Source: Cryobacterium fucosi (GTDB taxonomy: Bacteria; Actinomycetota; Actinomycetes; Actinomycetales; Microbacteriaceae). From it: a DNA stretch of 61,523 bases. The stretch spans positions 1-61,523 of the forward strand of contig NZ_SOHH01000073.1 of NCBI RefSeq assembly GCF_004403515.1. Direction: 5' to 3'. The translations under genes were made by a program, and so were the position numbers. Below, piece after piece: positions 1 to 61,523 of this stretch; the stretch's first letter is position 1; each line of letters opens with the position of its first letter. The notes under the pieces were generated by a model. The model did no database searches, was not told the origin of the DNA, and saw only the letters and a program-made list of their open reading frames with translations.

Positions 1-1
1 C

Positions 2-1354
2 GACACGGCCGGCGGCGACACGGGCGCGACGCCCGGCACGGGCGCGACGCCCGACACGCCCTGGGCGCACGACACGCCCGACGCCGGCTCGCCACTCCGG
101 CCGCTGCTCGAACTGCGGCCCTACAGCTTCGTCGACGAGCACGGTGCCGGCAGCTGGTGGATCGCCTCCGACCTTGGCGAGCTCGCGCTCGGCCGCCCGC
201 TCGGCGAGACGCACGTGCTCGGCGTCGGCGGGGCATCCCTCACCCTGAGCGGGCTACTGATCCCCACCCGCGTCCAGGCCGCGCTCGACCTCGGCACGGG
301 CTGCGGAATCCAGGCCATGCACGCCGCCCGCCACGCCGACCGAGTCGTCGCAACCGACATCTCGGCGCGCGCCCTCGAACTGGCCGCTCTGAACGCGCGG
401 CTGAACGGCATCCGGAACATCGAATTCCGGCTCGGCAGCCTGTTCGAACCGGTCGCGGGGGAGCGCTTCGACCACATCATCTCCAATCCGCCGTTCGTGA
501 TCACCCCGCGCACCCCCGGCGTTCCCAGCTACGAGTACCGCGACGGCGGCATGGTCGGCGATGCCCTCGTCGAAGCGGTCGTGCGCGGTGCGGCCGACCA
601 TCTCACGCCCGGCGGCGTCGCGCAGCTGCTCGGCAACTGGGAATACCGGACCGACCAGGACGCCTTCGACCGCCTCGGCCACTGGCTCGACGAACCGCAG
701 CCCGGCCCCGCCCACGAACCGCAGCCCGGCCCCGCCCTCCACGCGTGGATCATCGAACGCGAGGTGCAGTCGCCCGCGCTCTATGCCGAGACCTGGATCC
801 GGGACGGCGGAACCCGGCCGGCCACGGCCGACTTCGACCGGCTCTACTCCGCCTGGCTGGACGACTTCGAGGCGCGCGGCGTCAGCCGGGTCGGCTTCGG
901 CTACCTACTGCTCCGCCGCCCCGCCGCCGCCGAAGCCGTCCTCCGCCGGCTCGAGCGGCTGCCCGGCGCGCTCGGCCACAACCCGGCAGGCATCGGCAGC
1001 CACCTGGCGGCGTGCCTGGCCGCGCACGACCGGCAGGCCGCGACGGATGACGGCCTCCTCTCCCGGATGCGACTCACCGTGGCATCCGACGTCACCGAGG
1101 AGCGCCACTACTGGCCGGGCCAGGAGGATCCGACGCTGATGACCCTGCACCAGGGCGGCGGATTCGGCCGGTCGGTGCCGCTGGACACGGCGCTCGCAGC
1201 CCTCGTCGGCGCCTGTGACGGCGACCTCGATGTTGGATCGATCGTGTCCGCGCTCGCGCAACTGCTCGATGCCGACGAGAGCGACCTCGCCGCCGAAATC
1301 CTGCCCAGCGTGCGCGGTCTCATCGACGACGGCTTCCTGCTCCTGCCGGTTTGA
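2..1354 (+). CDS. Class I SAM-dependent methyltransferase (HemK-like), 5' end outside window
   Basis: The reading frame is open from the left edge, so the true start lies outside the window; about 450 codons are visible. It has a Rossmann SAM-binding motif (LDLGTGCGIQ at about 281-310) followed by VVATDIS, and a catalytic-type SNPPFVIT motif (about 484-507). That NPPF signature is typical of N5-glutamine and amino-group methyltransferases such as HemK/PrmC and RsmC. The C-terminal 150 residues look like the extra domain of long actinobacterial methyltransferases annotated with DUF7059-type N-termini; that assignment is from memory. The visible N-terminal part is low complexity (repeats of GATPGT/DTP), and residues encoded at 696-740 are a tandem duplication (EPQPGPAH then EPQPGPA). 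The methylated substrate is unknown. Confidence 0.85.
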   Translation, partial: DTAGGDTGATPGTGATPDTPWAHDTPDAGSPLRPLLELRPYSFVDEHGAGSWWIASDLGELALGRPLGETHVLGVGGASLTLSGLLIPTRVQAALDLGTGCGIQAMHAARHADRVVATDISARALELAALNARLNGIRNIEFRLGSLFEPVAGERFDHIISNPPFVITPRTPGVPSYEYRDGGMVGDALVEAVVRGAADHLTPGGVAQLLGNWEYRTDQDAFDRLGHWLDEPQPGPAHEPQPGPALHAWIIEREVQSPALYAETWIRDGGTRPATADFDRLYSAWLDDFEARGVSRVGFGYLLLRRPAAAEAVLRRLERLPGALGHNPAGIGSHLAACLAAHDRQAATDDGLLSRMRLTVASDVTEERHYWPGQEDPTLMTLHQGGGFGRSVPLDTALAALVGACDGDLDVGSIVSALAQLLDADESDLAAEILPSVRGLIDDGFLLLPV

Positions 1355-1647
1355 CCTCCTGCCCGCCTGAACTCGGTGCGGGCATCCGGTGAGGGCGCGG
1401 CGGTGCGGGAGGAGAATCTGTGACTCACCGCGGTGTTCGGGCAGGAAATGCGGCGTGTCGCGAGAATCTCCATCCCGGCGGATGCCGTGCGTCCGCGCCA
1501 ACGCGTCCGCGCCCGTGCCGCGCCGCCGCGCCCGTGCCGCGCGGAGCCGCGAACACCAGCGGTCGGCGGATCGGCGGGCGGCTGCGGTAGTTTGGGAGCA
1601 ACCACACCGGCCGGCTCGGAGAGGAGAGCGTCCGTGTCAGCATTGGC
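1355..1647. other. Intergenic region, no gene seen
   Basis: This 293-bp, very GC-rich spacer separates the methyltransferase from the amine-oxidase-like gene. Open frames crossing it have no recognisable product and are shadows. A TAGTTT box near 1588 could be a -10 element for the downstream gene, and a GGAGAGGAGAG purine run (about 1617-1627) lies too far from the ATG at 1648 to be an ideal ribosome binding site. Nothing else is seen. Confidence 0.4.
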
Positions 1648-3081
1648 ATGGTCACCGCAATGAAACGTCGAACCTTCCTGATCGGCTCGGTCTCCGGGCT
1701 CTCCGTGCTGGCGCTCACCGCCTGCGTGCCTCCGAGCCCGACGCCGTCGACCACGCTCACCCCCAAGCCGTCGCCGACCGCCTCGCTCGTGCCGAAGCCG
1801 GCGATGATGCGTCGCACCTCCTGGTCGGCCGACCCGTTCGCGCGCGGCTCCTTCAGCTTCCCCACGGTCGGCGCCACCCCCGAGCAGCGGGACGCGCTCA
1901 GCCAGCCGGTGCAGGACCGCCTGTTCTTCGCCGGCGAGGCCACCTCGCCCGACTTCCCCGGCACCGTCCAGGGCGCCCGCGAATCCGGTCTGCGCGCCGC
2001 CCGTGAGGTGGGCGCGGCGGCCACGGCCGGCGAGCGGATCGCCGTGATCGGCGCCGGCATCGCCGGGCTGTCCGCGGCGCGCGCCCTGCAGGACGCCGGC
2101 TTCGACGTGGTCGTGGTCGAGGCCCGCGACCGCATCGGCGGCCGTATCAACACGGTCACCGACAAGAAGTGGCCGTTCCCGATCGAACTCGGCCCTTCCT
2201 TCGTGCGGCACAGCGGGCAGACCTCGCTCGACGAGGAACTGATCCGGCTCGGCGTCGCAACGGCGCCGTTCGCGCGCACGACCGAGACCCGCACCCCGGC
2301 CGGCCTGGTCGTCCCCGTGCCCGACACCGGGCCCAAGGCCGTCGCGGCCGCCCTGGCCTGGGCGGTGGAGCAGCCCGCCGACGTGTCCATCGCCAGGGCC
2401 CTCGCCGATTCGGGCGCATCGAAGCTGTCGACGACGGATGCCGACACCGGCATCTCCGACACCGACTGGCTCGACCACGAGATGGCTGCCGTCCTCGACC
2501 TGAACGCGGGCGCATCCGTCGACTCGCAGTCCGCCTGGTACACCTCGACCGATCCGGGCGCCGACGACGACCGGATCGTGCTCGGCGGCTTCTCGACCCT
2601 GGTCAAGGATGCCGCCGACGGCATCGACCTGCTCGACTCCAGCGTGGTCACCCGGCTGGCCTACTCGGACGACGGCGTCAGCCTGCGCCTCGGCAACGGC
2701 GAATCGCTCGGCGCGGACCGGGTCGTGGTCACTATTCCGCTCGGCGTGCTGAAGACCAAGGTGATGGAGTTCGACCCTCCGCTGCCGTTCGCCCACCGCG
2801 GCGCGATCGCGGCGATCGGGGTGGGCACGCTTGACAAGGTCTGGCTGCAGTTCGACCAACCGTTCTGGGACACCGCGGCGCCGCTCTGGACGACGGTCGG
2901 CGGCAACGGCGACTTCAAGGTCTGGATAAATATGGTGCCGCTCACCGGCGAGCCCGTGCTGATGGGACTGGTGGCGGCCGAGAGCGCCCTCCGTCTCGCC
3001 GAGGTCGACGACGACGAGTTCCTCGCCGCGGCCCTGGACAGCCTGGAGCCCTTCCTCGCTCCCGTGCCGACTCCGAAGTAG
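1648..3081 (+). CDS. Circularly permuted flavin amine-oxidase-like lipoprotein
   Basis: A 477-aa FAD-dependent oxidoreductase of the flavin monoamine oxidase family. It begins with a twin-arginine lipoprotein signal (KRRTFLIG, then LTAC with Cys26) and a Pro/Thr/Ser-rich linker, so it is probably exported by Tat and lipid-anchored. The FAD motif GAGIAG is at 135-140, the EARDRIGGR box follows, and VVVTIPLGVLK and the FDPPLP region are in the usual order. The block that normally closes such enzymes (WSADPFARGSFSF ... RLFFAGEAT ... GTVQGA ... SGLRAA) instead sits at residues 59-117, before the Rossmann motif. The chain ends at APVPTPK, just where that block would normally follow. The family domain is therefore complete but circularly permuted. 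ATG 1660 is an alternative start. Substrate unknown. Confidence 0.88.
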   Translation: MVTAMKRRTFLIGSVSGLSVLALTACVPPSPTPSTTLTPKPSPTASLVPKPAMMRRTSWSADPFARGSFSFPTVGATPEQRDALSQPVQDRLFFAGEATSPDFPGTVQGARESGLRAAREVGAAATAGERIAVIGAGIAGLSAARALQDAGFDVVVVEARDRIGGRINTVTDKKWPFPIELGPSFVRHSGQTSLDEELIRLGVATAPFARTTETRTPAGLVVPVPDTGPKAVAAALAWAVEQPADVSIARALADSGASKLSTTDADTGISDTDWLDHEMAAVLDLNAGASVDSQSAWYTSTDPGADDDRIVLGGFSTLVKDAADGIDLLDSSVVTRLAYSDDGVSLRLGNGESLGADRVVVTIPLGVLKTKVMEFDPPLPFAHRGAIAAIGVGTLDKVWLQFDQPFWDTAAPLWTTVGGNGDFKVWINMVPLTGEPVLMGLVAAESALRLAEVDDDEFLAAALDSLEPFLAPVPTPK

Positions 3082-3152
3082 CCGAACCCGATCTGACCGG
3101 GCGGTGCACGGCAGGTCGCGCCGCCGCCCGGTTCTGTTCCGGGCAGGTCGGG

Positions 3153-3842
3153 TCAGGGCAGTTCGGAGCCGCTCCGGGCCGGCGCGGCGCGCCGCCACGG
3201 CTGCGGCGGGAGCCGCGACGTGGCCGTGAGCACGGCCGCGATCCCGGTGAACAGCACCACCGCGACCAGGCTGTAGAGCAGGGTTTCGAGCGGTCCGCTG
3301 ACCTGGGCCGGGTCGAGGAAGAAGTAGGGGTACCAGCCGACGAGCCCGCCGCGCACGAGGGTGAACGCGCCCCAGAGGCCGGGCACGAGCATCACCCAGG
3401 CGGTGGCCGTCCAGGGCAGGCGGGCCTTTCCGGCATCCGTCAACCAGTCGAGCAGGGCGATACCGGGGATCCAGAAGTGCAGCAGTTGGCTGGACCAGGG
3501 CACCTCGATCGTGTAGTCCCGCGACGAGGACTGGATCACGATGGTCAGGAAGACGATCCCGGACACGATGATGTAGGTCGTGACCAGCAGCCGGAACCAG
3601 TCCAGCCAGACCGGGTCCACCGCCCGGGTGAACGCGACGATGGCGCCGGCGACGAACGCGACGACCGCCGCCATGCCGCTGAGGACCGTGAAGTAGCTGA
3701 AGTAGTTGTAGACCGCGAAGGTGGCGAAACCGAGAACGTAGTCGAAATAGCCGAGAAGGGCGATGACGCCGGCCACCGCGAGCAGCACCCGGCCGACGCC
3801 GTAGTAGGTCCGGCGCACGCTGAACCGGGCTCTGGTGCGCAT
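3153..3842 (-). CDS. Pr6Pr family integral membrane protein
   Basis: A polytopic membrane protein of about 230 aa starting MRTRARFSVRR. It has six or seven predicted transmembrane stretches, including VLLAVAGVIALLGYFDYVLG, an aromatic YNYFSYFTVLSG helix and LLYSLVAVVLFTGIAAVL near the C-terminus. The pattern (F/Y-rich first helices, SxxLLHFWIPG, then a PYFFLDP loop) fits the Pr6Pr/FAR-17a/AIG1-like family; no enzymatic activity is firmly known. The frame stays open to an ATG at 3980, adding 46 Arg/Ala-rich residues. I prefer 3842 because the first helix follows closely, but neither start has a convincing ribosome binding site. It is convergent with the amine-oxidase gene. Confidence 0.75.
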   Translation of the reverse strand: MRTRARFSVRRTYYGVGRVLLAVAGVIALLGYFDYVLGFATFAVYNYFSYFTVLSGMAAVVAFVAGAIVAFTRAVDPVWLDWFRLLVTTYIIVSGIVFLTIVIQSSSRDYTIEVPWSSQLLHFWIPGIALLDWLTDAGKARLPWTATAWVMLVPGLWGAFTLVRGGLVGWYPYFFLDPAQVSGPLETLLYSLVAVVLFTGIAAVLTATSRLPPQPWRRAAPARSGSELP

Positions 3843-4079
3843 CCGGGCGGCGGCCAGGTGCCCGACCGCGAGCGGTTCCCCCGGCGCCCGGCGTGCGGGC
3901 GTGACGAACACCCGCGGCACTGCGTGGATTTCGCGCGCCGTGGTCTTCGTCCGAGCGGGTTCGGATGCTCGCGCGCACATGCCTCCACGCTACGCCAGCA
4001 TCCCGGATGCCTTCTGACCCCGGCCGGGGGTGGAAACGCACAAGCGGGCGCGCTCCGGGACACACGGGAGGCGGCCGGC

Positions 4080-4355
4080 TCAGAAATCGATACGGAACCC
4101 GGCCTCGCCCAGCGGCTCCAGCTCCGAGGTCTCGACGGAGTCGACCACGGCCGACGGCGGACCGTGCGCGAGCCAGGCCAGCATGGCCGACACGGCCGCC
4201 GGGTCGCCCTCCGCCTCCACCTCGACGGCGCCGTCGCGGCGATTGCGCACGAAACCGGTCAGGCCGAGCCGGCCTGCCTCGGCCTGCGCGTAGTACCGGA
4301 ACCCCACGGCCTGCACGACACCGCGGACCACGGCGAGTGTGCGCATCCGTTTCAT
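4080..4355 (-). CDS. acyP: Acylphosphatase
   Basis: A 91-aa protein of typical acylphosphatase length that hydrolyses carboxyl-phosphate bonds of acyl phosphates in the cytosol. Both family signatures are visible: the N-terminal phosphate-binding loop (RGVVQAVGFRYY, with the catalytic Arg at the end of VGFR) and GFVRNRRDGAVEVEAEG, containing the Asn that positions the nucleophilic water. The first loop has Ala where VQGVGFR usually has Gly. ATG 4355 (MKRMRT) and ATG 4346 are both possible starts; neither has a strong Shine-Dalgarno sequence. The gene lies just downstream of the LacI-type regulator on the same strand but has no obvious link to galactoside use. Confidence 0.9.
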   Translation of the reverse strand: MKRMRTLAVVRGVVQAVGFRYYAQAEAGRLGLTGFVRNRRDGAVEVEAEGDPAAVSAMLAWLAHGPPSAVVDSVETSELEPLGEAGFRIDF

Positions 4356-4404
4356 GGTCCCAGTGTGGCCCGGTTCGGCCCGGAGCGGCAGCGCACCCGG
4401 GCGA

Positions 4405-5427
4405 TCAGGCGGAGTCGCGCCAGACGATGGGGGTGTCCAGCAGGATGCCGTCGGCCGGCTGCTCCTCGCCGCGCAGCTGGCCGAGCACGCACTCGGCCGC
4501 CGCGGCGCCGAGGCCGAAGGCCGGCTGGTGCACCGTGGACAGGTGCGGCTGGGTGCGGAGCGCCCAGGTGCTGTCGTCGAAGCCGACGATGCCGACGTCG
4601 CCCGGCACGCTTCGCCCCGCGTCGCGCAGGGCCTCGAGCGCTCCGGCCGCCACCGCGTCGGAGGCCGCGAACACGCCGTCGATGCCGGGGTCGCGGGCCA
4701 GCAGTGCCCGCATGCCTTCCGCCCCGTCGGAGTAGGTGTACAGCGGAACGCGCGCCACGAGGTTCGGTTCGAAGCGGGAGCCCAGGGCATCCGTGAAGCC
4801 GGCCAGGCGGTCGGCGCCGGAGTCGCGGTCGAGCGCCGCCGCGATCATGCCGATTCGGCTCCGCCCCGTTCCGATCAACCGCTCGGTGATCGCGCGCGCG
4901 GAACGGCGGTTGTCGATGCCCACGAACGGGAGCCGGCGCAGGTCGGGCGGGTGCCCGACGAAGGCGGCAGGCAGCGCCAGTTTCTCCACGACCCGGATCA
5001 TCGGATCCTCATGGCGGGCCGAGACGATGATGACCCCGTCGACGAAGCCGCCGCTCAGGTAGCGGGCAACCCGGTCGGTGTCGCGCTGGGAATCGATGAC
5101 AAGGCTGACCATCTGGTAGTCGGCCCGGGAGAGCACGGTGTTGGCGCCGAGCAGGATGCCGCCGATGTTCGGGTCATCCAGGAACAGGGAGTGCGGCTCG
5201 TGCACGATGAATCCGACCGCCTGAGAGCGCTGCATGACCAGGTTGCGGGCGGCGTTGTTCGGCACATAGCCGACCTTCTCGATCGCGGCCTCGATCGCTG
5301 CGCGGGCCTCCGCCGAGACGTACGGTTCGTGGTTGACGACCCGGCTCACTGTGCCGCGGGACACCCCGGCCTCCACGGCGACGTCGTGGATGGTCGCACG
5401 CTTGCGTCGAGCCGGAACGGTCACCAT
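4405..5427 (-). CDS. LacI-family transcriptional regulator of the galactoside locus
   Basis: A 340-aa LacI/GalR regulator. The helix-turn-helix (TIHDVAVEAGVSRGTVSRV, residues 12-30) is followed by the hinge helix (YVPNNAARNLV) and a periplasmic-binding-type effector domain that includes GIVGFDDS and LSTVHQPAF. It is transcribed divergently from the GH42 beta-galactosidase, and two copies of a 16-bp palindrome lie between them (5491-5506 and 5537-5552), so it most likely represses the locus until a galactoside is bound. The start at MVTVPARR is chosen because the 41-codon upstream extension runs back through the operators and has no family similarity. The effector is inferred only from the neighbouring genes. 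Confidence 0.92.
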   Translation of the reverse strand: MVTVPARRKRATIHDVAVEAGVSRGTVSRVVNHEPYVSAEARAAIEAAIEKVGYVPNNAARNLVMQRSQAVGFIVHEPHSLFLDDPNIGGILLGANTVLSRADYQMVSLVIDSQRDTDRVARYLSGGFVDGVIIVSARHEDPMIRVVEKLALPAAFVGHPPDLRRLPFVGIDNRRSARAITERLIGTGRSRIGMIAAALDRDSGADRLAGFTDALGSRFEPNLVARVPLYTYSDGAEGMRALLARDPGIDGVFAASDAVAAGALEALRDAGRSVPGDVGIVGFDDSTWALRTQPHLSTVHQPAFGLGAAAAECVLGQLRGEEQPADGILLDTPIVWRDSA

Positions 5428-5462
5428 TCGATAACTGTAGCCCCCGTTTTTCCGGAATCCGC

Positions 5463-5490
5463 TTGACAGGGGCGCGCGCCGCTCCATAGT
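5463..5490 (+). promoter_or_regulatory. Putative promoter of the galactoside operon
   Basis: A perfect -35 hexamer TTGACA (5463-5468) is followed after 16 bp by a weak -10 (CATAGT, 5485-5490). Transcription would start inside or next to the first LacI-type palindrome at 5491-5506, a classical arrangement for repression by steric block. Confidence 0.6.
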
Positions 5491-5506
5491 CTGTGTACGT
5501 TCACAG
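5491..5506. promoter_or_regulatory. Putative LacI-type operator 1
   Basis: CTGTGTACGTTCACAG is a near-perfect palindrome with a central CG, as expected for LacI/GalR operators. It sits directly after the putative -10 box. Confidence 0.7.
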
Positions 5507-5536
5507 AACCTCAACGGAGGGCTTTCACTCCCCGAA

Positions 5537-5552
5537 CTGTGCACGTTCACAG
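5537..5552. promoter_or_regulatory. Putative LacI-type operator 2
   Basis: CTGTGCACGTTCACAG differs from operator 1 at one position. The two centres are 46 bp apart, which would allow two dimers to bind cooperatively or form a small loop upstream of the beta-galactosidase start at 5591. Confidence 0.7.
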
Positions 5553-5590
5553 AGTCGTAACGAAGTCACTGAAGCACGGTCAGGGAGCAC

Positions 5591-7627
5591 ATGAACTCGC
5601 GAGCAGCAATCACCGAGCGCTCGGTCCCGACCACGCCGTTCGCGCACGACGGCATCGCCTTCGGCTGTGACTACAACCCGGAGCAGTGGAGCCCCGAGGT
5701 CTGGGTGGAAGACGTCGCGCTCATGCAGGAGGCCGGCGTCGACCTGGTCGCCATCAACATCTTCGGCTGGTCCCAGCTCGAACCCCGGCCGGGGGAGTAC
5801 GACTTCACCGCCCTCGACTCGATCATCGAGCTGCTGCACGCCGGCGGCATCCGGGTGAACCTCGGCACCGGCACCTCGTCGCCGCCGCCGTGGCTGACCA
5901 CCCTCCACCCCGAGATCCTCCCGATGACCGAAGACGGCACCACCCGCTACCCCGGCGGCCGCCAGGCGTGGTGCCCGAGCTCAGCGGTGTTCCGCGAACG
6001 GGCCATCGCCCTGGTCGAGAAGGTCGCCGAACGCTACGGCCGGCACCCGGCGATCGCGCTCTGGCACGTGTCCAATGAGCTCGGCTGCCACAACTCGCTC
6101 TGCTACTGCGACGACACCGCGGCCGCGTTCCGCACCTGGCTGCAGGCCCGGTACGGCACGATCGACGCGCTGAACGCAGCCTGGGGCACCTCGTTCTGGA
6201 GCCAGCGCTACGGCCAGTGGAACGAGATCCAGACCCCACGGCTCACCCTCTCCAGCCGCAACCCCGGTCACGCCCTCGACTTCCACCGGTTCTGCTCCGA
6301 CGAACTGCTCGCCTACTACCGCAGCGAGACCGCGGTGCTCCGCCGGCACAGCAGCGTGCCGGTGACCACGAATTTCATGGTGGCCGCCCACATCAAGAAC
6401 CTCGACTACTGGTCCTGGGCACCCGCGGTCGACATCGTCGCCAATGATCACTACCTCGACCACCGGCTGGCCGACCCCACCACCGAGCTGGCGTTCGCCG
6501 CCGACCTCAGCCGCGGTCTCGCCGGGGGTGCACCCTGGCTGCTGATGGAGCACTCCACCGGGGCGGTCAACTGGCAGCCGGTGAACCTGGCGAAGACGCC
6601 GGGGGAGATGGCCCGCAACTCCCTCACCCACGTTGCCCGCGGCGCCGACGCGGTCTGCTACTTCCAGTGGCGCGCCTCCCTGCAGGGCTCGGAGAAGTTC
6701 CACTCCGCGCTGGTGCCCCACGCCGGCACCGACACCGAACTCTGGCGCGACGTGGTCGACCTGGGCGCCGCCATCGGCCGGCTGGGCGAGCTGGCCGGCA
6801 CCACGGTCGTGGCGGATGCCGCGATCATCTTCAGCTGGCAGGCGCAGTGGGCCGGCGACGGCGAGTCCCGGCCCTCGCACGAGGTGCGCTACCTCGATCA
6901 GGTGCTTGCCGCCTACACCGCACTGCGCGAGCTGGGCATCACGGTCGACGTCGTCTCCCCGGATGCGGACCTCTCCGGCTACCGCCTCGTCGTCGCCCCG
7001 GCCCTCTACCTCGTCACCGACCTGCAGGCCGCCACTCTCACCGACTACGTCGCGGCCGGCGGCCACGCCGTGGTCACCTTCTTCAGCGGCATCGTCGACG
7101 AGGACGACCGGGTGCGCCCGGGCGGCTACCCCGGAGCCTTCCGCGAGCTGCTCGGCATCACCGTCGAAGAATTCTCCCCCCTCGCGCCGGGCCACCGGGT
7201 CGCCCTCGACACGGGCGCCGCCGCGAGCCTGTGGACCGAACGGCTCCGCCCGACCGGCGCCGAGGTGATCGCCCGTTACCTGAACGGCCCGCTGCCGGGC
7301 ATCCCGGCCGTCACCCGCAACGCGCACGGCGCCGGCACGGCCTGGTACCTGGCGACCGCCCTCGAGGCAGGGGCGCTGCGTGACCTGATGCGCACGGTCG
7401 CGCAGCAGGCCAGGGTCACCGCGGTCGGCCCGGAGAGCGACGGCACGGTCGAGGTCGTGCGCCGGGCGAGCGCCACCGCGAGCTACCTGTTCATCATCAA
7501 CCACGGCTCCGAGGAACTCACCCTGCCGGCCGACGGCCACGAACTCATCACCGGTGAACCGGTCGGCCGCGTCGTGCGCGTTCCGGCCGGCGCCGTCCGC
7601 GTCATCAGAGAGGACACCGCATCATGA
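5591..7627 (+). CDS. GH42 beta-galactosidase
   Basis: A 678-aa glycoside hydrolase family 42 enzyme that releases terminal beta-galactose from oligosaccharides such as lactose or galacto-oligosaccharides. The N-terminal TIM barrel opens with GCDYNPEQW, the acid/base Glu163 lies in HVSNELG, and the nucleophile Glu320 lies in LLMEHSTGAVNW. The trimerisation-like middle domain (after about 390) and a beta-rich C-terminal domain give the usual family length. There is no signal peptide, so it acts in the cytosol on imported sugars. It is the first gene of the operon, overlaps the next gene by 4 nt, and is probably controlled by the divergent LacI regulator. Confidence 0.95.
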   Translation: MNSRAAITERSVPTTPFAHDGIAFGCDYNPEQWSPEVWVEDVALMQEAGVDLVAINIFGWSQLEPRPGEYDFTALDSIIELLHAGGIRVNLGTGTSSPPPWLTTLHPEILPMTEDGTTRYPGGRQAWCPSSAVFRERAIALVEKVAERYGRHPAIALWHVSNELGCHNSLCYCDDTAAAFRTWLQARYGTIDALNAAWGTSFWSQRYGQWNEIQTPRLTLSSRNPGHALDFHRFCSDELLAYYRSETAVLRRHSSVPVTTNFMVAAHIKNLDYWSWAPAVDIVANDHYLDHRLADPTTELAFAADLSRGLAGGAPWLLMEHSTGAVNWQPVNLAKTPGEMARNSLTHVARGADAVCYFQWRASLQGSEKFHSALVPHAGTDTELWRDVVDLGAAIGRLGELAGTTVVADAAIIFSWQAQWAGDGESRPSHEVRYLDQVLAAYTALRELGITVDVVSPDADLSGYRLVVAPALYLVTDLQAATLTDYVAAGGHAVVTFFSGIVDEDDRVRPGGYPGAFRELLGITVEEFSPLAPGHRVALDTGAAASLWTERLRPTGAEVIARYLNGPLPGIPAVTRNAHGAGTAWYLATALEAGALRDLMRTVAQQARVTAVGPESDGTVEVVRRASATASYLFIINHGSEELTLPADGHELITGEPVGRVVRVPAGAVRVIREDTAS

Positions 7628-8580
7628 GCGCACCCGCCGCTTCGCTAACGGATGCCCAGGGCAGCGCCGCCCGGCCATCCAGGTTCAGGGCCAGGAGGCC
7701 GCGCGCGCCGAAGGTGCGGGTGGCGCACCCCGGGGCGATCCTCGCCTTCGTGCTCCCGTTCGGCATCCTCTTCGGACTCTTCTACCTGGTGCCGATCGGA
7801 TACGCGATCTACGAATCGCTCCTGGTGATCAAGCGGGAGGGCACCTTCGGCGCCGCCACCGAGGTGTTCGGCGGCCTCAGCCAGTACGTCCTGGTCTTCC
7901 AGAACGGGCCGTTCTGGCAGTCGATCGGCCGGGTGCTCGCGTTCGGCGTCGTGCAGGTTCCGATCATGCTCGGCCTGGCGCTGTTGTTCGCACTGCTGCT
8001 CGACTCGCCGCTGCTGCGCGGCAAGCGCTTTTTCCGGCTGGCGTTCTTCGTGCCGTACGCGGTGCCGGGCGTCATCGCGGCGATCATGTGGGGCTACCTC
8101 TACTCGCCGAACCTGTCGCCGTTTCGCGCCCTCACCGAGAACATCGATTTCCTCTCGGCCGACCTCGTGCTCTGGTCGATCGCCAACGTGGTCACCTGGG
8201 TCTACGTGGGCTACAACATGCTCATCATCTACTCGGCCCTGCTCGCCATCCCGACCGAACTCTACGAGGCCGCCCGCCTCGACGGGGCCGGTCAGTTGCG
8301 GATCGCCTGGTCGGTCAAGATCCCGCTGATCATGCCGGCGATCGTGCTCACCGCGATCTTCTCGATCATCGGCACCCTGCAGTTGCTCGCCGAACCGCAG
8401 GTGTTCCGCAGCTTCAGTTCCGCGGTGACGAGCACCTTCACGCCGAACCTCACCGTGTACACGACCTCGTCGATTCCGAACGTGAACCTCGCGGCGGCCT
8501 TCTCGGTCGTGCTGGCCCTGGCCACGTTCATCCTGTCCTTCACATTCCTGAAGTTCACCCAGCGGAAGGAAGCCAAGTGA
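7624..8580 (+). CDS. Carbohydrate ABC transporter permease 1 (MalF/MsmF type)
   Basis: A 318-aa inner-membrane subunit of a CUT1-family sugar importer. An Ala/Arg-rich cytoplasmic N-terminus is followed by six predicted transmembrane helices. The EAA loop (EAARLDGAG, 215-223), which docks on the ATPase, is intact. It starts with ATG overlapping the beta-galactosidase stop by 4 nt and in turn overlaps the second permease, so it is translationally coupled. No ATPase gene is nearby; actinobacterial CUT1 importers commonly share a remote MsiK-type ATPase, which is inferred here. Confidence 0.93.
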   Translation: MSAPAASLTDAQGSAARPSRFRARRPRAPKVRVAHPGAILAFVLPFGILFGLFYLVPIGYAIYESLLVIKREGTFGAATEVFGGLSQYVLVFQNGPFWQSIGRVLAFGVVQVPIMLGLALLFALLLDSPLLRGKRFFRLAFFVPYAVPGVIAAIMWGYLYSPNLSPFRALTENIDFLSADLVLWSIANVVTWVYVGYNMLIIYSALLAIPTELYEAARLDGAGQLRIAWSVKIPLIMPAIVLTAIFSIIGTLQLLAEPQVFRSFSSAVTSTFTPNLTVYTTSSIPNVNLAAAFSVVLALATFILSFTFLKFTQRKEAK

Positions 8581-9500
8581 GCACCATGATTCCCGCCCCC
8601 GCGCAGCCCAGGCGCGGCATCCGCCCGGCGCAGTCGAAGTCGCCGCAGGTACCCCGCGCACAGCGTGAGAGCCCGTTCGCCCGCGGCGGCGCCCTGATCG
8701 TGATGGGCGTGTTCACGCTCTACTTCCTGGTGCCGATCTGGTGGCTCCTGGTGGCGGCGTCGAAGAACCGCGCCCAGTTCAACACCACCAACCCGCTCTG
8801 GTTCGCCGACTTCTCGTTGTTCGAGAACATCGGCAATCTCGTGGCCTACCGCGACGGCGTCTACCTCAAGTGGATGCTCAACAGCGCGCTCTACGCCGGC
8901 GGCGGCGCCTTCATCGGCACCCTCATCGCCGGAATGTGCGGCTACGCCCTCGCCAAGTACCGGTTCCCCGGCCGCGAACTCATCTTCAACGTCGTGCTCG
9001 GCGGGGTGCTCGTTCCCGCCACGGCCCTCGCCCTGCCCCTGTTCCTGATCTTCTCCCAGATCAGCCTCACCAACACGTTCTGGTCGGTGTTCCTGCCGAG
9101 CCTGGTCAGCCCGTTCGGGGTGTACCTGGCCCGGATCTACGCCTCGGCCAGCGTGCCGGACGAGCTGATCGAGGCCGCCCGCCTCGACGGTGCCGGCGAG
9201 GTGCGCACGTTCTTCACCGTCTCGGTGCGGATGATGGTGCCCGCCCTGGTCACGGTCTTCCTATTCCAGTTCGTCGCCATCTGGAACAACTTCTTCCTAC
9301 CGCTGATCATGCTCCGTGACGAGACCCTGTTCCCGGTCACGCTCGGTCTCTACGCCTGGAACTCCCAGGTGAACCAGATCCCCGTTCTGCGCGACTACGT
9401 GCTGATCGGCGCCCTGTTGTCGATCATCCCGCTGATCATCATCTTCCTTCTCCTCCAGCGCTTCTGGCGGAACGGCCTCAGCGCCGGTTCGGTCAAGTAG
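8577..9500 (+). CDS. Carbohydrate ABC transporter permease 2 (MalG/MsmG type)
   Basis: A 307-aa partner of the preceding permease. The start is taken as GTG 8577, overlapping the upstream TGA (GTGA), because GGAAGGA (8564-8570) sits 6 nt before it. ATG 8586 is an alternative. The N-terminal 37 residues are basic and cytoplasmic, then six membrane helices follow with the EAA loop EAARLDGAG at 199-207. Both permeases share the same EAA sequence, consistent with a heterodimer. The next gene encodes the matching solute-binding lipoprotein. Confidence 0.93.
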   Translation: MSTMIPAPAQPRRGIRPAQSKSPQVPRAQRESPFARGGALIVMGVFTLYFLVPIWWLLVAASKNRAQFNTTNPLWFADFSLFENIGNLVAYRDGVYLKWMLNSALYAGGGAFIGTLIAGMCGYALAKYRFPGRELIFNVVLGGVLVPATALALPLFLIFSQISLTNTFWSVFLPSLVSPFGVYLARIYASASVPDELIEAARLDGAGEVRTFFTVSVRMMVPALVTVFLFQFVAIWNNFFLPLIMLRDETLFPVTLGLYAWNSQVNQIPVLRDYVLIGALLSIIPLIIIFLLLQRFWRNGLSAGSVK

Positions 9501-9603
9501 CCCCAAACGTCACCTCCCGCATCACCCGCACCACCCGCACCGCAGCAGTATCCGCTTGGACAGCCCAGGCGGATTCCTTCCCCCAAGAGAAAAGACAAAC
9601 ACA

Positions 9604-10932
9604 ATGCGAATGAAGAAAAGAGCAGTCGCCGTCGCCTTGCTCGCCGTGGCGTCCGTCGCCCTGACCGCCTGCGCCACCTCCGTCCCCACTGGGGATACCG
9701 CGGCCGCCGCCTGCGCCCCGTCCAAGGGCAAGGTCGACCTGACCTTCACCACCTGGATTCCCGGCATGGAAGACACCGTCGCGGTGTGGAACAAGGCCAA
9801 CCCTGACATCCAGGTCAAGGTGCAGACCGGCCCGAACGGAAACGGCGGCACCTACCAGAACTTCTTCAACCAGCTCAAGGCCGGAAACGCGCCGGACCTG
9901 GGCCAGATCGAATACGACGCGCTGCCGAACTTCCGGGTGCAGGACGGCCTGACCGACCTGGCCGCCTGCGACGGGGTGCTCGACGCCAAGAGCGACTTCG
10001 TCGACTGGACCTGGGGTCAGGTGAACTTCGGCGAGGACAAGTCGGTCTACGCCATCCCGCAGGACGCCGGCCCCATGGCGATGTTCTACCGTGCCGACCT
10101 GTTCACGGCGAACAACATCGCGATTCCGACCACCTGGGACGAATTCGCCACCGCGGCGGAGAAGGTGCGCGCCACCGGCGGCTACATCACCAACTTCTCG
10201 CAGAGCGACATCAACCAGTTCGCCGGGTTCGTCTGGCAGGCCGGCGGGAAGTGGTTCAAGAACGACGGCGACAAGTGGACCGTCGACCTGACCGACCCGA
10301 CCACGACCAAGGTCGCCGCCTACTGGCAGGACCTGATCGACCGGGACCTCGTCTCGACGAACCCGCCGTGGACCGATGAGTGGAACAACGCCTACAACTC
10401 CGGCAGTAACTGGACCTGGAACTCCGCAGCCTGGGGTGCCAACTCCATCGCCAGCGGCGCCCCGGACACCACGGGCAAGTGGGCCGTCGCGCAGTCTCCG
10501 CAGTGGAACGCCGGCGACAAGGCCAGCGGCAACTGGGGTGGTTCGTCCACCGCTGTCTTCAAGGGTTCCAAGCACCCCTACGAGGCCGCGAAGTTCGCCC
10601 TGTGGCTGAACACCTCCGACGAGTCGCTCACGATGCTGAACAAGTCCGCCAACCTCTACCCGGCGGCGAAGTCCGGCCTCGAACTGCCCGCGCTCAAGGC
10701 AGGCGTGCCGTTCTACGGCGACCAGGCGATCTACGACGAGTTCGCGATCGCATCCGCCCAGGTCTCCCCGGACTTCGTCTGGGGCCCGACCATGACCCAG
10801 ACCTACAATGATGTCTCAGACGGTTTCAAGGCCGCGGTCAGCGGCAAGGGAACCCTCGCCGAGGCGTTGAAGGTCGGCCAGGCCAACACGATCGCGGCCA
10901 TGACGGCGCAGTCGATCCCGGTCAACAAGTAG
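9604..10932 (+). CDS. Extracellular sugar-binding lipoprotein (ABC importer)
   Basis: A 442-aa family 1 extracellular solute-binding protein. The signal peptide ends in the lipobox LTAC with Cys23, so it is anchored outside the membrane. The mature protein opens with KVDLTFTTWIPG and contains the KAGNAPDLGQIEYDALP segment typical of sugar-binding proteins; its Trp-rich region (GSNWTWNSAAWGANS) could line a sugar pocket. The start at 9604 (MRMKKR) fits the signal peptide, whereas the 16-codon upstream extension does not. It delivers galactosides to the two permeases upstream. A stem-loop follows the gene. Confidence 0.94.
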   Translation: MRMKKRAVAVALLAVASVALTACATSVPTGDTAAAACAPSKGKVDLTFTTWIPGMEDTVAVWNKANPDIQVKVQTGPNGNGGTYQNFFNQLKAGNAPDLGQIEYDALPNFRVQDGLTDLAACDGVLDAKSDFVDWTWGQVNFGEDKSVYAIPQDAGPMAMFYRADLFTANNIAIPTTWDEFATAAEKVRATGGYITNFSQSDINQFAGFVWQAGGKWFKNDGDKWTVDLTDPTTTKVAAYWQDLIDRDLVSTNPPWTDEWNNAYNSGSNWTWNSAAWGANSIASGAPDTTGKWAVAQSPQWNAGDKASGNWGGSSTAVFKGSKHPYEAAKFALWLNTSDESLTMLNKSANLYPAAKSGLELPALKAGVPFYGDQAIYDEFAIASAQVSPDFVWGPTMTQTYNDVSDGFKAAVSGKGTLAEALKVGQANTIAAMTAQSIPVNK

Positions 10933-10947
10933 CAGCCGAACGACACT

Positions 10948-10988
10948 GAGTCGGGGTGGCCGGTCCTCGCGGCCGGTCACCCCGACTC
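10948..10988 (+). terminator. Stem-loop after the binding-protein gene
   Basis: GAGTCGGGGTG (10948-10958) pairs perfectly with CACCCCGACTC (10978-10988); the 19-nt interior can extend with CCGG pairs. There is no strong T tract. It may terminate transcription or stabilise the transporter mRNA and so lower expression of the alpha-galactosidase gene downstream. Confidence 0.6.
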
Positions 10989-11059
10989 GTTTCACGAGCT
11001 CCACCCGTTCCATCCATTCCATCCGTTCGCGCAATGACAACCAGTTAGCAGCAGATCAC

Positions 11060-13249
11060 GTGAGTTCCCCTGTCCGGACAACCGCCGTGTCGGGTGCCCC
11101 GACGATGGTCCACCAACTGCGTGCCGCAGGCACCAGCATCGTGCTGGATGCCCGCGGCACGGGCGTTCCCGTCGTCGTGCACTGGGGCGGCGACCTCGGG
11201 GCGCTCTCCGCTGCCGAGCTGGTCGTGGTCGCCGACTCGGCCGTACCGGCCATCCCGCCGAGCTCGGTCGACATCCCGCTCCGGCTGTCCCTTCTTCCCA
11301 CGCCGAGGGAGGGCTGGAGCGGCCGCCCCGGGCTCACCGGGTTCCGCGTCGGCACAGGCGCGGCCGCGCTCGAGTTTCGCCTCGCCGAGGTGCGTCCGTC
11401 CGGTCCGCTTGCCCTGGCCATCCTGCTGACGGATGCCGCCGCCGGCCTTGACCTTCGGACCGAACTCGAACTCTCCGTGCAGGGTGTGCTGCGCCTGCGG
11501 CACACCCTCACCAACTCCGGCGGGTCGGCCTTCGAACTCGGCTCGCTCGGGGTCACCCTGCCGGTGCCCGACCGCGCGGCGGAGCTTCTCGACTTCACGG
11601 GCCTCTGGAGCCACGAGCGCCGGCCGCAGCGCAGCATCCTCGGCCAGGGCGTCTGGAGCCGCGAGTCACGGCACGGTCGCCCCGGCCACGACGACGCCTT
11701 CCTGACCGTTGCCGGCACGCCCGGGTTCGGGTTCCGCGCCGGCGAGGTCTGGGCCACCCACCTGGCCTGGAGCGGCGACAAGCACACCTGGGCCGAGAGA
11801 AGTCCGCTGGGCCAGGCAACGCTCGGAGGCAGCGAACTCCTCGCGCCCGGCGAACTGAGCCTGGCCGCCGGGGAGATGTACACCTCCCCGTGGACCGTGG
11901 CCGTGTACTCGGCTGCCGGGCTCGACGGGCTGTCGGCCAGGCTGCACCCGTGGATCCGCTCCTGGTCCACGCTCCGTGCGCCCGGACCGGTCCCGGCCGG
12001 CCGGCCGCGGCCGGTCGTGCTCAACACCTGGGAGGCGGTCTACTTCGACCATGACCTGCCCACGCTGACCCGACTGGCCGACGTGGCGGCACGGGTCGGA
12101 GTCGAACGGTTCGTGCTCGACGACGGCTGGTTCACCGGGCGCTCCGACGAGCGGCGCGCGCTCGGCGACTGGTTCGTCGACGCGGCCGCCTGGCCGGACG
12201 GGTTGCATCCTCTGATCGACCACGTGCGCGGCGCCGGCCTCGACTTCGGCCTCTGGGTGGAACCCGAGATGGTGAGCCTCGACTCCGACCTGGCACGGCA
12301 GCATCCGGACTGGGTGCTCGGCACCGACGGCTCACCGACCTGGCGGTTCCAGCGGGTGCTCGACCTCGACAACCCGGATGCCTTCGCCTGGCTGCTCGCG
12401 CGGCTCGACGCCCTTCTCACCGAATACCCGATCGGCTACCTCAAGTGGGACCATAATCGTGACCTGCTGGCCGGCTCGGCGCACCGACAGACGGCCGCCC
12501 TCTACCGGCTGATCGACGCCGTGCGAGCCGCGCACCCCGGTGTGGAGATCGAGTCCTGCGCGTCGGGCGGCGCCCGGATCGACCTCGGCATCCTCGAACG
12601 CGTCGACCGGGTCTGGACCAGCGACACCAACGACCCGCTCGAACGGCAGCTGATCCAGCGCTACACGGGCGTTCTCGTGCCTCCGGAATACCTCGGCGGG
12701 CACCTCGGTGCGGCGACCGCGCACACCACCGGGCGCACCGCCGACCTCGGCTTCCGGCTCGCCACCGCGCTGTTCGGCAGCGCCGGCATCGAATGGGACC
12801 TCACCGAGGCGAACGAGGACGAGCTCGACACGATCGCGGACTGGGTGGCCAGGTACAAGGCGCTCCGCCCGCTCCTGCACTCCGGAACCGTCGTGCGGGC
12901 CGACGCCAGCGATCCGGCGCTCGAGCTGCACGGGGTCGTCTCGGACGACCGCTCCTCAGGGGTGTTCGCCTATGTGGCCCTCGCCGCCCCGCGCGCCGCG
13001 GTGCCCGCGCCGCTCCGTTTCCCCGGCCTCGACCCCGACCGGAGCTACCGGGTGGCGCCGCTCGCCCTGGGTTCCCCTCCGCGCACGGTGCAGGATGCCC
13101 CGCCCGGCTGGCTCGCGCCCGGCTGGCTCGCGCCCGGGGGCATCACCCTCCCCGGCGCGGTGCTTGCTCTCATCGGGCTGCCCGCTCCGCTGCTGTCCCC
13201 GGAGCAGGCCGCGCTCTACACGGTCGACGTGGTGCCGGCGCCGCAGTAG
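11060..13249 (+). CDS. GH36 alpha-galactosidase
   Basis: A 729-aa glycoside hydrolase family 36 alpha-galactosidase, cleaving terminal alpha-1,6-galactose from melibiose or raffinose-type sugars. The N-terminal beta-sandwich is followed by the catalytic barrel with VLDDGWFTGR, the nucleophile Asp464 in LKWDHNRD and the acid/base Asp522 in VWTSDTNDP, next to the ESCASGGARID substrate-binding loop. There is no signal peptide, so it works on imported sugars. GTG 11060 is used; ATG 11105 (MVHQLRAAG) would be a shorter alternative. A small in-frame duplication (PGWLAPGWLAP) lies near the C-terminus. Together with GH42 it lets the cell use both alpha- and beta-galactosides. Confidence 0.95.
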   Translation: MSSPVRTTAVSGAPTMVHQLRAAGTSIVLDARGTGVPVVVHWGGDLGALSAAELVVVADSAVPAIPPSSVDIPLRLSLLPTPREGWSGRPGLTGFRVGTGAAALEFRLAEVRPSGPLALAILLTDAAAGLDLRTELELSVQGVLRLRHTLTNSGGSAFELGSLGVTLPVPDRAAELLDFTGLWSHERRPQRSILGQGVWSRESRHGRPGHDDAFLTVAGTPGFGFRAGEVWATHLAWSGDKHTWAERSPLGQATLGGSELLAPGELSLAAGEMYTSPWTVAVYSAAGLDGLSARLHPWIRSWSTLRAPGPVPAGRPRPVVLNTWEAVYFDHDLPTLTRLADVAARVGVERFVLDDGWFTGRSDERRALGDWFVDAAAWPDGLHPLIDHVRGAGLDFGLWVEPEMVSLDSDLARQHPDWVLGTDGSPTWRFQRVLDLDNPDAFAWLLARLDALLTEYPIGYLKWDHNRDLLAGSAHRQTAALYRLIDAVRAAHPGVEIESCASGGARIDLGILERVDRVWTSDTNDPLERQLIQRYTGVLVPPEYLGGHLGAATAHTTGRTADLGFRLATALFGSAGIEWDLTEANEDELDTIADWVARYKALRPLLHSGTVVRADASDPALELHGVVSDDRSSGVFAYVALAAPRAAVPAPLRFPGLDPDRSYRVAPLALGSPPRTVQDAPPGWLAPGWLAPGGITLPGAVLALIGLPAPLLSPEQAALYTVDVVPAPQ

Positions 13250-13258
13250 CCCGCGCGC

Positions 13259-13443
13259 CACGCGCGCAGCGGCGCCGCCCGGCATCCGTCTCCCCGCGCC
13301 ACGCCGAGATCGACCTTTCCGGTCGAACCCGACCGGTGCGCGGGTCGGTTTCGACCGGAAAGGTCGATCTCGCCCGGGGGGAGTTGCCCGGGGGAGGCGC
13401 CGGGGGGAGTCGCGCGCCCCACGCGCGCAGCGGCGCCGCCCGG
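13259..13443. repeat. Long palindrome flanked by 24-bp direct repeats
   Basis: Two identical 24-bp direct repeats (starting CACGCGCGCAGCGGCGCCGC; 13259-13282 and 13420-13443) flank a hairpin with 30-bp arms (13305-13334 and 13343-13372, one mismatch) and an 8-nt loop. The arm begins CGAGATCGACCTTTCCGGTC. It lies between the convergent alpha-galactosidase and alcohol dehydrogenase genes, so it could act as a two-way terminator. The flanking direct repeats also suggest a dispersed repeat element. Confidence 0.85.
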
Positions 13444-13483
13444 GGAAACCCACCCGGACGGCGCCGCTCCTGCCGAGCGCCGG

Positions 13484-14563
13484 TCAGTAGGTGATCACCA
13501 CGCGGCCGTCGATCTTGCCGTGCTTCATCTCATCGAGGACGGCGTTGATCTCGTCCAGCCCGCGGGTGGTCACGGTCGGGTGGATCAGGCCGCGGGTGAA
13601 GAAGTCCAGCGCCTCCGCCATGTCCTTGCGGGTGCCGACGATCGACCCTCGGATGGTCAGCCCCTTGAGCACGATATCGAAGATGGGCGCCGGGAAGTCG
13701 CCCGGCGGCAGCCCGTTGAAGACGATCGTCCCGCCGCGGCGCACCTCGCCGATCGCGTGCGCGAACGCCCGCGGGTGCACGGCGGTCACGAGCACGGCGT
13801 GGGCTCCGCCGGTCTCCCTCTGGATGACCTCGATCGGATCCTCGTTCATCGCGTTCACGGTGAGTTCCGCGCCGTGCAGGCGGGCCAGGGCGAGTTTGTC
13901 GTCGGCCACGTCCACGGCGACGACCCGGAGGCCCATGGCCTTCGCGTACTGCACGGCGAGGTGGCCGAGGCCGCCGATGCCGGAGATGACAACCCACTGG
14001 CCCGGTTTGGCCTCGGTCATCTTGAGGCCCTTGTAGACGGTGACGCCCGCGCAGAGCAACGGGGCGACGGCGATGAGGTCCATGCCGTCCGGGATGCGCA
14101 CGGCGAAGCGGGAGTCGACCAGCATGTACTGGCCGAACGACCCGTCCACGCTGTAGCCGCCGTTCTGCTGCTGCTCGCACAGGGTTTCCCAGCCGGTCTG
14201 GCAGTACTCGCAGGTGCCGCACGCCGACCAGAGCCAGGCGTTGCCGACGACGTCTCCGACCGAGAGGTCCGTGACGCCCTCGCCGAGGGCGACGACCGTG
14301 CCGACACCCTCGTGGCCGGGGATGAACGGCGGGCTGGGCTTGACCGGCCAGTCGCCTTCGACCGCGTGCAGGTCGGTGTGGCAGACGCCGGTGCTGATGA
14401 GTTTCACGAGGGCTTGGCCATGGCCGGGCGTGGGGATCGGGACATCCTCGACCGCCAGGTCGTGGCCGAAGCTCCTGACCACGGCGGCCTGCATGGTCGT
14501 GGCGGTGAGCCTGCCGGGCGTCTGGCTGCCGGCTTCCCCTGTGGTCGTTTCAGTCAATGTCAT
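13484..14563 (-). CDS. adhP: Zinc-dependent alcohol dehydrogenase (AdhP type)
   Basis: A 359-aa medium-chain, NAD-dependent alcohol dehydrogenase. Catalytic zinc ligands are Cys61 (GVCHTDLH), His84 with Glu85 (PGHEGVG) and Cys171 (PLLCAGVT). The structural zinc site has four cysteines at 115, 118, 121 and 129, and the Rossmann motif GIGGLG is at 195-200. ATG 14563 is supported by a GGGAG ribosome binding site. The protein has about 24 extra N-terminal residues before MQAAVV, where AdhP proteins usually begin. It is divergent from the MarR gene, which could regulate it. Likely roles are ethanol or short-chain alcohol oxidation, or the reverse. Confidence 0.92.
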   Translation of the reverse strand: MTLTETTTGEAGSQTPGRLTATTMQAAVVRSFGHDLAVEDVPIPTPGHGQALVKLISTGVCHTDLHAVEGDWPVKPSPPFIPGHEGVGTVVALGEGVTDLSVGDVVGNAWLWSACGTCEYCQTGWETLCEQQQNGGYSVDGSFGQYMLVDSRFAVRIPDGMDLIAVAPLLCAGVTVYKGLKMTEAKPGQWVVISGIGGLGHLAVQYAKAMGLRVVAVDVADDKLALARLHGAELTVNAMNEDPIEVIQRETGGAHAVLVTAVHPRAFAHAIGEVRRGGTIVFNGLPPGDFPAPIFDIVLKGLTIRGSIVGTRKDMAEALDFFTRGLIHPTVTTRGLDEINAVLDEMKHGKIDGRVVITY

Positions 14564-14770
14564 TGCTTCACTCCCTAGTACGAACGTCTTCGTCCGTGGT
14601 CCGAGGCTAGGTCTCGGTGCGTTGCGGGAGGTTGCGCGCAACGTTGCGGGCGCCGCCGCGGGCACCGATGGTGCCGCTGCTGCCGAGGCTGACGACGCGC
14701 GGCGCCGGCTTGGCCGTGCCCTAATTGCTTTAGCACCTAAACTAAATCCACTGGACGGAAGCGGTGGATC

Positions 14771-15319
14771 ATGGGCGGTCAGGCACGGATCACGGACGGC
14801 GGCCGGGTGAGCGGCACGAGCCGGCAGCGGGGACTCGCCCGGGTGCTGGCGGCGATCGGCGCGGTCAACCGAGAGTTCACGGCGCGCGGCAGCTACCCGT
14901 TCCAGGGCCGGGCGCTGGGCCGGTCCCAGCTGGATCTCCTCTTCGTGCTGTCGCAGGCCGACGGCGTCGGCGTCGGTGGCCTGGCTGCGGCGCTCGGCGT
15001 GACCAGCGGGGCGGTGACCCAGCTCGTCGACGCGCTGCGGGTGGACGGCCTGGTCACCAGTGAGGTCAATCCCGCCGACCGCCGGGGCCGGATCATCCGT
15101 CTGACGGGGGGCGCCGCCGCGGAGGTCGATGCGTTTCAGCGGGAGTACGTCGCCGCCCTGGCGCCGCGATTCGACGCCCTGACCACGGCCGAAGTGGCCG
15201 AGCTGGAACGACTCCTGAACAAGGTCGCAAAACCGCCGAATGCGGCGCCGAATGCGGCGCCGAACCCGGCGCCGAGATCGGCGGACCCGGGGCGAAGGCC
15301 GGCGGGCGACGAACATTGA
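14771..15319 (+). CDS. MarR-family transcriptional regulator
   Basis: A 182-aa winged-helix regulator. The recognition region LAAALGVTSGAVTQLVDAL and the wing sequence VNPADRRGRIIRLT are typical of MarR proteins, where the DxRxR wing contacts DNA. The C-terminus adds a Pro/Ala repeat (NAAPNAAPNPAP). It is divergent from the alcohol dehydrogenase and only 7 bp upstream of the NmrA-like gene, so either could be its target. An AT-rich stretch at 14723-14750 (TTGCTTTAGCACCTAAACTA) in the shared upstream region could hold its promoter and operator. Confidence 0.88.
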   Translation: MGGQARITDGGRVSGTSRQRGLARVLAAIGAVNREFTARGSYPFQGRALGRSQLDLLFVLSQADGVGVGGLAAALGVTSGAVTQLVDALRVDGLVTSEVNPADRRGRIIRLTGGAAAEVDAFQREYVAALAPRFDALTTAEVAELERLLNKVAKPPNAAPNAAPNPAPRSADPGRRPAGDEH

Positions 15320-15326
15320 GCACCTG

Positions 15327-16193
15327 ATGGGCAGCATCCTCGTGACCGGGGCCTCCGGAACGGTGGGGCGGGCGGTGGCGGGCGCCCTTGTGGCGGCCGG
15401 CGAAAGCGTCGTTTCCGCGGTGCGTGACCCTGGGCCCGGTGGTCGCGCCCCGGGGGCCGCCATCGTGCCGGGCAGCGAGCCGCGCGAGTTCGACTTCGGC
15501 GTTCCGTCCGGGTGGGCGAGCGCCTTCACCGGGGTCGACCGGCTGTTCCTGCTGCGTCCTCCGGCGATCGCGAATGTCGAGGACACTCTGCTCCCGGTGA
15601 TCGACGTGGCGCTGGAGCACGGCATCCGTCAAATCGTGTTCCTCTCCCTGCAGGGCGTGCAGTTCAACACCGCCACGCCGCACCACGCCGTGGAGGAGCA
15701 TCTGAGGAAGCGGAAGGCGCCCTATACGTTCCTGCGCCCGAACTTCTTCATGCAGAATCTGTCGACCGTGTACCGGGACGACATTCGCGAGCGCAGCGAG
15801 ATCTACCTGCCGGCGGCGGGCGCGCACACGGCGTTCATCGATGCCAGGGACATCGGCCGGGTCGCCGCTCGCGTGTTCACCGAGCCGGGGCATCCGGGCA
15901 AGGCCTACACGCTCTCGGGGGAGCGGTCGCTGACCTACGACCAGATCGCGAGCGTGCTCTCAGAGGTGCTCGGTCGCCGCATCACCTACGCGCGACCGAC
16001 CGCCTCGGAGTACAGTGCGCGGCTCGCGGCCCGCGGCGCGACCGCGGACTTCATCGCGGTGCAGGAGATGATCTACCGGATCGTGCGACTCCAGGTGTCC
16101 GCGATCCCGAACCGTGCCATCCGGAGGCTGACCGGCTCGCCGGCGACCTCGTTCCGGCAATTCGCGATCGACCACCGGGCGCTCTGGGAATAG
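15327..16193 (+). CDS. NmrA-like NAD(P)-binding protein
   Basis: A 288-aa atypical short-chain dehydrogenase of the NmrA/TMR group. The dinucleotide-binding motif VTGASGTVGRAV is at the N-terminus and the protein contains RQIVFLSLQGVQ, YTFLRPNFFMQNL and AFIDARDIG, in the order seen in NAD(P)H-binding YtfG/QorB-like proteins. It lacks the classical YxxxK active site, so a redox-sensing or quinone-reductase-like role is possible. The start at MGSILVTG is chosen because the upstream frame is Arg-rich and overlaps MarR. It probably forms an operon with MarR. Confidence 0.87.
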   Translation: MGSILVTGASGTVGRAVAGALVAAGESVVSAVRDPGPGGRAPGAAIVPGSEPREFDFGVPSGWASAFTGVDRLFLLRPPAIANVEDTLLPVIDVALEHGIRQIVFLSLQGVQFNTATPHHAVEEHLRKRKAPYTFLRPNFFMQNLSTVYRDDIRERSEIYLPAAGAHTAFIDARDIGRVAARVFTEPGHPGKAYTLSGERSLTYDQIASVLSEVLGRRITYARPTASEYSARLAARGATADFIAVQEMIYRIVRLQVSAIPNRAIRRLTGSPATSFRQFAIDHRALWE

Positions 16194-16225
16194 TCGTGCC
16201 GCGGCAGGGGGGCGGATGCCCAGGG

Positions 16226-16792
16226 TCAGCCGGTCGCGCCGGTCGGCCGCACAACCTCGTTGCGCTGGGTGAGTTGCACGATCTTCTTCGTGCCGTTCGC
16301 GAGGGTGACCTCCACCTCGAAGGCATGGTCGAGGGCGTTGCTGCGGTTGAAGCGGGTCACGGTGCCGCCGCCGACGTCGGCCAGGGCGACCTGTTCGGCG
16401 CTCGTGCGTTCGACGCTGGCGTGTTCGGCCTTGTCGAGCGCGCGCGGAGGGAGGTCGGCCGCGGCGTCGCCGATCCAGCCGGGAGCGCTCACCCAGACCA
16501 CAGCGAAGGACGCGTCGAGCTCGACGGTCACCTCGACCCCGTTCGCGAGCCGGGTCTCCACGGCATAGGGCGGGCCGGGGGCGGTGCGACGGTGGGCATC
16601 CGTCACGGTGCCGGGGCCGAGCTCGGCCAGGGCGGCATCGCTCGCGTGCGCCAGCACCGTGCCGGTGAGCCGCGTGTCGTCGGTGCCGCCCACGGTGGCG
16701 ATCCCGGCGGTCGCGAGCATCGCGGACGCGCCCACAACGGCAGCGACGATCCACGTCCGTTTCTGCACCCTGGTTGCCGTGATGAGACTCAT
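16226..16792 (-). CDS. Exported PepSY-domain protein
   Basis: A 188-aa protein with an N-terminal membrane anchor or signal (TWIVAAVVGASAMLATAGIA) and two weak PepSY-like repeats, one around ALAELGPGTVTDAHR...YAVETRLANGVEVTVELD and one around ALADVGGGTVTRFNR...FEVEVTLANGTKKIVQL. PepSY domains are often exported and can inhibit peptidases or bind ligands; the partner here is unknown. A GC-rich palindrome (16794-16808) lies directly before the start codon and supplies a GGGGG ribosome binding site on the minus strand. Confidence 0.8.
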   Translation of the reverse strand: MSLITATRVQKRTWIVAAVVGASAMLATAGIATVGGTDDTRLTGTVLAHASDAALAELGPGTVTDAHRRTAPGPPYAVETRLANGVEVTVELDASFAVVWVSAPGWIGDAAADLPPRALDKAEHASVERTSAEQVALADVGGGTVTRFNRSNALDHAFEVEVTLANGTKKIVQLTQRNEVVRPTGATG

Positions 16793-16793
16793 G

Positions 16794-16808
16794 CCCCCAG
16801 TGTGGGGG
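16794..16808. promoter_or_regulatory. C5-N5-G5 palindrome at the PepSY gene start
   Basis: CCCCCAGTGTGGGGG lies just before the PepSY start codon. Read on the minus strand it is CCCCCACACTGGGGG, close to motifs near 24115 and 33802. It could be an operator, or a hairpin hiding the ribosome binding site. Confidence 0.4.
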
Positions 16809-16876
16809 ACATGCCCCGCATTCGGCTGGCAGCCGCGCCGAGAATTGCTCGCTTCCCAGTTTCAGGCCCCGGGCGG

Positions 16877-17914
16877 TCAGGCGCGGAGCGTGGTTCCGGG
16901 TGCAGCCTCCCCGGCTAGGGCGCCGTCACCGGCTCCCTCGGCGTCCCGCGCTGCGTCCACCGCGGCGAAGTGCTCCAGGACCGCTCGCACCCGGGGCGAC
17001 GGCTCGCCGACCGGGTCCCGCACGGTCGGCAGCACCAACTCGGGCAGCTCGTCCGCCGACGGGAAGTTCGTGTAGACCTCGCGCAGGAACCGGTCGAGCC
17101 GGTTCCTCGGGCTGGGCGAGTCCGTCCAGGTGAGGGGAAGCCGGTCGGGTTCGGCCAGCGGGTCAAAGCCCAACAGCTCGATGCGGCGGGCGGATGCCGC
17201 GGCCCGGGCGGCCGAGTTGTGGCGCCGCCAGGTGGGGTTCGACATCACGGCCCCGGTCGCCAGCAGCACAAGCCCCAGGCCGACGACGCTGGCCGGGATC
17301 GCCGAGTGGATGCTGACCGCGCCATCCGTCATCGCCAGGATCAGTGCAGTCAGCACCCAGACCACCGGCGACATCACCATCATTGCGATGCCCGTCTTGC
17401 GCACCGCGGCGCTCCGCAGATGCCGCCAGGTCGGTGCCACGTGCAACCCGGAGTCGAACTTCTCGCGGTCGTCCGCAGTGATCACGGCATTCGCCTCGGC
17501 CTGCCAGGCGCTCGCAAGGGCATTGTCGCGGGCATCGATCGCCTGCACGAGAAGGTCAGCCCGCGGGAGCCAGCGGCTGAGGGTGCGTCCGTCGGGCCAG
17601 GACTGCCAGCTGGCGAAGTTGTTCTGGCGCTCCTCGCTGAGCTCCTCACGTCGCGCGAGCGAGGTGGCGGTTGCGGCGGCCATCGCCTTCTGCGCCTCGG
17701 CAACCCTGGTCTGCGGTCCGGCGAGGTGGCCGCTGGAATCGACGGCCAGAAAGGCCGCCACGAGAGCGTCGGCCGTTGCGAGCAGCGCGTCGTCCGGGTT
17801 CACGGCGGGTGCACCGTCGGCGCCGGCACCAGCGGCGCAGCCGACACTCGGTTCAGGGTTGTGCTCGATTGTCGTCTCCCCCCGTGGGATGCGCACATGG
17901 TGCGCATAACTCAC
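16877..17914 (-). CDS. Hypothetical protein with two transmembrane helices
   Basis: A 345-aa protein with no recognised family. A long N-terminal region, rich in Ala and charged residues and probably helical (TRVAEAQKAMAAATATSLAR, REELSEERQ), precedes two adjacent membrane helices (GIAMMVMSPVVWVLTALILAM and IPASVVGLGLVLLATGAVM). A cytoplasmic C-terminal domain follows, ending in an Ala/Gly/Glu-rich tail. GTG 17914 is the start: a GGAGG and a TATATT box (17920-17925) lie just upstream, allowing leaderless or SD-led translation. It is divergent from the first NERD gene. Confidence 0.7.
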   Translation of the reverse strand: MSYAHHVRIPRGETTIEHNPEPSVGCAAGAGADGAPAVNPDDALLATADALVAAFLAVDSSGHLAGPQTRVAEAQKAMAAATATSLARREELSEERQNNFASWQSWPDGRTLSRWLPRADLLVQAIDARDNALASAWQAEANAVITADDREKFDSGLHVAPTWRHLRSAAVRKTGIAMMVMSPVVWVLTALILAMTDGAVSIHSAIPASVVGLGLVLLATGAVMSNPTWRRHNSAARAAASARRIELLGFDPLAEPDRLPLTWTDSPSPRNRLDRFLREVYTNFPSADELPELVLPTVRDPVGEPSPRVRAVLEHFAAVDAARDAEGAGDGALAGEAAPGTTLRA

Positions 17915-18031
17915 TACTGAATATACCTCCGGCGCACCGCCGGGAAATCACTGGGAACACCCCGTTCGGGGGACTGCTGTCGGCTGGTCGCGAGTCGCTA
18001 GATTCGAGTGAGCAGCCGGGGAGAGATGACG

Positions 18032-18847
18032 ATGGACAGTCCAACCATGCGGCAGCGCCTCCCGGCCCAATCGGTCATCGAGCAGCTGCTGCATGAACAG
18101 GGGCGTACGCCGCCGCTATCCTGGTTGGCCCGGCTCTTCGGCGGTTCCCCGCTCGGCGTCGACGGCCGTCCCCGGTATCTGGTCGCCAAGGGCGAAATCA
18201 CCGTCGGCGCTCTCCTGGAGGCGCTCCCGCCGGAATGGACCGTCTTCCACGCCATTCCCGTCGCCGGCCGCAACTCCGACATCGACCATCTCGTCGTCGG
18301 CCCGGGTGGCATCTTCACCATCGACTCGACCTGCCACGGCGGCTCGACGCGTCACGGCGGCGCCGACGTCTGGGTCGGCAAGCGGGTCATGCTCGTCGCC
18401 GGCCAGAAGGTTCCACACCTGCGCAACTCAGAGTTCGAGGCCGAACGCGTCACAAACCTGGTCCGGGAGCGGATGCCGCTGCTCACGCCGGTGCAACCGG
18501 TGATCGCTCTGGTCGACCCGCGGCGCCTGACCATCGTCGACAGGCCGGAGCAGGTCAAGGTGATCGACGCCCAGGATCTGCTCCGCTGGCTGGTGAAGCT
18601 CCACCCGGTGCTGAGCGCCGGGGAGGTGCAGGAAGTCTCCGATCTGGTCGACAGCCCGGCCACCTGGTGCCCGATCGAGCAGGCCGCCGCTGCCGACGAC
18701 CTGATGGACCGGTTCACCGTGCTCGATGGGCAGGTGCGGTCGGCCGGCGTCCGTCGCGTGCTCTGGGCGCTGGTCGGCGCGGCGACCGCGATCGGCGGCA
18801 CCATCAGCCTGCTGCACGCGCTCGAAGTCATCCGGCTCGCCGGCTGA
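18032..18847 (+). CDS. NERD-domain protein, paralogue 1, altered active-site motif
   Basis: A 271-aa protein with an N-terminal nuclease-related domain (NERD) and a C-terminal membrane helix (VLWALVGAATAIGGTISLLH). The NERD core shows KGEITVGALLEALPPEW, NSDIDHLVVGPGGIFTID and then STCHGG. In its paralogue at 19841 the last segment reads INTKQH, so the conserved lysine of the endonuclease-like IxxK motif is replaced by Thr100. Paralogue 1 may therefore be inactive as a nuclease. ATG 18032 is favoured by GGGGAGA 7-14 nt upstream; ATG 18026 and GTG 18008 are alternatives. Function unknown; NERD proteins are suspected in DNA processing or stress. Confidence 0.8.
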   Translation: MDSPTMRQRLPAQSVIEQLLHEQGRTPPLSWLARLFGGSPLGVDGRPRYLVAKGEITVGALLEALPPEWTVFHAIPVAGRNSDIDHLVVGPGGIFTIDSTCHGGSTRHGGADVWVGKRVMLVAGQKVPHLRNSEFEAERVTNLVRERMPLLTPVQPVIALVDPRRLTIVDRPEQVKVIDAQDLLRWLVKLHPVLSAGEVQEVSDLVDSPATWCPIEQAAAADDLMDRFTVLDGQVRSAGVRRVLWALVGAATAIGGTISLLHALEVIRLAG

Positions 18848-18899
18848 GTCGGCACCGGCCCTGCCTGAACGTAACACCAGCGGCCCGACAAGCTCCGCC

Positions 18900-19200
18900 C
18901 CGGTGGTCGAGCTTGTCGAGACCCGGCCCACGTCGGTGGTCGAGCTTGTCGAGACCCCTCCGGGTCTCGACGGGCTCGACCACCGGCGACGGGCTCGACC
19001 ACCGGCGACGGGCTCGACCACCGGCGACGGGCTCGACCACCGGCGACGGGCTCGACCACGGGTCTCGACGGGCTCGACCACGGGTCTCGACGGGCTCGAC
19101 CACGGGTCTCGACGGGCTCGACCACCGGTCTCGACGGGCTCGACCACCGGCGACGGGCTCGACCACCGGTCTTGACGGGCTCGACCTCCGGGCTCGGCGA
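18900..19200. repeat. Array of palindromic GGTGGTCGAG-type repeats
   Basis: Two forward units (GGTGGTCGAGCTTGTCGAGA) are followed by about eleven inverted units carrying GGGCTCGACC. These are spaced 19 bp apart (units with GGCGAC) or 22 bp apart (units with GGTCTCGAC). The forward and inverted units can form a long hairpin. This resembles the REP-like intergenic element common in Microbacteriaceae, here expanded in tandem. It lies between two genes on the same strand; frames through it encode only repetitive Arg/Gly/Glu-rich peptides and are not genes. Confidence 0.9.
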
Positions 19201-19255
19201 GTGGGGTCTGGGGACATGCGACGAACTATCGGCGCAGGACACTAGGTTGGGCAGG

Positions 19256-19666
19256 GTGACCAGCGACCTGACGGATGATGCGGCCGACTTCCTGACCGAA
19301 CGCCACCTCGGCGTCATGTCGACCCTCGGGCTGCGGGGCGGCATCCACTCGGTGCCGGTCGGCTTCACCCTCGAAGGCGGTGTCGTGCGCATCATCACCT
19401 CCGACGGCACCCAGAAGGTGCGCAACGTGGAGCGCGGCGGCCAGGCCACGGTCGCCCAGGTCGACGGGCGCCGCTGGATCTCGTTCGCCGGCCCCGCGCG
19501 CATCAACCGCGACCCGGATGCCGTCTCCCGCGCGGTGCAACTCTATGCCGCGCGCTACAAGCAACCGCGTGTCAATCCGACCCGGGTCGTGATCGAAATC
19601 GTCGTGGACACGGTGATGGGGTCGCCGCGGATGCGTCCGGCCGGCACGGCGGAGTCGAGCGTCTAG
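19256..19666 (+). CDS. PPOX-class F420/FMN-dependent oxidoreductase family protein
   Basis: A 136-aa split-barrel flavin/F420-binding protein. The features LTERHLGVMSTLGLRGGIHSVPVGF, IITSDGTQKVRNVERGGQATVAQVDG and RWISFAGPARI match the PPOX class F420-dependent family (Rv1155-like), which uses reduced F420 or FMN on unknown substrates. GTG 19256 is chosen: a TAGGTT box lies about 6 nt upstream, pointing to a leaderless transcript, and the 28 upstream codons run into the repeat array. The ATG at 19172 lies inside that array. Confidence 0.85.
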   Translation: MTSDLTDDAADFLTERHLGVMSTLGLRGGIHSVPVGFTLEGGVVRIITSDGTQKVRNVERGGQATVAQVDGRRWISFAGPARINRDPDAVSRAVQLYAARYKQPRVNPTRVVIEIVVDTVMGSPRMRPAGTAESSV

Positions 19667-19840
19667 CGGATCAGGACTCCGCCGGAAGTCTCCGCTGAAC
19701 CTCATCGGTCAGGGCGGCCAGGGCCCGGCAGATGCTCACACGAGCCTCTTCTCCGCCGCACACTGGCCGGGTCGCCACGCCCGGGATTGTGCCCGATCGG
19801 CCGGATTGCTCTGTAGCATTGGCCGCTGGGGGATACCGTG

Positions 19841-20650
19841 ATGGCAGTGGGCAGCACCAGTATGCGGCAGCGTTTCGCCGCGCAGTTCATTATCGAGAAG
19901 CTCCTCCGTGAGCAGGAAACCAAGCCGCCGCGCAGCAGGCTGGACCGCTTCTTCGGCCGCACCCCGCTCGCCGCCGCCAGCCTGGGCTGGTTCGACGGCG
20001 CCGAGGGTGAGATCGCGGTCGGCGCGCAGCTGGCGACGCTGCCGCCGGAGTGGGCCGTGTTCCACGCGCTTCCGATCGGCGGCCACGGCTGGGACATCGA
20101 CCACGTGGTCGTCGGTCCCGGCGGGGTCGTCACCATCAACACCAAGCAGCACCGACGCCAGCACGTGACGGTGGAGCGGCGCACGGTGCTCGTCGGCGAA
20201 CGCTCGGTGCCCTACATCCGCCATGCCAGGTTCGAGGCCGAGCGCATCACGCTTCTGCTTCAGGGCCGCCGCCCGCTGACCGACCCTGTGCACCCGGCGG
20301 TCGTGTTCGTCAACCCGCGCACGCTGCGCTACCGGAGCCTGCCGGACGATGTGAAGGTCGTCGACGCCCGCCACCTGGTCGAGTGGCTGACCGGCCTTCC
20401 CGTGATCCTGGGGCCGGCCGCGCGCCTCGGAATCATCGAGGTGCTCGACAACCCGGAGATGTGGGGCGACCTGCCCGTGGCCAGCGGCGCCGGGCTGATG
20501 GAGCGCTTCACCGTGCTCGAGGCGGAGGTGCGCGCGGCCCGCCTGCAACGCCGGGTGCTCTGCCCGCTCGAGCTCGCCCTGGGCGGCATCGTGTTCTCCG
20601 GCGCGATCGGCCTGTCCACCGGGCTGCTCGGCGGTCTGCTCGGCGGTTGA
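19841..20650 (+). CDS. NERD-domain protein, paralogue 2
   Basis: A 269-aa paralogue of the 18032 gene, with the same order: a short MRQRFAAQFIIEKLL helix, an Arg-rich linker, the NERD domain (EGEIAVGAQLATLPPEW, GWDIDHVVVGPGGVVTIN, then TKQHRR) and a C-terminal membrane helix (GGIVFSGAIGLSTGLLGGLLGG). Lys102 in INTK keeps the nuclease-like motif, unlike paralogue 1. ATG 19841 follows GGGGGA with about 8 nt spacing; the preceding GTG 19838 is in frame. The two paralogues are separated only by the repeat array and the PPOX gene, so a local duplication is likely. Function unknown. Confidence 0.83.
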   Translation: MAVGSTSMRQRFAAQFIIEKLLREQETKPPRSRLDRFFGRTPLAAASLGWFDGAEGEIAVGAQLATLPPEWAVFHALPIGGHGWDIDHVVVGPGGVVTINTKQHRRQHVTVERRTVLVGERSVPYIRHARFEAERITLLLQGRRPLTDPVHPAVVFVNPRTLRYRSLPDDVKVVDARHLVEWLTGLPVILGPAARLGIIEVLDNPEMWGDLPVASGAGLMERFTVLEAEVRAARLQRRVLCPLELALGGIVFSGAIGLSTGLLGGLLGG

Positions 20651-20820
20651 CAGCTCGCAGGCGCGCCCGCATCCCGCGGTACCGGATCCCGCATCCGGAC
20701 GGCTCGCAGGAGAGCAGAATGCGCCGCATACACCGCGAATATTAACGGCTGGGGCAATTCTCCCAGCCGTCAGGCGTACCCTCGACATACGGTCCGTCAC
20801 GAAGGCCGGGAGGGGAGCCA

Positions 20821-22740
20821 GTGGTGTACACCCGTGTTGAGTCAAGCACCGCGGTACAAAAGTTAGCGATCGGACTGCACGATTCCGTCCGGGATCGGCC
20901 GTGGGTCGTTGTTTCGTCACCGTTCGGCACCAGTGTGCCCGAAATCGGAATCGACCAGCTGTCCACCCAGATCGGTGACGTGGCCAGGGTCTTCCTGATC
21001 GAGACCGGCGAACTCACCCGTCAGCTCGGCGACCTGTTGCCGCCCCAGTTCCAGGTCTACGGCAGCGCCGGGCGCTCCTACCCGATCGGTGCCGACGCCT
21101 TCGCCGACCTCTCCCGTTCCCGCCTCCGCTTCACGCACGGCGACCCGCAGCACGCCACCGACCAACTGGTGACGGATGCCCTCGCCCACGCCCACCAGGC
21201 CGGCCTCTTCGCGCTCGCCCCGGCATCCGTCATCACCGTCACCGGCACCGTCAAAGGCTTCCTGCTCGGCGGCTCCCGCGCCCTCGTCGAACTCGACGAC
21301 GGCGGGATGGCCACCGTGTGGCAGGAACTCACCTACCCGCCGGTGCCGTTGGACTGGACCCTCGTGCCCGGCCAGCGCGTGCAGGGTGCGCTCGACGCGC
21401 CCACCCACCGGCTCAACGTGGAGGTCAAGCCTCCGACCAACGCGGCGATCGCCACGCGCTTCCCGAACGGCAGCATCACCCTCGCCCTCGTGCAGAAGGT
21501 CAGCACGCAACGCGCCGTGCTCGCCCTGCACCCGCACCTCTCCATCACGATCACCCGCGCCGACATCTCCCCGAACCCGCTGGACAAGGTCGACGCCCTC
21601 CTCTCCGAGGGCGACGTGGTGGCCGCGCGGGTCATCCACCTGCCCAGCGGGGCCCTGCACCTGTGCCTGAGCGACGTCGACGACGACGAGCCCGTGCTTC
21701 CGCCGCTCTCCGCCGTGCGCAACGGACCTCCGTGGCTGCGCGAAAACCGTCCGCTGCTGCCGGTCGTGGAGGAAGACGAGCAAGCCGGCGAGACCGTGTA
21801 CGCGCCCCCCTCGGCGCAGAGTCCGGTCGAGAACGCCCGGGCGCACGCTGCCTCGGAGCTGACCGAGACCAGCCAGGCCGAACTGGTGGCCCTCGCCGCG
21901 ATGGCCCACCTCGACGAGTCGTTCCGTGCGCCGCGCCCGTCTCCCGGACCGGGCCGCAGCCACGCGGTGCGTCACCCGACCGCGCCGGCGATCCCGTTCC
22001 GGGTGGCGCCGACGCCGGCCCCGGCCGCCCAGCCGCACTCCGCGTTGCAGTCCACCCAGCTCTCCCTCGCCGAGGCGAAGGCCCGCATCACCCGGCTCGA
22101 AGCCCAGCTGGTCGAGGCCGGCGCCACCGACTCCGACCTGGCCAAGCTGCGGGAGCAGGCGCGTTCGGCGCAGCTCCAGCTGCGCGACGCCCTCGTCGAG
22201 CTCGGCACGCTCCGCCACACCGTCGCCGAACTGCGCGACGAGCAGCGCACCCAGAAACGGATGCTGCGCGAGTCCCGTCGCACCGTCGCCGCACCCGCGG
22301 CCTCCAGCGAATACGAGACCCGCCGCGCCCTCTGGGAGGACGCCTCCGGTTGGGTGCGCCACGAGATCCTGCTCGCCTGGGTCGACCGGGTGCCGGAATC
22401 CGACCGGGACGAATGGCCGCTGCCGCACAGCTACGTTCTCAGCGACCGCTTCGCGGATTCCCTGTCCGGGCTCGACGACGGCCAGCTGGCCAAGGCGTTC
22501 AAGGCATCCGTCGACGTGCTGACCGGACGGGTGAAGACCCTCACCGGGCGGCACCTGCACGCGCTGCGCCAGGGCGCCGGCGCGGCCGACCCGCACCTGC
22601 TGCGCTGGGACGGCGCCCGGTGCATGCGCGTCTCGATCGAACAGAACACCCCGGCCGCCCGCCGGATGCACTTCTGGCAGAAGCCGGATGGCGGGATCGA
22701 ACTGATCCGCATCGTCACGCACGACGACATGGAGGCTTAG
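20821..22740 (+). CDS. S1-like/coiled-coil protein with conserved C-terminal domain
   Basis: A 639-aa cytosolic protein of unknown function. Residues 1-100 form an actinobacterial N-terminal domain (RPWVVVSSPFGTSVPEI, VYGSAGRSYPI). Residues about 135-290 look like two OB-fold S1-type segments (ITVTGTVKGFLLGGSRALVE and the region up to VIHLPSGALHLCLSDVD). A Pro/Ala-rich linker leads to a coiled coil at about 415-490, and a compact C-terminal domain ends with RCMRVSIEQNTPAARRMHFW and ELIRIVTHDDMEA, which has a RelE-like feel but no clear catalytic motif. GTG 20821 follows GGGAGGGGAG. RNA binding is inferred from the S1-like parts only. Confidence 0.75.
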   Translation: MVYTRVESSTAVQKLAIGLHDSVRDRPWVVVSSPFGTSVPEIGIDQLSTQIGDVARVFLIETGELTRQLGDLLPPQFQVYGSAGRSYPIGADAFADLSRSRLRFTHGDPQHATDQLVTDALAHAHQAGLFALAPASVITVTGTVKGFLLGGSRALVELDDGGMATVWQELTYPPVPLDWTLVPGQRVQGALDAPTHRLNVEVKPPTNAAIATRFPNGSITLALVQKVSTQRAVLALHPHLSITITRADISPNPLDKVDALLSEGDVVAARVIHLPSGALHLCLSDVDDDEPVLPPLSAVRNGPPWLRENRPLLPVVEEDEQAGETVYAPPSAQSPVENARAHAASELTETSQAELVALAAMAHLDESFRAPRPSPGPGRSHAVRHPTAPAIPFRVAPTPAPAAQPHSALQSTQLSLAEAKARITRLEAQLVEAGATDSDLAKLREQARSAQLQLRDALVELGTLRHTVAELRDEQRTQKRMLRESRRTVAAPAASSEYETRRALWEDASGWVRHEILLAWVDRVPESDRDEWPLPHSYVLSDRFADSLSGLDDGQLAKAFKASVDVLTGRVKTLTGRHLHALRQGAGAADPHLLRWDGARCMRVSIEQNTPAARRMHFWQKPDGGIELIRIVTHDDMEA

Positions 22741-22757
22741 GCCCTATCGTCGTCAGC

Positions 22758-23276
22758 ATGCCCCATTCGCTTCGCCCCCTGCTCCCGCACGATTCCGCCC
22801 AGGTTCTGCTGCTCAACAACGCGGCCGTCCCGGCGGTGAACGCCCTCGACGAGGCAAGCCTGGCCGCCCTGCTCGCCGAGTGCGCCCTCGCCGTGGCGGT
22901 CACCACCGTCGCCGAGCCGGAGCACGTGCTCGGTTTCGCCATCGTCTTCGCCGCGGATGCCGACTACGCCAGTGAGAACTACCGCTGGTTCGCGGAGCGG
23001 TCGCGCGAGTTCCTCTACGTGGACCGCATCGTGGTGGCGGAGGAGGCCCGCGGCCGGGGGCTCGGCGAGGTGCTCTACGGATCGATCTTCGCCTCGGCGG
23101 AGGCGGCAACGGCCGTCGTCGTCTTCTGCGAGGTCAACCTCGAACCGCCGAACCCGGGTTCGCTCGCGTTCCATTCCCGCCTCGGGTTCGCCCAGATCGG
23201 CCGGCAGTCCACCAAGAACGACACCGTCGTGGTGGCGCTCCTGGCCGCCTCGGTCGGGGAGTTCGCCGACCGCTGA
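22758..23276 (+). CDS. GNAT-family N-acetyltransferase
   Basis: A 172-aa GCN5-related acetyltransferase. The acetyl-CoA loop is in VDRIVVAEEARGRGLGEVLYGS (R/Q-x-x-G-x-G/A as RGRGLG), the N-terminal half holds VLGFAIVFAADADY and the C-terminal half holds FHSRLGFAQIGRQ, as in GNAT enzymes of the YjgM/RimI type. The start ATG 22758 is 17 nt after the previous stop and has a TATCGT box upstream rather than a ribosome binding site, suggesting leaderless translation. Substrate unknown. Confidence 0.88.
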   Translation: MPHSLRPLLPHDSAQVLLLNNAAVPAVNALDEASLAALLAECALAVAVTTVAEPEHVLGFAIVFAADADYASENYRWFAERSREFLYVDRIVVAEEARGRGLGEVLYGSIFASAEAATAVVVFCEVNLEPPNPGSLAFHSRLGFAQIGRQSTKNDTVVVALLAASVGEFADR

Positions 23277-23284
23277 CCGCGCGC

Positions 23285-23525
23285 CCCGGTGGTCGAGCGC
23301 CCCGGTGGTCGAGCGCCCCCGGTGGTCGAGCGCCCCGGTGGTCGAGCGCCCCGGTGGTCGAGCTCGTCGAGACCCGGCGATTTCGACAGGCTCAATCACC
23401 GCCTCGGTGGTCGAGCTTGTCGAGACCCGGCGATTTCGACGGGCTCAATCACCGCCCGGGTGGTCGAGCGCCCCCGGTGGTCGAGCTTGTCGAGACCCGG
23501 CGATTTCGACAGGCTTAATCACCGG
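23285..23525. repeat. Second array of GGTGGTCGAG-type palindromic repeats
   Basis: Five or so short units (GGTGGTCGAGCGCC) are followed by three full hairpins, each with GGTGGTCGAGCTTGTCGAGA facing TTTCGACAGGCTCAATCACC (one copy has GGGCTC). The element is the same family as at 18900-19200 and fills the space between the convergent GNAT and HD-domain genes, reaching the HD stop codon. Confidence 0.9.
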
Positions 23526-23527
23526 AT

Positions 23528-23965
23528 TCATTCGAGCGAGGCCAGCGCCTTCTCATATTTCGCGGCAAGGCGCTCCCGTACGCTGACGTCCAGTTGCGCC
23601 ACCCGCCACGGCTCGAGATTGTCGGCGATGTCGGCGCGCTTCACGGCGAGGGCGATCGGGTTGGCGCGGATGCCGGCGTAGTAGTCGGCGTCGCTGACGG
23701 CATCCGTTCTGGTCAGCAGTTCGACCGCGGCGACCACGCCGCCGGGGATGCCGGCGGCCAGCAGATCGGTGGGGGAGACGTCCGTGTCTTCCAACACGTC
23801 GTGCAGCCAGGCGGTCGCCTGCCCCAACGGGTCGACGAGACGCTCGGCGACCCCACGGGGGTGGTCGATGTAGGCGGCACCGAGCTTGTCGACCTGGCCG
23901 CGGTGTGCGGCTGTGGCGATGGCCTGGACCGTGGCGACGAACGGTGCGGACGCTGTGACCGGCAT
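23528..23965 (-). CDS. HD-domain phosphohydrolase-like protein
   Basis: A 145-aa protein of the HD superfamily, similar in pattern to the hydrolase half of RelA/SpoT or to small YfbR-like proteins. Candidate metal ligands are His21 (AAHRGQVDKLG), His35 (YIDHPRGVAERL), His55-Asp56 with Glu59-Asp60 (WLHDVLEDTD) and Asp113 in KRADIADNLEP. This order matches the (p)ppGpp hydrolase MESH1-like arrangement, so a nucleotide or alarmone substrate is possible. ATG 23965 has GGGGGA about 6 nt upstream. The last codons abut the repeat array. Confidence 0.8.
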   Translation of the reverse strand: MPVTASAPFVATVQAIATAAHRGQVDKLGAAYIDHPRGVAERLVDPLGQATAWLHDVLEDTDVSPTDLLAAGIPGGVVAAVELLTRTDAVSDADYYAGIRANPIALAVKRADIADNLEPWRVAQLDVSVRERLAAKYEKALASLE

Positions 23966-24114
23966 GATGATCCCCCTGGGGCGTTGCGAACGAGCGTGGG
24001 TGAGCGGCAGCCCAGGGAAACGGCCCCGGACTGACACCTGCACCGCACACGGTAGCGCGCACCCGTGAACGAGGGAAGTCGCCTCGAGGAAAACGGGAAA
24101 GCAACCCCTTCCAT

Positions 24115-24132
24115 GCACCCCAGACTGGGGGT
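24115..24132. promoter_or_regulatory. CCCC-AGACT-GGGG palindrome upstream of the riboswitch
   Basis: ACCCCAGACTGGGGGTATTT lies about 90 bp before the riboswitch. A near copy (CCCCCAGACTAGGGGT) occurs upstream of the ice-binding protein gene at 33802-33817. It could be an operator shared by the two loci. The exact protein is unknown. Confidence 0.45.
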
Positions 24133-24214
24133 ATTTTGCTGACGCCCGTCGGGGTCGAACGTACCCCGGTCTGCTAGGTTCGAACCAGGTGATCATCCGA
24201 TCACCGGCGAGACG

Positions 24215-24300
24215 GTTCGTACGTCTTTCGCAAGGGCACACCCGTTGAGAAACGGGGTCGCAAAGGCACGGGACCTTCGGGTCAGCCGGCCTACCGAATG
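24215..24300 (+). ncRNA. Cyclic di-GMP-I (GEMM) riboswitch
   Basis: The sequence follows the GEMM-I consensus: AAGGGCACACC, a hairpin CGTT-GAGA-AACG, then GGGTCGCAAAGGCACGGGA, a short stem CC-TTCG-GG, and GTCAGCCGGCCTACCGA. The conserved GCAAAG core and the terminal GCC..TACCG element are present; the GAGA tetraloop matches the GNRA loop. It lies 370 nt upstream of the chemoreceptor of a c-di-GMP-producing operon, so c-di-GMP probably feeds back on its own synthesis. Whether it is an on or off switch cannot be read from sequence. Confidence 0.88.
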
Positions 24301-24316
24301 AATAGGGCCGAAGCAG

Positions 24317-24469
24317 ATGAGCTTTCCACTCCTGGAGACCGACGTCAGCGTCGAGTCCGTTGGTGTGACGCAGCCAGACGCCGCTCTTGCTGTGCCCGCA
24401 GCCGGCAGCCTCGATGCCCCGGCGGCCCTCACCCCACACACTCCATCAGTCCGTCGTCGACTAGGGTAA
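24317..24469 (+). CDS. Possible 50-aa leader peptide after the riboswitch
   Basis: An ATG-started frame of 50 codons begins 20 nt after the riboswitch (MSFPLLETDVSVESVGVT...). It has moderately GC-rich third positions but no strong ribosome binding site. Its stop codon falls in the loop of the hairpin at 24447-24484, so translation could influence folding. It may be a regulatory leader, a small protein, or chance. Confidence 0.3.
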   Translation: MSFPLLETDVSVESVGVTQPDAALAVPAAGSLDAPAALTPHTPSVRRRLG

Positions 24470-24484
24470 GCAGACGACGGACTG
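24447..24484 (+). terminator. Hairpin in leader, candidate riboswitch expression platform
   Basis: CAGTCCGTCGTC (24447-24458) pairs perfectly with GACGACGGACTG (24473-24484) across a 14-nt loop. No T tract follows, so factor-assisted or weak termination, or translational control, are options. Confidence 0.5.
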
Positions 24485-24530
24485 AGGGAAGTCAGGTCGG
24501 CCTTCGGGTGGCCGCACTGACGCGGAATTG

Positions 24531-24565
24531 CGATCGGGGACCGATTCGGGTTCGGTCCCCGATCG
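24531..24565 (+). terminator. Second perfect hairpin in the leader
   Basis: CGATCGGGGACCGA (24531-24544) and TCGGTCCCCGATCG (24552-24565) form a 14-bp stem with a 7-nt loop. It lies about 100 nt before the chemoreceptor start and, with the hairpin upstream, is the likely site of riboswitch-controlled transcription stop. No T run is present. Confidence 0.5.
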
Positions 24566-24669
24566 CATTCACCGCATGGCAGTGGAGGTGCCAGGAAAAT
24601 TTCTTCGCCATGCACGCTCGCAGATGCCGCTTGACACGATCTCAGCACTAGAAAGACCGGTGGCACCAC

Positions 24670-26523
24670 ATGGCCAGGAGACCAATCGGCCGACTGCGAA
24701 AACTACCGCGTAGCCTCGGCGTGCAGCTGGCCGCGGCCATGCTCGTAGTGTCGGTGCCGCTTGTCATCATCTCGACGGTCGTTCTCACCACGGAGTCTGC
24801 GGCGAGCCTGACCGCGGCGGCGGAGGACAAGAGCGTCACCGTCGCCAAGGCGGTCGGCCTGCGGCTGGAAGACTGGATCAGGGAACGTCAGGGCGACATG
24901 TCGGTCGTCGCAGCGTCGGCCGGTGACCTGGACAGCTCAGTGCTCGCGACCCGCCTGGCCAAGATCGACGAGGCATCCGGCAGCTACACCCTGATCCAGA
25001 TCACTGACGTCGACGGTAAGGTGCTCTCCTCCAGCCGCCCAGGCGTCGCCCTCGACCCGACCGGGCAGGACTGGTTCCGTTCGGCCGTCGCCGGCGAGAC
25101 CGTCTTCACCCCCTTGACCCTTCAGGGCGACCAGTTGCACTGGGTGCTCGCCCAGCCGCTGCTGGCCGACGACGGCTCGGTACGCGCCGTACTGATCGCC
25201 AACCTCGACCCGACCGCCCTGAGCAAGCTGCTCAACCGCGCCCTGGGCAAGGGCGTCGAGGTCGTCGCGGTCGACTCACTCCACCGATTGATCTACAGCG
25301 CGGAAACCATGGGCGACGCGACGGAGCAGTCCGCGCTGCTGGCCGGCGGAATGCTCACGACCATCGTCGACAGCGAACCGGTCGCACAGGCGGCCCGCAC
25401 CGGCAAGCCCGGCAGCGCCCGTTTCATTGACGATGACGGTGACGACGTCATCGGCGGCTACGACTTCGTCGAAGGCCTGAACTGGGTGCTCATAGTGAAG
25501 GAAGACGCGAGCGCGGTGCTTGCCCCCGTGGAGACCCAGGTGCAGAGGTCGATTCTCCTGGCGGCCATCGGCGTGCTCTTCGCCGTGCTCGCATCCAGCC
25601 TGATGGCCTGGAGTGCGGCCCGGCCCGTACGCAAGCTCACTGCGGTCGCCCGTCGGGTCACCCGTGGCGACCTGCTGGCGCGCGCCGTGCCCACCGGACC
25701 GACCGAGATGGTGGTGCTCGCCGACTCGCTCAACGCCATGCTCAACACCAGCCAGGAACTCATCGCCCGGCTGGAAGGCGCCGGGGTCGAGGTGAATTCC
25801 GCGGCCACCGAACTGTCGGCATCCTCCGACGAGCTCGCCGCGATCACCACCCAGCAGAGCGCGGCCGTCACCCAGGCCACCGCAACCACCGAGGAATTGG
25901 CGCGGTCATCGGTGGCGATCGCCGACACCGTCGACGATGTCGCCCGCCAGACCGCTGAAACCCGGCGCAATCTCGAACAGGCCGAGGCCGACATCCTCGT
26001 CTCGAGCGAGCGCACCCTGGCCCTGGCCAGCCGGGTGAACGACATCGAGTCCCTCCTGGTGCTGATCAACGACATCGCCGACCAGACCAACCTGCTCGCC
26101 CTCAACGCCGCGATCGAAGCGGCCAGGGCCGGCGAGCACGGCCGCGGTTTCGCGGTCGTCGCCGACGAGGTGCGGCGCCTGGCCGAACGGTCCAAGTCTA
26201 GCGCCGGTGACATTGCCGAGATCGTCAGCGCGGTGCAGCGCGAAACCAACGCGACCGTGATGGCGATGGAAAAGGGCGCCAAGCAGATGCAGCAGGGTCT
26301 GCTCCAGCTCGAAGCGGTGACGGATGCCAACGGTCAGGTCAGCCTGACCACCCAGCAGCAGCGAAGTGCCACCGCGCAGGTCGTGGAGACCATGGAACAA
26401 CTTGCCGACGCCAGCCGGCAGATCTCGATCACGGCCCGCCAGATCGCGGCCTCGGCCGGTGACCTTGCGGACCTGGCCCACAACCTCGAAGCCACCGCCG
26501 GTGCAGGCAACGGAGAGCGATGA
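24670..26523 (+). CDS. Methyl-accepting chemotaxis protein (WspA-like receptor)
   Basis: A 617-aa membrane chemoreceptor. A transmembrane helix (about 17-38) precedes an extracellular Cache-type sensor domain ([23 protein letters not shown], then [11 protein letters not shown]). A second helix (about 298-316), a HAMP domain ([20 protein letters not shown]) and a long signalling coiled coil follow. The hairpin tip that contacts CheW and CheA ([20 protein letters not shown], then [18 protein letters not shown]) is intact. There is no C-terminal CheR-tethering pentapeptide (ends GAGNGER). It leads the operon, overlaps CheW by 4 nt and has a riboswitch leader. Its role would be to sense a surface or solute cue and drive the downstream CheA. 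Confidence 0.94.
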
Positions 26524-27011
26524 CGCAAGCGCACGCGGTTCTGGTTCCCGTGGGGGAGGACCTGTTCGCCGTGTCGATCGACCGGGTGAGCCAGGTGGTC
26601 GCCGCACCATCGCTCACCCGACTGGTCACCGCGCCTTCGCACGTGCTCGGCCTGTTCAACCTGCGCGGGCAGATCGTCCCGCTGCTCGACACGGCCGCGC
26701 TTCTCGGCCTGCCCGCTGGGCAACCTCCGATGTTCGCGGTCGTGCTGCAGTCCAGGCAGGGCCTGGTCGCCCTCGCCGCGACCGCGTTTCCCTGTCGGGC
26801 CAGCCTCGGTGACCCGGTCGGTCCGTCCGACCTGCCCGGCACTGCGGGCACCTACCGGGTGAAGGAGAGCATCGTCGTGCGGCTCGACCCCGACCTTCTC
26901 CTGGCCAGGGACCGTCCGCTGCGTGCCGGCGAGAATTCCGTGTCGGTTCTGCCGCCTGTCGGAGCGATCGAGCCTGTGGGCGCCATCACCCGGTCCGGGT
27001 CGGCCGGATGA
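26520..27011 (+). CDS. CheW-domain coupling protein 1
   Basis: A 163-aa CheW-like adaptor that links the receptor to CheA. The SH3-like fold shows [15 protein letters not shown] and the characteristic [17 protein letters not shown] segment. It has a short C-terminal tail with a repeat ([11 protein letters not shown]). It overlaps the MCP stop by ATGA and the CheA start in the same way, so the three proteins are made together. It occupies the position of WspB in the Pseudomonas Wsp operon. Confidence 0.92.
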
Positions 27012-29098
27012 GCATCCTGGGCATCGACCAGATCCGTGCGCTGTTCGCCCAGGAGGCCGAGGTGCGCCTCACCGAGCTGGACCGGTTGCTGCTCCAGCTC
27101 GAGCAGCAGGGCGGTGACGAAACCCTGGTCCGGGCCATCTTCCGCGAATTGCACACGCTCAAGGGATCCGCGGCCGTCGCCGGCCTGGACGACGTGAGCC
27201 AGCTGGCGCACGAGCTCGAGGAACTCGTCGGCGGGATCCGCTCCGGCGACTTGGCGGTCACGCCCGCGATCATCGACACGCTCCTGGTCGGCGCCGACCA
27301 GCTGGGCAGCGCCATCGCCGGTGAACCGGCTGGCGTGCCCGGCACCGACGCCGGCGACGAGCCCGGCGACGAGCCGGTCGTCGCGGTCCTGGTCATCGAC
27401 GAGAGTGCGACGCCAGTGACCGCTGTCGCTCCGTCCCCACGGGTTCCGATGGGCGTGGAAACTGCCACCGCCCCCGCCCCCGAGCCCGGCGGCGTGGTGA
27501 TGGTGCCGATGGACCGGCTCGACGAACTCGTGCGCCTGATTGGGGAATCGGCATCCGCCCACCTTCGGATGGGCAGCATGCTGATGGAGAAATTCGGCGT
27601 CGATCCGACCTTGAACCCGGAATTCAACGAACTGTCGCGCACGCTCAACGAACTGCAGGAACGGGCCATGCGCACCCGGATGGTGCCGCTGTCCACCATC
27701 ACCGACAAACTCCAGCGTGCCGTGCGCGACCTGGCCCGGGCACAGGGCAAGACCATCCGCTGGGAGGTGCGCGGGGCGGACACCGAGCTGGACCGTGGCG
27801 TGCTCGTTGCGCTCTCCGACTCCCTGCTGCACCTGGTGCGGAACGCCGTCGACCACGGGATCGAACCAGACGTGGTGCGCGCCGCGGCAGGCAAACCGGT
27901 GGGCGGCACCATCCGGCTGCACGCCATGCAACTCGGCTCCGAAGTGATCGTGGCGATCACCGACGACGGTAGCGGGATCGACACCTCGCGGGTCCGGGCG
28001 CAGGCCGAAGGCCAGGGCGTCGACACGTCACGGCTGAGCGACGAAGACATCCAGCAACTGATCTTCCGGGCCGGGCTGTCGACGACGGCGTTCGTCACGG
28101 ACGTGTCGGGGCGCGGCGTCGGCCTCGACGTCGTTCGCACCACTGTGGAGGCCGCCCACGGCCGGGTCGAGGTGCGCTCGGCGACTGGCCGGGGCACCGA
28201 GTTCCGCGTCATCGTGCCGATCACCCTGGCCGTGCTCCGGTGCCTGCTGGTGGAATCCGGCGGCCAGTGCTTCGCCCTGCCATTCCACCGGGTCGTGCTC
28301 TCCCAGCGTTTCGACGAAACAGGGCAGACCAGCGCCGAAGGACGACCGGTGATCTGGGTGGAGGACCAGCCCGTTCCGGTGTCGGCGCTCGCGGGCACCC
28401 TCGGCATCTGCGGCGGCTCCCCGGACGGCCCGATCGTGGTGCTCGCCGACACCGCCCGGCGGCACGGCTTCCAGGTCGACCGGCTGGTCGGCCAGCGGGA
28501 CGTGGTGATCAAGGGGCTCAGCACCCTGCTGCCGCACCTGCCCGCGGTCGCCGGGGCCAGCGTCGAGCCCGACGGCTCGATCCTGCTCGTGCTCGACCCG
28601 CCCGGGCTGATCCAGCGGGCGCGGCAGGCGGCACGCGGCCAGGCTGCCCCCGGGCGTCCCCCCGCGGAACCGTCGAAGGCCCGGCACGCCGTCGCGTCCG
28701 CCGAACGGACTTCGGCCGGCGCATTGCAGCGCATCCTCGTCGTCGACGACGCGCTGACCATCCGGGAGCTGCAGCGCAGCATCCTGGAGCGTGCCGGTTT
28801 CGACGTGCGCGTCGCCGTCGACGGCCTGGACGCGCTGGCGAAGCTCGCCGAGGGGCCCAGTGAGCTGATCCTCACCGACATCGAGATGCCGTTGATGGAC
28901 GGCTTCGCGCTGACCGAGGCGGTGCGCGCGGCCCCGGACCTGGCCAACATTCCGGTGTTGATCCTGAGCTCGCGCTCGAGCGAGGCCGACCGGCAACGAG
29001 GGCTGGAGGCCGGCGCCGACGGCTTCATTCTCAAGAGCGGCTTCGACGAGGGAAGCCTGCTCCTCGCCGTGAACCGGCTGATCGGGGCACGCCGATGA
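27008..29098 (+). CDS. Hybrid chemotaxis histidine kinase CheA-REC (WspE-like)
   Basis: A 696-aa hybrid CheA. The Hpt domain carries His49 in ELHTLKGSAAVAG. After an acidic linker come the dimerisation helices (MVPMDRLDELVRLIGE), the kinase domain with N box (HLVRNAVDHGIE), G1 (DDGSGID) and G2 (GRGVGLDVV), a CheW-like P5 domain (VLRCLLVESGGQCFALPF), and a C-terminal receiver with acidic pair VVDD, phospho-Asp624 (LTDIEMPLMDG) and Lys in ILKSG. There is no P2 domain and no separate CheY gene in the operon. The fused receiver is diagnostic of Wsp/Frz-type rather than flagellar systems. It should phosphorylate its own receiver and the REC-GGDEF protein. Confidence 0.95.
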   Translation: MSILGIDQIRALFAQEAEVRLTELDRLLLQLEQQGGDETLVRAIFRELHTLKGSAAVAGLDDVSQLAHELEELVGGIRSGDLAVTPAIIDTLLVGADQLGSAIAGEPAGVPGTDAGDEPGDEPVVAVLVIDESATPVTAVAPSPRVPMGVETATAPAPEPGGVVMVPMDRLDELVRLIGESASAHLRMGSMLMEKFGVDPTLNPEFNELSRTLNELQERAMRTRMVPLSTITDKLQRAVRDLARAQGKTIRWEVRGADTELDRGVLVALSDSLLHLVRNAVDHGIEPDVVRAAAGKPVGGTIRLHAMQLGSEVIVAITDDGSGIDTSRVRAQAEGQGVDTSRLSDEDIQQLIFRAGLSTTAFVTDVSGRGVGLDVVRTTVEAAHGRVEVRSATGRGTEFRVIVPITLAVLRCLLVESGGQCFALPFHRVVLSQRFDETGQTSAEGRPVIWVEDQPVPVSALAGTLGICGGSPDGPIVVLADTARRHGFQVDRLVGQRDVVIKGLSTLLPHLPAVAGASVEPDGSILLVLDPPGLIQRARQAARGQAAPGRPPAEPSKARHAVASAERTSAGALQRILVVDDALTIRELQRSILERAGFDVRVAVDGLDALAKLAEGPSELILTDIEMPLMDGFALTEAVRAAPDLANIPVLILSSRSSEADRQRGLEAGADGFILKSGFDEGSLLLAVNRLIGARR

Positions 29099-30153
29099 CC
29101 GGGTCGGCAGCCGCGCCACGCTCCGGGAAATCGATCCGGGTGCTGATCATCGACGACCTGCCCACCGACCGCGCCCGCCTCGCCCGGACGCTGCAGAGCG
29201 ACGGCGACATCGTCAGCCTCGGCCAGGTCGCAACCGGGCAGGCCGCCATCGGTCTCGTCGCCCGCGAACATCCCGACGTCATCCTCCTCGGTCTCTCCAC
29301 GACCGACGGAAGCGGCCAGTCCCTGATCGAGCAGGTCATGGCGCACACGCCGACGCCGATCCTCGTGCTCTCCACCCAGATCGAGAACCGGCAATCGCCG
29401 GGCGCGGTCGACGCGCTCGTGGCCGGGGCCCTCGACGTGCTGCCGGGTCCCGTGCGGTGGACCCCCGACCTGGAGGCCGGGCTGCGGCGCACGGTGCGCC
29501 AGCTCAGCCGTGTGCAGACCATTCGCCACCCCCGGGGCGTGCTGGCCAGACCGCCCGGGGTCGTGCCGGCCCCGTCCGGCCGCACCCGCCAGACCGTGGT
29601 GGCCCTGGCCGCATCGACGGGCGGTCCGAAGGCGCTCGCCACGGTCCTGGCCGGGCTCGGCGGGCTGGCCGCTCCGGTGCTCGTGGTGCAGCACCTGCAT
29701 CAGGACTTCACCGGCGGGCTCGTGGACTGGATGACCCGGGTCTCCGCGTTGCCGGTCGAGATAGCAGTGCACGACCAGGTCGCCCGCCCCGGGCGGGTCT
29801 ACCTGGCCCCGGGCGGCCTGCACCTGCGACTGGGCGCCGGCCTTCGCCTCGAACTCGCGTCGACGCCGGTCACCATCCACCAGCCGTCCGCGAACGAACT
29901 CTTCCAGTCCGTCGCCCGGAACGCCGGGTCGGCCGGGGTCGGCGTGATCCTCACCGGGATGGGCGACGATGGCGCAGAGGGGCTGCTGGAGATGCACCGC
30001 GCCAACGGTCAGACCCTCGGCCAGGACGAGGAGTCCTGCGCGGTCTTCGGGATGCCGCGCGCGGCCTATCGCGTCGGCGCGGTCAGTGACCTGCTGTCGG
30101 TCGACCTGCTGGCGGCCGCGATCCTGCGCTGCGCGGCACGGGGGACGGCATGA
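29095..30153 (+). CDS. CheB-type methylesterase with degenerate receiver (WspF-like)
   Basis: A 352-aa protein with an N-terminal receiver and a C-terminal glutamate methylesterase. The esterase triad is complete: Ser174 (ALAASTGGPKA), His200 (VVQHLHQDF) and Asp292 (LTGMGDDGAEG). The receiver keeps the acidic pair Asp20-Asp21 (LIIDDLPTDR), but the phosphorylation site DVILLG has Gly66 where Asp is expected, and the following loop is LSTTDGSG instead of the usual xMPxMDG. Phosphorylation by CheA is therefore unlikely, so demethylation may be constitutive or controlled another way. ATG overlaps the CheA stop by 4 nt. Confidence 0.93.
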   Translation: MTGSAAAPRSGKSIRVLIIDDLPTDRARLARTLQSDGDIVSLGQVATGQAAIGLVAREHPDVILLGLSTTDGSGQSLIEQVMAHTPTPILVLSTQIENRQSPGAVDALVAGALDVLPGPVRWTPDLEAGLRRTVRQLSRVQTIRHPRGVLARPPGVVPAPSGRTRQTVVALAASTGGPKALATVLAGLGGLAAPVLVVQHLHQDFTGGLVDWMTRVSALPVEIAVHDQVARPGRVYLAPGGLHLRLGAGLRLELASTPVTIHQPSANELFQSVARNAGSAGVGVILTGMGDDGAEGLLEMHRANGQTLGQDEESCAVFGMPRAAYRVGAVSDLLSVDLLAAAILRCAARGTA

Positions 30154-31391
30154 ACGGCCGCGGACTCGCGGGCACCGGGTCCGCCGGCACGGATGCCTCG
30201 ACGCTCGTGACCGACGCCGTCGTCGACCGGGTGGCCGAGCTGCTGCGTTCGGCGGTCGGTTTGCGCGCCGAGCCGACCCTGCGCGCCCGGATGCGCCGGT
30301 GCATCCGTGACGAAATCGCCGACAACGGCACGGACGCCGAGTCGTACCTGCGCGCGCTGACGGCCGGTTCCGCGCTGCGGCAGAGCCTGCTCAACCGCAT
30401 CACGGTGCAGGAGACCGCCTTCTTCCGCCACCCGGAGCACTTCGCCCTGTTGGAGCGGGAGATCCTGCCCGCCACGCGCCGACCCCTGTCGATCTGGAGC
30501 GCCGGCTGCGCCAACGGCCAGGAGGCGTACAGCCTGGCCATGCTGCTCGAGGAGCGGTGCATCACCGGCTCGATCATCGCCACCGACATCTCCACGTCGG
30601 CTCTCGCCCGCACGGATGCCGCCCGGTACTCGACCAAGGAGGTGAGCGGCCTGACCACGGCACGCGTGGACCGCCACCTGAGCGCTGTGGGTGACGGCTG
30701 GGAGGTCACGCAGGCGTTGCGCAACCGGGTGAGCACGATGCACCACAACCTGATCGACCCGGTGCCCTCCCGGGTGCGGTCCTGCCAGATCATCTTCTGT
30801 CGCAACGTGCTGATCTACTTCTCACCCGAACATGCCCGGATTTTCCTCGACCGGGTCGCTCAGACGATGCCGGCCGCGTGGTTGTTCCTCGGCTCGTCCG
30901 AGACGATCTGGGCGATCGGCGACCGCTACGAGACCGTGCGCTTCGGCGACACCTACGCGTATCGCTCGCTGCCCGGTTCGCCTGCGGCGGTGCCGCGCTC
31001 CCTGCCGGCACCGTCACCCGAGGCGCCGTTCCGCGCGCGCGCCCGGCCCACCCCGGTTGCCGCGACGCCAGCCGACCACGACGAGGCTGCCATGATCGCC
31101 GGCTTGGCTCGCAGCGGTCAGACCGCGCTGGATGCCGGTCACCACGCCGCCGCGGTCGTCCTCTTCCGCAAATGGGCGTACCTGGCGCCGCAGGACTGCC
31201 TGGCCCACCTCCACCTCGGGCTCGCTCTCGAGGCCGCCGCCGATCCTGCCGCCGCGCTCCGCGCGTTCAGCGCGGCCCGGCGGGCCCTGGACCTGGCCGA
31301 CCCGGCCGAGGTCGAGCACGCGATCGACGGCTATTCGATCGCCGAACTCCACAAACTTCTCGACGCCAAACAGCAGGAGCCAACCCGATGA
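30150..31391 (+). CDS. CheR-type methyltransferase with TPR tail (WspC-like)
   Basis: A 413-aa chemoreceptor methyltransferase. The N-terminal helical domain contains LLNRITVQETAFFRHPEHF; the SAM domain contains IWSAGCANGQEAYSLAMLL and ATDIS, and the LIYFSPEHARIF motif follows IIFCRNV. A Pro/Ala linker joins a C-terminal TPR-like region (ALDAGHHAAAVVLFRKWAYL, CLAHLHLGLALEAA, ALRAFSAARRAL). CheR with TPRs is the form seen in WspC. It would methylate glutamates of the MCP. It overlaps both neighbours by 4 nt. Confidence 0.93.
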   Translation: MNGRGLAGTGSAGTDASTLVTDAVVDRVAELLRSAVGLRAEPTLRARMRRCIRDEIADNGTDAESYLRALTAGSALRQSLLNRITVQETAFFRHPEHFALLEREILPATRRPLSIWSAGCANGQEAYSLAMLLEERCITGSIIATDISTSALARTDAARYSTKEVSGLTTARVDRHLSAVGDGWEVTQALRNRVSTMHHNLIDPVPSRVRSCQIIFCRNVLIYFSPEHARIFLDRVAQTMPAAWLFLGSSETIWAIGDRYETVRFGDTYAYRSLPGSPAAVPRSLPAPSPEAPFRARARPTPVAATPADHDEAAMIAGLARSGQTALDAGHHAAAVVLFRKWAYLAPQDCLAHLHLGLALEAAADPAAALRAFSAARRALDLADPAEVEHAIDGYSIAELHKLLDAKQQEPTR

Positions 31392-31768
31392 CGACCATGG
31401 TGTGTTTTCGATCAGACGGGGCGTCCTACTGCCTCCCGGTCGAGGCGACGCGGGCGGTGCGCACGGCGGACGGGCTGGTCCCCGTGCCCGGATCCGGACC
31501 CGACATCGCCGGGGTGCTTCCCGGCGGTCCGCCCCTGACCGTGCTCTCCGCCCTCGGCGCCGGCGGCAGCCACGTGATCGTGGTCGAGTCGCGCGGGGCA
31601 TCCTTCGGCCTGCTCGTCGACTCCGTCTCCGGGCTGCGCCGGTTCGCCGACGACGAGGTCCGGCCCGCCCCGACCGGGCAGGACGTGGCATTCATCTGCG
31701 GGCTGGTCGACTCGGGTGGCGACCTCATCCTCGTCGCCGACCCCGAGGCCCTGGCGGCCCGGCTGTGA
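31388..31768 (+). CDS. CheW-domain coupling protein 2 (WspD-like)
   Basis: A 126-aa minimal CheW protein (MVCFRSDGASYCLPVEATRA, VPVPGSGPDIAGVLPGG, GLLVDSVSGLRRF). The ATG overlaps the CheR stop (ATGA) and its own TGA overlaps the next GTG. Two CheW genes in one operon is another Wsp trait. The usual NLRG motif is replaced by GVLPGG, so it is a divergent adaptor. Confidence 0.88.
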   Translation: MTTMVCFRSDGASYCLPVEATRAVRTADGLVPVPGSGPDIAGVLPGGPPLTVLSALGAGGSHVIVVESRGASFGLLVDSVSGLRRFADDEVRPAPTGQDVAFICGLVDSGGDLILVADPEALAARL

Positions 31769-32733
31769 TCGGCCCGGCTGTGACCGCCGCGACCGTGACC
31801 GCCGCGCCGGGCGCCACCACCGTGCTGATCACGGACGACTCGCTCGTCATCCGCGCCGTCGTGCGCTCCCACCTCGAGGCGGCCGGCTACCACGTGGTCG
31901 AGGCCGTCGACGGCCGGGCCGCAATCGCCCACTGCCGCCAGACCCCGCCCGATGTGATCCTCCTCGACATCGAGATGCCCGGACTCGACGGCTACGAGGT
32001 GCTCGAGGTGCTCAAGGCCGACCCGCTGCTGATGGACCTGCCCGTCGTCTTCCTGACCACGCTGACCGACATGGACAACGTGCTTCGCGGGCTGCGCGGC
32101 GGCGCCCACGACTATCTCAAGAAGCCGTTCGAACCGGCCGAACTGGTGGCGCGCGTCGCCGCGGCCGCCCACGTCAAGAAGCTGCAGGACCAGCTCCGCC
32201 AGCGCAACGCCGAGCTCGACCTGCTCAGCCGCACGGATGCCCTCACCGGGCTGAGCAACCGGCGCCACCTCGAATTCGTACTCGCGCACTACCACGCCGA
32301 TTCCGTGCGCCACCAGGACCCGCTCAGTGTGCTCCTGCTCGACATCGATCACTTCAAACGCGTCAACGACGGGTACGGGCACCCGGCCGGGGACGTGGTG
32401 CTCACCGAGTTCGCGAGCCGGCTCCGGGCCACGCTGCGCGAGGGGGATGTTGCCGGACGCTGGGGTGGGGAGGAGTTCCTGGTCGTGCTCCCGCGCACCG
32501 GCCTCGAGGGCGCGTTCGCGCTCGCCGAGCGCTTCCGGCTGGACGTCGCGGCGACCCCGATGCGCGCCGAGGGCGTGGAGATCGCGGTCACCGTGAGCGG
32601 CGGCTGTGCCCTGGGCCCGCTGGGCACCGTGGCCGAGTTGGTCGGCCGGGCCGACACTCTGCTCTATTCGGCGAAGGGAGCCGGCCGCAACCGGATCGCG
32701 GCCGAGGCGACCGTGCCATCCCGGACCATCTGA
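31765..32733 (+). CDS. REC-GGDEF diguanylate cyclase (WspR-like output)
   Basis: A 322-aa response regulator that makes c-di-GMP. The receiver has ITDDS and phospho-Asp68 (PDVILLDIEMPGLDG), with Thr (LTTLTD) and Lys (LKKPFEP) of the switch. The GGDEF domain has the active site GGEEF at 234-238 and an inhibitory RxxD site (REGD, 225-228) five residues before it, so product inhibition is likely. GTG 31765 overlaps the CheW stop (GTGA); GTG 31780 is an alternative. It is the expected phosphorylation target of the hybrid CheA and the last gene of the operon. Confidence 0.94.
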   Translation: MIGPAVTAATVTAAPGATTVLITDDSLVIRAVVRSHLEAAGYHVVEAVDGRAAIAHCRQTPPDVILLDIEMPGLDGYEVLEVLKADPLLMDLPVVFLTTLTDMDNVLRGLRGGAHDYLKKPFEPAELVARVAAAAHVKKLQDQLRQRNAELDLLSRTDALTGLSNRRHLEFVLAHYHADSVRHQDPLSVLLLDIDHFKRVNDGYGHPAGDVVLTEFASRLRATLREGDVAGRWGGEEFLVVLPRTGLEGAFALAERFRLDVAATPMRAEGVEIAVTVSGGCALGPLGTVAELVGRADTLLYSAKGAGRNRIAAEATVPSRTI

Positions 32734-32827
32734 GCCGGGCCCGCAGTTGCCGGCTGCGGCACCGGATACCCGGGGGCCGCACGCGACGACGGATGCCGCC
32801 CCGCGCGGGCCCCGGTGCCGGTCCGGA

Positions 32828-33601
32828 CTACTTGGCCGGTTCGGTGACGGTGTTGCTCTGCAGGGTAACCGCGGTCTGCGAGAGCAGGCGCCCGTTGATC
32901 GAGGCTCCGGTCTTCATCGCGATGAGCGTCTTGCCGAGGATGGTTCCCTCGAAGTGCGCCGTGGTGCCGATCGAGGTGGAGCCGGCGGTCTGCCAGAACA
33001 CGTTCTTCGCCTGCACGCCGCCGGAAAGGGTGACGTTCTTCGCGGACGCCTGGTCGAGGTTGCCGGAGATCTGGAAGATGAACACGTCGTCCGGTCCGCC
33101 GGAGAGGGTGACGTCGGTGGAGATGGTCACGTCGGTGTTCCACTTGTAGAGGCCCGGCAGGAGGGTGAGCCCGCCGATCTCGCCGGCGCCCAGGTCGATG
33201 AAGTCGGGGTTGATGCGCCCGGCCGCATCACCGTAGGCGATCCCCATGTCGCCGACGACCGTGGTGAGGAAGGACGGGGCGGTGACCTCGCACGGCGGTC
33301 CGGCGGCGTCGACGGAGAAGATGGTGCCGGTCTGCACCTCCGGGCAGGTGAGGAGGATGGCCGCGCCGGTGATCGGGCTGGCGCCGACGTTTCCGTTGAC
33401 GGCCGAGGCGTAGACATCCGTCACACCCGTCTGGGAGAGGATGGCGAACGTGCCGGCCGTGCCGAGCTCGATCGGAGCCTGGGGGAGGCCGCTCGCGGAG
33501 GCCGACCCGCCGATCGCTGCGCTGCCGACCCCGGCGACGGCGACGGCCAGGAGCAGTCCGAGCTGGGCCTTGCGGGTAGTGGTGAGATTCTGGAACTTCA
33601 T
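32828..33601 (-). CDS. Secreted ice-binding protein, DUF3494 family
   Basis: A 257-aa exported protein. The signal peptide (LGLLLAVAVAGVGSAAIGGSASA) is followed by a DUF3494 beta-solenoid, with APIELGTAGTFAILSQTGVTD, GNVGASPITG, GGLTLLPGLYKWNTDVTIS, DDVFIFQISGNLDQA, KNVFWQTAGSTSIGT and FEGTILGKTLIAMKTGASINGRLL in the family order. Such proteins bind ice and inhibit recrystallisation, or help cells attach to ice. The start at 33601 has AAAGGAAA as ribosome binding site. It is convergent with the WspR-like gene; its upstream region shares a palindrome with the riboswitch region. Confidence 0.95.
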   Translation of the reverse strand: MKFQNLTTTRKAQLGLLLAVAVAGVGSAAIGGSASASGLPQAPIELGTAGTFAILSQTGVTDVYASAVNGNVGASPITGAAILLTCPEVQTGTIFSVDAAGPPCEVTAPSFLTTVVGDMGIAYGDAAGRINPDFIDLGAGEIGGLTLLPGLYKWNTDVTISTDVTLSGGPDDVFIFQISGNLDQASAKNVTLSGGVQAKNVFWQTAGSTSIGTTAHFEGTILGKTLIAMKTGASINGRLLSQTAVTLQSNTVTEPAK

Positions 33602-33968
33602 TGCGGTGGTTTCCTTTCGGCGAACCCGCACTCTGCGGATTCGGGCAGGGCCACCGTGGTGCGGTCCCCGATGCTGCACATCGGCTTCTATCGTCGGTAC
33701 CGTCCCCGGAGGGCCCCAAGTCCCACGCACACCAGGCGTCCACCACGCACGACTTCGTACGCCCCCACGGGACCAGTTCCAACGAATCGAATCTGTCTAA
33801 CCCCCAGACTAGGGGTGGTTTCTGTCTTCCCCAGGGACTGGAGGGATTAATCTGGTGAATTCCTCGGGCCGGGCGTGTCCCCGCCGCCACAGAGCGGCCG
33901 AAGGCGAAGTCACAGCCGCAGGCGCCCGGGGCTGGCCGGCCGACGGAATCGGGACAACAATGTGAGTC
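33602..33968. other. Divergent control region of the ice-binding protein gene
   Basis: This 367-bp region carries no recognisable gene. It holds the palindrome at 33802-33817 and an AT-richer stretch (33780-33850) that could contain promoters in both directions. I looked for a second c-di-GMP riboswitch and did not find the GCAAAG core. Confidence 0.5.
33802..33817. promoter_or_regulatory. CCCCCAGACTAGGGGT palindrome upstream of the ice-binding protein
   Basis: CCCCCAGACTAGGGGT nearly repeats the site at 24115-24132. Both sit upstream of transcription units on opposite ends of the chemosensory locus, so they may be bound by one regulator. Confidence 0.45.
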
Positions 33969-34847
33969 ATGATCGTGCTGATTGTCTGCGGTGTGCTGGC
34001 CCTGGCCGGGGTCGTGGCGGTGGTGGCCTGGGGCGGGATCGATCTGCGCACGCCGGTCGCCGGCGCATCCGACCCCACGGCGCAGCATGCGGCGTTGGTG
34101 TCGCCAATCCCGGTGCGCAGCGCACGAGTGCCGGCCGCGCTCCGTCGCTACGCCTGGTGGGCGACGGTGGTCACAGCGACGGGCACGGTCTCCGGTCTGC
34201 TGATCGCCGGAGCCGGAGGAAGGCTCGTCATGCGAGTGCTCGCGCTGACGTCGCCGCTGGCCGAGGGCAGGATCACCGAGGCGCAGGCGCACGTGGGCGA
34301 CATCACGATCAACGGGACCCTGGCGTTCCTCGTTTTCGGCGCCCTGCCTGGGGCATTCCTCTCGGCAATCCTCTACGTCGTGGTCCACCGCTGGCTTCCC
34401 CGCGGCCGGCTCGGGGGTGTGACCTTCGGTCTGGTCTTGCTGGCCCTGTTCGCGACGACCCTCGAGCCGCTCCGCGCCGGCAACATTGATTTCGACATCG
34501 TCGGGCCGGGCTGGTTGGCGGTCCTGCTGTTCTCTGTCGTCGTGATCCTGCACGGGATGCTGGTGGCTGCGTTCGCGGGCTGGTACAGCGAACGACTGCC
34601 CCTGCCGACGCGACGCACCTGGCCCGCCTACACGCCGCTGCTGGCGGCCGTCGTCTACTTGCCGCTCGGGATGGTGCTCCTCGCCGCTGCCGTCCTGACG
34701 CTGATCGTCTCGGCGCTCGTGCCGGCCGCGCCCGGTTGGTGGACCTCCCGTGCCCTGATCCTGACCGGACGGATCGCCCTGGTCGTTCTCGTGGTCGTCT
34801 CGATCCCGGGCTTCATCGGTTCGGTGGCCTCGATCACGACCCGGTGA
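33969..34847 (+). CDS. Hypothetical polytopic membrane protein
   Basis: A 292-aa membrane protein with about seven predicted helices, starting MIVLIVCGVLALAGVVAVVA. Later helices include LAFLVFGALPGAFLSAILYVVV and GRIALVVLVVVSIPGFIG. A Gly-rich loop (GAGGRLVMRVLALTSP) between helices two and three is the only notable motif. No family is recognised. It is divergent from the ice-binding protein gene and 159 bp before PEP synthase. Weak ribosome binding site. Confidence 0.7.
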   Translation: MIVLIVCGVLALAGVVAVVAWGGIDLRTPVAGASDPTAQHAALVSPIPVRSARVPAALRRYAWWATVVTATGTVSGLLIAGAGGRLVMRVLALTSPLAEGRITEAQAHVGDITINGTLAFLVFGALPGAFLSAILYVVVHRWLPRGRLGGVTFGLVLLALFATTLEPLRAGNIDFDIVGPGWLAVLLFSVVVILHGMLVAAFAGWYSERLPLPTRRTWPAYTPLLAAVVYLPLGMVLLAAAVLTLIVSALVPAAPGWWTSRALILTGRIALVVLVVVSIPGFIGSVASITTR

Positions 34848-35006
34848 TCGCGTAGCGACCGTGATGCCCGGCGGTTGACCGTTCGCGACCTCGCCCGGCG
34901 GGACCTCCGGCCTAGCCGGGGCCCGGCCCGCGCAGTACGGTGCCTTTACGGGGTCCTTCCGGCGCACCGGGCGTCGATCCAGCGATCCCACCAGAGCGGA
35001 GTCGGC

Positions 35007-37397
35007 ATGACCGAGCGCAGTGTGGTGTGGTTCAACGAGATCGGCCTGGCCGACATCCCTCAGGTCGGCGGCAAGAACGCGTCACTGGGGGAGATGGTGC
35101 GCGCCCTGGCAAGCCGGGGTGTGCGTGTGCCGGACGGGTTCGCGACGACCGCGGATGCCTACCGCGCGTTCGTCACCGCGAACGGGATCGAGCCTGCCCT
35201 CCGGCACCAGCTCGAGCTGTTCCACTCCGGGGAGGCGTCGCTCCGCGCCACCGGGGACGCCCTGCGCGAGTTGTTCCTGGCAGGGCAGTTCCCCGAGGAG
35301 ATCGCCGACGGCATCCGCTCGTCGTACCGGGAGTTGTCGGAGAAGTCGGGCCAGGCGAACCTGGCCGTCGCCGTGCGCAGCAGCGCCACCGCGGAGGACC
35401 TGCCGGATGCCAGCTTCGCCGGCCAGCAGGAGACGTTCCTGAACGTGACCGGCGAGCGCGACCTTCTCGACGCCTGCCGGCGCTGCTACGCCTCCCTCTT
35501 CACCGACCGGGCGATCAGCTACCGGGAGGTGAAGAAGTTCGACCACCTGGAGGTGGCGCTGTCGATCGGCATCCAGCGGATGATCCGCTCCGACGTGGGC
35601 GGTTCAGGGGTGATGTTCTCGATCGACACCGACAGCGGTTTCCCGGGAGCCGCCGTGATCAGCGCGGCGTTCGGCCTCGGCGAGACCGTGGTGCAGGGCA
35701 CCGTCGACCCCGACAAGTACCTAGTCTTCAAGGCGCTGCTCGAGCAGCCAGGCTGCACGCCGATCATCGAGAAGACCCTGGGGGCCAAGGCCCGCAAGAT
35801 GGTCTATGCCAAGGGCGGCAGCGCCCGCACCCGCATGATCGACACGTCCGAGCGGGAGCGCCAGTCGTTCGTGCTCAGCGACGCGGACATCGTCAAGCTG
35901 GGCCGCTGGGCGGTGATCGTGGAGAACCACTACGGTCGGCCGATGGACATGGAGTGGGCCAAGGACGGCGTCACCCGCGAGCTCTTCATGGTGCAGGCCC
36001 GCCCCGAGACCGTGCAGTCGCAGGCGAGCGGCACCCGGTTCACCGTGAGCCGGCTCACCGAGCAGGGTCCGTTGCTGATCTCGGGGGTTGCGATCGGTGA
36101 CAGCATCGCCTCCGGGGTGGCCTGCGTGATCAAGGACCCGGCCGACATCGAGAAATTCGTCGACGGCGCCATCCTGGTCACCGAGATGACCGATCCCGAC
36201 TGGGTGCCGATCATGACCCGGGCCGCGGGAATCGTCACCGATCACGGCGGCCCGACCAGCCACGCGGCCATCGTCAGCCGGGAACTGGGCGTGCCGGCCG
36301 TGGTCGGCACCGGCACCGGCACCGACGTGCTCACTGATGGCCGGCTGATCACCCTCTCCTGCGCCGAGGGGGACCAGGGCTTCGTCTACGAGGGCGCGCT
36401 CGCGTTCGAGACCGAGGAGATCGACCTGGGCTCCGTGCCGAAGACCCGCACCAAGGTGATGGTCAACATCGCCAGCCCGGCAGCGGCCTTCGAATGGTGG
36501 CGGCTGCCCGCGGACGGGGTGGGGCTGGCCCGGATGGAGTTCATCATCAACAACCTGATCCAGATCCACCCGATGGCGCTCGTACATCCAGACCGGGTGA
36601 CCGACCCGGTCGCGCTGCGGAGGATCGCCGAGCTCACCCGCGGCTACGGCGACCCGAAGGAGTACTTCGTGCAGGCCCTGTCGCTGGGGATCGCGAAGCT
36701 GACCGCGCCGTACCACCCGAACCCGGTGATCGTGAGGATGAGCGACTTCAAGACCAACGAATACGCGCACCTGGTCGGCGGCGCCGGCTTCGAGCACTCC
36801 GAGGAGAACCCGATGCTCGGCTTCCGCGGCGCCTCCCGCTACTACGACGACCGCTACCGGGAGGGTTTCGCCCTCGAATGCCGGGCGATCAAGCGGGTGC
36901 GGGAGCAGATCGGCTTCGGCAACGTGATCGTGATGGTGCCGTTCTGCCGCACGACGACGGAGGCAGACAAGGTGCTCGCCGTGATGGCCGAGAACGGGCT
37001 GACCCGCGGCGACCACGGCCTGCAGGTCTACATGATGTGCGAGATCCCGGCCAACGTCATCCTGGCCGAGCAGTTCGCCACCCGGTTCGACGGCTTCTCG
37101 ATCGGCTCGAACGACCTGACCCAGCTGGTGCTGGGCGTCGACCGCGACGCCGAGGACCTCGCGGCCCTCTTCGACGAGCGCGACGAGGCCGTCAAGAGCA
37201 TGATCAGCCAGGCGATCGAGAAGGCGCACGCCGCCGGGATAAAGATCGGGATCTGCGGCCAGGGTCCGAGCAACTACCCGGACTTCGCCGCCTTCCTCGT
37301 CCAGGCCGGCATCGACTCCATCTCGCTCAACCCCGACAGCTTCCTCAAGACGGTCGGCCACATCTCCGCCGCCGAGCGCCAGCTCGACACGGCCTGA
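35007..37397 (+). CDS. ppsA: Phosphoenolpyruvate synthase
   Basis: A 796-aa PEP synthase, converting pyruvate and ATP to PEP, AMP and phosphate, a gluconeogenic step. The N-terminal ATP-binding domain (VGGKNASLGEM, VRSSATAEDLPDASFAGQQE) is followed by the mobile phosphohistidine domain with His419 (GGPTSHAAIVSRE), and the PEP/pyruvate barrel ends with the catalytic Cys750 in GICGQGPSNYPDF. Length is typical of the family. ATG 35007 has a GGAG at 6 nt; the 44-codon upstream extension has no similarity to PpsA. Confidence 0.96.
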   Translation: MTERSVVWFNEIGLADIPQVGGKNASLGEMVRALASRGVRVPDGFATTADAYRAFVTANGIEPALRHQLELFHSGEASLRATGDALRELFLAGQFPEEIADGIRSSYRELSEKSGQANLAVAVRSSATAEDLPDASFAGQQETFLNVTGERDLLDACRRCYASLFTDRAISYREVKKFDHLEVALSIGIQRMIRSDVGGSGVMFSIDTDSGFPGAAVISAAFGLGETVVQGTVDPDKYLVFKALLEQPGCTPIIEKTLGAKARKMVYAKGGSARTRMIDTSERERQSFVLSDADIVKLGRWAVIVENHYGRPMDMEWAKDGVTRELFMVQARPETVQSQASGTRFTVSRLTEQGPLLISGVAIGDSIASGVACVIKDPADIEKFVDGAILVTEMTDPDWVPIMTRAAGIVTDHGGPTSHAAIVSRELGVPAVVGTGTGTDVLTDGRLITLSCAEGDQGFVYEGALAFETEEIDLGSVPKTRTKVMVNIASPAAAFEWWRLPADGVGLARMEFIINNLIQIHPMALVHPDRVTDPVALRRIAELTRGYGDPKEYFVQALSLGIAKLTAPYHPNPVIVRMSDFKTNEYAHLVGGAGFEHSEENPMLGFRGASRYYDDRYREGFALECRAIKRVREQIGFGNVIVMVPFCRTTTEADKVLAVMAENGLTRGDHGLQVYMMCEIPANVILAEQFATRFDGFSIGSNDLTQLVLGVDRDAEDLAALFDERDEAVKSMISQAIEKAHAAGIKIGICGQGPSNYPDFAAFLVQAGIDSISLNPDSFLKTVGHISAAERQLDTA

Positions 37398-37521
37398 TCC
37401 GGCTCGGCCCGTCCGCCGGCCGAGTCCGTTCGACTGGGATCAGCGCGGGGCGTGGACGTGGTTTTGCCGTGGCGCTGCGACTGCGGGAACCGGTGTCATT
37501 TTCCTGAGTCGTATGCACAAA

Positions 37522-37968
37522 TCAACTGCGTTGGTGGCCGTAGCGCTCGGCCATCTTCTCGGAGAGCAGCTGCGCCGCTTCCGCCGCGGTGAGTGCCAGG
37601 CTCTCGCTTTCGTCAACGCCTAGTTCGTTAAGCGCCCGAACGAGATACAGCGGTAATGGTTCCTTCTGGGTCACGGGTTCGGGCGCCCCGCGGTCCGGCA
37701 ATTTCTTGTCACGAACACATGCCCAGAACGTCTCAGCATCAACGGCGAGCTGGGTTCGCAGGATGTGGGTCCACATCCCGGCAGAGTACGTCGACCTGTC
37801 GACGGGTCTGGAGATTCTTGTGCGGAGGATTTGCCCGTCCCAGAGCGCCAACTCATAGGTGCGGTGATGCCGGACAGGCTGTCCTGATGCCCCGCGCACG
37901 AGCTGCCACTTCTCCACCACGCAGAAATCGTCGTGGTCCTCGCGGGTCGAGGCCGGGTACCTATTCAC
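37522..37968 (-). CDS. Probable toxin, 'cytotoxic translational repressor' type
   Basis: A 148-aa protein starting at GTG 37968, which overlaps the stop of the upstream antitoxin by 8 nt (GTGAATAG). The conserved stretch NRYPASTREDHDDFCVVEKW, followed by HHRTYELALWDGQILRTRIS and a MWTHILRTQL segment, matches actinobacterial proteins annotated as cytotoxic translational repressors of toxin-antitoxin systems; this is recalled, not tested. The C-terminal part (YLVRALNELGVDESESLALT) may be helical. The tight overlap downstream of a Phd-like gene supports the TA assignment. Biochemical target unknown. Confidence 0.75.
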   Translation of the reverse strand: MNRYPASTREDHDDFCVVEKWQLVRGASGQPVRHHRTYELALWDGQILRTRISRPVDRSTYSAGMWTHILRTQLAVDAETFWACVRDKKLPDRGAPEPVTQKEPLPLYLVRALNELGVDESESLALTAAEAAQLLSEKMAERYGHQRS

Positions 37969-38380
37969 CGCCGCGCTCAAGCCATTCGAGGAGCTCCTCG
38001 TCGGTTGAAAGTTTGATGAGCTGCACAAGTGCCCAGTTGCCGGCGTGATTCGGAGCACGCTCCAGCCGGTCGTCCCAGTCTTCGGCGTACTCACGAAGCG
38101 ACAGGGCGAGGTCAGCGAGCGCGCCGTCAACATCCGTACCCTCAGACACGAAGGGGCGACCGTCCATCAACGCAATCGTGCGGTCATCTTCCCGAGTGAC
38201 GCGCACGCGCGGCGATACAGTTCGAGAGAAGTATTTACGGAGCCGATCCACCGGCATGACCGCAGAGAGCTGACCATCGCGCTGCACCGTGACGGTTCGC
38301 CCGCGCGCGGTCGCATCGAACACTTCCTTGAGATGTGAGCGCACGTCTGTAAAGGACCTGTAATCGGCGACGAGTGGCAT
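37961..38380 (-). CDS. Phd/YefM-like antitoxin
   Basis: A 139-aa protein with a prevent-host-death-type N-terminus (DYRSFTDVRSHLKEVFDATA, then GRTVTVQRDGQLSAVMPVDRL), which should bind operator DNA, and an acidic C-terminus that probably neutralises the toxin. ATG 38380 has AGGAAGG 6 nt upstream. It is longer than typical Phd proteins. Upstream (38400-38460) are palindromic stretches (GTACGCTGAGTAC, ATGTACAT) suitable for autoregulation. Confidence 0.8.
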   Translation of the reverse strand: MPLVADYRSFTDVRSHLKEVFDATARGRTVTVQRDGQLSAVMPVDRLRKYFSRTVSPRVRVTREDDRTIALMDGRPFVSEGTDVDGALADLALSLREYAEDWDDRLERAPNHAGNWALVQLIKLSTDEELLEWLERGGE

Positions 38381-38687
38381 TTCAACCTTCCTGCGCAGGT
38401 GAACCCGCGCGCACGTGCAAACGTACGCTGAGTACGTCATGTACATGTTATCTCGGTGTCACCTCCTATGGCCACCTCGGCCAAGAATTCACCGCAACTG
38501 CACACCCGCACACATTGACCCAATGGCTGCACACGTGCCCGTAAGCCGAACCCCCTACGGGCAGGTGCTGCCCAAGACTCACAAGGTATACCGCCACTCA
38601 CAAGGTCATAGGTTACGGGCCGCGTCGCTGCAGCGTTTGCCAGCTCAGGGTTCCCGAAGTTAGGCCCCGACGATGCCTGCGCATTGC
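38381..38687. other. Intergenic region upstream of the TA pair
   Basis: This spacer of about 307 bp is less GC-rich than its surroundings. It contains the palindromes near 38423-38450 (candidate TA operator) and nothing recognisable beyond that. Confidence 0.4.
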
Positions 38688-39125
38688 CTAGGATCCCCGC
38701 GAGTACGCCCTCGTGGCTGGAATCCAGAGCAGGATCGCCGCTGCGAGTGCGACTGCGGAGATGAAGAACTGCGCAGGGTCGATGCTTTGGAAAGCGACAA
38801 GGAACTGAGCCACAAAGTAGAGGATTGCCCAGCCCGACGCAGTTGCTGATCGCTGCAATGCGGCAATCCCCGTCCAGAAGGGCAGGACGACGAGAAATAT
38901 GGCCGAGAGCGATAGTGCTACCAGGAGCACCACGGTGGTCGACTCTTCGTAATCGGACAGCAAGATTACAACTCCCGTCACGAATGTGACCAAGTTGAAT
39001 GCTCCTGCTCCGAGCAGCGCCGAGGCTCCGAGCCAGAGGGGCAACGGTCGTTGGCTCTTTCGTTTCGAGGGCACATCGAGTCGGGGTGTCCTCAAGGGCT
39101 TCATGAAACCTTGGCCATTGAACAT
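38688..39125 (-). CDS. Small membrane protein, unknown family
   Basis: A 145-aa protein with four predicted membrane helices (LGAGAFNLVTFVTGVVILL, TVVLLVALSLSAIFLVVLPF, GWAILYFVAQFLVAF, ISAVALAAAILLWIPA) and a basic N-terminus. The ATG at 39125 is preferred because AAGGACG lies just before it; ATG 39143 is an alternative. Codon use is less GC-biased than in core genes, fitting an acquired islet. Confidence 0.65.
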   Translation of the reverse strand: MFNGQGFMKPLRTPRLDVPSKRKSQRPLPLWLGASALLGAGAFNLVTFVTGVVILLSDYEESTTVVLLVALSLSAIFLVVLPFWTGIAALQRSATASGWAILYFVAQFLVAFQSIDPAQFFISAVALAAAILLWIPATRAYSRGS

Positions 39126-39890
39126 GTCGTCCTTCGATTCCATCAATTGCTGTCATCTAGCCACGAGGGAGCAGTTCTCGAAGAGCAGGCAATTCTGCCG
39201 GCCACCAACGGGAAACCGTTCCCACGGGTCAACTTACCGGTCCCGAACCAGGGCGCGCCGGAAGCGGTCAATCACAGTCCAACCATCACAGGTGATCCGC
39301 CCGCGACGCCGCCGCGATCCGGGGCACTGGTGGCAGGTGCAGGACTGTCCGCGGACGAGGGATCTTCTTGAGCTGAATCCGCTGAGGCGGTCGTCTACGG
39401 TCGATACTCTTTCGGCGGTGGCGATGTTGGCAGGTCGCCGGGGGCAGCTCGGTCTCCGAAAGTCATGGTGGCGATCGAGGACAGCCCGGCACCGATGCCC
39501 TTGGCAAGAACGGACAGGATAGCCCCCAGTATCTGCCATAGCCCCGCATGGCCACGTGACTGAGTCATGCGGGGCCCCGATCTCCAGGTCGTGTGCGTCT
39601 CGGCGTCGAGAGCCTGCACGATCGCGCAGCTACTTCACGGCGCGTATTTGTCACTCTACGAGGGTGACCAACGTGTATCCAGTAGACACAAGTACAAGAT
39701 CGTCTTTACGTCTCCTAAGTACCACCAGTTCCGATGCTGCTTAAAGGGCGTGACACTCTGCCGTCACGCGTGGGCTCATCCGCTGCCCCGTAAGCCGGAC
39801 GTTCACCAGGACGCGTGCAGACGGCTTCGCACATTTTCGAAGCCGAGACAGTCACTGGGCCGTCCATTCCCGTAAGATCCGCCCGAGAAA
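39126..39890. other. Low-GC accessory stretch without a clear gene
   Basis: About 765 bp with mixed composition. Apart from a possible 57-aa protein on the minus strand (39395-39568) it contains only short frames without recognisable products. It is flanked by the small membrane protein and a recombinase remnant and probably represents decayed acquired DNA. Confidence 0.4.
39395..39568 (-). CDS. Possible 57-aa membrane peptide
   Basis: A frame starting ATG 39568 encodes a peptide with one hydrophobic helix (LWQILGAILSVLAKGIGAGL) and a C-terminus ending PPPKEYRP, an ending I recall from small actinobacterial proteins. A GGAG lies about 12 nt upstream. No homology can be claimed. Confidence 0.35.
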   Translation of the reverse strand: MTQSRGHAGLWQILGAILSVLAKGIGAGLSSIATMTFGDRAAPGDLPTSPPPKEYRP

Positions 39891-40362
39891 ATGCCCGGTC
39901 AAGGGGGGCTAAACGCTGCAGTCAAAACCAGGACCGCACTGCTCATAAGCTATGCCAGTGTCTCCACCAATGACCAAGACCTGACCGCCCAAAAGAACGC
40001 TCTCGCGACTCTCGGCGTGAGTGCCGAAGTCATCTATCACCGATCAGGGTCTCACCGGAACCAACCGCGCCCGGCCGGGACTACACGAAGCGTTGGCCGC
40101 GTGCCGGACCGACGACACGCTTGTGGTCACGAAGCTCGACCGCCTCGCGCGGTCGCTGCGCGACGCGAAAGACATCGCCGATGACCTCACCCGCCGTGAA
40201 GTGAAACTCAGTATTGGTGGTTCCGTGCATGATCCCACCGACCCGGTAGGCCGGCCGCTGTTCATGTGCTCGCGATGGTCGCTGAGTGTGAGGCCGACTT
40301 GATCCGAGCACGCACCCGTGAGGGCATGCAAGTTGCCAAGGCAGCTGGTCGTCTTCGCGTGC
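39891..40362 (+). pseudogene. Frameshifted serine recombinase (resolvase/invertase) remnant
   Basis: Three consecutive frames together give a Tn3/DNA-invertase-type serine recombinase: LLISYASVSTNDQDLTAQKN, then LTGTNRARPGLHEALAACRT with TKLDRLARSLRDAKDIADD and GGSVHDPTDPVGR, then LAMVAECEADLIRARTREGM. Frameshifts fall near 40038 and 40265, the YARVS motif has lost its conserved Arg (YASVS), and the C-terminal helix-turn-helix is missing after KAAGRLR. It is inactive and marks past mobile DNA in this islet. Confidence 0.85.
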
Positions 40363-40421
40363 AGACGAGTACTGAAAATGACAACCGGACTCGAGAATCG
40401 GACGCGAGGGCGGTGGCCGGG

Positions 40422-40796
40422 TCAGGCGCCGGACTCGTCGTAGCGGTCGAGCACGGCCTGCTCGTATTCGGCTTCGGCGGCGTCGGCCGCCGCCCTGGCC
40501 TCGGCAACCCGTGCGCTGATCGAGTGCTCGTCCTTCTCAATTCGCAGGACTTCGTCGGGGCCGGCGTTGGAGAGCAACTCCTCGAGAGTGTCGGGGTCGA
40601 GGTGCGCGGCCGCGATGGCGTCCACCTCGGAGCGCAGAACCGCAGCCTTGCTTCTCAGCAAGCGCACGCGCGCATCCCTGGCGAGTTGCCGCGGCGTGAG
40701 CCCGGTCGCCCTGTCGGTCGCTTCGATAGCCTTTTCGGCGCCGGTCTTCTCAGTGCCGGCCTTCTCGGTGCCGTTTTCGCCTTCTGTGTTGGTCAT
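40422..40796 (-). CDS. Hypothetical charged helical protein
   Basis: A 124-aa cytosolic protein, almost wholly alpha-helical in character. The N-terminus has a repeated EKAGTEKTGAEKA pattern; later segments (LLRSKAAVLRSEVDAIAAAH, ARVAEARAAADAAEAEYEQA) look like coiled coils. No family recognised. ATG 40796 is followed by GC-rich codons typical of the host, so it is native rather than part of the islet. Possible GAGG ribosome binding site (GGGGAGG, 40801-40807 on the minus strand). Confidence 0.65.
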   Translation of the reverse strand: MTNTEGENGTEKAGTEKTGAEKAIEATDRATGLTPRQLARDARVRLLRSKAAVLRSEVDAIAAAHLDPDTLEELLSNAGPDEVLRIEKDEHSISARVAEARAAADAAEAEYEQAVLDRYDESGA

Positions 40797-41127
40797 GGTG
40801 CCTCCCCGTTCGGTGGCAGCCTAGCGCGCGGGTCGCCCGGCACGTGCTGCGCCACGTCGTCAAGTCGAGCGCCGGGCGGATGCCGCCGAGCACCCGCGCA
40901 GACCGCTCCCGTTCGCGCCCGGTCCCGATCATCATCACGCGCCGAAGGCCCAGCACCGCCGGCAGGTGGCCGCCGGATGTGCAGAAGCCGCGGCATCCGT
41001 GGGCCGTGCCTGACAACTCGGTTCTGCCGCCGGATCTCACGCTGCGCTCACCCGAACTGGGCGTGTCGCGCCCCGCCGAACGGGAGCAGTATGGGAATCC
41101 AACTCTGATCAGGCAGGAGAGCGTGAG
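40797..41127. other. Divergent intergenic region
   Basis: A GC-rich spacer of 331 bp between two divergent hypothetical genes. Frames through it are not supported. AGGAGAGCG just before 41128 is the ribosome binding site of the next gene; nothing else is evident. Confidence 0.4.
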
Positions 41128-41925
41128 ATGACTGATGCAGCGTCCAACGACTCCGGCGACAACTACATCCATGACGACGACGACGCGGATGCCGGCACCA
41201 CCGACGGCTACGAGGTCTACAACCCTCCGGCCGACCGCTTCCTGACCGCGCAGATGTGGTGGATCGCCAGCGAACTGGTGCGCCGGCATCCGCACCTCCG
41301 CATCTCGGGGGTGGAGGTCGACGAGGGCGCCCGGCTGCTGATCGTGCACGACGAGCAGAACGCGATGAGCATCCAGTGGGATCTCGTCGGCGGCTGCAAG
41401 TTCCTGGTCAACGGGGCCGTGAACAAGATCAGCTGGATCGAGATGATGGCCGCCCTCAGCCCGCACGACATCGTGCAGCGGATCGAGGTGGCGACCGGTC
41501 TCGGCATCCCCAGGACCTCGCCGGTCACGACAAAACGCGCCCTGACCTACCGTCTGATCGCCAGCGCGCTGGCCACCGCCACCAACGACCGGCAGGGCTG
41601 GTACGCGGTGCCCGCGCCGATGCTGCACGACGAGGATCCGGCCGAACCGGGCTGCGACTACTTCCGCGGCTTCCCGTCGACGGTCGAGGCCCGCTCGCGC
41701 TACGTGGCGATGACCCTCGAGGAGTTCGACGCCGGCAATCGCAGCGTCTACTTCTTCCAGCCGTTCTGGGCGCTGGTGCGCGACCTGGACCCGGTCGCGA
41801 TCTTCGACGCGGCGGGCGTGATCCACACGGTGCGCGGGGCGACCGAGCTGATGCCGGTCTACGAACGCACGCACCGCACCCTGTCGATCACGGCCGTGCA
41901 AGTGCTCGGGGCCTACCTGCCGTAG
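41128..41925 (+). CDS. Hypothetical protein, possible TY-Chap2-like family
   Basis: A 265-aa protein with an acidic N-terminus (HDDDDADAG) followed by FLTAQMWWIASELVRRHPHL, which I associate with actinobacterial proteins named TY-Chap2 putative peptide chaperones; this naming is from memory and untested. Other segments include LIVHDEQNAMSIQWDLVGG and YRLIASALATATNDRQGWYAVPAP. No signal peptide or membrane helix. ATG has a good AGGAGAG site. Function unknown. Confidence 0.7.
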   Translation: MTDAASNDSGDNYIHDDDDADAGTTDGYEVYNPPADRFLTAQMWWIASELVRRHPHLRISGVEVDEGARLLIVHDEQNAMSIQWDLVGGCKFLVNGAVNKISWIEMMAALSPHDIVQRIEVATGLGIPRTSPVTTKRALTYRLIASALATATNDRQGWYAVPAPMLHDEDPAEPGCDYFRGFPSTVEARSRYVAMTLEEFDAGNRSVYFFQPFWALVRDLDPVAIFDAAGVIHTVRGATELMPVYERTHRTLSITAVQVLGAYLP

Positions 41926-41987
41926 CCGGCAGTCCAGCGGCTGGTGCGCCCGGTGACGGATGCCGCAACCGGTGATTCGCCGGGGTT

Positions 41988-42272
41988 CTAGTTGATGCTG
42001 CCGAGCCCGGTGAGCTTTGCGTGCAGCGTCGAGTCGCTGGGCTCGACCACGTGCGTGCCGTCGGGGAAGACGATCACGGGGATCTGGGTGCGGCCGCTGA
42101 TCGCGTGGGCACGGTCGGCGCCATCGTCCACGCTCTCGAGGTCGACGTAGTCGTAGTCGACGTTCAACACGTCGAGCAGCTTCTTCGAGCGGCGGCAATC
42201 GCCGCACCACTGGGCGCCGAACATCGTGATGCGCTGGGCGGGGGCTGCTGTCGGTGCGGCGAGGTCGGTCAT
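41988..42272 (-). CDS. Mycoredoxin/glutaredoxin-like protein
   Basis: A 94-aa thioredoxin-fold protein. The redox motif is WCGDC (TMFGAQWCGDCRRSKK), followed by DYDYVDLESVDDGADRA, the cis-Pro in TQIPVIVFPDGTHVVEP and a typical C-terminal helix. In actinobacteria this architecture belongs to mycoredoxins that reduce mycothiol mixed disulfides, although the commonest motif is CxYC; the CGDC variant may alter specificity. Downstream of the cupin gene on the same strand but separated by a repeat. Confidence 0.9.
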   Translation of the reverse strand: MTDLAAPTAAPAQRITMFGAQWCGDCRRSKKLLDVLNVDYDYVDLESVDDGADRAHAISGRTQIPVIVFPDGTHVVEPSDSTLHAKLTGLGSIN

Positions 42273-42371
42273 TTGCCCATCCTAGGTGCGCGCGGTGGGC
42301 GTTCTCTGGGTGCGCGTGCGCGGCGACCGCCCGCGTGCGCGGCGACCGCCGTCGCGGCGCAGGCTGGGGAA

Positions 42372-42441
42372 CTCGTGGCGCAGGTTAGGGAAGCGGGCGC
42401 ATGTTCCTGGGTGCGCCTGCTTCCCTAACCTGCGCCGCGAG
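42372..42441. repeat. Long palindrome, copy A
   Basis: Arms of 30 bp (42372-42401 and 42412-42441; two mismatches) surround a 10-nt loop TGTTCCTGGG. The outer ends read CTCGTGGCGCA and TGCGCCGCGAG. The same layout occurs at 42991-43060 and, in reverse orientation, at 52356-52425. Confidence 0.9.
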
Positions 42442-42556
42442 TTCGCCCCGACCTGCGCCCCGAGTTCGCCCCGACCTGCGCCGCGAGTTCGCCCCGACCT
42501 GCGCCCCGAGTTCGCCCCGACCTGCGCCGCGAGTTCGCCCCGACCTGCGCCCCGAC
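42430..42556. repeat. 23-bp tandem repeat
   Basis: Five full copies and one partial copy of a 23-bp unit (CTGCGCCGCGAGTTCGCCCC plus GAC), alternating GCCGCGAG and GCCCCGAG. The first copy is the 3' end of palindrome A, so the array seems to have grown from it. No spacers, so not CRISPR. Confidence 0.9.
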
Positions 42557-42582
42557 CGGCGCCGCGACGGCGGATGCCCGCG

Positions 42583-42909
42583 CTACCCGATCAAGGTGAG
42601 CATCAGCCGCGACTCCTCGAGCGCTTCGACCTCGTGCGTGAGCGAAGCGTCGAGACGCAGCAGCGCGCCCGCGACGAGGTCGGTGACCTGTCCGCCGGCG
42701 GTGACGCGCAGGCATCCGTCGAGTGCCTGCATGAGCAGGGTCTTCGGCGCACGGTGTTCCGTGAGCACGTGCCCCGCCGCGAAGGTGAGCACGACCACGC
42801 GCACCCCCGGAGCGTTGAGCACGGTGGTATGCCCGAGGCCGCCGGGGGCGAGGACGGCGTCCGCGCGCACATCGGGGATGAAGGTGATCGGGGCCGCAGA
42901 GGTGTCCAT
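42583..42909 (-). CDS. Small cupin-domain protein
   Basis: A 108-aa single-domain cupin. The first motif is weak (VLTFAAGHVLTEHRAPKTLL, with His and Glu as possible metal ligands) and the second is LDASLTHEVEALEESRLML. No enzymatic role can be named. The start ATG 42909 follows TACCGT by 6 nt and GAAGGG immediately, suggesting leaderless initiation. The gene is bracketed by two palindromes of the same family. Confidence 0.75.
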   Translation of the reverse strand: MDTSAAPITFIPDVRADAVLAPGGLGHTTVLNAPGVRVVVLTFAAGHVLTEHRAPKTLLMQALDGCLRVTAGGQVTDLVAGALLRLDASLTHEVEALEESRLMLTLIG

Positions 42910-43269
42910 CCCTTCACGGTAGCCCCGAGACCTGTCTTCGCGCCGTCCGGGGCACTGATCGACGGGATGCCTCGTCGAGAGTTCGCCCCACTCGTGGCGC
43001 ACCGTGAGGAAGCGGGCGCACGTTCCTGGGTGCGCCGGCTTCCCGAACCTGAGCCGCGAGAACCCGGCTCCGCGCGCAGCTCTGGCACCCGCGCCCGTGA
43101 GCGCCCCGAACGCGTGCGAGCAACCGGCTTCGCGTGCCCCGAACGGGTGCCCGTGAAAATCCCGACTTGACTCCAGAAGTGGGGGCCTCGACCTGCCCGA
43201 ATACCAGCCCGGACCAGTGGCAACGCTGGTAGGTTCGGATTGAGGCAGAGCAGTCGGGGGGACTGAACC
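42910..43269. other. Divergent region with palindrome copy B
   Basis: This 360-bp spacer contains palindrome B (42991-43060) and a run of related half-sites. Near 43230 a TAGGTT box could be the -10 of the GGDEF gene. No gene is seen. Confidence 0.4.
42991..43060. repeat. Long palindrome, copy B
   Basis: Same layout as copy A: outer CTCGTGGCGCA and GCCGCGAG, loop CGTTCCTGGG (43021-43030). The arms are more diverged, with about eight mismatches in 30 bp. Confidence 0.8.
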
Positions 43270-44934
43270 ATGAACTCGAACCAGGCGGTCTCCGAACGGC
43301 GCATCCTGCCGCAGGACCCGGTGACGGCGTCCACGATCGAGGTCCTCCTCGAGGCGAGCGAACGACTCTCAGCGGCCGGACGCCACCTCGAAGGTGCCGC
43401 CTCGGCCGAGGAGGCCCTCGCCATCCCGGGAGTCGTCCCGGTGCAGCAGGCGCATGCCCGCGAGATGCTTGCGCTGCACCGGTTGCGACTGGGTGACTAT
43501 CAGGCATCCGTTCAGAACGGCCTGTTGGCGCTCGAGTTCCTGACGTCCACCGGTGACCTGCTGCGGCAATCGAGGGTGCACTGCACGCTGGCGCTCGCGT
43601 ACACCGATACCGGCCTGACCGAGCAGGCGCTCAGCCACGCGGTTCCCGCGCTGGAGGCGGCGCGGGCGGGCGACAGCCAGCTGGCGGAGTTCTGGGCGCT
43701 CACCCGGGCGTCGACGGTGTACGGCGCCATGGGCGACAGCGTGCGCGGTGTCGACCTGGGGCGTCAGGCGCTGGCCCTGTCCGGGACGCTGGACGATGCC
43801 GACGCCAGCCTCGCGGCCCTGAACAACCTGGGCGACAGCTGCCTGGAGGCCGCGCGCGCCCAGCGCGAGAATGATTGCGACCCGTCGCCGGCCCTACAGG
43901 AGGGCCTGGCGCTGATGCGCGAGGCCGTGACCATGGCGCACGCGCAGGGACACAACTTCTTTGAGACCATCGCGCTGACCAACCTGGTCAGCATCCTGAT
44001 CGAACTGAACGAGTACGACGAGGCCAGGGAGAACGCCCATCGCTGCAAGGACCTGGCGCGCGCGAACGGCTTCCGCAAACTCGAGGTGAACGTGGACGCG
44101 CAGCTGGCCGAGGTGGTGCGGGCCGAGGGCAACCTCGACGAGGCGACCGCGATGATGGACGCCCAACTCACCTGCCCCTCGATCGACGAAGACCCGCAAT
44201 TGCAGATCAGGCTGCACCAGGCGCTGTACGAGATGCACAAGCAGCGCCGGCGGTTCGATCTGGCCCTCGGCCACTGCGAAAAAATGCACGCACTGACCCT
44301 GAAGATGACGACCCAGACGGCCGGGCTCCAGTCCCGGCTGCTGGTCAACACCCTCGAGGTGGAGCAGGCCAGGCACGAGGCCGAGCGGTCGCAGCTCGAG
44401 GCCGAGATGCAGCGCATCCGGGCGGAGGAGTTGGACGACCAGGCGCACACCGACCCGCTTACCAACCTGCCGAACCGGCGCGCCCTCGACCGGGAACTGC
44501 CCCTGATGATGGACCGCGCCCGTGACCTGTCCCAGCCGCTGTGCGCGGCCATGATCGACTTCGACCACTTCAAGCGCGTCAACGATGAACACGGGCACGC
44601 CATCGGCGACCAGGTGCTTACCACGATGGCGGTGATGCTGCGCGCCGTCACCCGGGAGACCGATCTTGCGGTGCGGCTCGGCGGCGAGGAATTCCTGCTC
44701 ATCTTCGGCAACACCGAAATCGATCAGGCAGTTCCGGCTTGCGAACGACTGCTGGCCTCGGTGCGGGACTACGCCTGGGACGGAGTGGCCGTCGGCCTGA
44801 CCTGCACGGTCAGTGCCGGCCTGGCCGCCCTCCAGCCTGCCGAGCGGGTGTCGCACTGGCTGGAACGCGCCGACATGGCCCTCTACGGCGCCAAGCACCG
44901 CGGCCGCGACCAGATCGTGACGGCCGACGACTGA
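43270..44934 (+). CDS. TPR-GGDEF diguanylate cyclase
   Basis: A 554-aa cytosolic diguanylate cyclase. About 360 N-terminal residues form helical TPR-like repeats (ALHRLRLGDYQASVQNGLLA, LALAYTDTGLTEQALSHAVP, LNEYDEARENAHRCKDLA), a coiled-coil linker follows (HEAERSQLEAEMQRIRAEEL), and the GGDEF domain has GGEEF at 471-475 with an inhibitory RETD site at 462-465. No membrane helices, so it probably responds to a protein or internal ligand bound by the TPR region. It is the second diguanylate cyclase in the window. Confidence 0.93.
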   Translation: MNSNQAVSERRILPQDPVTASTIEVLLEASERLSAAGRHLEGAASAEEALAIPGVVPVQQAHAREMLALHRLRLGDYQASVQNGLLALEFLTSTGDLLRQSRVHCTLALAYTDTGLTEQALSHAVPALEAARAGDSQLAEFWALTRASTVYGAMGDSVRGVDLGRQALALSGTLDDADASLAALNNLGDSCLEAARAQRENDCDPSPALQEGLALMREAVTMAHAQGHNFFETIALTNLVSILIELNEYDEARENAHRCKDLARANGFRKLEVNVDAQLAEVVRAEGNLDEATAMMDAQLTCPSIDEDPQLQIRLHQALYEMHKQRRRFDLALGHCEKMHALTLKMTTQTAGLQSRLLVNTLEVEQARHEAERSQLEAEMQRIRAEELDDQAHTDPLTNLPNRRALDRELPLMMDRARDLSQPLCAAMIDFDHFKRVNDEHGHAIGDQVLTTMAVMLRAVTRETDLAVRLGGEEFLLIFGNTEIDQAVPACERLLASVRDYAWDGVAVGLTCTVSAGLAALQPAERVSHWLERADMALYGAKHRGRDQIVTADD

Positions 44935-45018
44935 GCCGTGGCGGCAGCCGCACACCGGATGCCGCGCCGCCCTGGACGCGAAGGTGCGCATGCCGACCGT
45001 GTGGCACTGGATCGCGCA

Positions 45019-45024
45019 TATAAT
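45019..45024 (+). promoter_or_regulatory. TATAAT -10 element
   Basis: A consensus TATAAT lies 7 nt before the ATG at 45032. No good -35 is seen at 16-18 bp. It could drive a leaderless small gene and read into the reductase gene. Confidence 0.5.
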
Positions 45025-45031
45025 AGGATAA

Positions 45032-45253
45032 ATGTCCCGTCAACTGGTGGAGTCCCAAGAAAACTTCGGCATAAGAACCGGGACGTTTCAGATTCACCCA
45101 AAAAGGTTCAACCTCATGGGTTTCACAGTCGCCCCGACCACCGCAGTCCTCGTCATCGACAGGCAGGACGCCACGGTGCATGCCAGCGGTACATCCGCCG
45201 CGACTGTCGCCGATTCCCCCTTGAGCCTAAACGCCTGTCCTGCGTTGACGTGA
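45032..45253 (+). CDS. Possible 73-aa protein, perhaps a cysteine-hydrolase fragment
   Basis: A frame starting 7 nt after TATAAT. The second half (from ATG 45116, MGFTVAPTTAVLVIDRQDAT) has host-like codons and faintly resembles the N-terminus of isochorismatase-type hydrolases (xxALLVIDxQ); the first half has rare codons such as ATA, AGA and AAA. It may be a degraded gene or leader ORF. Confidence 0.3.
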   Translation: MSRQLVESQENFGIRTGTFQIHPKRFNLMGFTVAPTTAVLVIDRQDATVHASGTSAATVADSPLSLNACPALT

Positions 45254-45280
45254 CGTCATCGACTCGCCGACAGGTTTTGA

Positions 45281-46090
<810 letters not shown>

Positions 46091-46129
46091 GCATCATCTG
46101 AGTCCGTCTCGGACCGGCGACCGCGGGCT

Positions 46130-46180
46130 GACGCGGCCTGACCCACGGCAGCCGTGCGGCGCCGTAGGTCAGGCCGCGTC
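46130..46180. terminator. Bidirectional terminator-like stem
   Basis: GACGCGGCCTGACC (46130-46143) pairs perfectly with GGTCAGGCCGCGTC (46167-46180). The 23-nt loop holds a smaller CACGGC/GCCGTG hairpin. It lies between convergent genes and covers the HPr stop codon. Confidence 0.75.
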
Positions 46181-46447
46181 GTGGTCCGTCTCGAGGATCA
46201 GGACGAGTGCCTCGAGGGCCTCGTCGGCCCCATCGCCCTCGGCGCGGAGAACGACGACGTCACCGTTGGCGGCGCCGAGGCTCATCAGGCTCAGGATGCT
46301 CGAGGCATCCATCGCGTCCTCGGCCGGGGCGCTCGCGAGGCCGATCGTGACCTCGATCGAAAGCGCGCCGACGGCCGCCGCGAAGATCGAGGCGGGGCGG
46401 GCGTGCAGGCCGACACGGCTCGCGATGGTGGCAGTGCGTTCGGACAT
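46169..46447 (-). CDS. ptsH: HPr phosphocarrier protein
   Basis: A 92-aa HPr of the phosphotransferase system. The phosphorylated His is in GLHARPASIF (His15 region), and the regulatory-serine region DASSILSLMSLGAANGD is present. It carries phosphate from enzyme I to EIIA proteins; enzyme I is not in the window. ATG 46447 follows a strong AGGAGG. It is 108 bp downstream of the EIIA gene on the same strand. Confidence 0.94.
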   Translation of the reverse strand: MSERTATIASRVGLHARPASIFAAAVGALSIEVTIGLASAPAEDAMDASSILSLMSLGAANGDVVVLRAEGDGADEALEALVLILETDHDAA

Positions 46448-46555
46448 GGTTCCTCCTGGGTGGTGCTCTGCGAGATCGGTTCTCGGCGAATCTGTTGGGT
46501 CGCTAGTCAACGATGGCGGGTTCCGGCGTCGCAACGCAAGCTCGCCCCCAGCCGG

Positions 46556-47032
46556 TCAGCCGGTGACAGTGATGAACTCGTCACCGGCGGCGAGCGGCGC
46601 GCCGGCGGTGACGGCATCCGCCAGCGTGATGTTCTCGGCCGTGCGTTCGAGGATGATCACCGGCACGATCGGGTTGCGGCCGGTCGCCTCGACCGCGACC
46701 ACGTCGTAGCTGACGATCACGTCACCCGCCGAGACGGTGTCACCCTGCTCGGCGCGCAGGGTGAACCCCTCGCCGTGGAGCTGAACGGTGTCGATGCCGA
46801 GGTGCACCAGCACGCCGAGCCCGTCGGGGGACAGGATCACATACGCGTGCGGGAATACCTTGAGCAGCTTGCCGCTGATCGGCGCGATCGCGTCGACCAC
46901 GCCGCGCGGCGGGTCGATCGCCGCGCCAGGTCCCACGATCGACTGCGCGAAGGTGGGGTCGGGCACCTCTTCGATGGCGACGGCTCGGCCCGGAACGGGC
47001 GCTAGCACGACCACGGGCGTGGCCGAGGTCAC
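46556..47032 (-). CDS. PTS EIIA component, glucose/GlcNAc (Crr-like)
   Basis: A 158-aa IIA(Glc)-type protein. Active-site His is in GVLVHLGIDTVQLHG and the second His in KVFPHAYVILSP; APVPGRAVAIEEVPD and GDTVSAGDVIVSYD are family markers. It passes phosphate from HPr to EIIB. The start codon overlaps the EIIB stop by 4 nt, so the two are cotranslated. In many bacteria IIA is fused to IICB; here it is separate. Confidence 0.93.
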   Translation of the reverse strand: MTSATPVVVLAPVPGRAVAIEEVPDPTFAQSIVGPGAAIDPPRGVVDAIAPISGKLLKVFPHAYVILSPDGLGVLVHLGIDTVQLHGEGFTLRAEQGDTVSAGDVIVSYDVVAVEATGRNPIVPVIILERTAENITLADAVTAGAPLAAGDEFITVTG

Positions 47033-47262
47033 AGAATGTCTTCGATGTCGTTGGCGAGGTTTTCCGCCTCGGGCCCGACGATGACCTGGATGATCGTGCC
47101 CGACCGGAACACGCCGTGCGCGCCGGCCGCCTTGAGCGCCGCCTCGTTCACGAGTGCCGCATCGGTGACCTCGGTGCGCAGCCGGGTGATGCAGGCCTCG
47201 ATCTCGACGATGTTGCCTGATCCGCCGAGGCCGGCCAGGATCTGTTCCGCTTTGCTGCTCAT
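47029..47262 (-). CDS. PTS EIIB component, glucose/GlcNAc
   Basis: A 77-aa IIB domain protein with the phospho-Cys24 in IEACITRLRTEV and the typical HGVFRSGTIIQVIVGPEAE region. It receives phosphate from EIIA and passes it to the sugar at EIIC, which is encoded on the other strand at 48239. GGAGGAATAG precedes the ATG 47262. Confidence 0.93.
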   Translation of the reverse strand: MSSKAEQILAGLGGSGNIVEIEACITRLRTEVTDAALVNEAALKAAGAHGVFRSGTIIQVIVGPEAENLANDIEDIL

Positions 47263-47389
47263 CTTCTATTCCTCCTGTTTAGGATGCTGCTGGTCCGGAT
47301 TCTAGTGCTCTCCGAGAACCCGGGCGGCGGTGGGACTTGACAAGCAGGGGGCCGCGGCTTCATCATCGAACTATTGGATCGTACCAGTA

Positions 47390-47412
47390 CGGACCACAAA
47401 GGGAAAGTGGTC
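47390..47412. promoter_or_regulatory. Candidate operator between the two PTS operons
   Basis: GGACCAC (47391-47397) and GTGGTCC (47407-47413) form an inverted repeat with a 9-bp centre, near the GntR start and partly similar to TGGTC-type NagR/DasR sites. A TATGCT box overlaps its right end. Confidence 0.45.
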
Positions 47413-47450
47413 CTATGCTGGAGATCGACCCACGACGCGAAGGTGACACG

Positions 47451-48200
47451 ATGACGAAGATCCAGGACGAGAGTCCGGCCCTCGAGTCCGGCCCGGTACC
47501 CAAGCATGCGCAGTTGCGGGCGATTCTGCTGGAGCGGATCGAGAACACCCTCGCGCCCCACGCGGCGATCCCCGCCGAGCGGAAGTTGATGACGCAGTAC
47601 GGCGTCAGCCGCTCCACGGTGCGCGAGGCGATTCGCCAGCTCGTCGAAGAGGGACGCCTCTACGGGGTGCAGGGCAAGGGCACCTTCGTGGCCGGCGAGC
47701 GTGTCCAGACCGACCTGCACCTGGCGTCGTTCACCGAGGACATGCGCCGGCGCGGACTCATCCCCGCGACGATCGTCAGCTCCTTCGCCCTGGTCGATGC
47801 CTCGCTCGAGGTGCGGGCCGCCCTCGGCCTCGGCGCGAACGCCCGCGTCTACGAGATCGACCGCCTGCGGCTCGCCGGCGGCATCCCGATGGCGTTCGAG
47901 CGCGGCTACTACAAGGCCGAGCTCCTTCCCGACCTCGAGAGCAAGGACCTGACCCGCTCGCTCTACGCGACCTTCGCCACCGAATACGGGCTGCGAATCG
48001 ACAACGCGGAACAGACCGTCTGGGCCGAGACCGCGGATGCGGGCGCCGCCGAGATTCTGGGCGTCACCGAGGGCGCGCCCCTGATTGTGTTCCGCCGCAC
48101 CTCGTCGGCGGGTTCGGCATCCGTGGAATACGTCACCTCGTGGTACCGCGGCGACCGCTACCAGGTGCACATGACCCTCAATCTGCAACACCAGCCCTGA
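47451..48200 (+). CDS. GntR/HutC-family regulator of GlcNAc genes (NagR/DasR-like)
   Basis: A 249-aa GntR regulator. The winged-helix has IPAERKLMTQYGVSRSTVRE and the wing LYGVQGKGTFVAG. The C-terminal UTRA domain (DLHLASFTEDMRRRGLIPAT, EIDRLRLAGGIPMAFERGYY) binds phosphorylated amino sugars in NagR/DasR proteins. It sits between the EIIB-EIIA-HPr genes and the EIIC-NagB-NagA genes and probably represses both. ATG 47451 with AAGGTG upstream is favoured over ATG 47415, which overlaps a TATGCT -10 box. Confidence 0.92.
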   Translation: MTKIQDESPALESGPVPKHAQLRAILLERIENTLAPHAAIPAERKLMTQYGVSRSTVREAIRQLVEEGRLYGVQGKGTFVAGERVQTDLHLASFTEDMRRRGLIPATIVSSFALVDASLEVRAALGLGANARVYEIDRLRLAGGIPMAFERGYYKAELLPDLESKDLTRSLYATFATEYGLRIDNAEQTVWAETADAGAAEILGVTEGAPLIVFRRTSSAGSASVEYVTSWYRGDRYQVHMTLNLQHQP

Positions 48201-48238
48201 TCCACCCCCAGCCACAACCCATCACCAGGAGGAAATCA

Positions 48239-49480
<1,242 letters not shown>

Positions 49481-49561
49481 TTCGGCAACACGGCCTGGAC
49501 CGCACGACGGTCCAGGCCGGCACCACCCGAAACACCATGCAATTCGAATTGGGAGTACACG

Positions 49562-50344
49562 ATGGCCGAAGTAGTTTTTGTTGACAGTGAGGCCGCGGCG
49601 GGAACGCTGGCGGCGGCATCCATTCGTTCACTGATCCTGCGTAAACCGGATGCCGTGCTCGGCCTCGCGACCGGCTCGACGCCGCTCTCGGTCTACGCGG
49701 CCCTGGCCGCGTCGCTGGCGGCCGACCCGATCGACGTCTCCCGGGTGCGCGGCTTCGCGCTCGACGAATACGTGGGCCTGCCCGCCGGTCACCCGGAGAG
49801 CTACCGCTCGGTCATCACCCGCGACGCCGTCGTGCCGCTCGGCCTCAACCCCGCGAACATCCAGGTGCCGAGCGGCGACCCGGCCACGATCCGCACGGCG
49901 GGGCTCGACTACGAGGCCGCCATCCTCGCCGCCGGCGGCGTCGACGTGCAGATCCTCGGCATCGGCCGCACCGGTCACGTCGGCTTCAACGAGCCCGGCT
50001 CGTCGTTCGCCTCCCTGACCCGCGTCAAGACCCTGACCGAGAAGACCCGCGCCGACAACGCCCGCTTCTTCCCCTCGGTCGATGACGTGCCGATCCACTG
50101 CATGACGCAGGGGCTCGGTACCATCCTCCGGGCGCGGCACCTCATCCTGCTGGCCTTCGGGCCCGAGAAAGCGGATGCCATCGCCGCCGCCGTGGAGGGA
50201 CCGGTCAGCTCGAGCAAGCCCGGTTCGGTCATTCAGCTGCACCCGCACGTGACCGTGATCGTGGACGAGGCAGCCGCCTCGAAGCTCGATAACCTCGACT
50301 ACTACCGGTACGCCTGGGCCCACAAGCCCTGGCCGGGGATCTAG
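49562..50344 (+). CDS. nagB: Glucosamine-6-phosphate deaminase
   Basis: A 260-aa NagB, converting glucosamine-6-phosphate to fructose-6-phosphate and ammonia. GLATGSTPLSVY (phosphate loop), the ALDEYVGLP catalytic Asp, GIGRTGHVGFNEPGSSF and the C-terminal LHPHVTVIVDEAAA are conserved. It works after the PTS and NagA in GlcNAc breakdown. Separated from EIIC by an 81-bp gap. Confidence 0.95.
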   Translation: MAEVVFVDSEAAAGTLAAASIRSLILRKPDAVLGLATGSTPLSVYAALAASLAADPIDVSRVRGFALDEYVGLPAGHPESYRSVITRDAVVPLGLNPANIQVPSGDPATIRTAGLDYEAAILAAGGVDVQILGIGRTGHVGFNEPGSSFASLTRVKTLTEKTRADNARFFPSVDDVPIHCMTQGLGTILRARHLILLAFGPEKADAIAAAVEGPVSSSKPGSVIQLHPHVTVIVDEAAASKLDNLDYYRYAWAHKPWPGI

Positions 50345-50353
50345 GCCGCGCCG

Positions 50354-51478
50354 ATGCTCATCTCCGGCGGAACCGTGATCGCGCCCGACGCCGTGTACTC
50401 GCCGGGTTGGGTGGACATCCGTGCCGGCCGGATCGTCGGCTGCGGCGCGGGGGATCCGCCCCGGGAGCCGGACTTCAGCTTCCCGGAGAGCACCCTGGCC
50501 GCCGGCTACGTCGACATCCACACCCACGGCGGCGGCGGCAGCAGCTTCAACGACGCGGACTCCGCCTTCGCGGCCACGCAGATCGCCGCGACCCACCGCG
50601 CCCACGGCACCACCACGCTGATGGCGAGCCTGGTCACGGCCCCGCTCGATGAGTTCGAGCGCACCGTGGCGGCCCTGGCCGGGCTGGTCGAGCAGGGGCT
50701 GCTGGCCGGCATCCACCTGGAGGGGCCATGGCTGAGCCCGGCCCACCGCGGCGCCCACGACGAGGCCCTGCTCCGCACACCCGACGCCGACAGCATCGAC
50801 CGGATCATGCGCGCCGGTCGCGGCACCGTGCGGATGGTCACCATCGCCCCCGAACTGGAGGGCGGACTGGCCGCCGTGCGGCAGATCGTGGGCTTCGGGG
50901 CCGTGGCTGCGATCGGGCACACCGACGCGGACTATGAGATGACCCGGCAGGCGATCGCCGCGGGGGCCACGGCCGGCACGCACGTGTTCAACACGATGCG
51001 GCAGATCCACCACCGCGAGCCGGGGCCCGCGCTCGCGCTGCTCGAGGACCCGGCTGTGTTCGCCGAACTCATCGCCGACGGGGTGCACCTGCACCCGGCC
51101 GTCGTGCGCCTCATCGTCGAGAGCCCGTCCCGTCCCGTCTTCGTGACGGATGCCATGGCCGCCGCCGGCGCGGACGAGGGCGAGTACAAGCTCGGCGGCC
51201 TCGACGTGAGCGTTTCGGACGGCCAGGCGCGCCTGGCCGACGGCACGATCGCCGGCAGCGTGCTCACTCTCAGCGAGGCCGTGCGCTACGCCGTGCACAC
51301 CGCGGGCGTGCCCGTGGAGGTCGCGGTGCGCGCCGCCACCCAGAACCCCGCCGACATGATCGGCCTCGCCGACCGCGGCCGCCTGGCGCCCGGCAACCGG
51401 GCGGACCTGATCGTGCTGGGCGCGGCGCTGCAGGTCACCGCGACCATGCAGGCCGGGGTCTGGGTGCCGTCCGCCTAG
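50354..51478 (+). CDS. nagA: N-acetylglucosamine-6-phosphate deacetylase
   Basis: A 374-aa amidohydrolase that removes the acetyl group from GlcNAc-6-P. Metal ligands are in VDIHTHGGGG, HLEGPWLSP, IGHTDADY, GTHVFNTMRQIHHREPG and VTDAMAAAG, with NPADMIGL near the end. The ATG lies 10 bp after the nagB stop, so the three genes EIIC-nagB-nagA form an operon. Confidence 0.95.
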   Translation: MLISGGTVIAPDAVYSPGWVDIRAGRIVGCGAGDPPREPDFSFPESTLAAGYVDIHTHGGGGSSFNDADSAFAATQIAATHRAHGTTTLMASLVTAPLDEFERTVAALAGLVEQGLLAGIHLEGPWLSPAHRGAHDEALLRTPDADSIDRIMRAGRGTVRMVTIAPELEGGLAAVRQIVGFGAVAAIGHTDADYEMTRQAIAAGATAGTHVFNTMRQIHHREPGPALALLEDPAVFAELIADGVHLHPAVVRLIVESPSRPVFVTDAMAAAGADEGEYKLGGLDVSVSDGQARLADGTIAGSVLTLSEAVRYAVHTAGVPVEVAVRAATQNPADMIGLADRGRLAPGNRADLIVLGAALQVTATMQAGVWVPSA

Positions 51479-51543
51479 CCGAGCGCATTCGGGCTGGAGG
51501 ACCAGGGCCACACCGCCGCGGGTCCCGGTTCGGATCGGCCGGC

Positions 51544-51960
51544 TCAGGGCGCGATTCGCACGCGTGCCTGTTGAGCCCCGGCTCGCAATTGCCGGTCCCA
51601 TGCTGCGAAAATTGTGTCCGTGTCACCAAGGGCGAGAACGCTGGCCAGGTGCACTGCGTCGGCGCCTCGCAGGGAGTAGCGACTGGCCAGTTCGCCGGCT
51701 TGCGCGGTGACGGAAGCGGTGAGTTCGACCGTCCGGACGGTCATCCAGAGCTCCTCCCATCCCGTCTCGGCGCGCGCCTGCTCGGCGGGGGCAAGTCGAT
51801 GAGCGCGACCCGCCGCGGCCAGCGCGGCGCGCACTTCCGGATAGGCCAGCCGACTGGAAACGGCCGCATCGCATCCATCCCACAGGTCGGCGGCAAGGTC
51901 GCTACCCTCCTCCTCGACCACCAGTTTGACGAAGGCGCTGCTGTCGAAGTAGACGAGCAT
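51544..51960 (-). CDS. vapC: PIN-domain toxin (VapC-like)
   Basis: A 138-aa PIN ribonuclease toxin. The acidic active-site residues are visible: Asp6 (VYFDSSAFVK), Glu in YPEVRAAL, Asp in GADAVHLASV and Asp in FAAWDRQL. It most likely cleaves tRNA or rRNA unless bound by the antitoxin, whose stop is 8 bp upstream. ATG 51960 is used; the adjacent GTG 51963 is in frame. Confidence 0.9.
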   Translation of the reverse strand: MLVYFDSSAFVKLVVEEEGSDLAADLWDGCDAAVSSRLAYPEVRAALAAAGRAHRLAPAEQARAETGWEELWMTVRTVELTASVTAQAGELASRYSLRGADAVHLASVLALGDTDTIFAAWDRQLRAGAQQARVRIAP

Positions 51961-51968
51961 CACAGTTG

Positions 51969-52232
51969 TCAGCGGCGCTGTTCGGTGACGAAGTCGGATA
52001 CCGATCCGCTCGCCTGGGCCCTCACGATGTCTCGTGCGGCCGGTCGACGCGAGCCACTCGGTCTGCTGAGCACTCCCCGTTCAACCAACTGCTCGAGGAG
52101 CGGCGCGGTGTTGATCTGCGAGAGGCGGGCCACGGGGACACCCCGATCGGTCACGACAACTTCGTCGCCGCCCCGAACCCGCTCGATCCAGCTCGACAGT
52201 TCTGCGCGCAGTGCGCTGATGGGTACTTCCAT
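51969..52232 (-). CDS. Phd/YefM-family antitoxin (VapB-like)
   Basis: An 87-aa prevent-host-death-type antitoxin (VPISALRAELSSWIERVRGG, then DEVVVTDRGVPVARLSQI). The N-terminus binds operator DNA and the C-terminus (DIVRAQASGSVSDFVTEQRR) should wrap the PIN toxin. The upstream TTGTACAA (about 52239-52246) and GTACTAAT may be autoregulatory sites. Confidence 0.88.
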   Translation of the reverse strand: MEVPISALRAELSSWIERVRGGDEVVVTDRGVPVARLSQINTAPLLEQLVERGVLSRPSGSRRPAARDIVRAQASGSVSDFVTEQRR

Positions 52233-52280
52233 GCATCGATTGTACAACTGGGTAGGTCTCATTAGTACAGAGAAAAGCGA

Positions 52281-52300
52281 AAAGTGGTCTGAACCACTTT
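52281..52300. terminator. Perfect short inverted repeat upstream of TA genes
   Basis: AAAGTGGTCTGAACCACTTT has 8-bp perfect arms and a 4-nt loop. It lies about 50 bp upstream of the antitoxin start, so it may be a terminator of the permease transcript (no T run beyond TTT) or an operator. Confidence 0.45.
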
Positions 52301-52355
52301 AGGTTGCGGTGGGCGAGGGCGGCCATCCCAGGTCGAATTCATGCCTTCGGATGTG

Positions 52356-52425
52356 CTCGCGGCGCACTTTCGGGAACCGGGCGCGCCGAGGAACCTGCGC
52401 CCGGTTCCCGAAAGTGCGCCGCGAG
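52356..52425. repeat. Long palindrome, copy C (perfect 29-bp arms)
   Basis: Two perfect 29-bp arms (52356-52384 and 52397-52425) with a 12-nt loop GCCGAGGAACCT. The arm begins CTCGCGGCGCACTTTCGGGA. Read in reverse, the loop contains GTTCCTCGG, matching the loops of copies A and B. Confidence 0.92.
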
Positions 52426-52480
52426 GATTCACCGGACGGCCCGGATCCGGCATTCGGCGCCCGCGCAGGTCCCGTGCGGC

Positions 52481-53557
52481 TCATTCGTCGCGAAGCAGCT
52501 CCGTGGGCTTGAGCCGCCCGAGCTGGAAGGCCGCGGCGATCGACGAGAGCGCGGTGGCGCCGAGCACGAGCACGGCGAGCACGGCGAGCTCGACCGGGGG
52601 GACGGCCAGCGGCGGCGCAAGGGTGAAGATCGGCCGGAGCAGCTGCACGAACTGGGAGGCCATGCCGACGCCGACGAGTACGCCGATCGCTGCGCCGAGC
52701 ACGGCGGCGGTGCCGGACTCGGCCAGCACGAGCACACGGATGTCCCGGCTCGACATTCCCTGCGCGCGCAGGGTGACATACTCACGCCGGCGTTGCAGCA
52801 GCAAGCCGAACACGAACATCGCCGTGGCGGTGGCCGCCATCAGGAACGTGAAGAACGAGTCCAGGTGCAGCAGACCCTGCACGTTGAGAGCGGTCAGGCT
52901 CGACTGGTCCCGGTCCAGGCTCGTGGCCCGGGTCTGCACGTCGAAGCGCTCGCGGAAGTTCGCGGTGCCCGCACCCGCGCCAGCACCGGGGAAGGTCGTG
53001 AACAGCCCGACCACCCGCACCGGAACCCGGATCTGCTGGTCGGTGCCGCGGGCCAGCAGCACCTCGGCCCGGTCGCCGACCTTCAGCTTCAGCCCGTCGG
53101 CCAGCGCCACGTTGACGAGCACCCCGTCGGGGGGCGAACGCAGGGCCGCGAGCGCCTCCCCGGCCGTGCCGGAGACGAACACCGAGTCCGGCGGGGCCGC
53201 CACGGCGCCGAATGTGTCGGGGTCGATCGCGGCGACGTTCATCGTGTCCTCGTTGAAATCACTGGTCAACACCGCGTTCTGTGCCGAGTGGACCACCGGG
53301 GTCGTCGCGGTCTGGCCCGCGAGCGCGAACTCGTGCGCGAGCGTGGTCGGGTGCGGCAGCTCGCCGGTGGGGTTCGGGGTCAGACGGATGTCCGAACCCA
53401 CCCGGAACCGGGCATCCGCCGCCTTGGCGTTGTCATAGACCGTCGCGAAGTAGACGAGCATGGTGCCGAGGCTCACCACGAGGCCCATCGTGATCACCCC
53501 GCCGGTCAGCGCGGGCAGCCGCCGGGTCATGCTGCGCCAGTGCACACCGGCGCTCAC
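52481..53557 (-). CDS. FtsX-type ABC permease half, possibly truncated
   Basis: A 358-aa membrane protein. After one helix (GGVITMGLVVSLGTMLVYFAT) comes a MacB-like extracellular domain (ADARFRVGSDIRLTPN) and a C-terminal FtsX permease domain (FTFLMAATATAMFVFGLLLQ, RREYVTLRAQGMSSRDIRV, ending LGRLKPTELLRDE). This is the usual second half of an approximately 800-aa FtsX/MacB permease; a stop codon lies immediately before the GTG start (TGA GCC GTG), and no ATPase or first half is near. It may be a remnant of a deleted operon or a stand-alone half. Confidence 0.78.
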   Translation of the reverse strand: MSAGVHWRSMTRRLPALTGGVITMGLVVSLGTMLVYFATVYDNAKAADARFRVGSDIRLTPNPTGELPHPTTLAHEFALAGQTATTPVVHSAQNAVLTSDFNEDTMNVAAIDPDTFGAVAAPPDSVFVSGTAGEALAALRSPPDGVLVNVALADGLKLKVGDRAEVLLARGTDQQIRVPVRVVGLFTTFPGAGAGAGTANFRERFDVQTRATSLDRDQSSLTALNVQGLLHLDSFFTFLMAATATAMFVFGLLLQRRREYVTLRAQGMSSRDIRVLVLAESGTAAVLGAAIGVLVGVGMASQFVQLLRPIFTLAPPLAVPPVELAVLAVLVLGATALSSIAAAFQLGRLKPTELLRDE

Positions 53558-53601
53558 GGCTCAGGATCGCGGACGTCGGTGGGGCGCGCTATCCTGCGGC
53601 C

Positions 53602-53793
53602 ATGAGCAGCTTCGTGGCACTGCGGCGGGCGATCCCAGCCTGCAGGAACACCGCACAATCGCCCCGTTCGCGGCGCGACCCCATCTCCGATCGCGAGCGC
53701 GTCGCCGCGGCCCAGGCCCGAGTGGCCGCCGATCGGCTGCGCGGCGTCACGACAGAGCAGTGGATCGTCGACCTGGCGAAGGCCGTCGGCTGA
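53602..53793 (+). CDS. Possible 63-aa protein
   Basis: A small basic protein with a helical second half (RERVAAAQARVAADRLRGVT). A TATCCT box 6 nt before the ATG would allow leaderless expression. Codon use is host-like. No family recognised; could be chance. Confidence 0.4.
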   Translation: MSSFVALRRAIPACRNTAQSPRSRRDPISDRERVAAAQARVAADRLRGVTTEQWIVDLAKAVG

Positions 53794-53824
53794 GCGCAGG
53801 GCGATTCCTACACCCAGCCCGCCG

Positions 53825-54454
53825 CTATACCCCGAGCGCCATCCGCACCCCGAGGCCCAGCATCACGACGGCGATGAAGCCGTCGAGGATGCGCCACGAG
53901 CCAGGGCGGGCGAAGAACGGCCGCAGATGGCGCGCACCGAAGCCCAGGCCGAAGAACCACGCGAAGCTGGCCGTGATCGCGCCGCCGCCCCACCACCACC
54001 GGGCGGACTCGCCCTGCTGATTGGCGACCGAGCCGAGGAAGATCAGCGTGTCGAGGTAGACGTGCGGGTTCAGCCAGGTGAGAGCGACGATCGTCGCCAC
54101 CGCGACCCGGGCGCTGACCGGGATCGGCGAGGCATTCGCCACCAGGGCCCGCGGCCTGAAGGTTCGCACCGTGGCGAAGACGCCGTAGGCCAGCAGGAAC
54201 GCGGCCCCGACAATGCGGATCACGATGAGTGCCGCCGGGGTCTGTTCGACCACCAGGCCGATGCCGAGGATCCCCGCGAAGATGAGCACGGCATCCGAGA
54301 CGGAACAGATCAGCACCGCGGGCAGGATCGTGCGGGTGCGCCCCTCGATGCCGAGCCGCAGGATGTACGCGTTCTGGGCGCCGATCGCCACGATCAGGGC
54401 CAGCCCGGTGCCGAACCCGAGGAGCGAGGGGAGGAGCGTGGTGGCGAAGTCCAT
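53825..54454 (-). CDS. LysE/ArgO-family basic amino acid exporter
   Basis: A 209-aa membrane protein with six predicted helices. GFGTGLALIVAIGAQNAYILR, the LICSVSDAVLIFAGILG segment and TWLNPHVYLDTLIFLGS are signatures of LysE/ArgO, which exports lysine or arginine. It is divergent from the ArgP-like regulator, the standard lysE-lysG/argO-argP arrangement. ATG 54454 (MDFATTLL) is chosen; TACCTT about 9 nt upstream may be a -10 for a nearly leaderless mRNA. The frame extends to 54475. Confidence 0.93.
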   Translation of the reverse strand: MDFATTLLPSLLGFGTGLALIVAIGAQNAYILRLGIEGRTRTILPAVLICSVSDAVLIFAGILGIGLVVEQTPAALIVIRIVGAAFLLAYGVFATVRTFRPRALVANASPIPVSARVAVATIVALTWLNPHVYLDTLIFLGSVANQQGESARWWWGGGAITASFAWFFGLGFGARHLRPFFARPGSWRILDGFIAVVMLGLGVRMALGV

Positions 54455-54526
54455 GCTCGTCAAGGTACGAGACAATTCGCATGCAGTACAGCTAAAGTTT
54501 CGAAGGATACCTAAGTGAGGCTAATG

Positions 54527-55450
54527 ATGGCATTCCAGTTGGAGCACCTGCACACCCTGGTTGCGCTCGTCGAGGAGGGCACGTTCGAGGCGGCGGCGCA
54601 GCGGCTGCGGCTGACGGCATCCGCTGTCTCGCAACGGATCAAGGCGATGGAGCAGGCGGCCGGCCAGGTGCTCATCCAGCGGGTCAACCCGGTGATCCCC
54701 ACCGCCGCGGGCGACATCGTGCTGCGCCATGCGCGCCAGGTGCAACTGCTCGAGGGCGACGTGGCCACCGAGCTCGGCGCCGGCCTGCAGCCCGGCGGGC
54801 GCACCTCGCTGCCGCTGGCGGTGAACGCCGACTGCCTGGGCACCTGGTTCCTCGACGCGCTCGCCGCCGTGCCCGCCGAAAGCGGCGCGGTCTTCGACAT
54901 CTACCGCGAAGACCAGGAACACACCACCTCGCTGCTGCGCTCTGGCACCGTGATGGCGGCGGTCACATCCACGGCCGAGGCGGTGCAGGGTTGCTCCTCG
55001 GCGCGGCTCGGCACGATGCGCTACCGGGCCGTGGCCAGCCCCCGGTTCGTCGACGCGTGGCTGGGCGGCGTCGCCGGCACCGCCGGGCTCGGCACCGCCG
55101 GGCTCGACACCGCCGGGCTCGGCACCGCCCCGATGGTCAACTTCGACCGCCGCGACGACCTGCAGCACCGGTTCCTGCGCGGCATCGGCGGCCGGGCCAC
55201 GGATGTCCCGCGCCACCACATCCCCACCTCCGCCGACTTCGCCCGAGCGGTGGTGCTCGGCCTCGGCTGGGGGCTGCTGCCCGAGCAGCAGTGTCTCACC
55301 GAGCTCGGCGACGGACGGCTCGTGGAGCTGGCGCCGGGGCATCCGATCGACGTGGTGCTCTACTGGCAGCGCTGGAACATCGCCTCCCGGCTACTGGACC
55401 AGGTGACGGATGCCGTGGGCCGGGTCGCGGCGGCGAGCCTCCACCCGTAG
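54527..55450 (+). CDS. LysR-family regulator, ArgP/LysG type
   Basis: A 307-aa LysR-type regulator. The helix-turn-helix (TFEAAAQRLRLTASAVSQRI) follows FQLEHLHTLVALVEEG, as in ArgP. The effector domain includes PLAVNADCLGTWFLDAL and LGWGLLPEQQC. It should activate the divergent exporter gene when lysine or arginine is high. An in-frame repeat (GTAGLGTAGLDTAGLGTA) has been inserted in the effector domain. GTGAGG 6 nt upstream supports ATG 54527; ATG 54524 and GTG 54515 are alternatives. Confidence 0.92.
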   Translation: MAFQLEHLHTLVALVEEGTFEAAAQRLRLTASAVSQRIKAMEQAAGQVLIQRVNPVIPTAAGDIVLRHARQVQLLEGDVATELGAGLQPGGRTSLPLAVNADCLGTWFLDALAAVPAESGAVFDIYREDQEHTTSLLRSGTVMAAVTSTAEAVQGCSSARLGTMRYRAVASPRFVDAWLGGVAGTAGLGTAGLDTAGLGTAPMVNFDRRDDLQHRFLRGIGGRATDVPRHHIPTSADFARAVVLGLGWGLLPEQQCLTELGDGRLVELAPGHPIDVVLYWQRWNIASRLLDQVTDAVGRVAAASLHP

Positions 55451-55686
55451 GGGCTCGCCCGCCGCGGCCTCGCCCTTCGCGCCCTTCGTGCCCTTCGTGC
55501 CGGTCGCGCCCGTCGCGGCGCGAGCGCGCCAAATCCGCCGTGTCGCGCCAGGTGTGCCAGGCGCGCAGCGGCGCAGTTGGCGCGCACGGTGAGCACCGCC
55601 AGCTCGAGCGGCATGAACTCGGGTCCGAGCAAGCGCCAGCAGAGCCTTGCGACCCTCACAGGTCGGCCAACGGGGGTGCTCACCCC
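55451..55686. other. Low-complexity convergent intergenic region
   Basis: A spacer of 236 bp with CCCTTCGTG/CGCGCC repeats and partial palindromes (GCGCCAGGTGTGCCAGGCGC near 55545). No gene seen; it may terminate both convergent genes. Confidence 0.35.
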
Positions 55687-57150
55687 TCAGGGCAGCTTCA
55701 CACTCAGACCTTCTGCCCTGCGCCCCCCTGCGCCCCCTGCGCCCCCTGCGCCCGCGGCGCCCCCTGCGCCCCCTGCGCCCGCGGCGCCCCGAGTGCCCAT
55801 GGGGTCTCCTCGTGCCCCCGCCAATTCCTCCAGCGGCACGCCGCGAGCCTCGGTTCCGAACGTCCACCAGATCACGCCGGCGAGTGCGCCGATGAGCCAG
55901 AACAGGCCGAGGATGCCGAACATGATGCCGACGCCCCACGCCGTCGCCGTGACGGCGAGAACCACCTGGCCGATAATTGCGCCAATGCGTCCCACCGCAA
56001 CACTCGCACCAATCCCGGTCGCGCGCAGCCGGGTGGGGAACAGCTCGGAGAACGTGGGGTAGGCCGAGACCCAGGCGCAGGTCGCGAAGAAGGCGGCGAT
56101 GGTGAACGCCACCAGAACGACCGTTGCCGAACCGGTTGCGGCGGCCAGGGCGCATCCGATCATGCTGACTGCGGCAGCGGTGTACGAGAACGTCACTGTG
56201 GGTTTCCGGCCAAGTCGGTCGAGCGCGAACGACACGACGATGCCTCCGGCAAGCGCCCCGAAATTCGCAATCAGAAAGTAATAGGGCAGAACGCCGTCGT
56301 CGACCGGAACGGCGCCGGTGGATGCCGAGAAGACGAGGATGCTCACTGCGGTGAAGAGCCCGTAGTAGCCGGCGGCCTCGGAAAAGTCCAATGCCATGCC
56401 GAAGAACAACCGACCGCGGTAGTTGGTCCACAGTTCGTGCAGGCGTGAACGTCCGGTGCTCGTGCCCGCTGTGTCGTTGTAGCCGTTGGCGCTGACGATG
56501 CCGGTGATGCTCGTGACCACCTTGTCTGCTTCATCGAGCCGCCCCTTCGAGGCCAGCCAGCGCGGCGATTCGGGGATGAGCCGCCTGGCCGCAAGTCCGT
56601 AGGCCGCACTGATCACACCGAACAGCAGGGTGTAGCGCCAGGTGAGGCCGAGAGTGGAGATGACGACGATCGACACCAGGCTGGCAAGGATGCCGCCGAC
56701 CGCCCAGAAACTCATCACGAGACCATTGCTGAGACCTCGGTTGCGCGCCGGCGTGAACTCGGAGATCGCGGAGGTCACGGCCGAGTATTCGCCCCCGACT
56801 CCGAGGGCCGTGATGAATCGGAAGACGATGAAAAGGGTGTAGTCGGGGGCGGCGGCCGTGGCAAGGGCAGCGACCGAGTAGAGAATCAGCGTGGCGACGA
56901 ACAGGCGCTTGCGGCCTATCCGGTCTGCCAGGTAGCCGAAGCCGAGTGCGCCGAGGGCGATTCCGCCGAACCAGACGATGTTGATCCACACCGATTGGGT
57001 GCTGTCGAGGCCGAATTCCTCCTGGATTCCGGGGATGACCGAGCCGATGATCTGCACCTCGAAGGCGTCGAGCATCCACCCGATTCCGAGTGCTGTCGCG
57101 ATGCGCGTGTGGATGGGCCGCCAGGCCGATGAATCCAATCGAGTCGCCAT
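55687..57150 (-). CDS. MFS transporter (metabolite:H+ symporter-like) with Gly/Ala tail
   Basis: A 487-aa major facilitator with 12 predicted helices. GWMLDAFEVQIIGSVIPGIQ, the loop GYLADRIGRKRLFVAT, RFITALGVGGEYSAVTSAI and the second-half loop LDRLGRKPT match the metabolite/sialate/aromatic-acid symporters. The C-terminus carries an unusual low-complexity stretch of about 30 Gly/Ala residues (GAAGAGGAGGAAGAGGAGGA). It is divergent from DoxX and the SBP-fold/radical SAM genes and may move their substrate or product. Confidence 0.9.
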   Translation of the reverse strand: MATRLDSSAWRPIHTRIATALGIGWMLDAFEVQIIGSVIPGIQEEFGLDSTQSVWINIVWFGGIALGALGFGYLADRIGRKRLFVATLILYSVAALATAAAPDYTLFIVFRFITALGVGGEYSAVTSAISEFTPARNRGLSNGLVMSFWAVGGILASLVSIVVISTLGLTWRYTLLFGVISAAYGLAARRLIPESPRWLASKGRLDEADKVVTSITGIVSANGYNDTAGTSTGRSRLHELWTNYRGRLFFGMALDFSEAAGYYGLFTAVSILVFSASTGAVPVDDGVLPYYFLIANFGALAGGIVVSFALDRLGRKPTVTFSYTAAAVSMIGCALAAATGSATVVLVAFTIAAFFATCAWVSAYPTFSELFPTRLRATGIGASVAVGRIGAIIGQVVLAVTATAWGVGIMFGILGLFWLIGALAGVIWWTFGTEARGVPLEELAGARGDPMGTRGAAGAGGAGGAAGAGGAGGAGGRRAEGLSVKLP

Positions 57151-57318
57151 CGTCTCCTCCTCGTGCTCGGCCGCACGGAATGTTCGCGGTGCCAGAAAGT
57201 ATTCAGCGGAGGGGCCGCTGGTGCAGCAAATCTGAGCGGCCGTAATCTTTTCGTAAGGACTCTCGCGGTGATTTTCGGTCTACGCAGGGGTTGAATGGCC
57301 GCAATGGGAAGGAGCACC

Positions 57319-57855
57319 ATGGCCACCGCCGAACCTGCCCTCAGCCGTGTTGCTGAGCGAGATCGACTCCATGGCAGCTCGCTGGCGGTTCTCCGCGTCG
57401 GCGTCGCGGTGCTGTGGATTCAGAATGCGAGCTGGAAGGTGCCGCCCGACTTCGGTGCGGATGCCGACAAGGGGCTCTATTTCTGGGCGAGTCAGGCCGT
57501 GGAGCACCCCGTTTTGACCCCGTACTCAGGGTTCGTCGAAGCAGTCGTGCTTCCGAACATCGCCGTGTTCGGTTGGGTGACCCTATTGACGGAGGCGGGG
57601 TTGGGGGCTTTCCTGCTGATCGGACTCGCCACCCGCTTCTGGGCGCTCGTCGGCATCGCACAAACCCTGGCGATCACGCTCTCGGTGCTGAACGCCCCCC
57701 ACGAATGGCATTGGTCTTACTACCTCATGCTGCTCGCCCATCTTGTGCTTCTCGGCACGGCGGCCGGCCGAAACTTCGGACTCGACGGGGTTTTCCGGCC
57801 GATCTGGCTCCAATCGCGTGGGCGCATTGCCGCGATCCTGCTGAGGGCATCGTGA
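57319..57855 (+). CDS. DoxX-family membrane protein
   Basis: A 178-aa protein with four predicted helices (LAVLRVGVAVLWIQNASWKV, VFGWVTLLTEAGLGAFLLIG, LATRFWALVGIAQTLAITL, YYLMLLAHLVLLGTAAGRNF). The arrangement fits DoxX/DoxD, members of which include thiosulfate:quinone oxidoreductase subunits. The ATG has GGAAGGAG 6 nt upstream; an earlier ATG at 57304 is in frame. Its stop overlaps the next start by GTGA, the first gene of a four-gene set. Confidence 0.85.
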   Translation: MATAEPALSRVAERDRLHGSSLAVLRVGVAVLWIQNASWKVPPDFGADADKGLYFWASQAVEHPVLTPYSGFVEAVVLPNIAVFGWVTLLTEAGLGAFLLIGLATRFWALVGIAQTLAITLSVLNAPHEWHWSYYLMLLAHLVLLGTAAGRNFGLDGVFRPIWLQSRGRIAAILLRAS

Positions 57856-58229
57856 TCGCGCCGGCCCTGCACCGGGCAACCCTGGTGCTGGGAGTCGTCG
57901 CCGTCGCCAGTTGCCTCTTCGCCCTCACTGCGGGATTGGGCGAGACCTTCAACCTCATTCACGTGCGCGGTGCCGGCATTGCCGTCTTGGTGGTGCTCGG
58001 AGGTCTGGCAATCATTGCCGGCGCACGAGCAGTGCCCGTCTTGGGACTTGCCGCCGGTGCCGGCCTCATTGCCTGCGCCGTACTTCAGCTCGCGCAACTC
58101 GGCCAGCCGCTCAACCTCCTGAGCGGCGATGGGTCGACAATGTCACTGTTCGGTGGGCTGGGCATCGGTCTCGCCGCCGTGTGGCTGGTCGGCCGGGCAT
58201 CCGCTCGCACCTCGAAAGGACGTCAATAG
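57852..58229 (+). CDS. Small four-helix membrane protein
   Basis: A 125-aa integral membrane protein with four predicted helices (LVLGVVAVASCLFALTAGLG, GIAVLVVLGGLAIIAGA, LGLAAGAGLIACAVLQLAQL, LFGGLGIGLAAVWLVGRA). GTG 57852 overlaps the DoxX stop. No family recognised; it is likely a partner of DoxX in the membrane. Confidence 0.75.
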   Translation: MIAPALHRATLVLGVVAVASCLFALTAGLGETFNLIHVRGAGIAVLVVLGGLAIIAGARAVPVLGLAAGAGLIACAVLQLAQLGQPLNLLSGDGSTMSLFGGLGIGLAAVWLVGRASARTSKGRQ

Positions 58230-58230
58230 C

Positions 58231-59040
58231 ATGGATCCCATTTTGGTCGGCGCCGTCGCCTACACCCCCAACGTCGTCACCATTTGGGAGGGTATCCGCG
58301 ACTATTTCGCCGACACCGACTCTGAGATGGACTTCGTGCTCTTCTCCAACTACGGGCGCCAGGTTGACTCGCTCATCGACGGCACCGTCGATCTCGCCTG
58401 GAACACCAACCTCGCGTGGGTGCGCACCGTGGCCCAAACCGACGGGGCCTGCAAGGCCGTCGCCACTCGCGACACCGACACCGTCTTTCAGACAATGTTC
58501 GTGTGTCGAACCGGCGCCGGGATGACCGACCTCACGAGTCTCCGTGCACGCCGACTCGCCCTCGGGTCGAAGGACTCCGCCCAGGCCGCGATTCTTCCCG
58601 TTCAGTTTCTCGCCGAGGCGGGAATCGGTGGCGACGATGTGGAGCTGCTGCGCATCAACAGCGATGTGGGCAAACACGGCGACACCGGGCGAAGTGAGCT
58701 CGACGCACTTCGGGCCGTCCTCGACGATCGAGCGGATGCCGCGGCGATCGGCATCAACACCTGGGAAGCCATTGGGCGCGACCAACTCATGCCGGGTGCG
58801 TTCGAGGTGTTCTGGGAATCGCCCACCTACAGCCACTGCAACTTCACCGCACTCGAGAGCATGCCCGACGAGCGCATCCAGCCGTGGGTCGATCACCTGC
58901 TCGCCATGGACTGGGAGAACCCCGCCCACCGGCCCATCCTGGAGATGGAAGGGCTGCGTCAGTGGGTGCTGCCCCGGCTCGAGGGATACCAGTCTCTGTT
59001 CGACGCCGTGGCCGCACAGGGGATCACGGCGCGATGGTAA
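58231..59040 (+). CDS. PhnD-like solute-binding-fold protein without signal peptide
   Basis: A 269-aa protein of the PhnD/SsuA periplasmic-binding fold (ILVGAVAYTPNVVTIWEGIR, LIDGTVDLAWNTNLAWVRTV, LGSKDSAQAAILPVQFLAEA, and ADAAAIGINTWEAIG). It starts directly with the first beta strand (MDPILVGA) and has neither a signal peptide nor a lipobox, so it should be cytosolic, unlike transport proteins. No ABC permease or ATPase is near. In menaquinone synthesis by the futalosine route, MqnA and MqnD are cytosolic enzymes with this fold that work with radical SAM enzymes; an enzymatic role here is a hypothesis by analogy. Confidence 0.85.
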   Translation: MDPILVGAVAYTPNVVTIWEGIRDYFADTDSEMDFVLFSNYGRQVDSLIDGTVDLAWNTNLAWVRTVAQTDGACKAVATRDTDTVFQTMFVCRTGAGMTDLTSLRARRLALGSKDSAQAAILPVQFLAEAGIGGDDVELLRINSDVGKHGDTGRSELDALRAVLDDRADAAAIGINTWEAIGRDQLMPGAFEVFWESPTYSHCNFTALESMPDERIQPWVDHLLAMDWENPAHRPILEMEGLRQWVLPRLEGYQSLFDAVAAQGITARW

Positions 59041-60038
59041 ACCATGCGCTCGTGCTCGACCTCGTCGAGCGGGTCGGCGCCGTGGCGACCGGCGCCACCT
59101 TCACCGTCGGCTGGGGCGCCGACGACCCCGAGGTGGCCTCGGAGACGGTGGCCGCCTGGTGCGAGCGAACGGGCAACCAGCTCGTCGAAGTGGGCGACTC
59201 CTTCGCCGTGCTGCGACGCGGCCGCGCCGCCGATCCCCTCCTGGATCTCGATCCAGACCAGCTGCCGGGCACGCGACTGTGGATGTACACCAACTTCGAC
59301 TGCAACCTTGCGTGTGACTACTGCTGTGTGCGGTCTTCGCCGCAAACCGAACGACGAGCTCTGGGACTGGACCGGGTTCGGCAACTCGCCGCCGAAGCCG
59401 TGCAGGCCGGGGTCTCCGAACTCATCCTGACCGGCGGCGAGCCCTTTCTGCTGCCCGACCTCGACGAGGTCGTAGCGGCGTGCACGTCTCAGCTGCCGAC
59501 GACGCTGCTCACCAACGGGATGCTGTTCACGGGCCATCGCCTCGAGCGCCTGCGCCGGATGGACCGGCAGCGGCTCACCCTGCAGATCAGCGTGGACTCC
59601 GCCACCCCCGAGATTCACGACAGCCATCGCGGCAAGCGATCGTGGAAGCGAGCCGTTGACGGCATCCGGATTGCCCACGAGGAAGGCTTTCGTGTGAAAG
59701 TGGCGGCGACCCTCCCCGCCGAGCAACTGCACGAGGTGGAGCCGTTCCACGTCTTTCTCGACACGCTCGGGGTCGCGCGGGAGGATCAGGTAATCCGGGC
59801 GCTGGCCCATCGAGGCGTCTCTGAGACGGGCATCGAACTCACGATGGAATCGCTGATTCCCGAGGTCACGATCACCGCCGACGGCGTCTACTGGCACCCG
59901 ATTGCGGCAGACCACGAAGACCAGCTGGTCTCTCGTGAGCTATTCCCGTTGAAGAACGCCATCGATGAGGTGCGCGCCAGGTTCGTCGAGCATCGTCAAC
60001 GGGCGAACGCAGCCGCGGCATGGTTCCCCTGCGCCTGA
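59034..60038 (+). CDS. Radical SAM enzyme with TusA-like N-terminal domain
   Basis: A 334-aa protein. Residues 1-63 align with TusA (ATFTVGWGADDPEVASETVA, then AWCERTGNQLVE) but lack the sulfur-carrying CPxP cysteine. The radical SAM domain starts near residue 82, with the cluster cysteines 90, 94 and 97 in FDCNLACDYC, GGEP at about 136-139, and later strands typical of the family. The C-terminal part (VTITADGVYWHPIAADHEDQ) resembles the start of a SPASM domain without its cysteines; a single Cys lies two residues from the end (FPCA). ATG overlaps the previous stop (ATGGTAA). The substrate is unknown. Confidence 0.88.
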   Translation: MVNHALVLDLVERVGAVATGATFTVGWGADDPEVASETVAAWCERTGNQLVEVGDSFAVLRRGRAADPLLDLDPDQLPGTRLWMYTNFDCNLACDYCCVRSSPQTERRALGLDRVRQLAAEAVQAGVSELILTGGEPFLLPDLDEVVAACTSQLPTTLLTNGMLFTGHRLERLRRMDRQRLTLQISVDSATPEIHDSHRGKRSWKRAVDGIRIAHEEGFRVKVAATLPAEQLHEVEPFHVFLDTLGVAREDQVIRALAHRGVSETGIELTMESLIPEVTITADGVYWHPIAADHEDQLVSRELFPLKNAIDEVRARFVEHRQRANAAAAWFPCA

Positions 60039-60477
60039 ACTCACCGCTCCCGTCTTCGTCGCCTTGGCCGAGCGAGAGGGCCGAGGGCCGCTGGCGACCT
60101 CTGACCGCAAGCCCGCCCACCACACGGCCGCCCGGCTCGTGACCGCGGATGCCGTGAGTGCCTGTTCCAGCGCCGATCGTGCGCGACGCGGTGCCGCTAC
60201 GTGCGCTGAGTTGCGGACAAAACACCCTCGCTCCAGGCGCGAAGGTGCTTTCTCCGCAACTCAGTGCGCCGCCCCGTGGTGCGCGTCGCGTCAGGGAGCG
60301 GCGAGACGACAAAGTCCAGCGCGGTGCCCCTCGAACACGGCGGCGCGGAAAGTGCTGTTTCGCCCGTAGTCTCGACGTGGGGGGAGTTGACCCGAACGGC
60401 ATCCGTGGCTCGTCGCCGCACGCCGCCACGGTGTTCAGCCCTGCACGACCCCTCATGGAACTCGCTGGGGGAACCGC
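60039..60477. other. Intergenic region with a palindromic element
   Basis: A spacer of 439 bp. It contains the palindrome at 60203-60270 and, near 60450-60480, a GGGGGAACC ribosome binding site for the next gene. No gene is supported. Confidence 0.5.
60203..60270. repeat. Long imperfect palindrome, TGAGTTGCGGA type
   Basis: GCGCTGAGTTGCGGACAAAA and its continuation to CACCCTCG (60203-60230) face a matching 3' arm (60238-60269) that ends CCGCAACTCAGTGCGC, with a few mismatches and a two-base gap. It is a different sequence from palindromes A-C but the same size and setting. Confidence 0.8.
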
Positions 60478-61523
60478 ATGAAACTCACGTCCGCACAACT
60501 GGACCGCGCCGCCGGGGTGCTGCTCGGCATGGCCTGCGGCGACGCGCTCGGCGCCGGCTACGAGTTCGGCCCGCCGCTCGAGCGCGGGGCTGACGTCACC
60601 ATGAAGGGCGGCGGCGGGTTTGACTGGGCGCCCGGCGAGTGGACGGACGATACCTCGATGGCCGTGCCGATCATCCGGGCGATCGTCGACGGCAAGGACC
60701 TCCGCGACGAATCGGTGCTCGACGAGATCGTGGCCGCCTGGGTCGACTGGGCGCGCACCGCGCCCGACGTGGGCAACCAGCTGCGCGCGGTGCTCTCCCG
60801 CACCGACCGGGATCTGGCCGAGGCGCGCAGTGCGCGAGCCGACCCCGCCGACCCCGCCGACCCCGCCGACCCGGCCGACCCGGCCGCTCTCGCCCGACCC
60901 GATCACGCGGGCACAGCATCCGCGGTGCGCCTGGTCGCCCAGGCCCACCACGACCGGCACGGCCGCAGCGGCGGCAACGGCTCGCTCATGCGGACCGCGC
61001 CGGTGGCCCTCGCCTTCCTCGACGACCCGTCCGCGCTCGCCGAGACCGCCCGCGCGATCAGCGACCTCACCCACGTCGACACGGATGCCGGCGACGCCTG
61101 CGTGCTCTGGTGCCTGGCGATCCGGCACGCGGTGCTCTTCGGCGAGCTCGACGTGCGCGCCGGCCTCGCCGCCCTGCCCGCCGACCGGCGCGAACTCTGG
61201 GAGTCGCGCATCGTGGCCGCCGAGACCGGCGTGCCGAGGGACTTCGACCGCAACGGCTGGGTCGTGGAGGCCCTGCAGGGCGCCTGGTCGGCGATCACCG
61301 AGCCCCTCCGGGTGGTCGTCGACTGCTCAGGCGCCGTGCCGGCCGACCACCTGCGGGACTCCCTCGAGGGCGCCGTCCGCGGCGGCCGCGACACCGACAC
61401 CGTCGCCGCGATCGCCGGCGGCCTGCTCGGGGCCCGCTACGGGGCATCCGCGGTGCCGGCCGAATGGCGGCGGATCGTGCACGGCTGGCCGGGCCTCCGC
61501 GCCGACGAGCTCGTGCGCCTGGG
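60478..61523 (+). CDS. ADP-ribosylglycohydrolase family protein, 3' end outside window
   Basis: At least 348 codons of an ADP-ribosyl hydrolase (DraG/ARH) that would remove ADP-ribose from proteins or other targets. Metal-binding motifs are visible: GDALGAGYEFG, WTDDTSMAV and, near the end, GRDTDTVAAIAGGLLGARYG. A tandem ADP tripeptide repeat (about residues 121-139, encoded by a 9-bp DNA repeat at 60838-60894) is inserted in a loop and may vary in length between strains. ATG 60478 follows GGGGGAACCGC. Confidence 0.92.
   Translation, partial: MKLTSAQLDRAAGVLLGMACGDALGAGYEFGPPLERGADVTMKGGGGFDWAPGEWTDDTSMAVPIIRAIVDGKDLRDESVLDEIVAAWVDWARTAPDVGNQLRAVLSRTDRDLAEARSARADPADPADPADPADPAALARPDHAGTASAVRLVAQAHHDRHGRSGGNGSLMRTAPVALAFLDDPSALAETARAISDLTHVDTDAGDACVLWCLAIRHAVLFGELDVRAGLAALPADRRELWESRIVAAETGVPRDFDRNGWVVEALQGAWSAITEPLRVVVDCSGAVPADHLRDSLEGAVRGGRDTDTVAAIAGGLLGARYGASAVPAEWRRIVHGWPGLRADELVRL

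What the first reader, a model, noticed from the sequence alone, without database searches (positions are those of the whole stretch)
24215..32733. Wsp-like chemosensory operon behind a c-di-GMP riboswitch in an actinobacterium
The sequence shows seven consecutive genes (MCP, CheW, CheA-REC, CheB, CheR-TPR, CheW, REC-GGDEF) joined by six 4-nt ATGA/GTGA overlaps, with a GEMM-I riboswitch in the leader. Gene content equals Pseudomonas wspA-F/R, where surface contact raises c-di-GMP. The order differs (CheA and CheB precede CheR). No CheY or flagellar gene is in the window. The riboswitch would make a product-sensing loop: the last gene makes the ligand that the leader senses. I do not know of such a system described in Microbacteriaceae.
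Basis: partly seen in the sequence, partly recalled or inferred. Interest (0 to 1): 0.88.

Follow-up and report, generated by a model that had tools for sequence, protein, structure and literature searches.

The report
Chemosensory operon behind c-di-GMP riboswitch
A Cryobacterium genome carries a seven-gene sensing operon that ends in an enzyme predicted to make the messenger c-di-GMP and that lies behind an RNA element of the family that binds the same messenger, so it would likely regulate itself; several relatives have the RNA element at the same place without the operon, so how tightly the two are linked here is still open.

Summary
In detail: MCP, CheW, CheA-REC, CheB, CheR, CheW, REC-GGDEF (24670-32733), six 4-nt overlaps and an RF01051 aptamer at 24225-24298 (58.7 bits). 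The interpretation needs three corrections. (1) It is Wsp-like in parts list only: dCache receptor with 36-heptad-like arms (WspA-like references have about 14 more residues per arm), other gene order, and CheB without the phosphoacceptor Asp in 8 of 8 Cryobacterium. (2) Flagella are not absent: this genome has flagellar genes on another contig, 51 of 57 Cryobacterium genomes have flagellin, and in G344 the orthologous operon follows the flagellar cluster, with the aptamer 19 nt before the MCP start. (3) In the window the aptamer is 371 nt and three hairpins from MCP, and five genomes have it at this site without the operon, so feedback is likely in G344 and uncertain here. [quoted passage not shown] New variant of a known kind.

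The parts
24225..24298 (+). c-di-GMP-I (GEMM-I, RF01051) riboswitch aptamer
   Evidence: 58.7 bits, gathering 35, E 6.3e-9; also upstream of the operon in L004, L005, L006, L009 and in G344
24317..24469 (+). short ORF (50 aa) whose ATG lies 18 nt after the aptamer; probably leader sequence rather than a conserved peptide
   Evidence: 5 synonymous and 15 nonsynonymous codon changes against each of G239 and G335; other C-terminal frame in G342 and G300
24447..24484 (+). leader hairpin 1, 12-bp stem with the short ORF's stop codon in its loop
   Evidence: read, paired; no terminator-like T run between aptamer and MCP
24491..24521 (+). leader hairpin 2
   Evidence: read; partly paired in the centroid
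24530..24566 (+). leader hairpin 3, 15-bp stem
   Evidence: a 45-52 nt block around it is 88-91% identical in operon-lacking G304, G306, G307 and G322
24670..26523 (+). chemoreceptor: dCache_1, HAMP, MCP signalling domain (36H-like)
   Evidence: the only MCPsignal match of the genome
26520..27011 (+). CheW
27008..29098 (+). CheA-REC hybrid kinase (Hpt, H-kinase_dim, HATPase_c, CheW, REC; no P2 family matched)
   Evidence: His 49 in HTLKGS
29095..30153 (+). CheB methylesterase with a receiver domain that lacks the phosphoacceptor Asp
   Evidence: Gly, Arg or Ser in 8 of 8 Cryobacterium; Asp kept in the G417 orthologue
30150..31391 (+). CheR methyltransferase with TPR-like C-terminal tail (below Pfam threshold)
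31388..31768 (+). second CheW
31765..32733 (+). REC-GGDEF diguanylate cyclase; GGEEF active site, REGD (RxxD) inhibitory site, receiver Asp present

Best explanation
A seven-gene chemosensory operon of Cryobacterium, ending in a receiver-GGDEF protein and preceded by a c-di-GMP-I aptamer, likely turns a signal read by one dCache chemoreceptor into c-di-GMP and would adjust its own expression through that aptamer. Shown: gene content, overlapping genes, aptamer, cyclase motifs, and that the genome assembly holds no other CheW or MCP match. Inferred from family knowledge: receptor-CheW-CheA array, phosphotransfer from CheA to the receiver of the cyclase, c-di-GMP as the output (no CheY in the operon). 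Inferred and specific to this clade: methylation feedback runs without phosphorylation control of CheB, because its receiver lacks the acceptor Asp. Predicted: ligand binding holds the aptamer's 3' strand, frees the Shine-Dalgarno sequence and turns translation ON (strongest evidence in G344, where the aptamer abuts the MCP start and follows the flagellar cluster). In the window clade the aptamer sits 371 nt upstream and its effect on the operon would have to act through read-through of the hairpin-rich leader; this step is the weakest.
For: Domain content and motifs. Aptamer in front of the operon in 6 of the 8 Cryobacterium genomes with CheW over cut-off, of 57 examined; a seventh, G318, has a decayed aptamer ending at the MCP ATG (alignment score 88; shuffles 38.9, sd 4.6, max 54.5). 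In G344 the aptamer ends 19 nt before the MCP start; its 3' strand pairs with the SD region at -17.0 kcal/mol (z -3.43, the lowest of 46 scored) and mean SD unpaired probability rises from 0.26 to 0.69 when that strand is withheld. 48 of 49 genus aptamers have ATG/GTG 12-23 nt downstream; of the 46 scored, 32 are at 18-19 nt, the geometry of translational control (no chance level was computed). 12 of 49 directly begin GGDEF or GGDEF-EAL genes (one of the 12, at C76, is a 31-bit match below the gathering score). One MCP and three CheW matches in the genome, all here.
Against: Aptamer and leader occur at the same site without the operon in G300, G304, G306, G307 and G322, G322 with a CheW remnant, so the aptamer has or had another role. 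In the window the SD effect is small (0.27 to 0.34), and over all 46 scored aptamers the mean z is -0.42, with 22 of 46 duplexes better than the shuffle mean, so the ON prediction is not general. The window leader has a 371-nt gap with three hairpins. G318 has no RF01051 match and G327 none in the 1.3 kb upstream that its contig holds. The orthologous operon of G417 has no aptamer in the stretch fetched. No ligand binding, expression or enzyme assay exists.
Confidence: 0.55

Rival explanations
1. The aptamer belongs to a separate short leader unit ended by the hairpins, and the chemosensory operon is only its downstream neighbour in the window clade, with its own promoter; there is no feedback loop here.
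For: Aptamer and leader are present at the same chromosomal site in five genomes without the operon; in G300 the window is colinear up to 24622 and again from 32730. The stop codon of the short ORF lies in the loop of hairpin 1.
Against: The short ORF shows no coding constraint, so no separate product is evident. No sigma-70-like promoter was found at 23980-24720, a weak test in this lineage, and no U-tract terminator between aptamer and MCP. In G344 and, decayed, in G318 the aptamer is directly at the MCP start. G322 lost an operon it once had, and losses may be recent.
Confidence: 0.4
2. It is a true Wsp orthologue that senses surfaces as in Pseudomonas.
For: CheA-REC, two CheW, CheR with TPR-like tail, CheB, REC-GGDEF. 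PDB entry 3bre (WspR by recall; listed as probable two-component response regulator) is among the best matches of REC-GGDEF, 164.7 bits in one stretch; PleD chains reach 235 bits by two stretches, the better one 156.5. In the smaller tree the clade groups with WspE at support 47/51.
Against: dCache instead of the 4HB domain of WspA (PMC8846402 passages); arms without the about 14 extra residues of three WspA-like references; different order; CheB without Asp; the larger tree puts the clade apart from WspE, weakly (89/59 and 86/84).
Confidence: 0.12
3. It is the flagellar chemotaxis system of these bacteria, steering swimming.
For: In G344 it follows the flagellar cluster; all 8 operon-bearing genomes have flagellin; the MCP is 36H-like, as E. 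coli Tar.
Against: 43 of 49 Cryobacterium genomes without CheW over cut-off also have flagellin, so flagella do not need it; no CheY in the operon or in the flagellar stretches examined (the whole genome was not searched for CheY); FliM of G344 as read starts without the CheY-binding peptide known from other FliM (motif recalled); CheA has REC and no P2 match.
Confidence: 0.15
4. The riboswitch is an OFF switch, so the loop is homeostatic (negative feedback).
For: Riboswitches typically serve as feedback sensors of the product of the regulated pathway (PMC6366702 passage); the window fold gives little SD release.
Against: G344 geometry favours release of the SD on ligand binding.
Confidence: 0.3

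Closest known systems
Pseudomonas Wsp system (ACF class; WspA-F, WspR)
   Same: Receptor, two CheW, CheA-REC, CheB, CheR with TPR-like tail and a REC-GGDEF output
   Different: dCache 36H-like receptor versus 4HB and longer arms in WspA; order MCP-CheW-CheA-CheB-CheR-CheW-DGC versus wspA-B-C-D-E-F-R; CheB acceptor Asp missing in Cryobacterium; aptamer in front; no shown link to surfaces
Actinobacterial CheA-REC / REC-GGDEF operon (G417; CheA also in Pseudarthrobacter, Amycolatopsis, Mycobacteriales and Frankiales MAGs)
   Same: Named CheA relatives 63-73% identical over 99-100% of the length; G417 has MCP, CheW, CheA, CheB, CheR and REC-GGDEF in the same order
   Different: No c-di-GMP-I aptamer in the G417 stretch; CheB Asp present in G417; its second CheW was not detected; the operons of the named relatives were not seen
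c-di-GMP-I riboswitch upstream of a chemoreceptor gene (B. anthracis, as stated in PMC6366702)
   Same: c-di-GMP riboswitch ahead of an MCP gene (passage)
   Different: The passage speaks of a putative MCP only; here a full operon whose last gene would make the ligand
c-di-GMP-I riboswitches in general
   Same: RF01051 fold and placement in 5' leaders
   Different: [quoted passage not shown] in Cryobacterium 12 of 49 begin GGDEF or GGDEF-EAL genes

Membership tests
c-di-GMP-I riboswitch (RF01051) | Covariance-model score above the gathering threshold | tested here: met
   58.7 bits against 35
c-di-GMP-I riboswitch (RF01051) | Binds c-di-GMP and changes expression of the downstream gene | not testable with these tools
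   Needs binding and reporter assays
Wsp system | Receptor, two CheW, CheA-REC, CheR-TPR, CheB, REC-GGDEF in one cluster | tested here: met
   but the TPR tail is below Pfam threshold
Wsp system | Gene order wspA-B-C-D-E-F-R | tested here: not met
   CheA and CheB precede CheR here; Wsp-like references L282 and L283 show MCP-CheR-CheA-CheB-REC-GGDEF (unannotated records, named Wsp-like by my reading; their CheW not detected)
Wsp system | WspA-type receptor (4HB periplasmic domain, longer signalling arms) | tested here: not met
   dCache_1; aligns with Tar with single-residue gaps only in the signalling arms, while three WspA-like references have about 14 extra residues per arm
Wsp system | CheB (WspF) receiver with phosphoacceptor Asp | tested here: not met
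   Asp absent in 8 of 8 Cryobacterium, present in references L281 and L283
Wsp system | CheA in one clade with WspE | tested here: inconclusive
   Apart in the 46-row tree, joined at 47/51 in the 30-row tree
Wsp system | Activated by surface contact | not testable with these tools
   Needs mutants and c-di-GMP measurement
ACF class of chemosensory systems | CheA with REC and without P2; response regulator other than CheY | tested here: met
   Pfam architecture; PMC10782961 passages say most CheY-like domains of CheA are in F3, F5, ACF and Tfp, so this alone does not single out ACF
ACF class of chemosensory systems | Match to class-specific models | not tested
   No class models at hand
Flagellar chemotaxis (F classes) | Flagellar genes beside the operon | tested here: inconclusive
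   Yes in G344; none seen in the window; FlhA, FlhF and CsrA of G344 have no match in L004-L009
Flagellar chemotaxis (F classes) | CheY output | tested here: inconclusive
   No separate CheY in the window, in the G344 flagellar stretch or in the C90 stretches fetched; the whole genome was not searched for CheY

The most novel reading that the evidence does not exclude
Cryobacterium has wired chemosensing, flagella and c-di-GMP into one self-amplifying circuit: a c-di-GMP-ON translational riboswitch, placed between the flagellar cluster and a chemosensory module whose only output enzyme makes c-di-GMP, lets the module be translated only once c-di-GMP has begun to rise, and further copies of the same riboswitch gate other GGDEF and GGDEF-EAL genes across the genus, giving a bistable swim-or-settle switch built from RNA sensors in genomes such as this one without a detected PilZ receptor.
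Probability: 0.25. Interest if true: 0.8.

Novelty: new variant of a known kind. Interest (0 to 1): 0.6.

Why it matters
If right, it is a natural case where the RNA that senses a second messenger controls the multi-protein machine that makes it, and it can be tested in relatives with named genome records. It also offers a counterexample to the statement that c-di-GMP riboswitches rarely control c-di-GMP enzymes (12 of 49 aptamers in the genus begin such genes), natural relatives that have the riboswitch without the operon, and a clade whose CheB lacks its phosphorylation site, which bears on how adaptation works without phospho-CheB.

Tried and rejected
Rejected: 'no flagella' (flagellin matches and a flagellar cluster, named by eye, on contig C90 of this genome). 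Rejected as a conserved peptide: the short ORF in the leader; the related 52-aa ORF ahead of an alpha-amylase-family gene shows third-position bias in three of six comparisons (those with the window genome), and a database search gave 7 relatives, one with a name, from Cryobacterium. Not general: SD sequestration by the aptamer's 3' strand (mean z -0.42 over the 46 scored of 49; dropped before scoring: one without a start codon at 12-23 nt, two without an SD pattern). Inconclusive: CheA kinship to WspE. Nothing found: U-tract terminators or sigma-70-like promoters between aptamer and MCP; PilZ in the genome; a proximal aptamer relic in the window or in L008 (scores within the range of the shuffles). 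The FlhF reading of G344 has no Pfam match; fliM, fliG, fliI and others were named by eye. The family search for CheA (2 of 299 genomes) scored at most 3 candidates per genome, the class search (40 of 394 at E 1e-80) 2. CheW below cut-off in G305, G319 and G347 was not counted as an operon.
Full report
Observation. The window holds seven consecutive genes with six 4-nt overlaps (ATGA five times, GTGA once) whose Pfam content is dCache_1-HAMP-MCPsignal, CheW, Hpt-H-kinase_dim-HATPase_c-CheW-REC, REC-CheB_methylest, CheR, CheW and REC-GGDEF. RF01051 matches 24225-24298 with 58.7 bits (threshold 35) and is the only Rfam hit over threshold in the window.

Host. The closest named orthologues are from Cryobacterium, and genome G239, 'same genus' as the window, carries an operon contig of the same length as one of them (135066 bases). 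The assembly is 3.44 Mb in 122 contigs, 99.99% complete. It has one MCPsignal match, three CheW matches, all in this operon, 15 GGDEF matches, no PilZ match, two flagellin-type matches in a flagellar cluster on contig C90 (other genes named by eye), and a type IV pilus locus whose PilB has an MshEN domain, next to a PAS-GGDEF-EAL gene. So 'no flagellar gene' holds for the window but not for the genome.

Distribution. In 57 Cryobacterium genomes, CheW over cut-off occurs in 8 (three more have matches below cut-off), flagellin in 51, RF01051 in 20. All 8 operon genomes have flagellin, and so do 43 of the 49 others. The aptamer lies in front of MCP in 6 of the 8 (G000, G239, G335, G342, G325, G344). 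G318 (C. psychrotolerans, L007) has no RF01051 match but a decayed copy that ends at the MCP ATG: alignment score 88 against shuffles of 38.9 (sd 4.6, maximum 54.5). G327 (L008) shows none in the 1.3 kb its contig holds. In the family a CheA relative at E 1e-20 was found in 2 of 299 genomes, both Cryobacterium, with at most 3 candidates scored per genome, and RF01051 in 15 of 299. Outside the family, CheA proteins 63-73% identical over nearly the whole length are named from Pseudarthrobacter, Amycolatopsis and Mycobacteriales or Frankiales MAGs (best 120 of 6056 listed). Of 394 genomes of the class, 40 match at E 1e-80 (2 candidates scored per genome), but besides the window's own only G417 is close (72%; the others 38-44%); it has MCP, CheW, CheA, CheB, CheR and REC-GGDEF in this order, its second CheW undetected, and no aptamer in the stretch fetched. 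The operon is thus an actinobacterial system; I saw the aptamer in front only in Cryobacterium.

Two arrangements. In G344, a two-contig genome, the operon follows the flagellar cluster: flagellin, FliF, MotA, FlhA and CsrA by Pfam, others named by eye. 44 nt after csrA comes the aptamer, and 19 nt after the aptamer the MCP start codon. In the window the operon lies between an HD-domain-like gene (my reading of its translation) and an ice-binding protein gene, and the aptamer is 371 nt from MCP. The leader between them is conserved, folds better than 100 of 100 shuffles (z -5.0, aptamer included) and holds three hairpins without U tracts. Its short ORF shows 5 synonymous and 15 nonsynonymous codon changes against each of two relatives and no third-position bias, so I read it as leader sequence.

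The aptamer without the operon. At the window's site, G300, G304, G306, G307 and G322 have the aptamer and neighbouring genes, and no CheW match in the genome. Against G300 the window is colinear from 23931 to 24622 and again from 32730, so almost exactly the operon is missing. G322 keeps a CheW1 remnant (134 nt at 86% identity to G325), so there the operon was lost; for the other four I cannot tell loss from absence. The aptamer therefore does not need the operon; it has another role, or the losses are recent. This is the main evidence against a tight feedback loop in the window.

The aptamer's usual context. I read the 3' flanks of all 49 aptamers that one search lists for the genus. 48 of 49 have ATG or GTG 12-23 nt downstream; 46 could be scored, 32 of them at 18-19 nt (no chance level computed). 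Twelve of the 49 begin a gene with GGDEF (six) or GGDEF-EAL (six) domains by Pfam (L136 and L137; ten); one of these twelve aptamers (G000 C76:11568) scores 31 bits, below the gathering score. [quoted passage not shown] anthracis (PMC6366702, passages). In this genome six aptamers were found, five over threshold: besides the window's, one begins a GGDEF gene, one a GGDEF-EAL gene, one precedes WxL-type surface protein genes and a GGDEF-EAL gene, one a small ORF and an alpha-amylase-family gene, one a GDSL-type protein gene.

Sign of the switch. Pairing of the aptamer's 3' strand with the SD region would hide the ribosome site without ligand. For G344 this duplex is -17.0 kcal/mol (z -3.43 against shuffles, the lowest of 46) and withholding that strand raises SD accessibility from 0.26 to 0.69; for the window it is -13.0, z -2.4, 0.27 to 0.34; over all 46 the mean z is -0.42, 22 of 46 are better than the shuffle mean, and accessibility goes up in 16 and down in 6. 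I predict ON for G344 and make no firm call for the window.

Comparison with Wsp. Same: parts list, CheA-REC, TPR-like CheR tail (weak), REC-GGDEF with GGEEF, REGD and receiver motifs. Different: order (Wsp-like references L282 and L283, unannotated and named by my reading); dCache instead of 4HB (PMC8846402 passages); signalling arms that align with E. coli Tar with single-residue gaps only, while three WspA-like references carry about 14 more residues per arm; a CheB receiver with Gly, Arg or Ser in place of the phosphoacceptor Asp in 8 of 8 Cryobacterium, though G417 keeps it. CheA trees put the actinobacterial set in its own clade (100/100) with the link to WspE unresolved. CheA with REC and no P2 fits F3, F5, ACF or Tfp rather than most flagellar classes (PMC10782961 passages). 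CheR-TPR is described as an ACF feature (PMC3447774 passages). It works like an ACF/Wsp-type c-di-GMP system; it is not shown to be Wsp.

Print. Searches for Cryobacterium with c-di-GMP (0 papers), Microbacteriaceae with c-di-GMP and riboswitch, Wsp with chemosensory, actinobacteria and GGDEF (4 papers), c-di-GMP riboswitch with actinobacteria or with cheA (of which 10 listed) showed, by listing only, no description of this system; the library holds open-licence papers only.

Verdict. Real, conserved and unusual, but less simple than reported. Interest 0.6: a new variant of a known kind, with a direct test available in G344-type leaders.

Noticed in passing
window 32828-33730 (-): Ice-binding-like protein gene (PF11999, 206.5 bits) convergent with the operon; beside it in L004, L005 and L006 and at the operon-lacking site of G300 and G322.
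   Followed up: partly
L134 reverse strand 702-860 (G000:C70:18319-), also L139, L222, L226: 52-aa ORF (MSFPF..ES..WFG..PAVA..RKLR) 19 nt after an aptamer and ahead of an alpha-amylase-family gene; third-position bias in the comparisons with this genome suggests a real small protein; 7 database relatives, one named, from Cryobacterium.
   Followed up: partly
L138 6130-10994: Aptamer (reported as RF03167, c-di-GMP-I-GGC) ahead of WxL and WxL-interacting surface protein genes and a GGDEF-EAL gene.
   Followed up: partly
L204 (G338:C49:14184- and flagellin 12656-13069 -): A c-di-GMP-I aptamer lies 1.1 kb upstream of flagellin in one Cryobacterium genome.
   Followed up: no
L084, L089, L091, L096, L097, L106: In other genomes of the family, c-di-GMP-I aptamers directly precede TetR-type (three), Flp pilin (two) and MarR-type (one) genes.
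   Followed up: partly
L007 342-426: A second, 5'-truncated aptamer relic followed by an ATG ORF of the same MSFP type, 1.4 kb upstream of the C. psychrotolerans MCP gene.
   Followed up: partly
G000:C78:69888-74218 (L150): Type IV pilus locus with PilB carrying an MshEN domain, next to a PAS-GGDEF-EAL gene: a possible protein receptor for c-di-GMP.
   Followed up: partly
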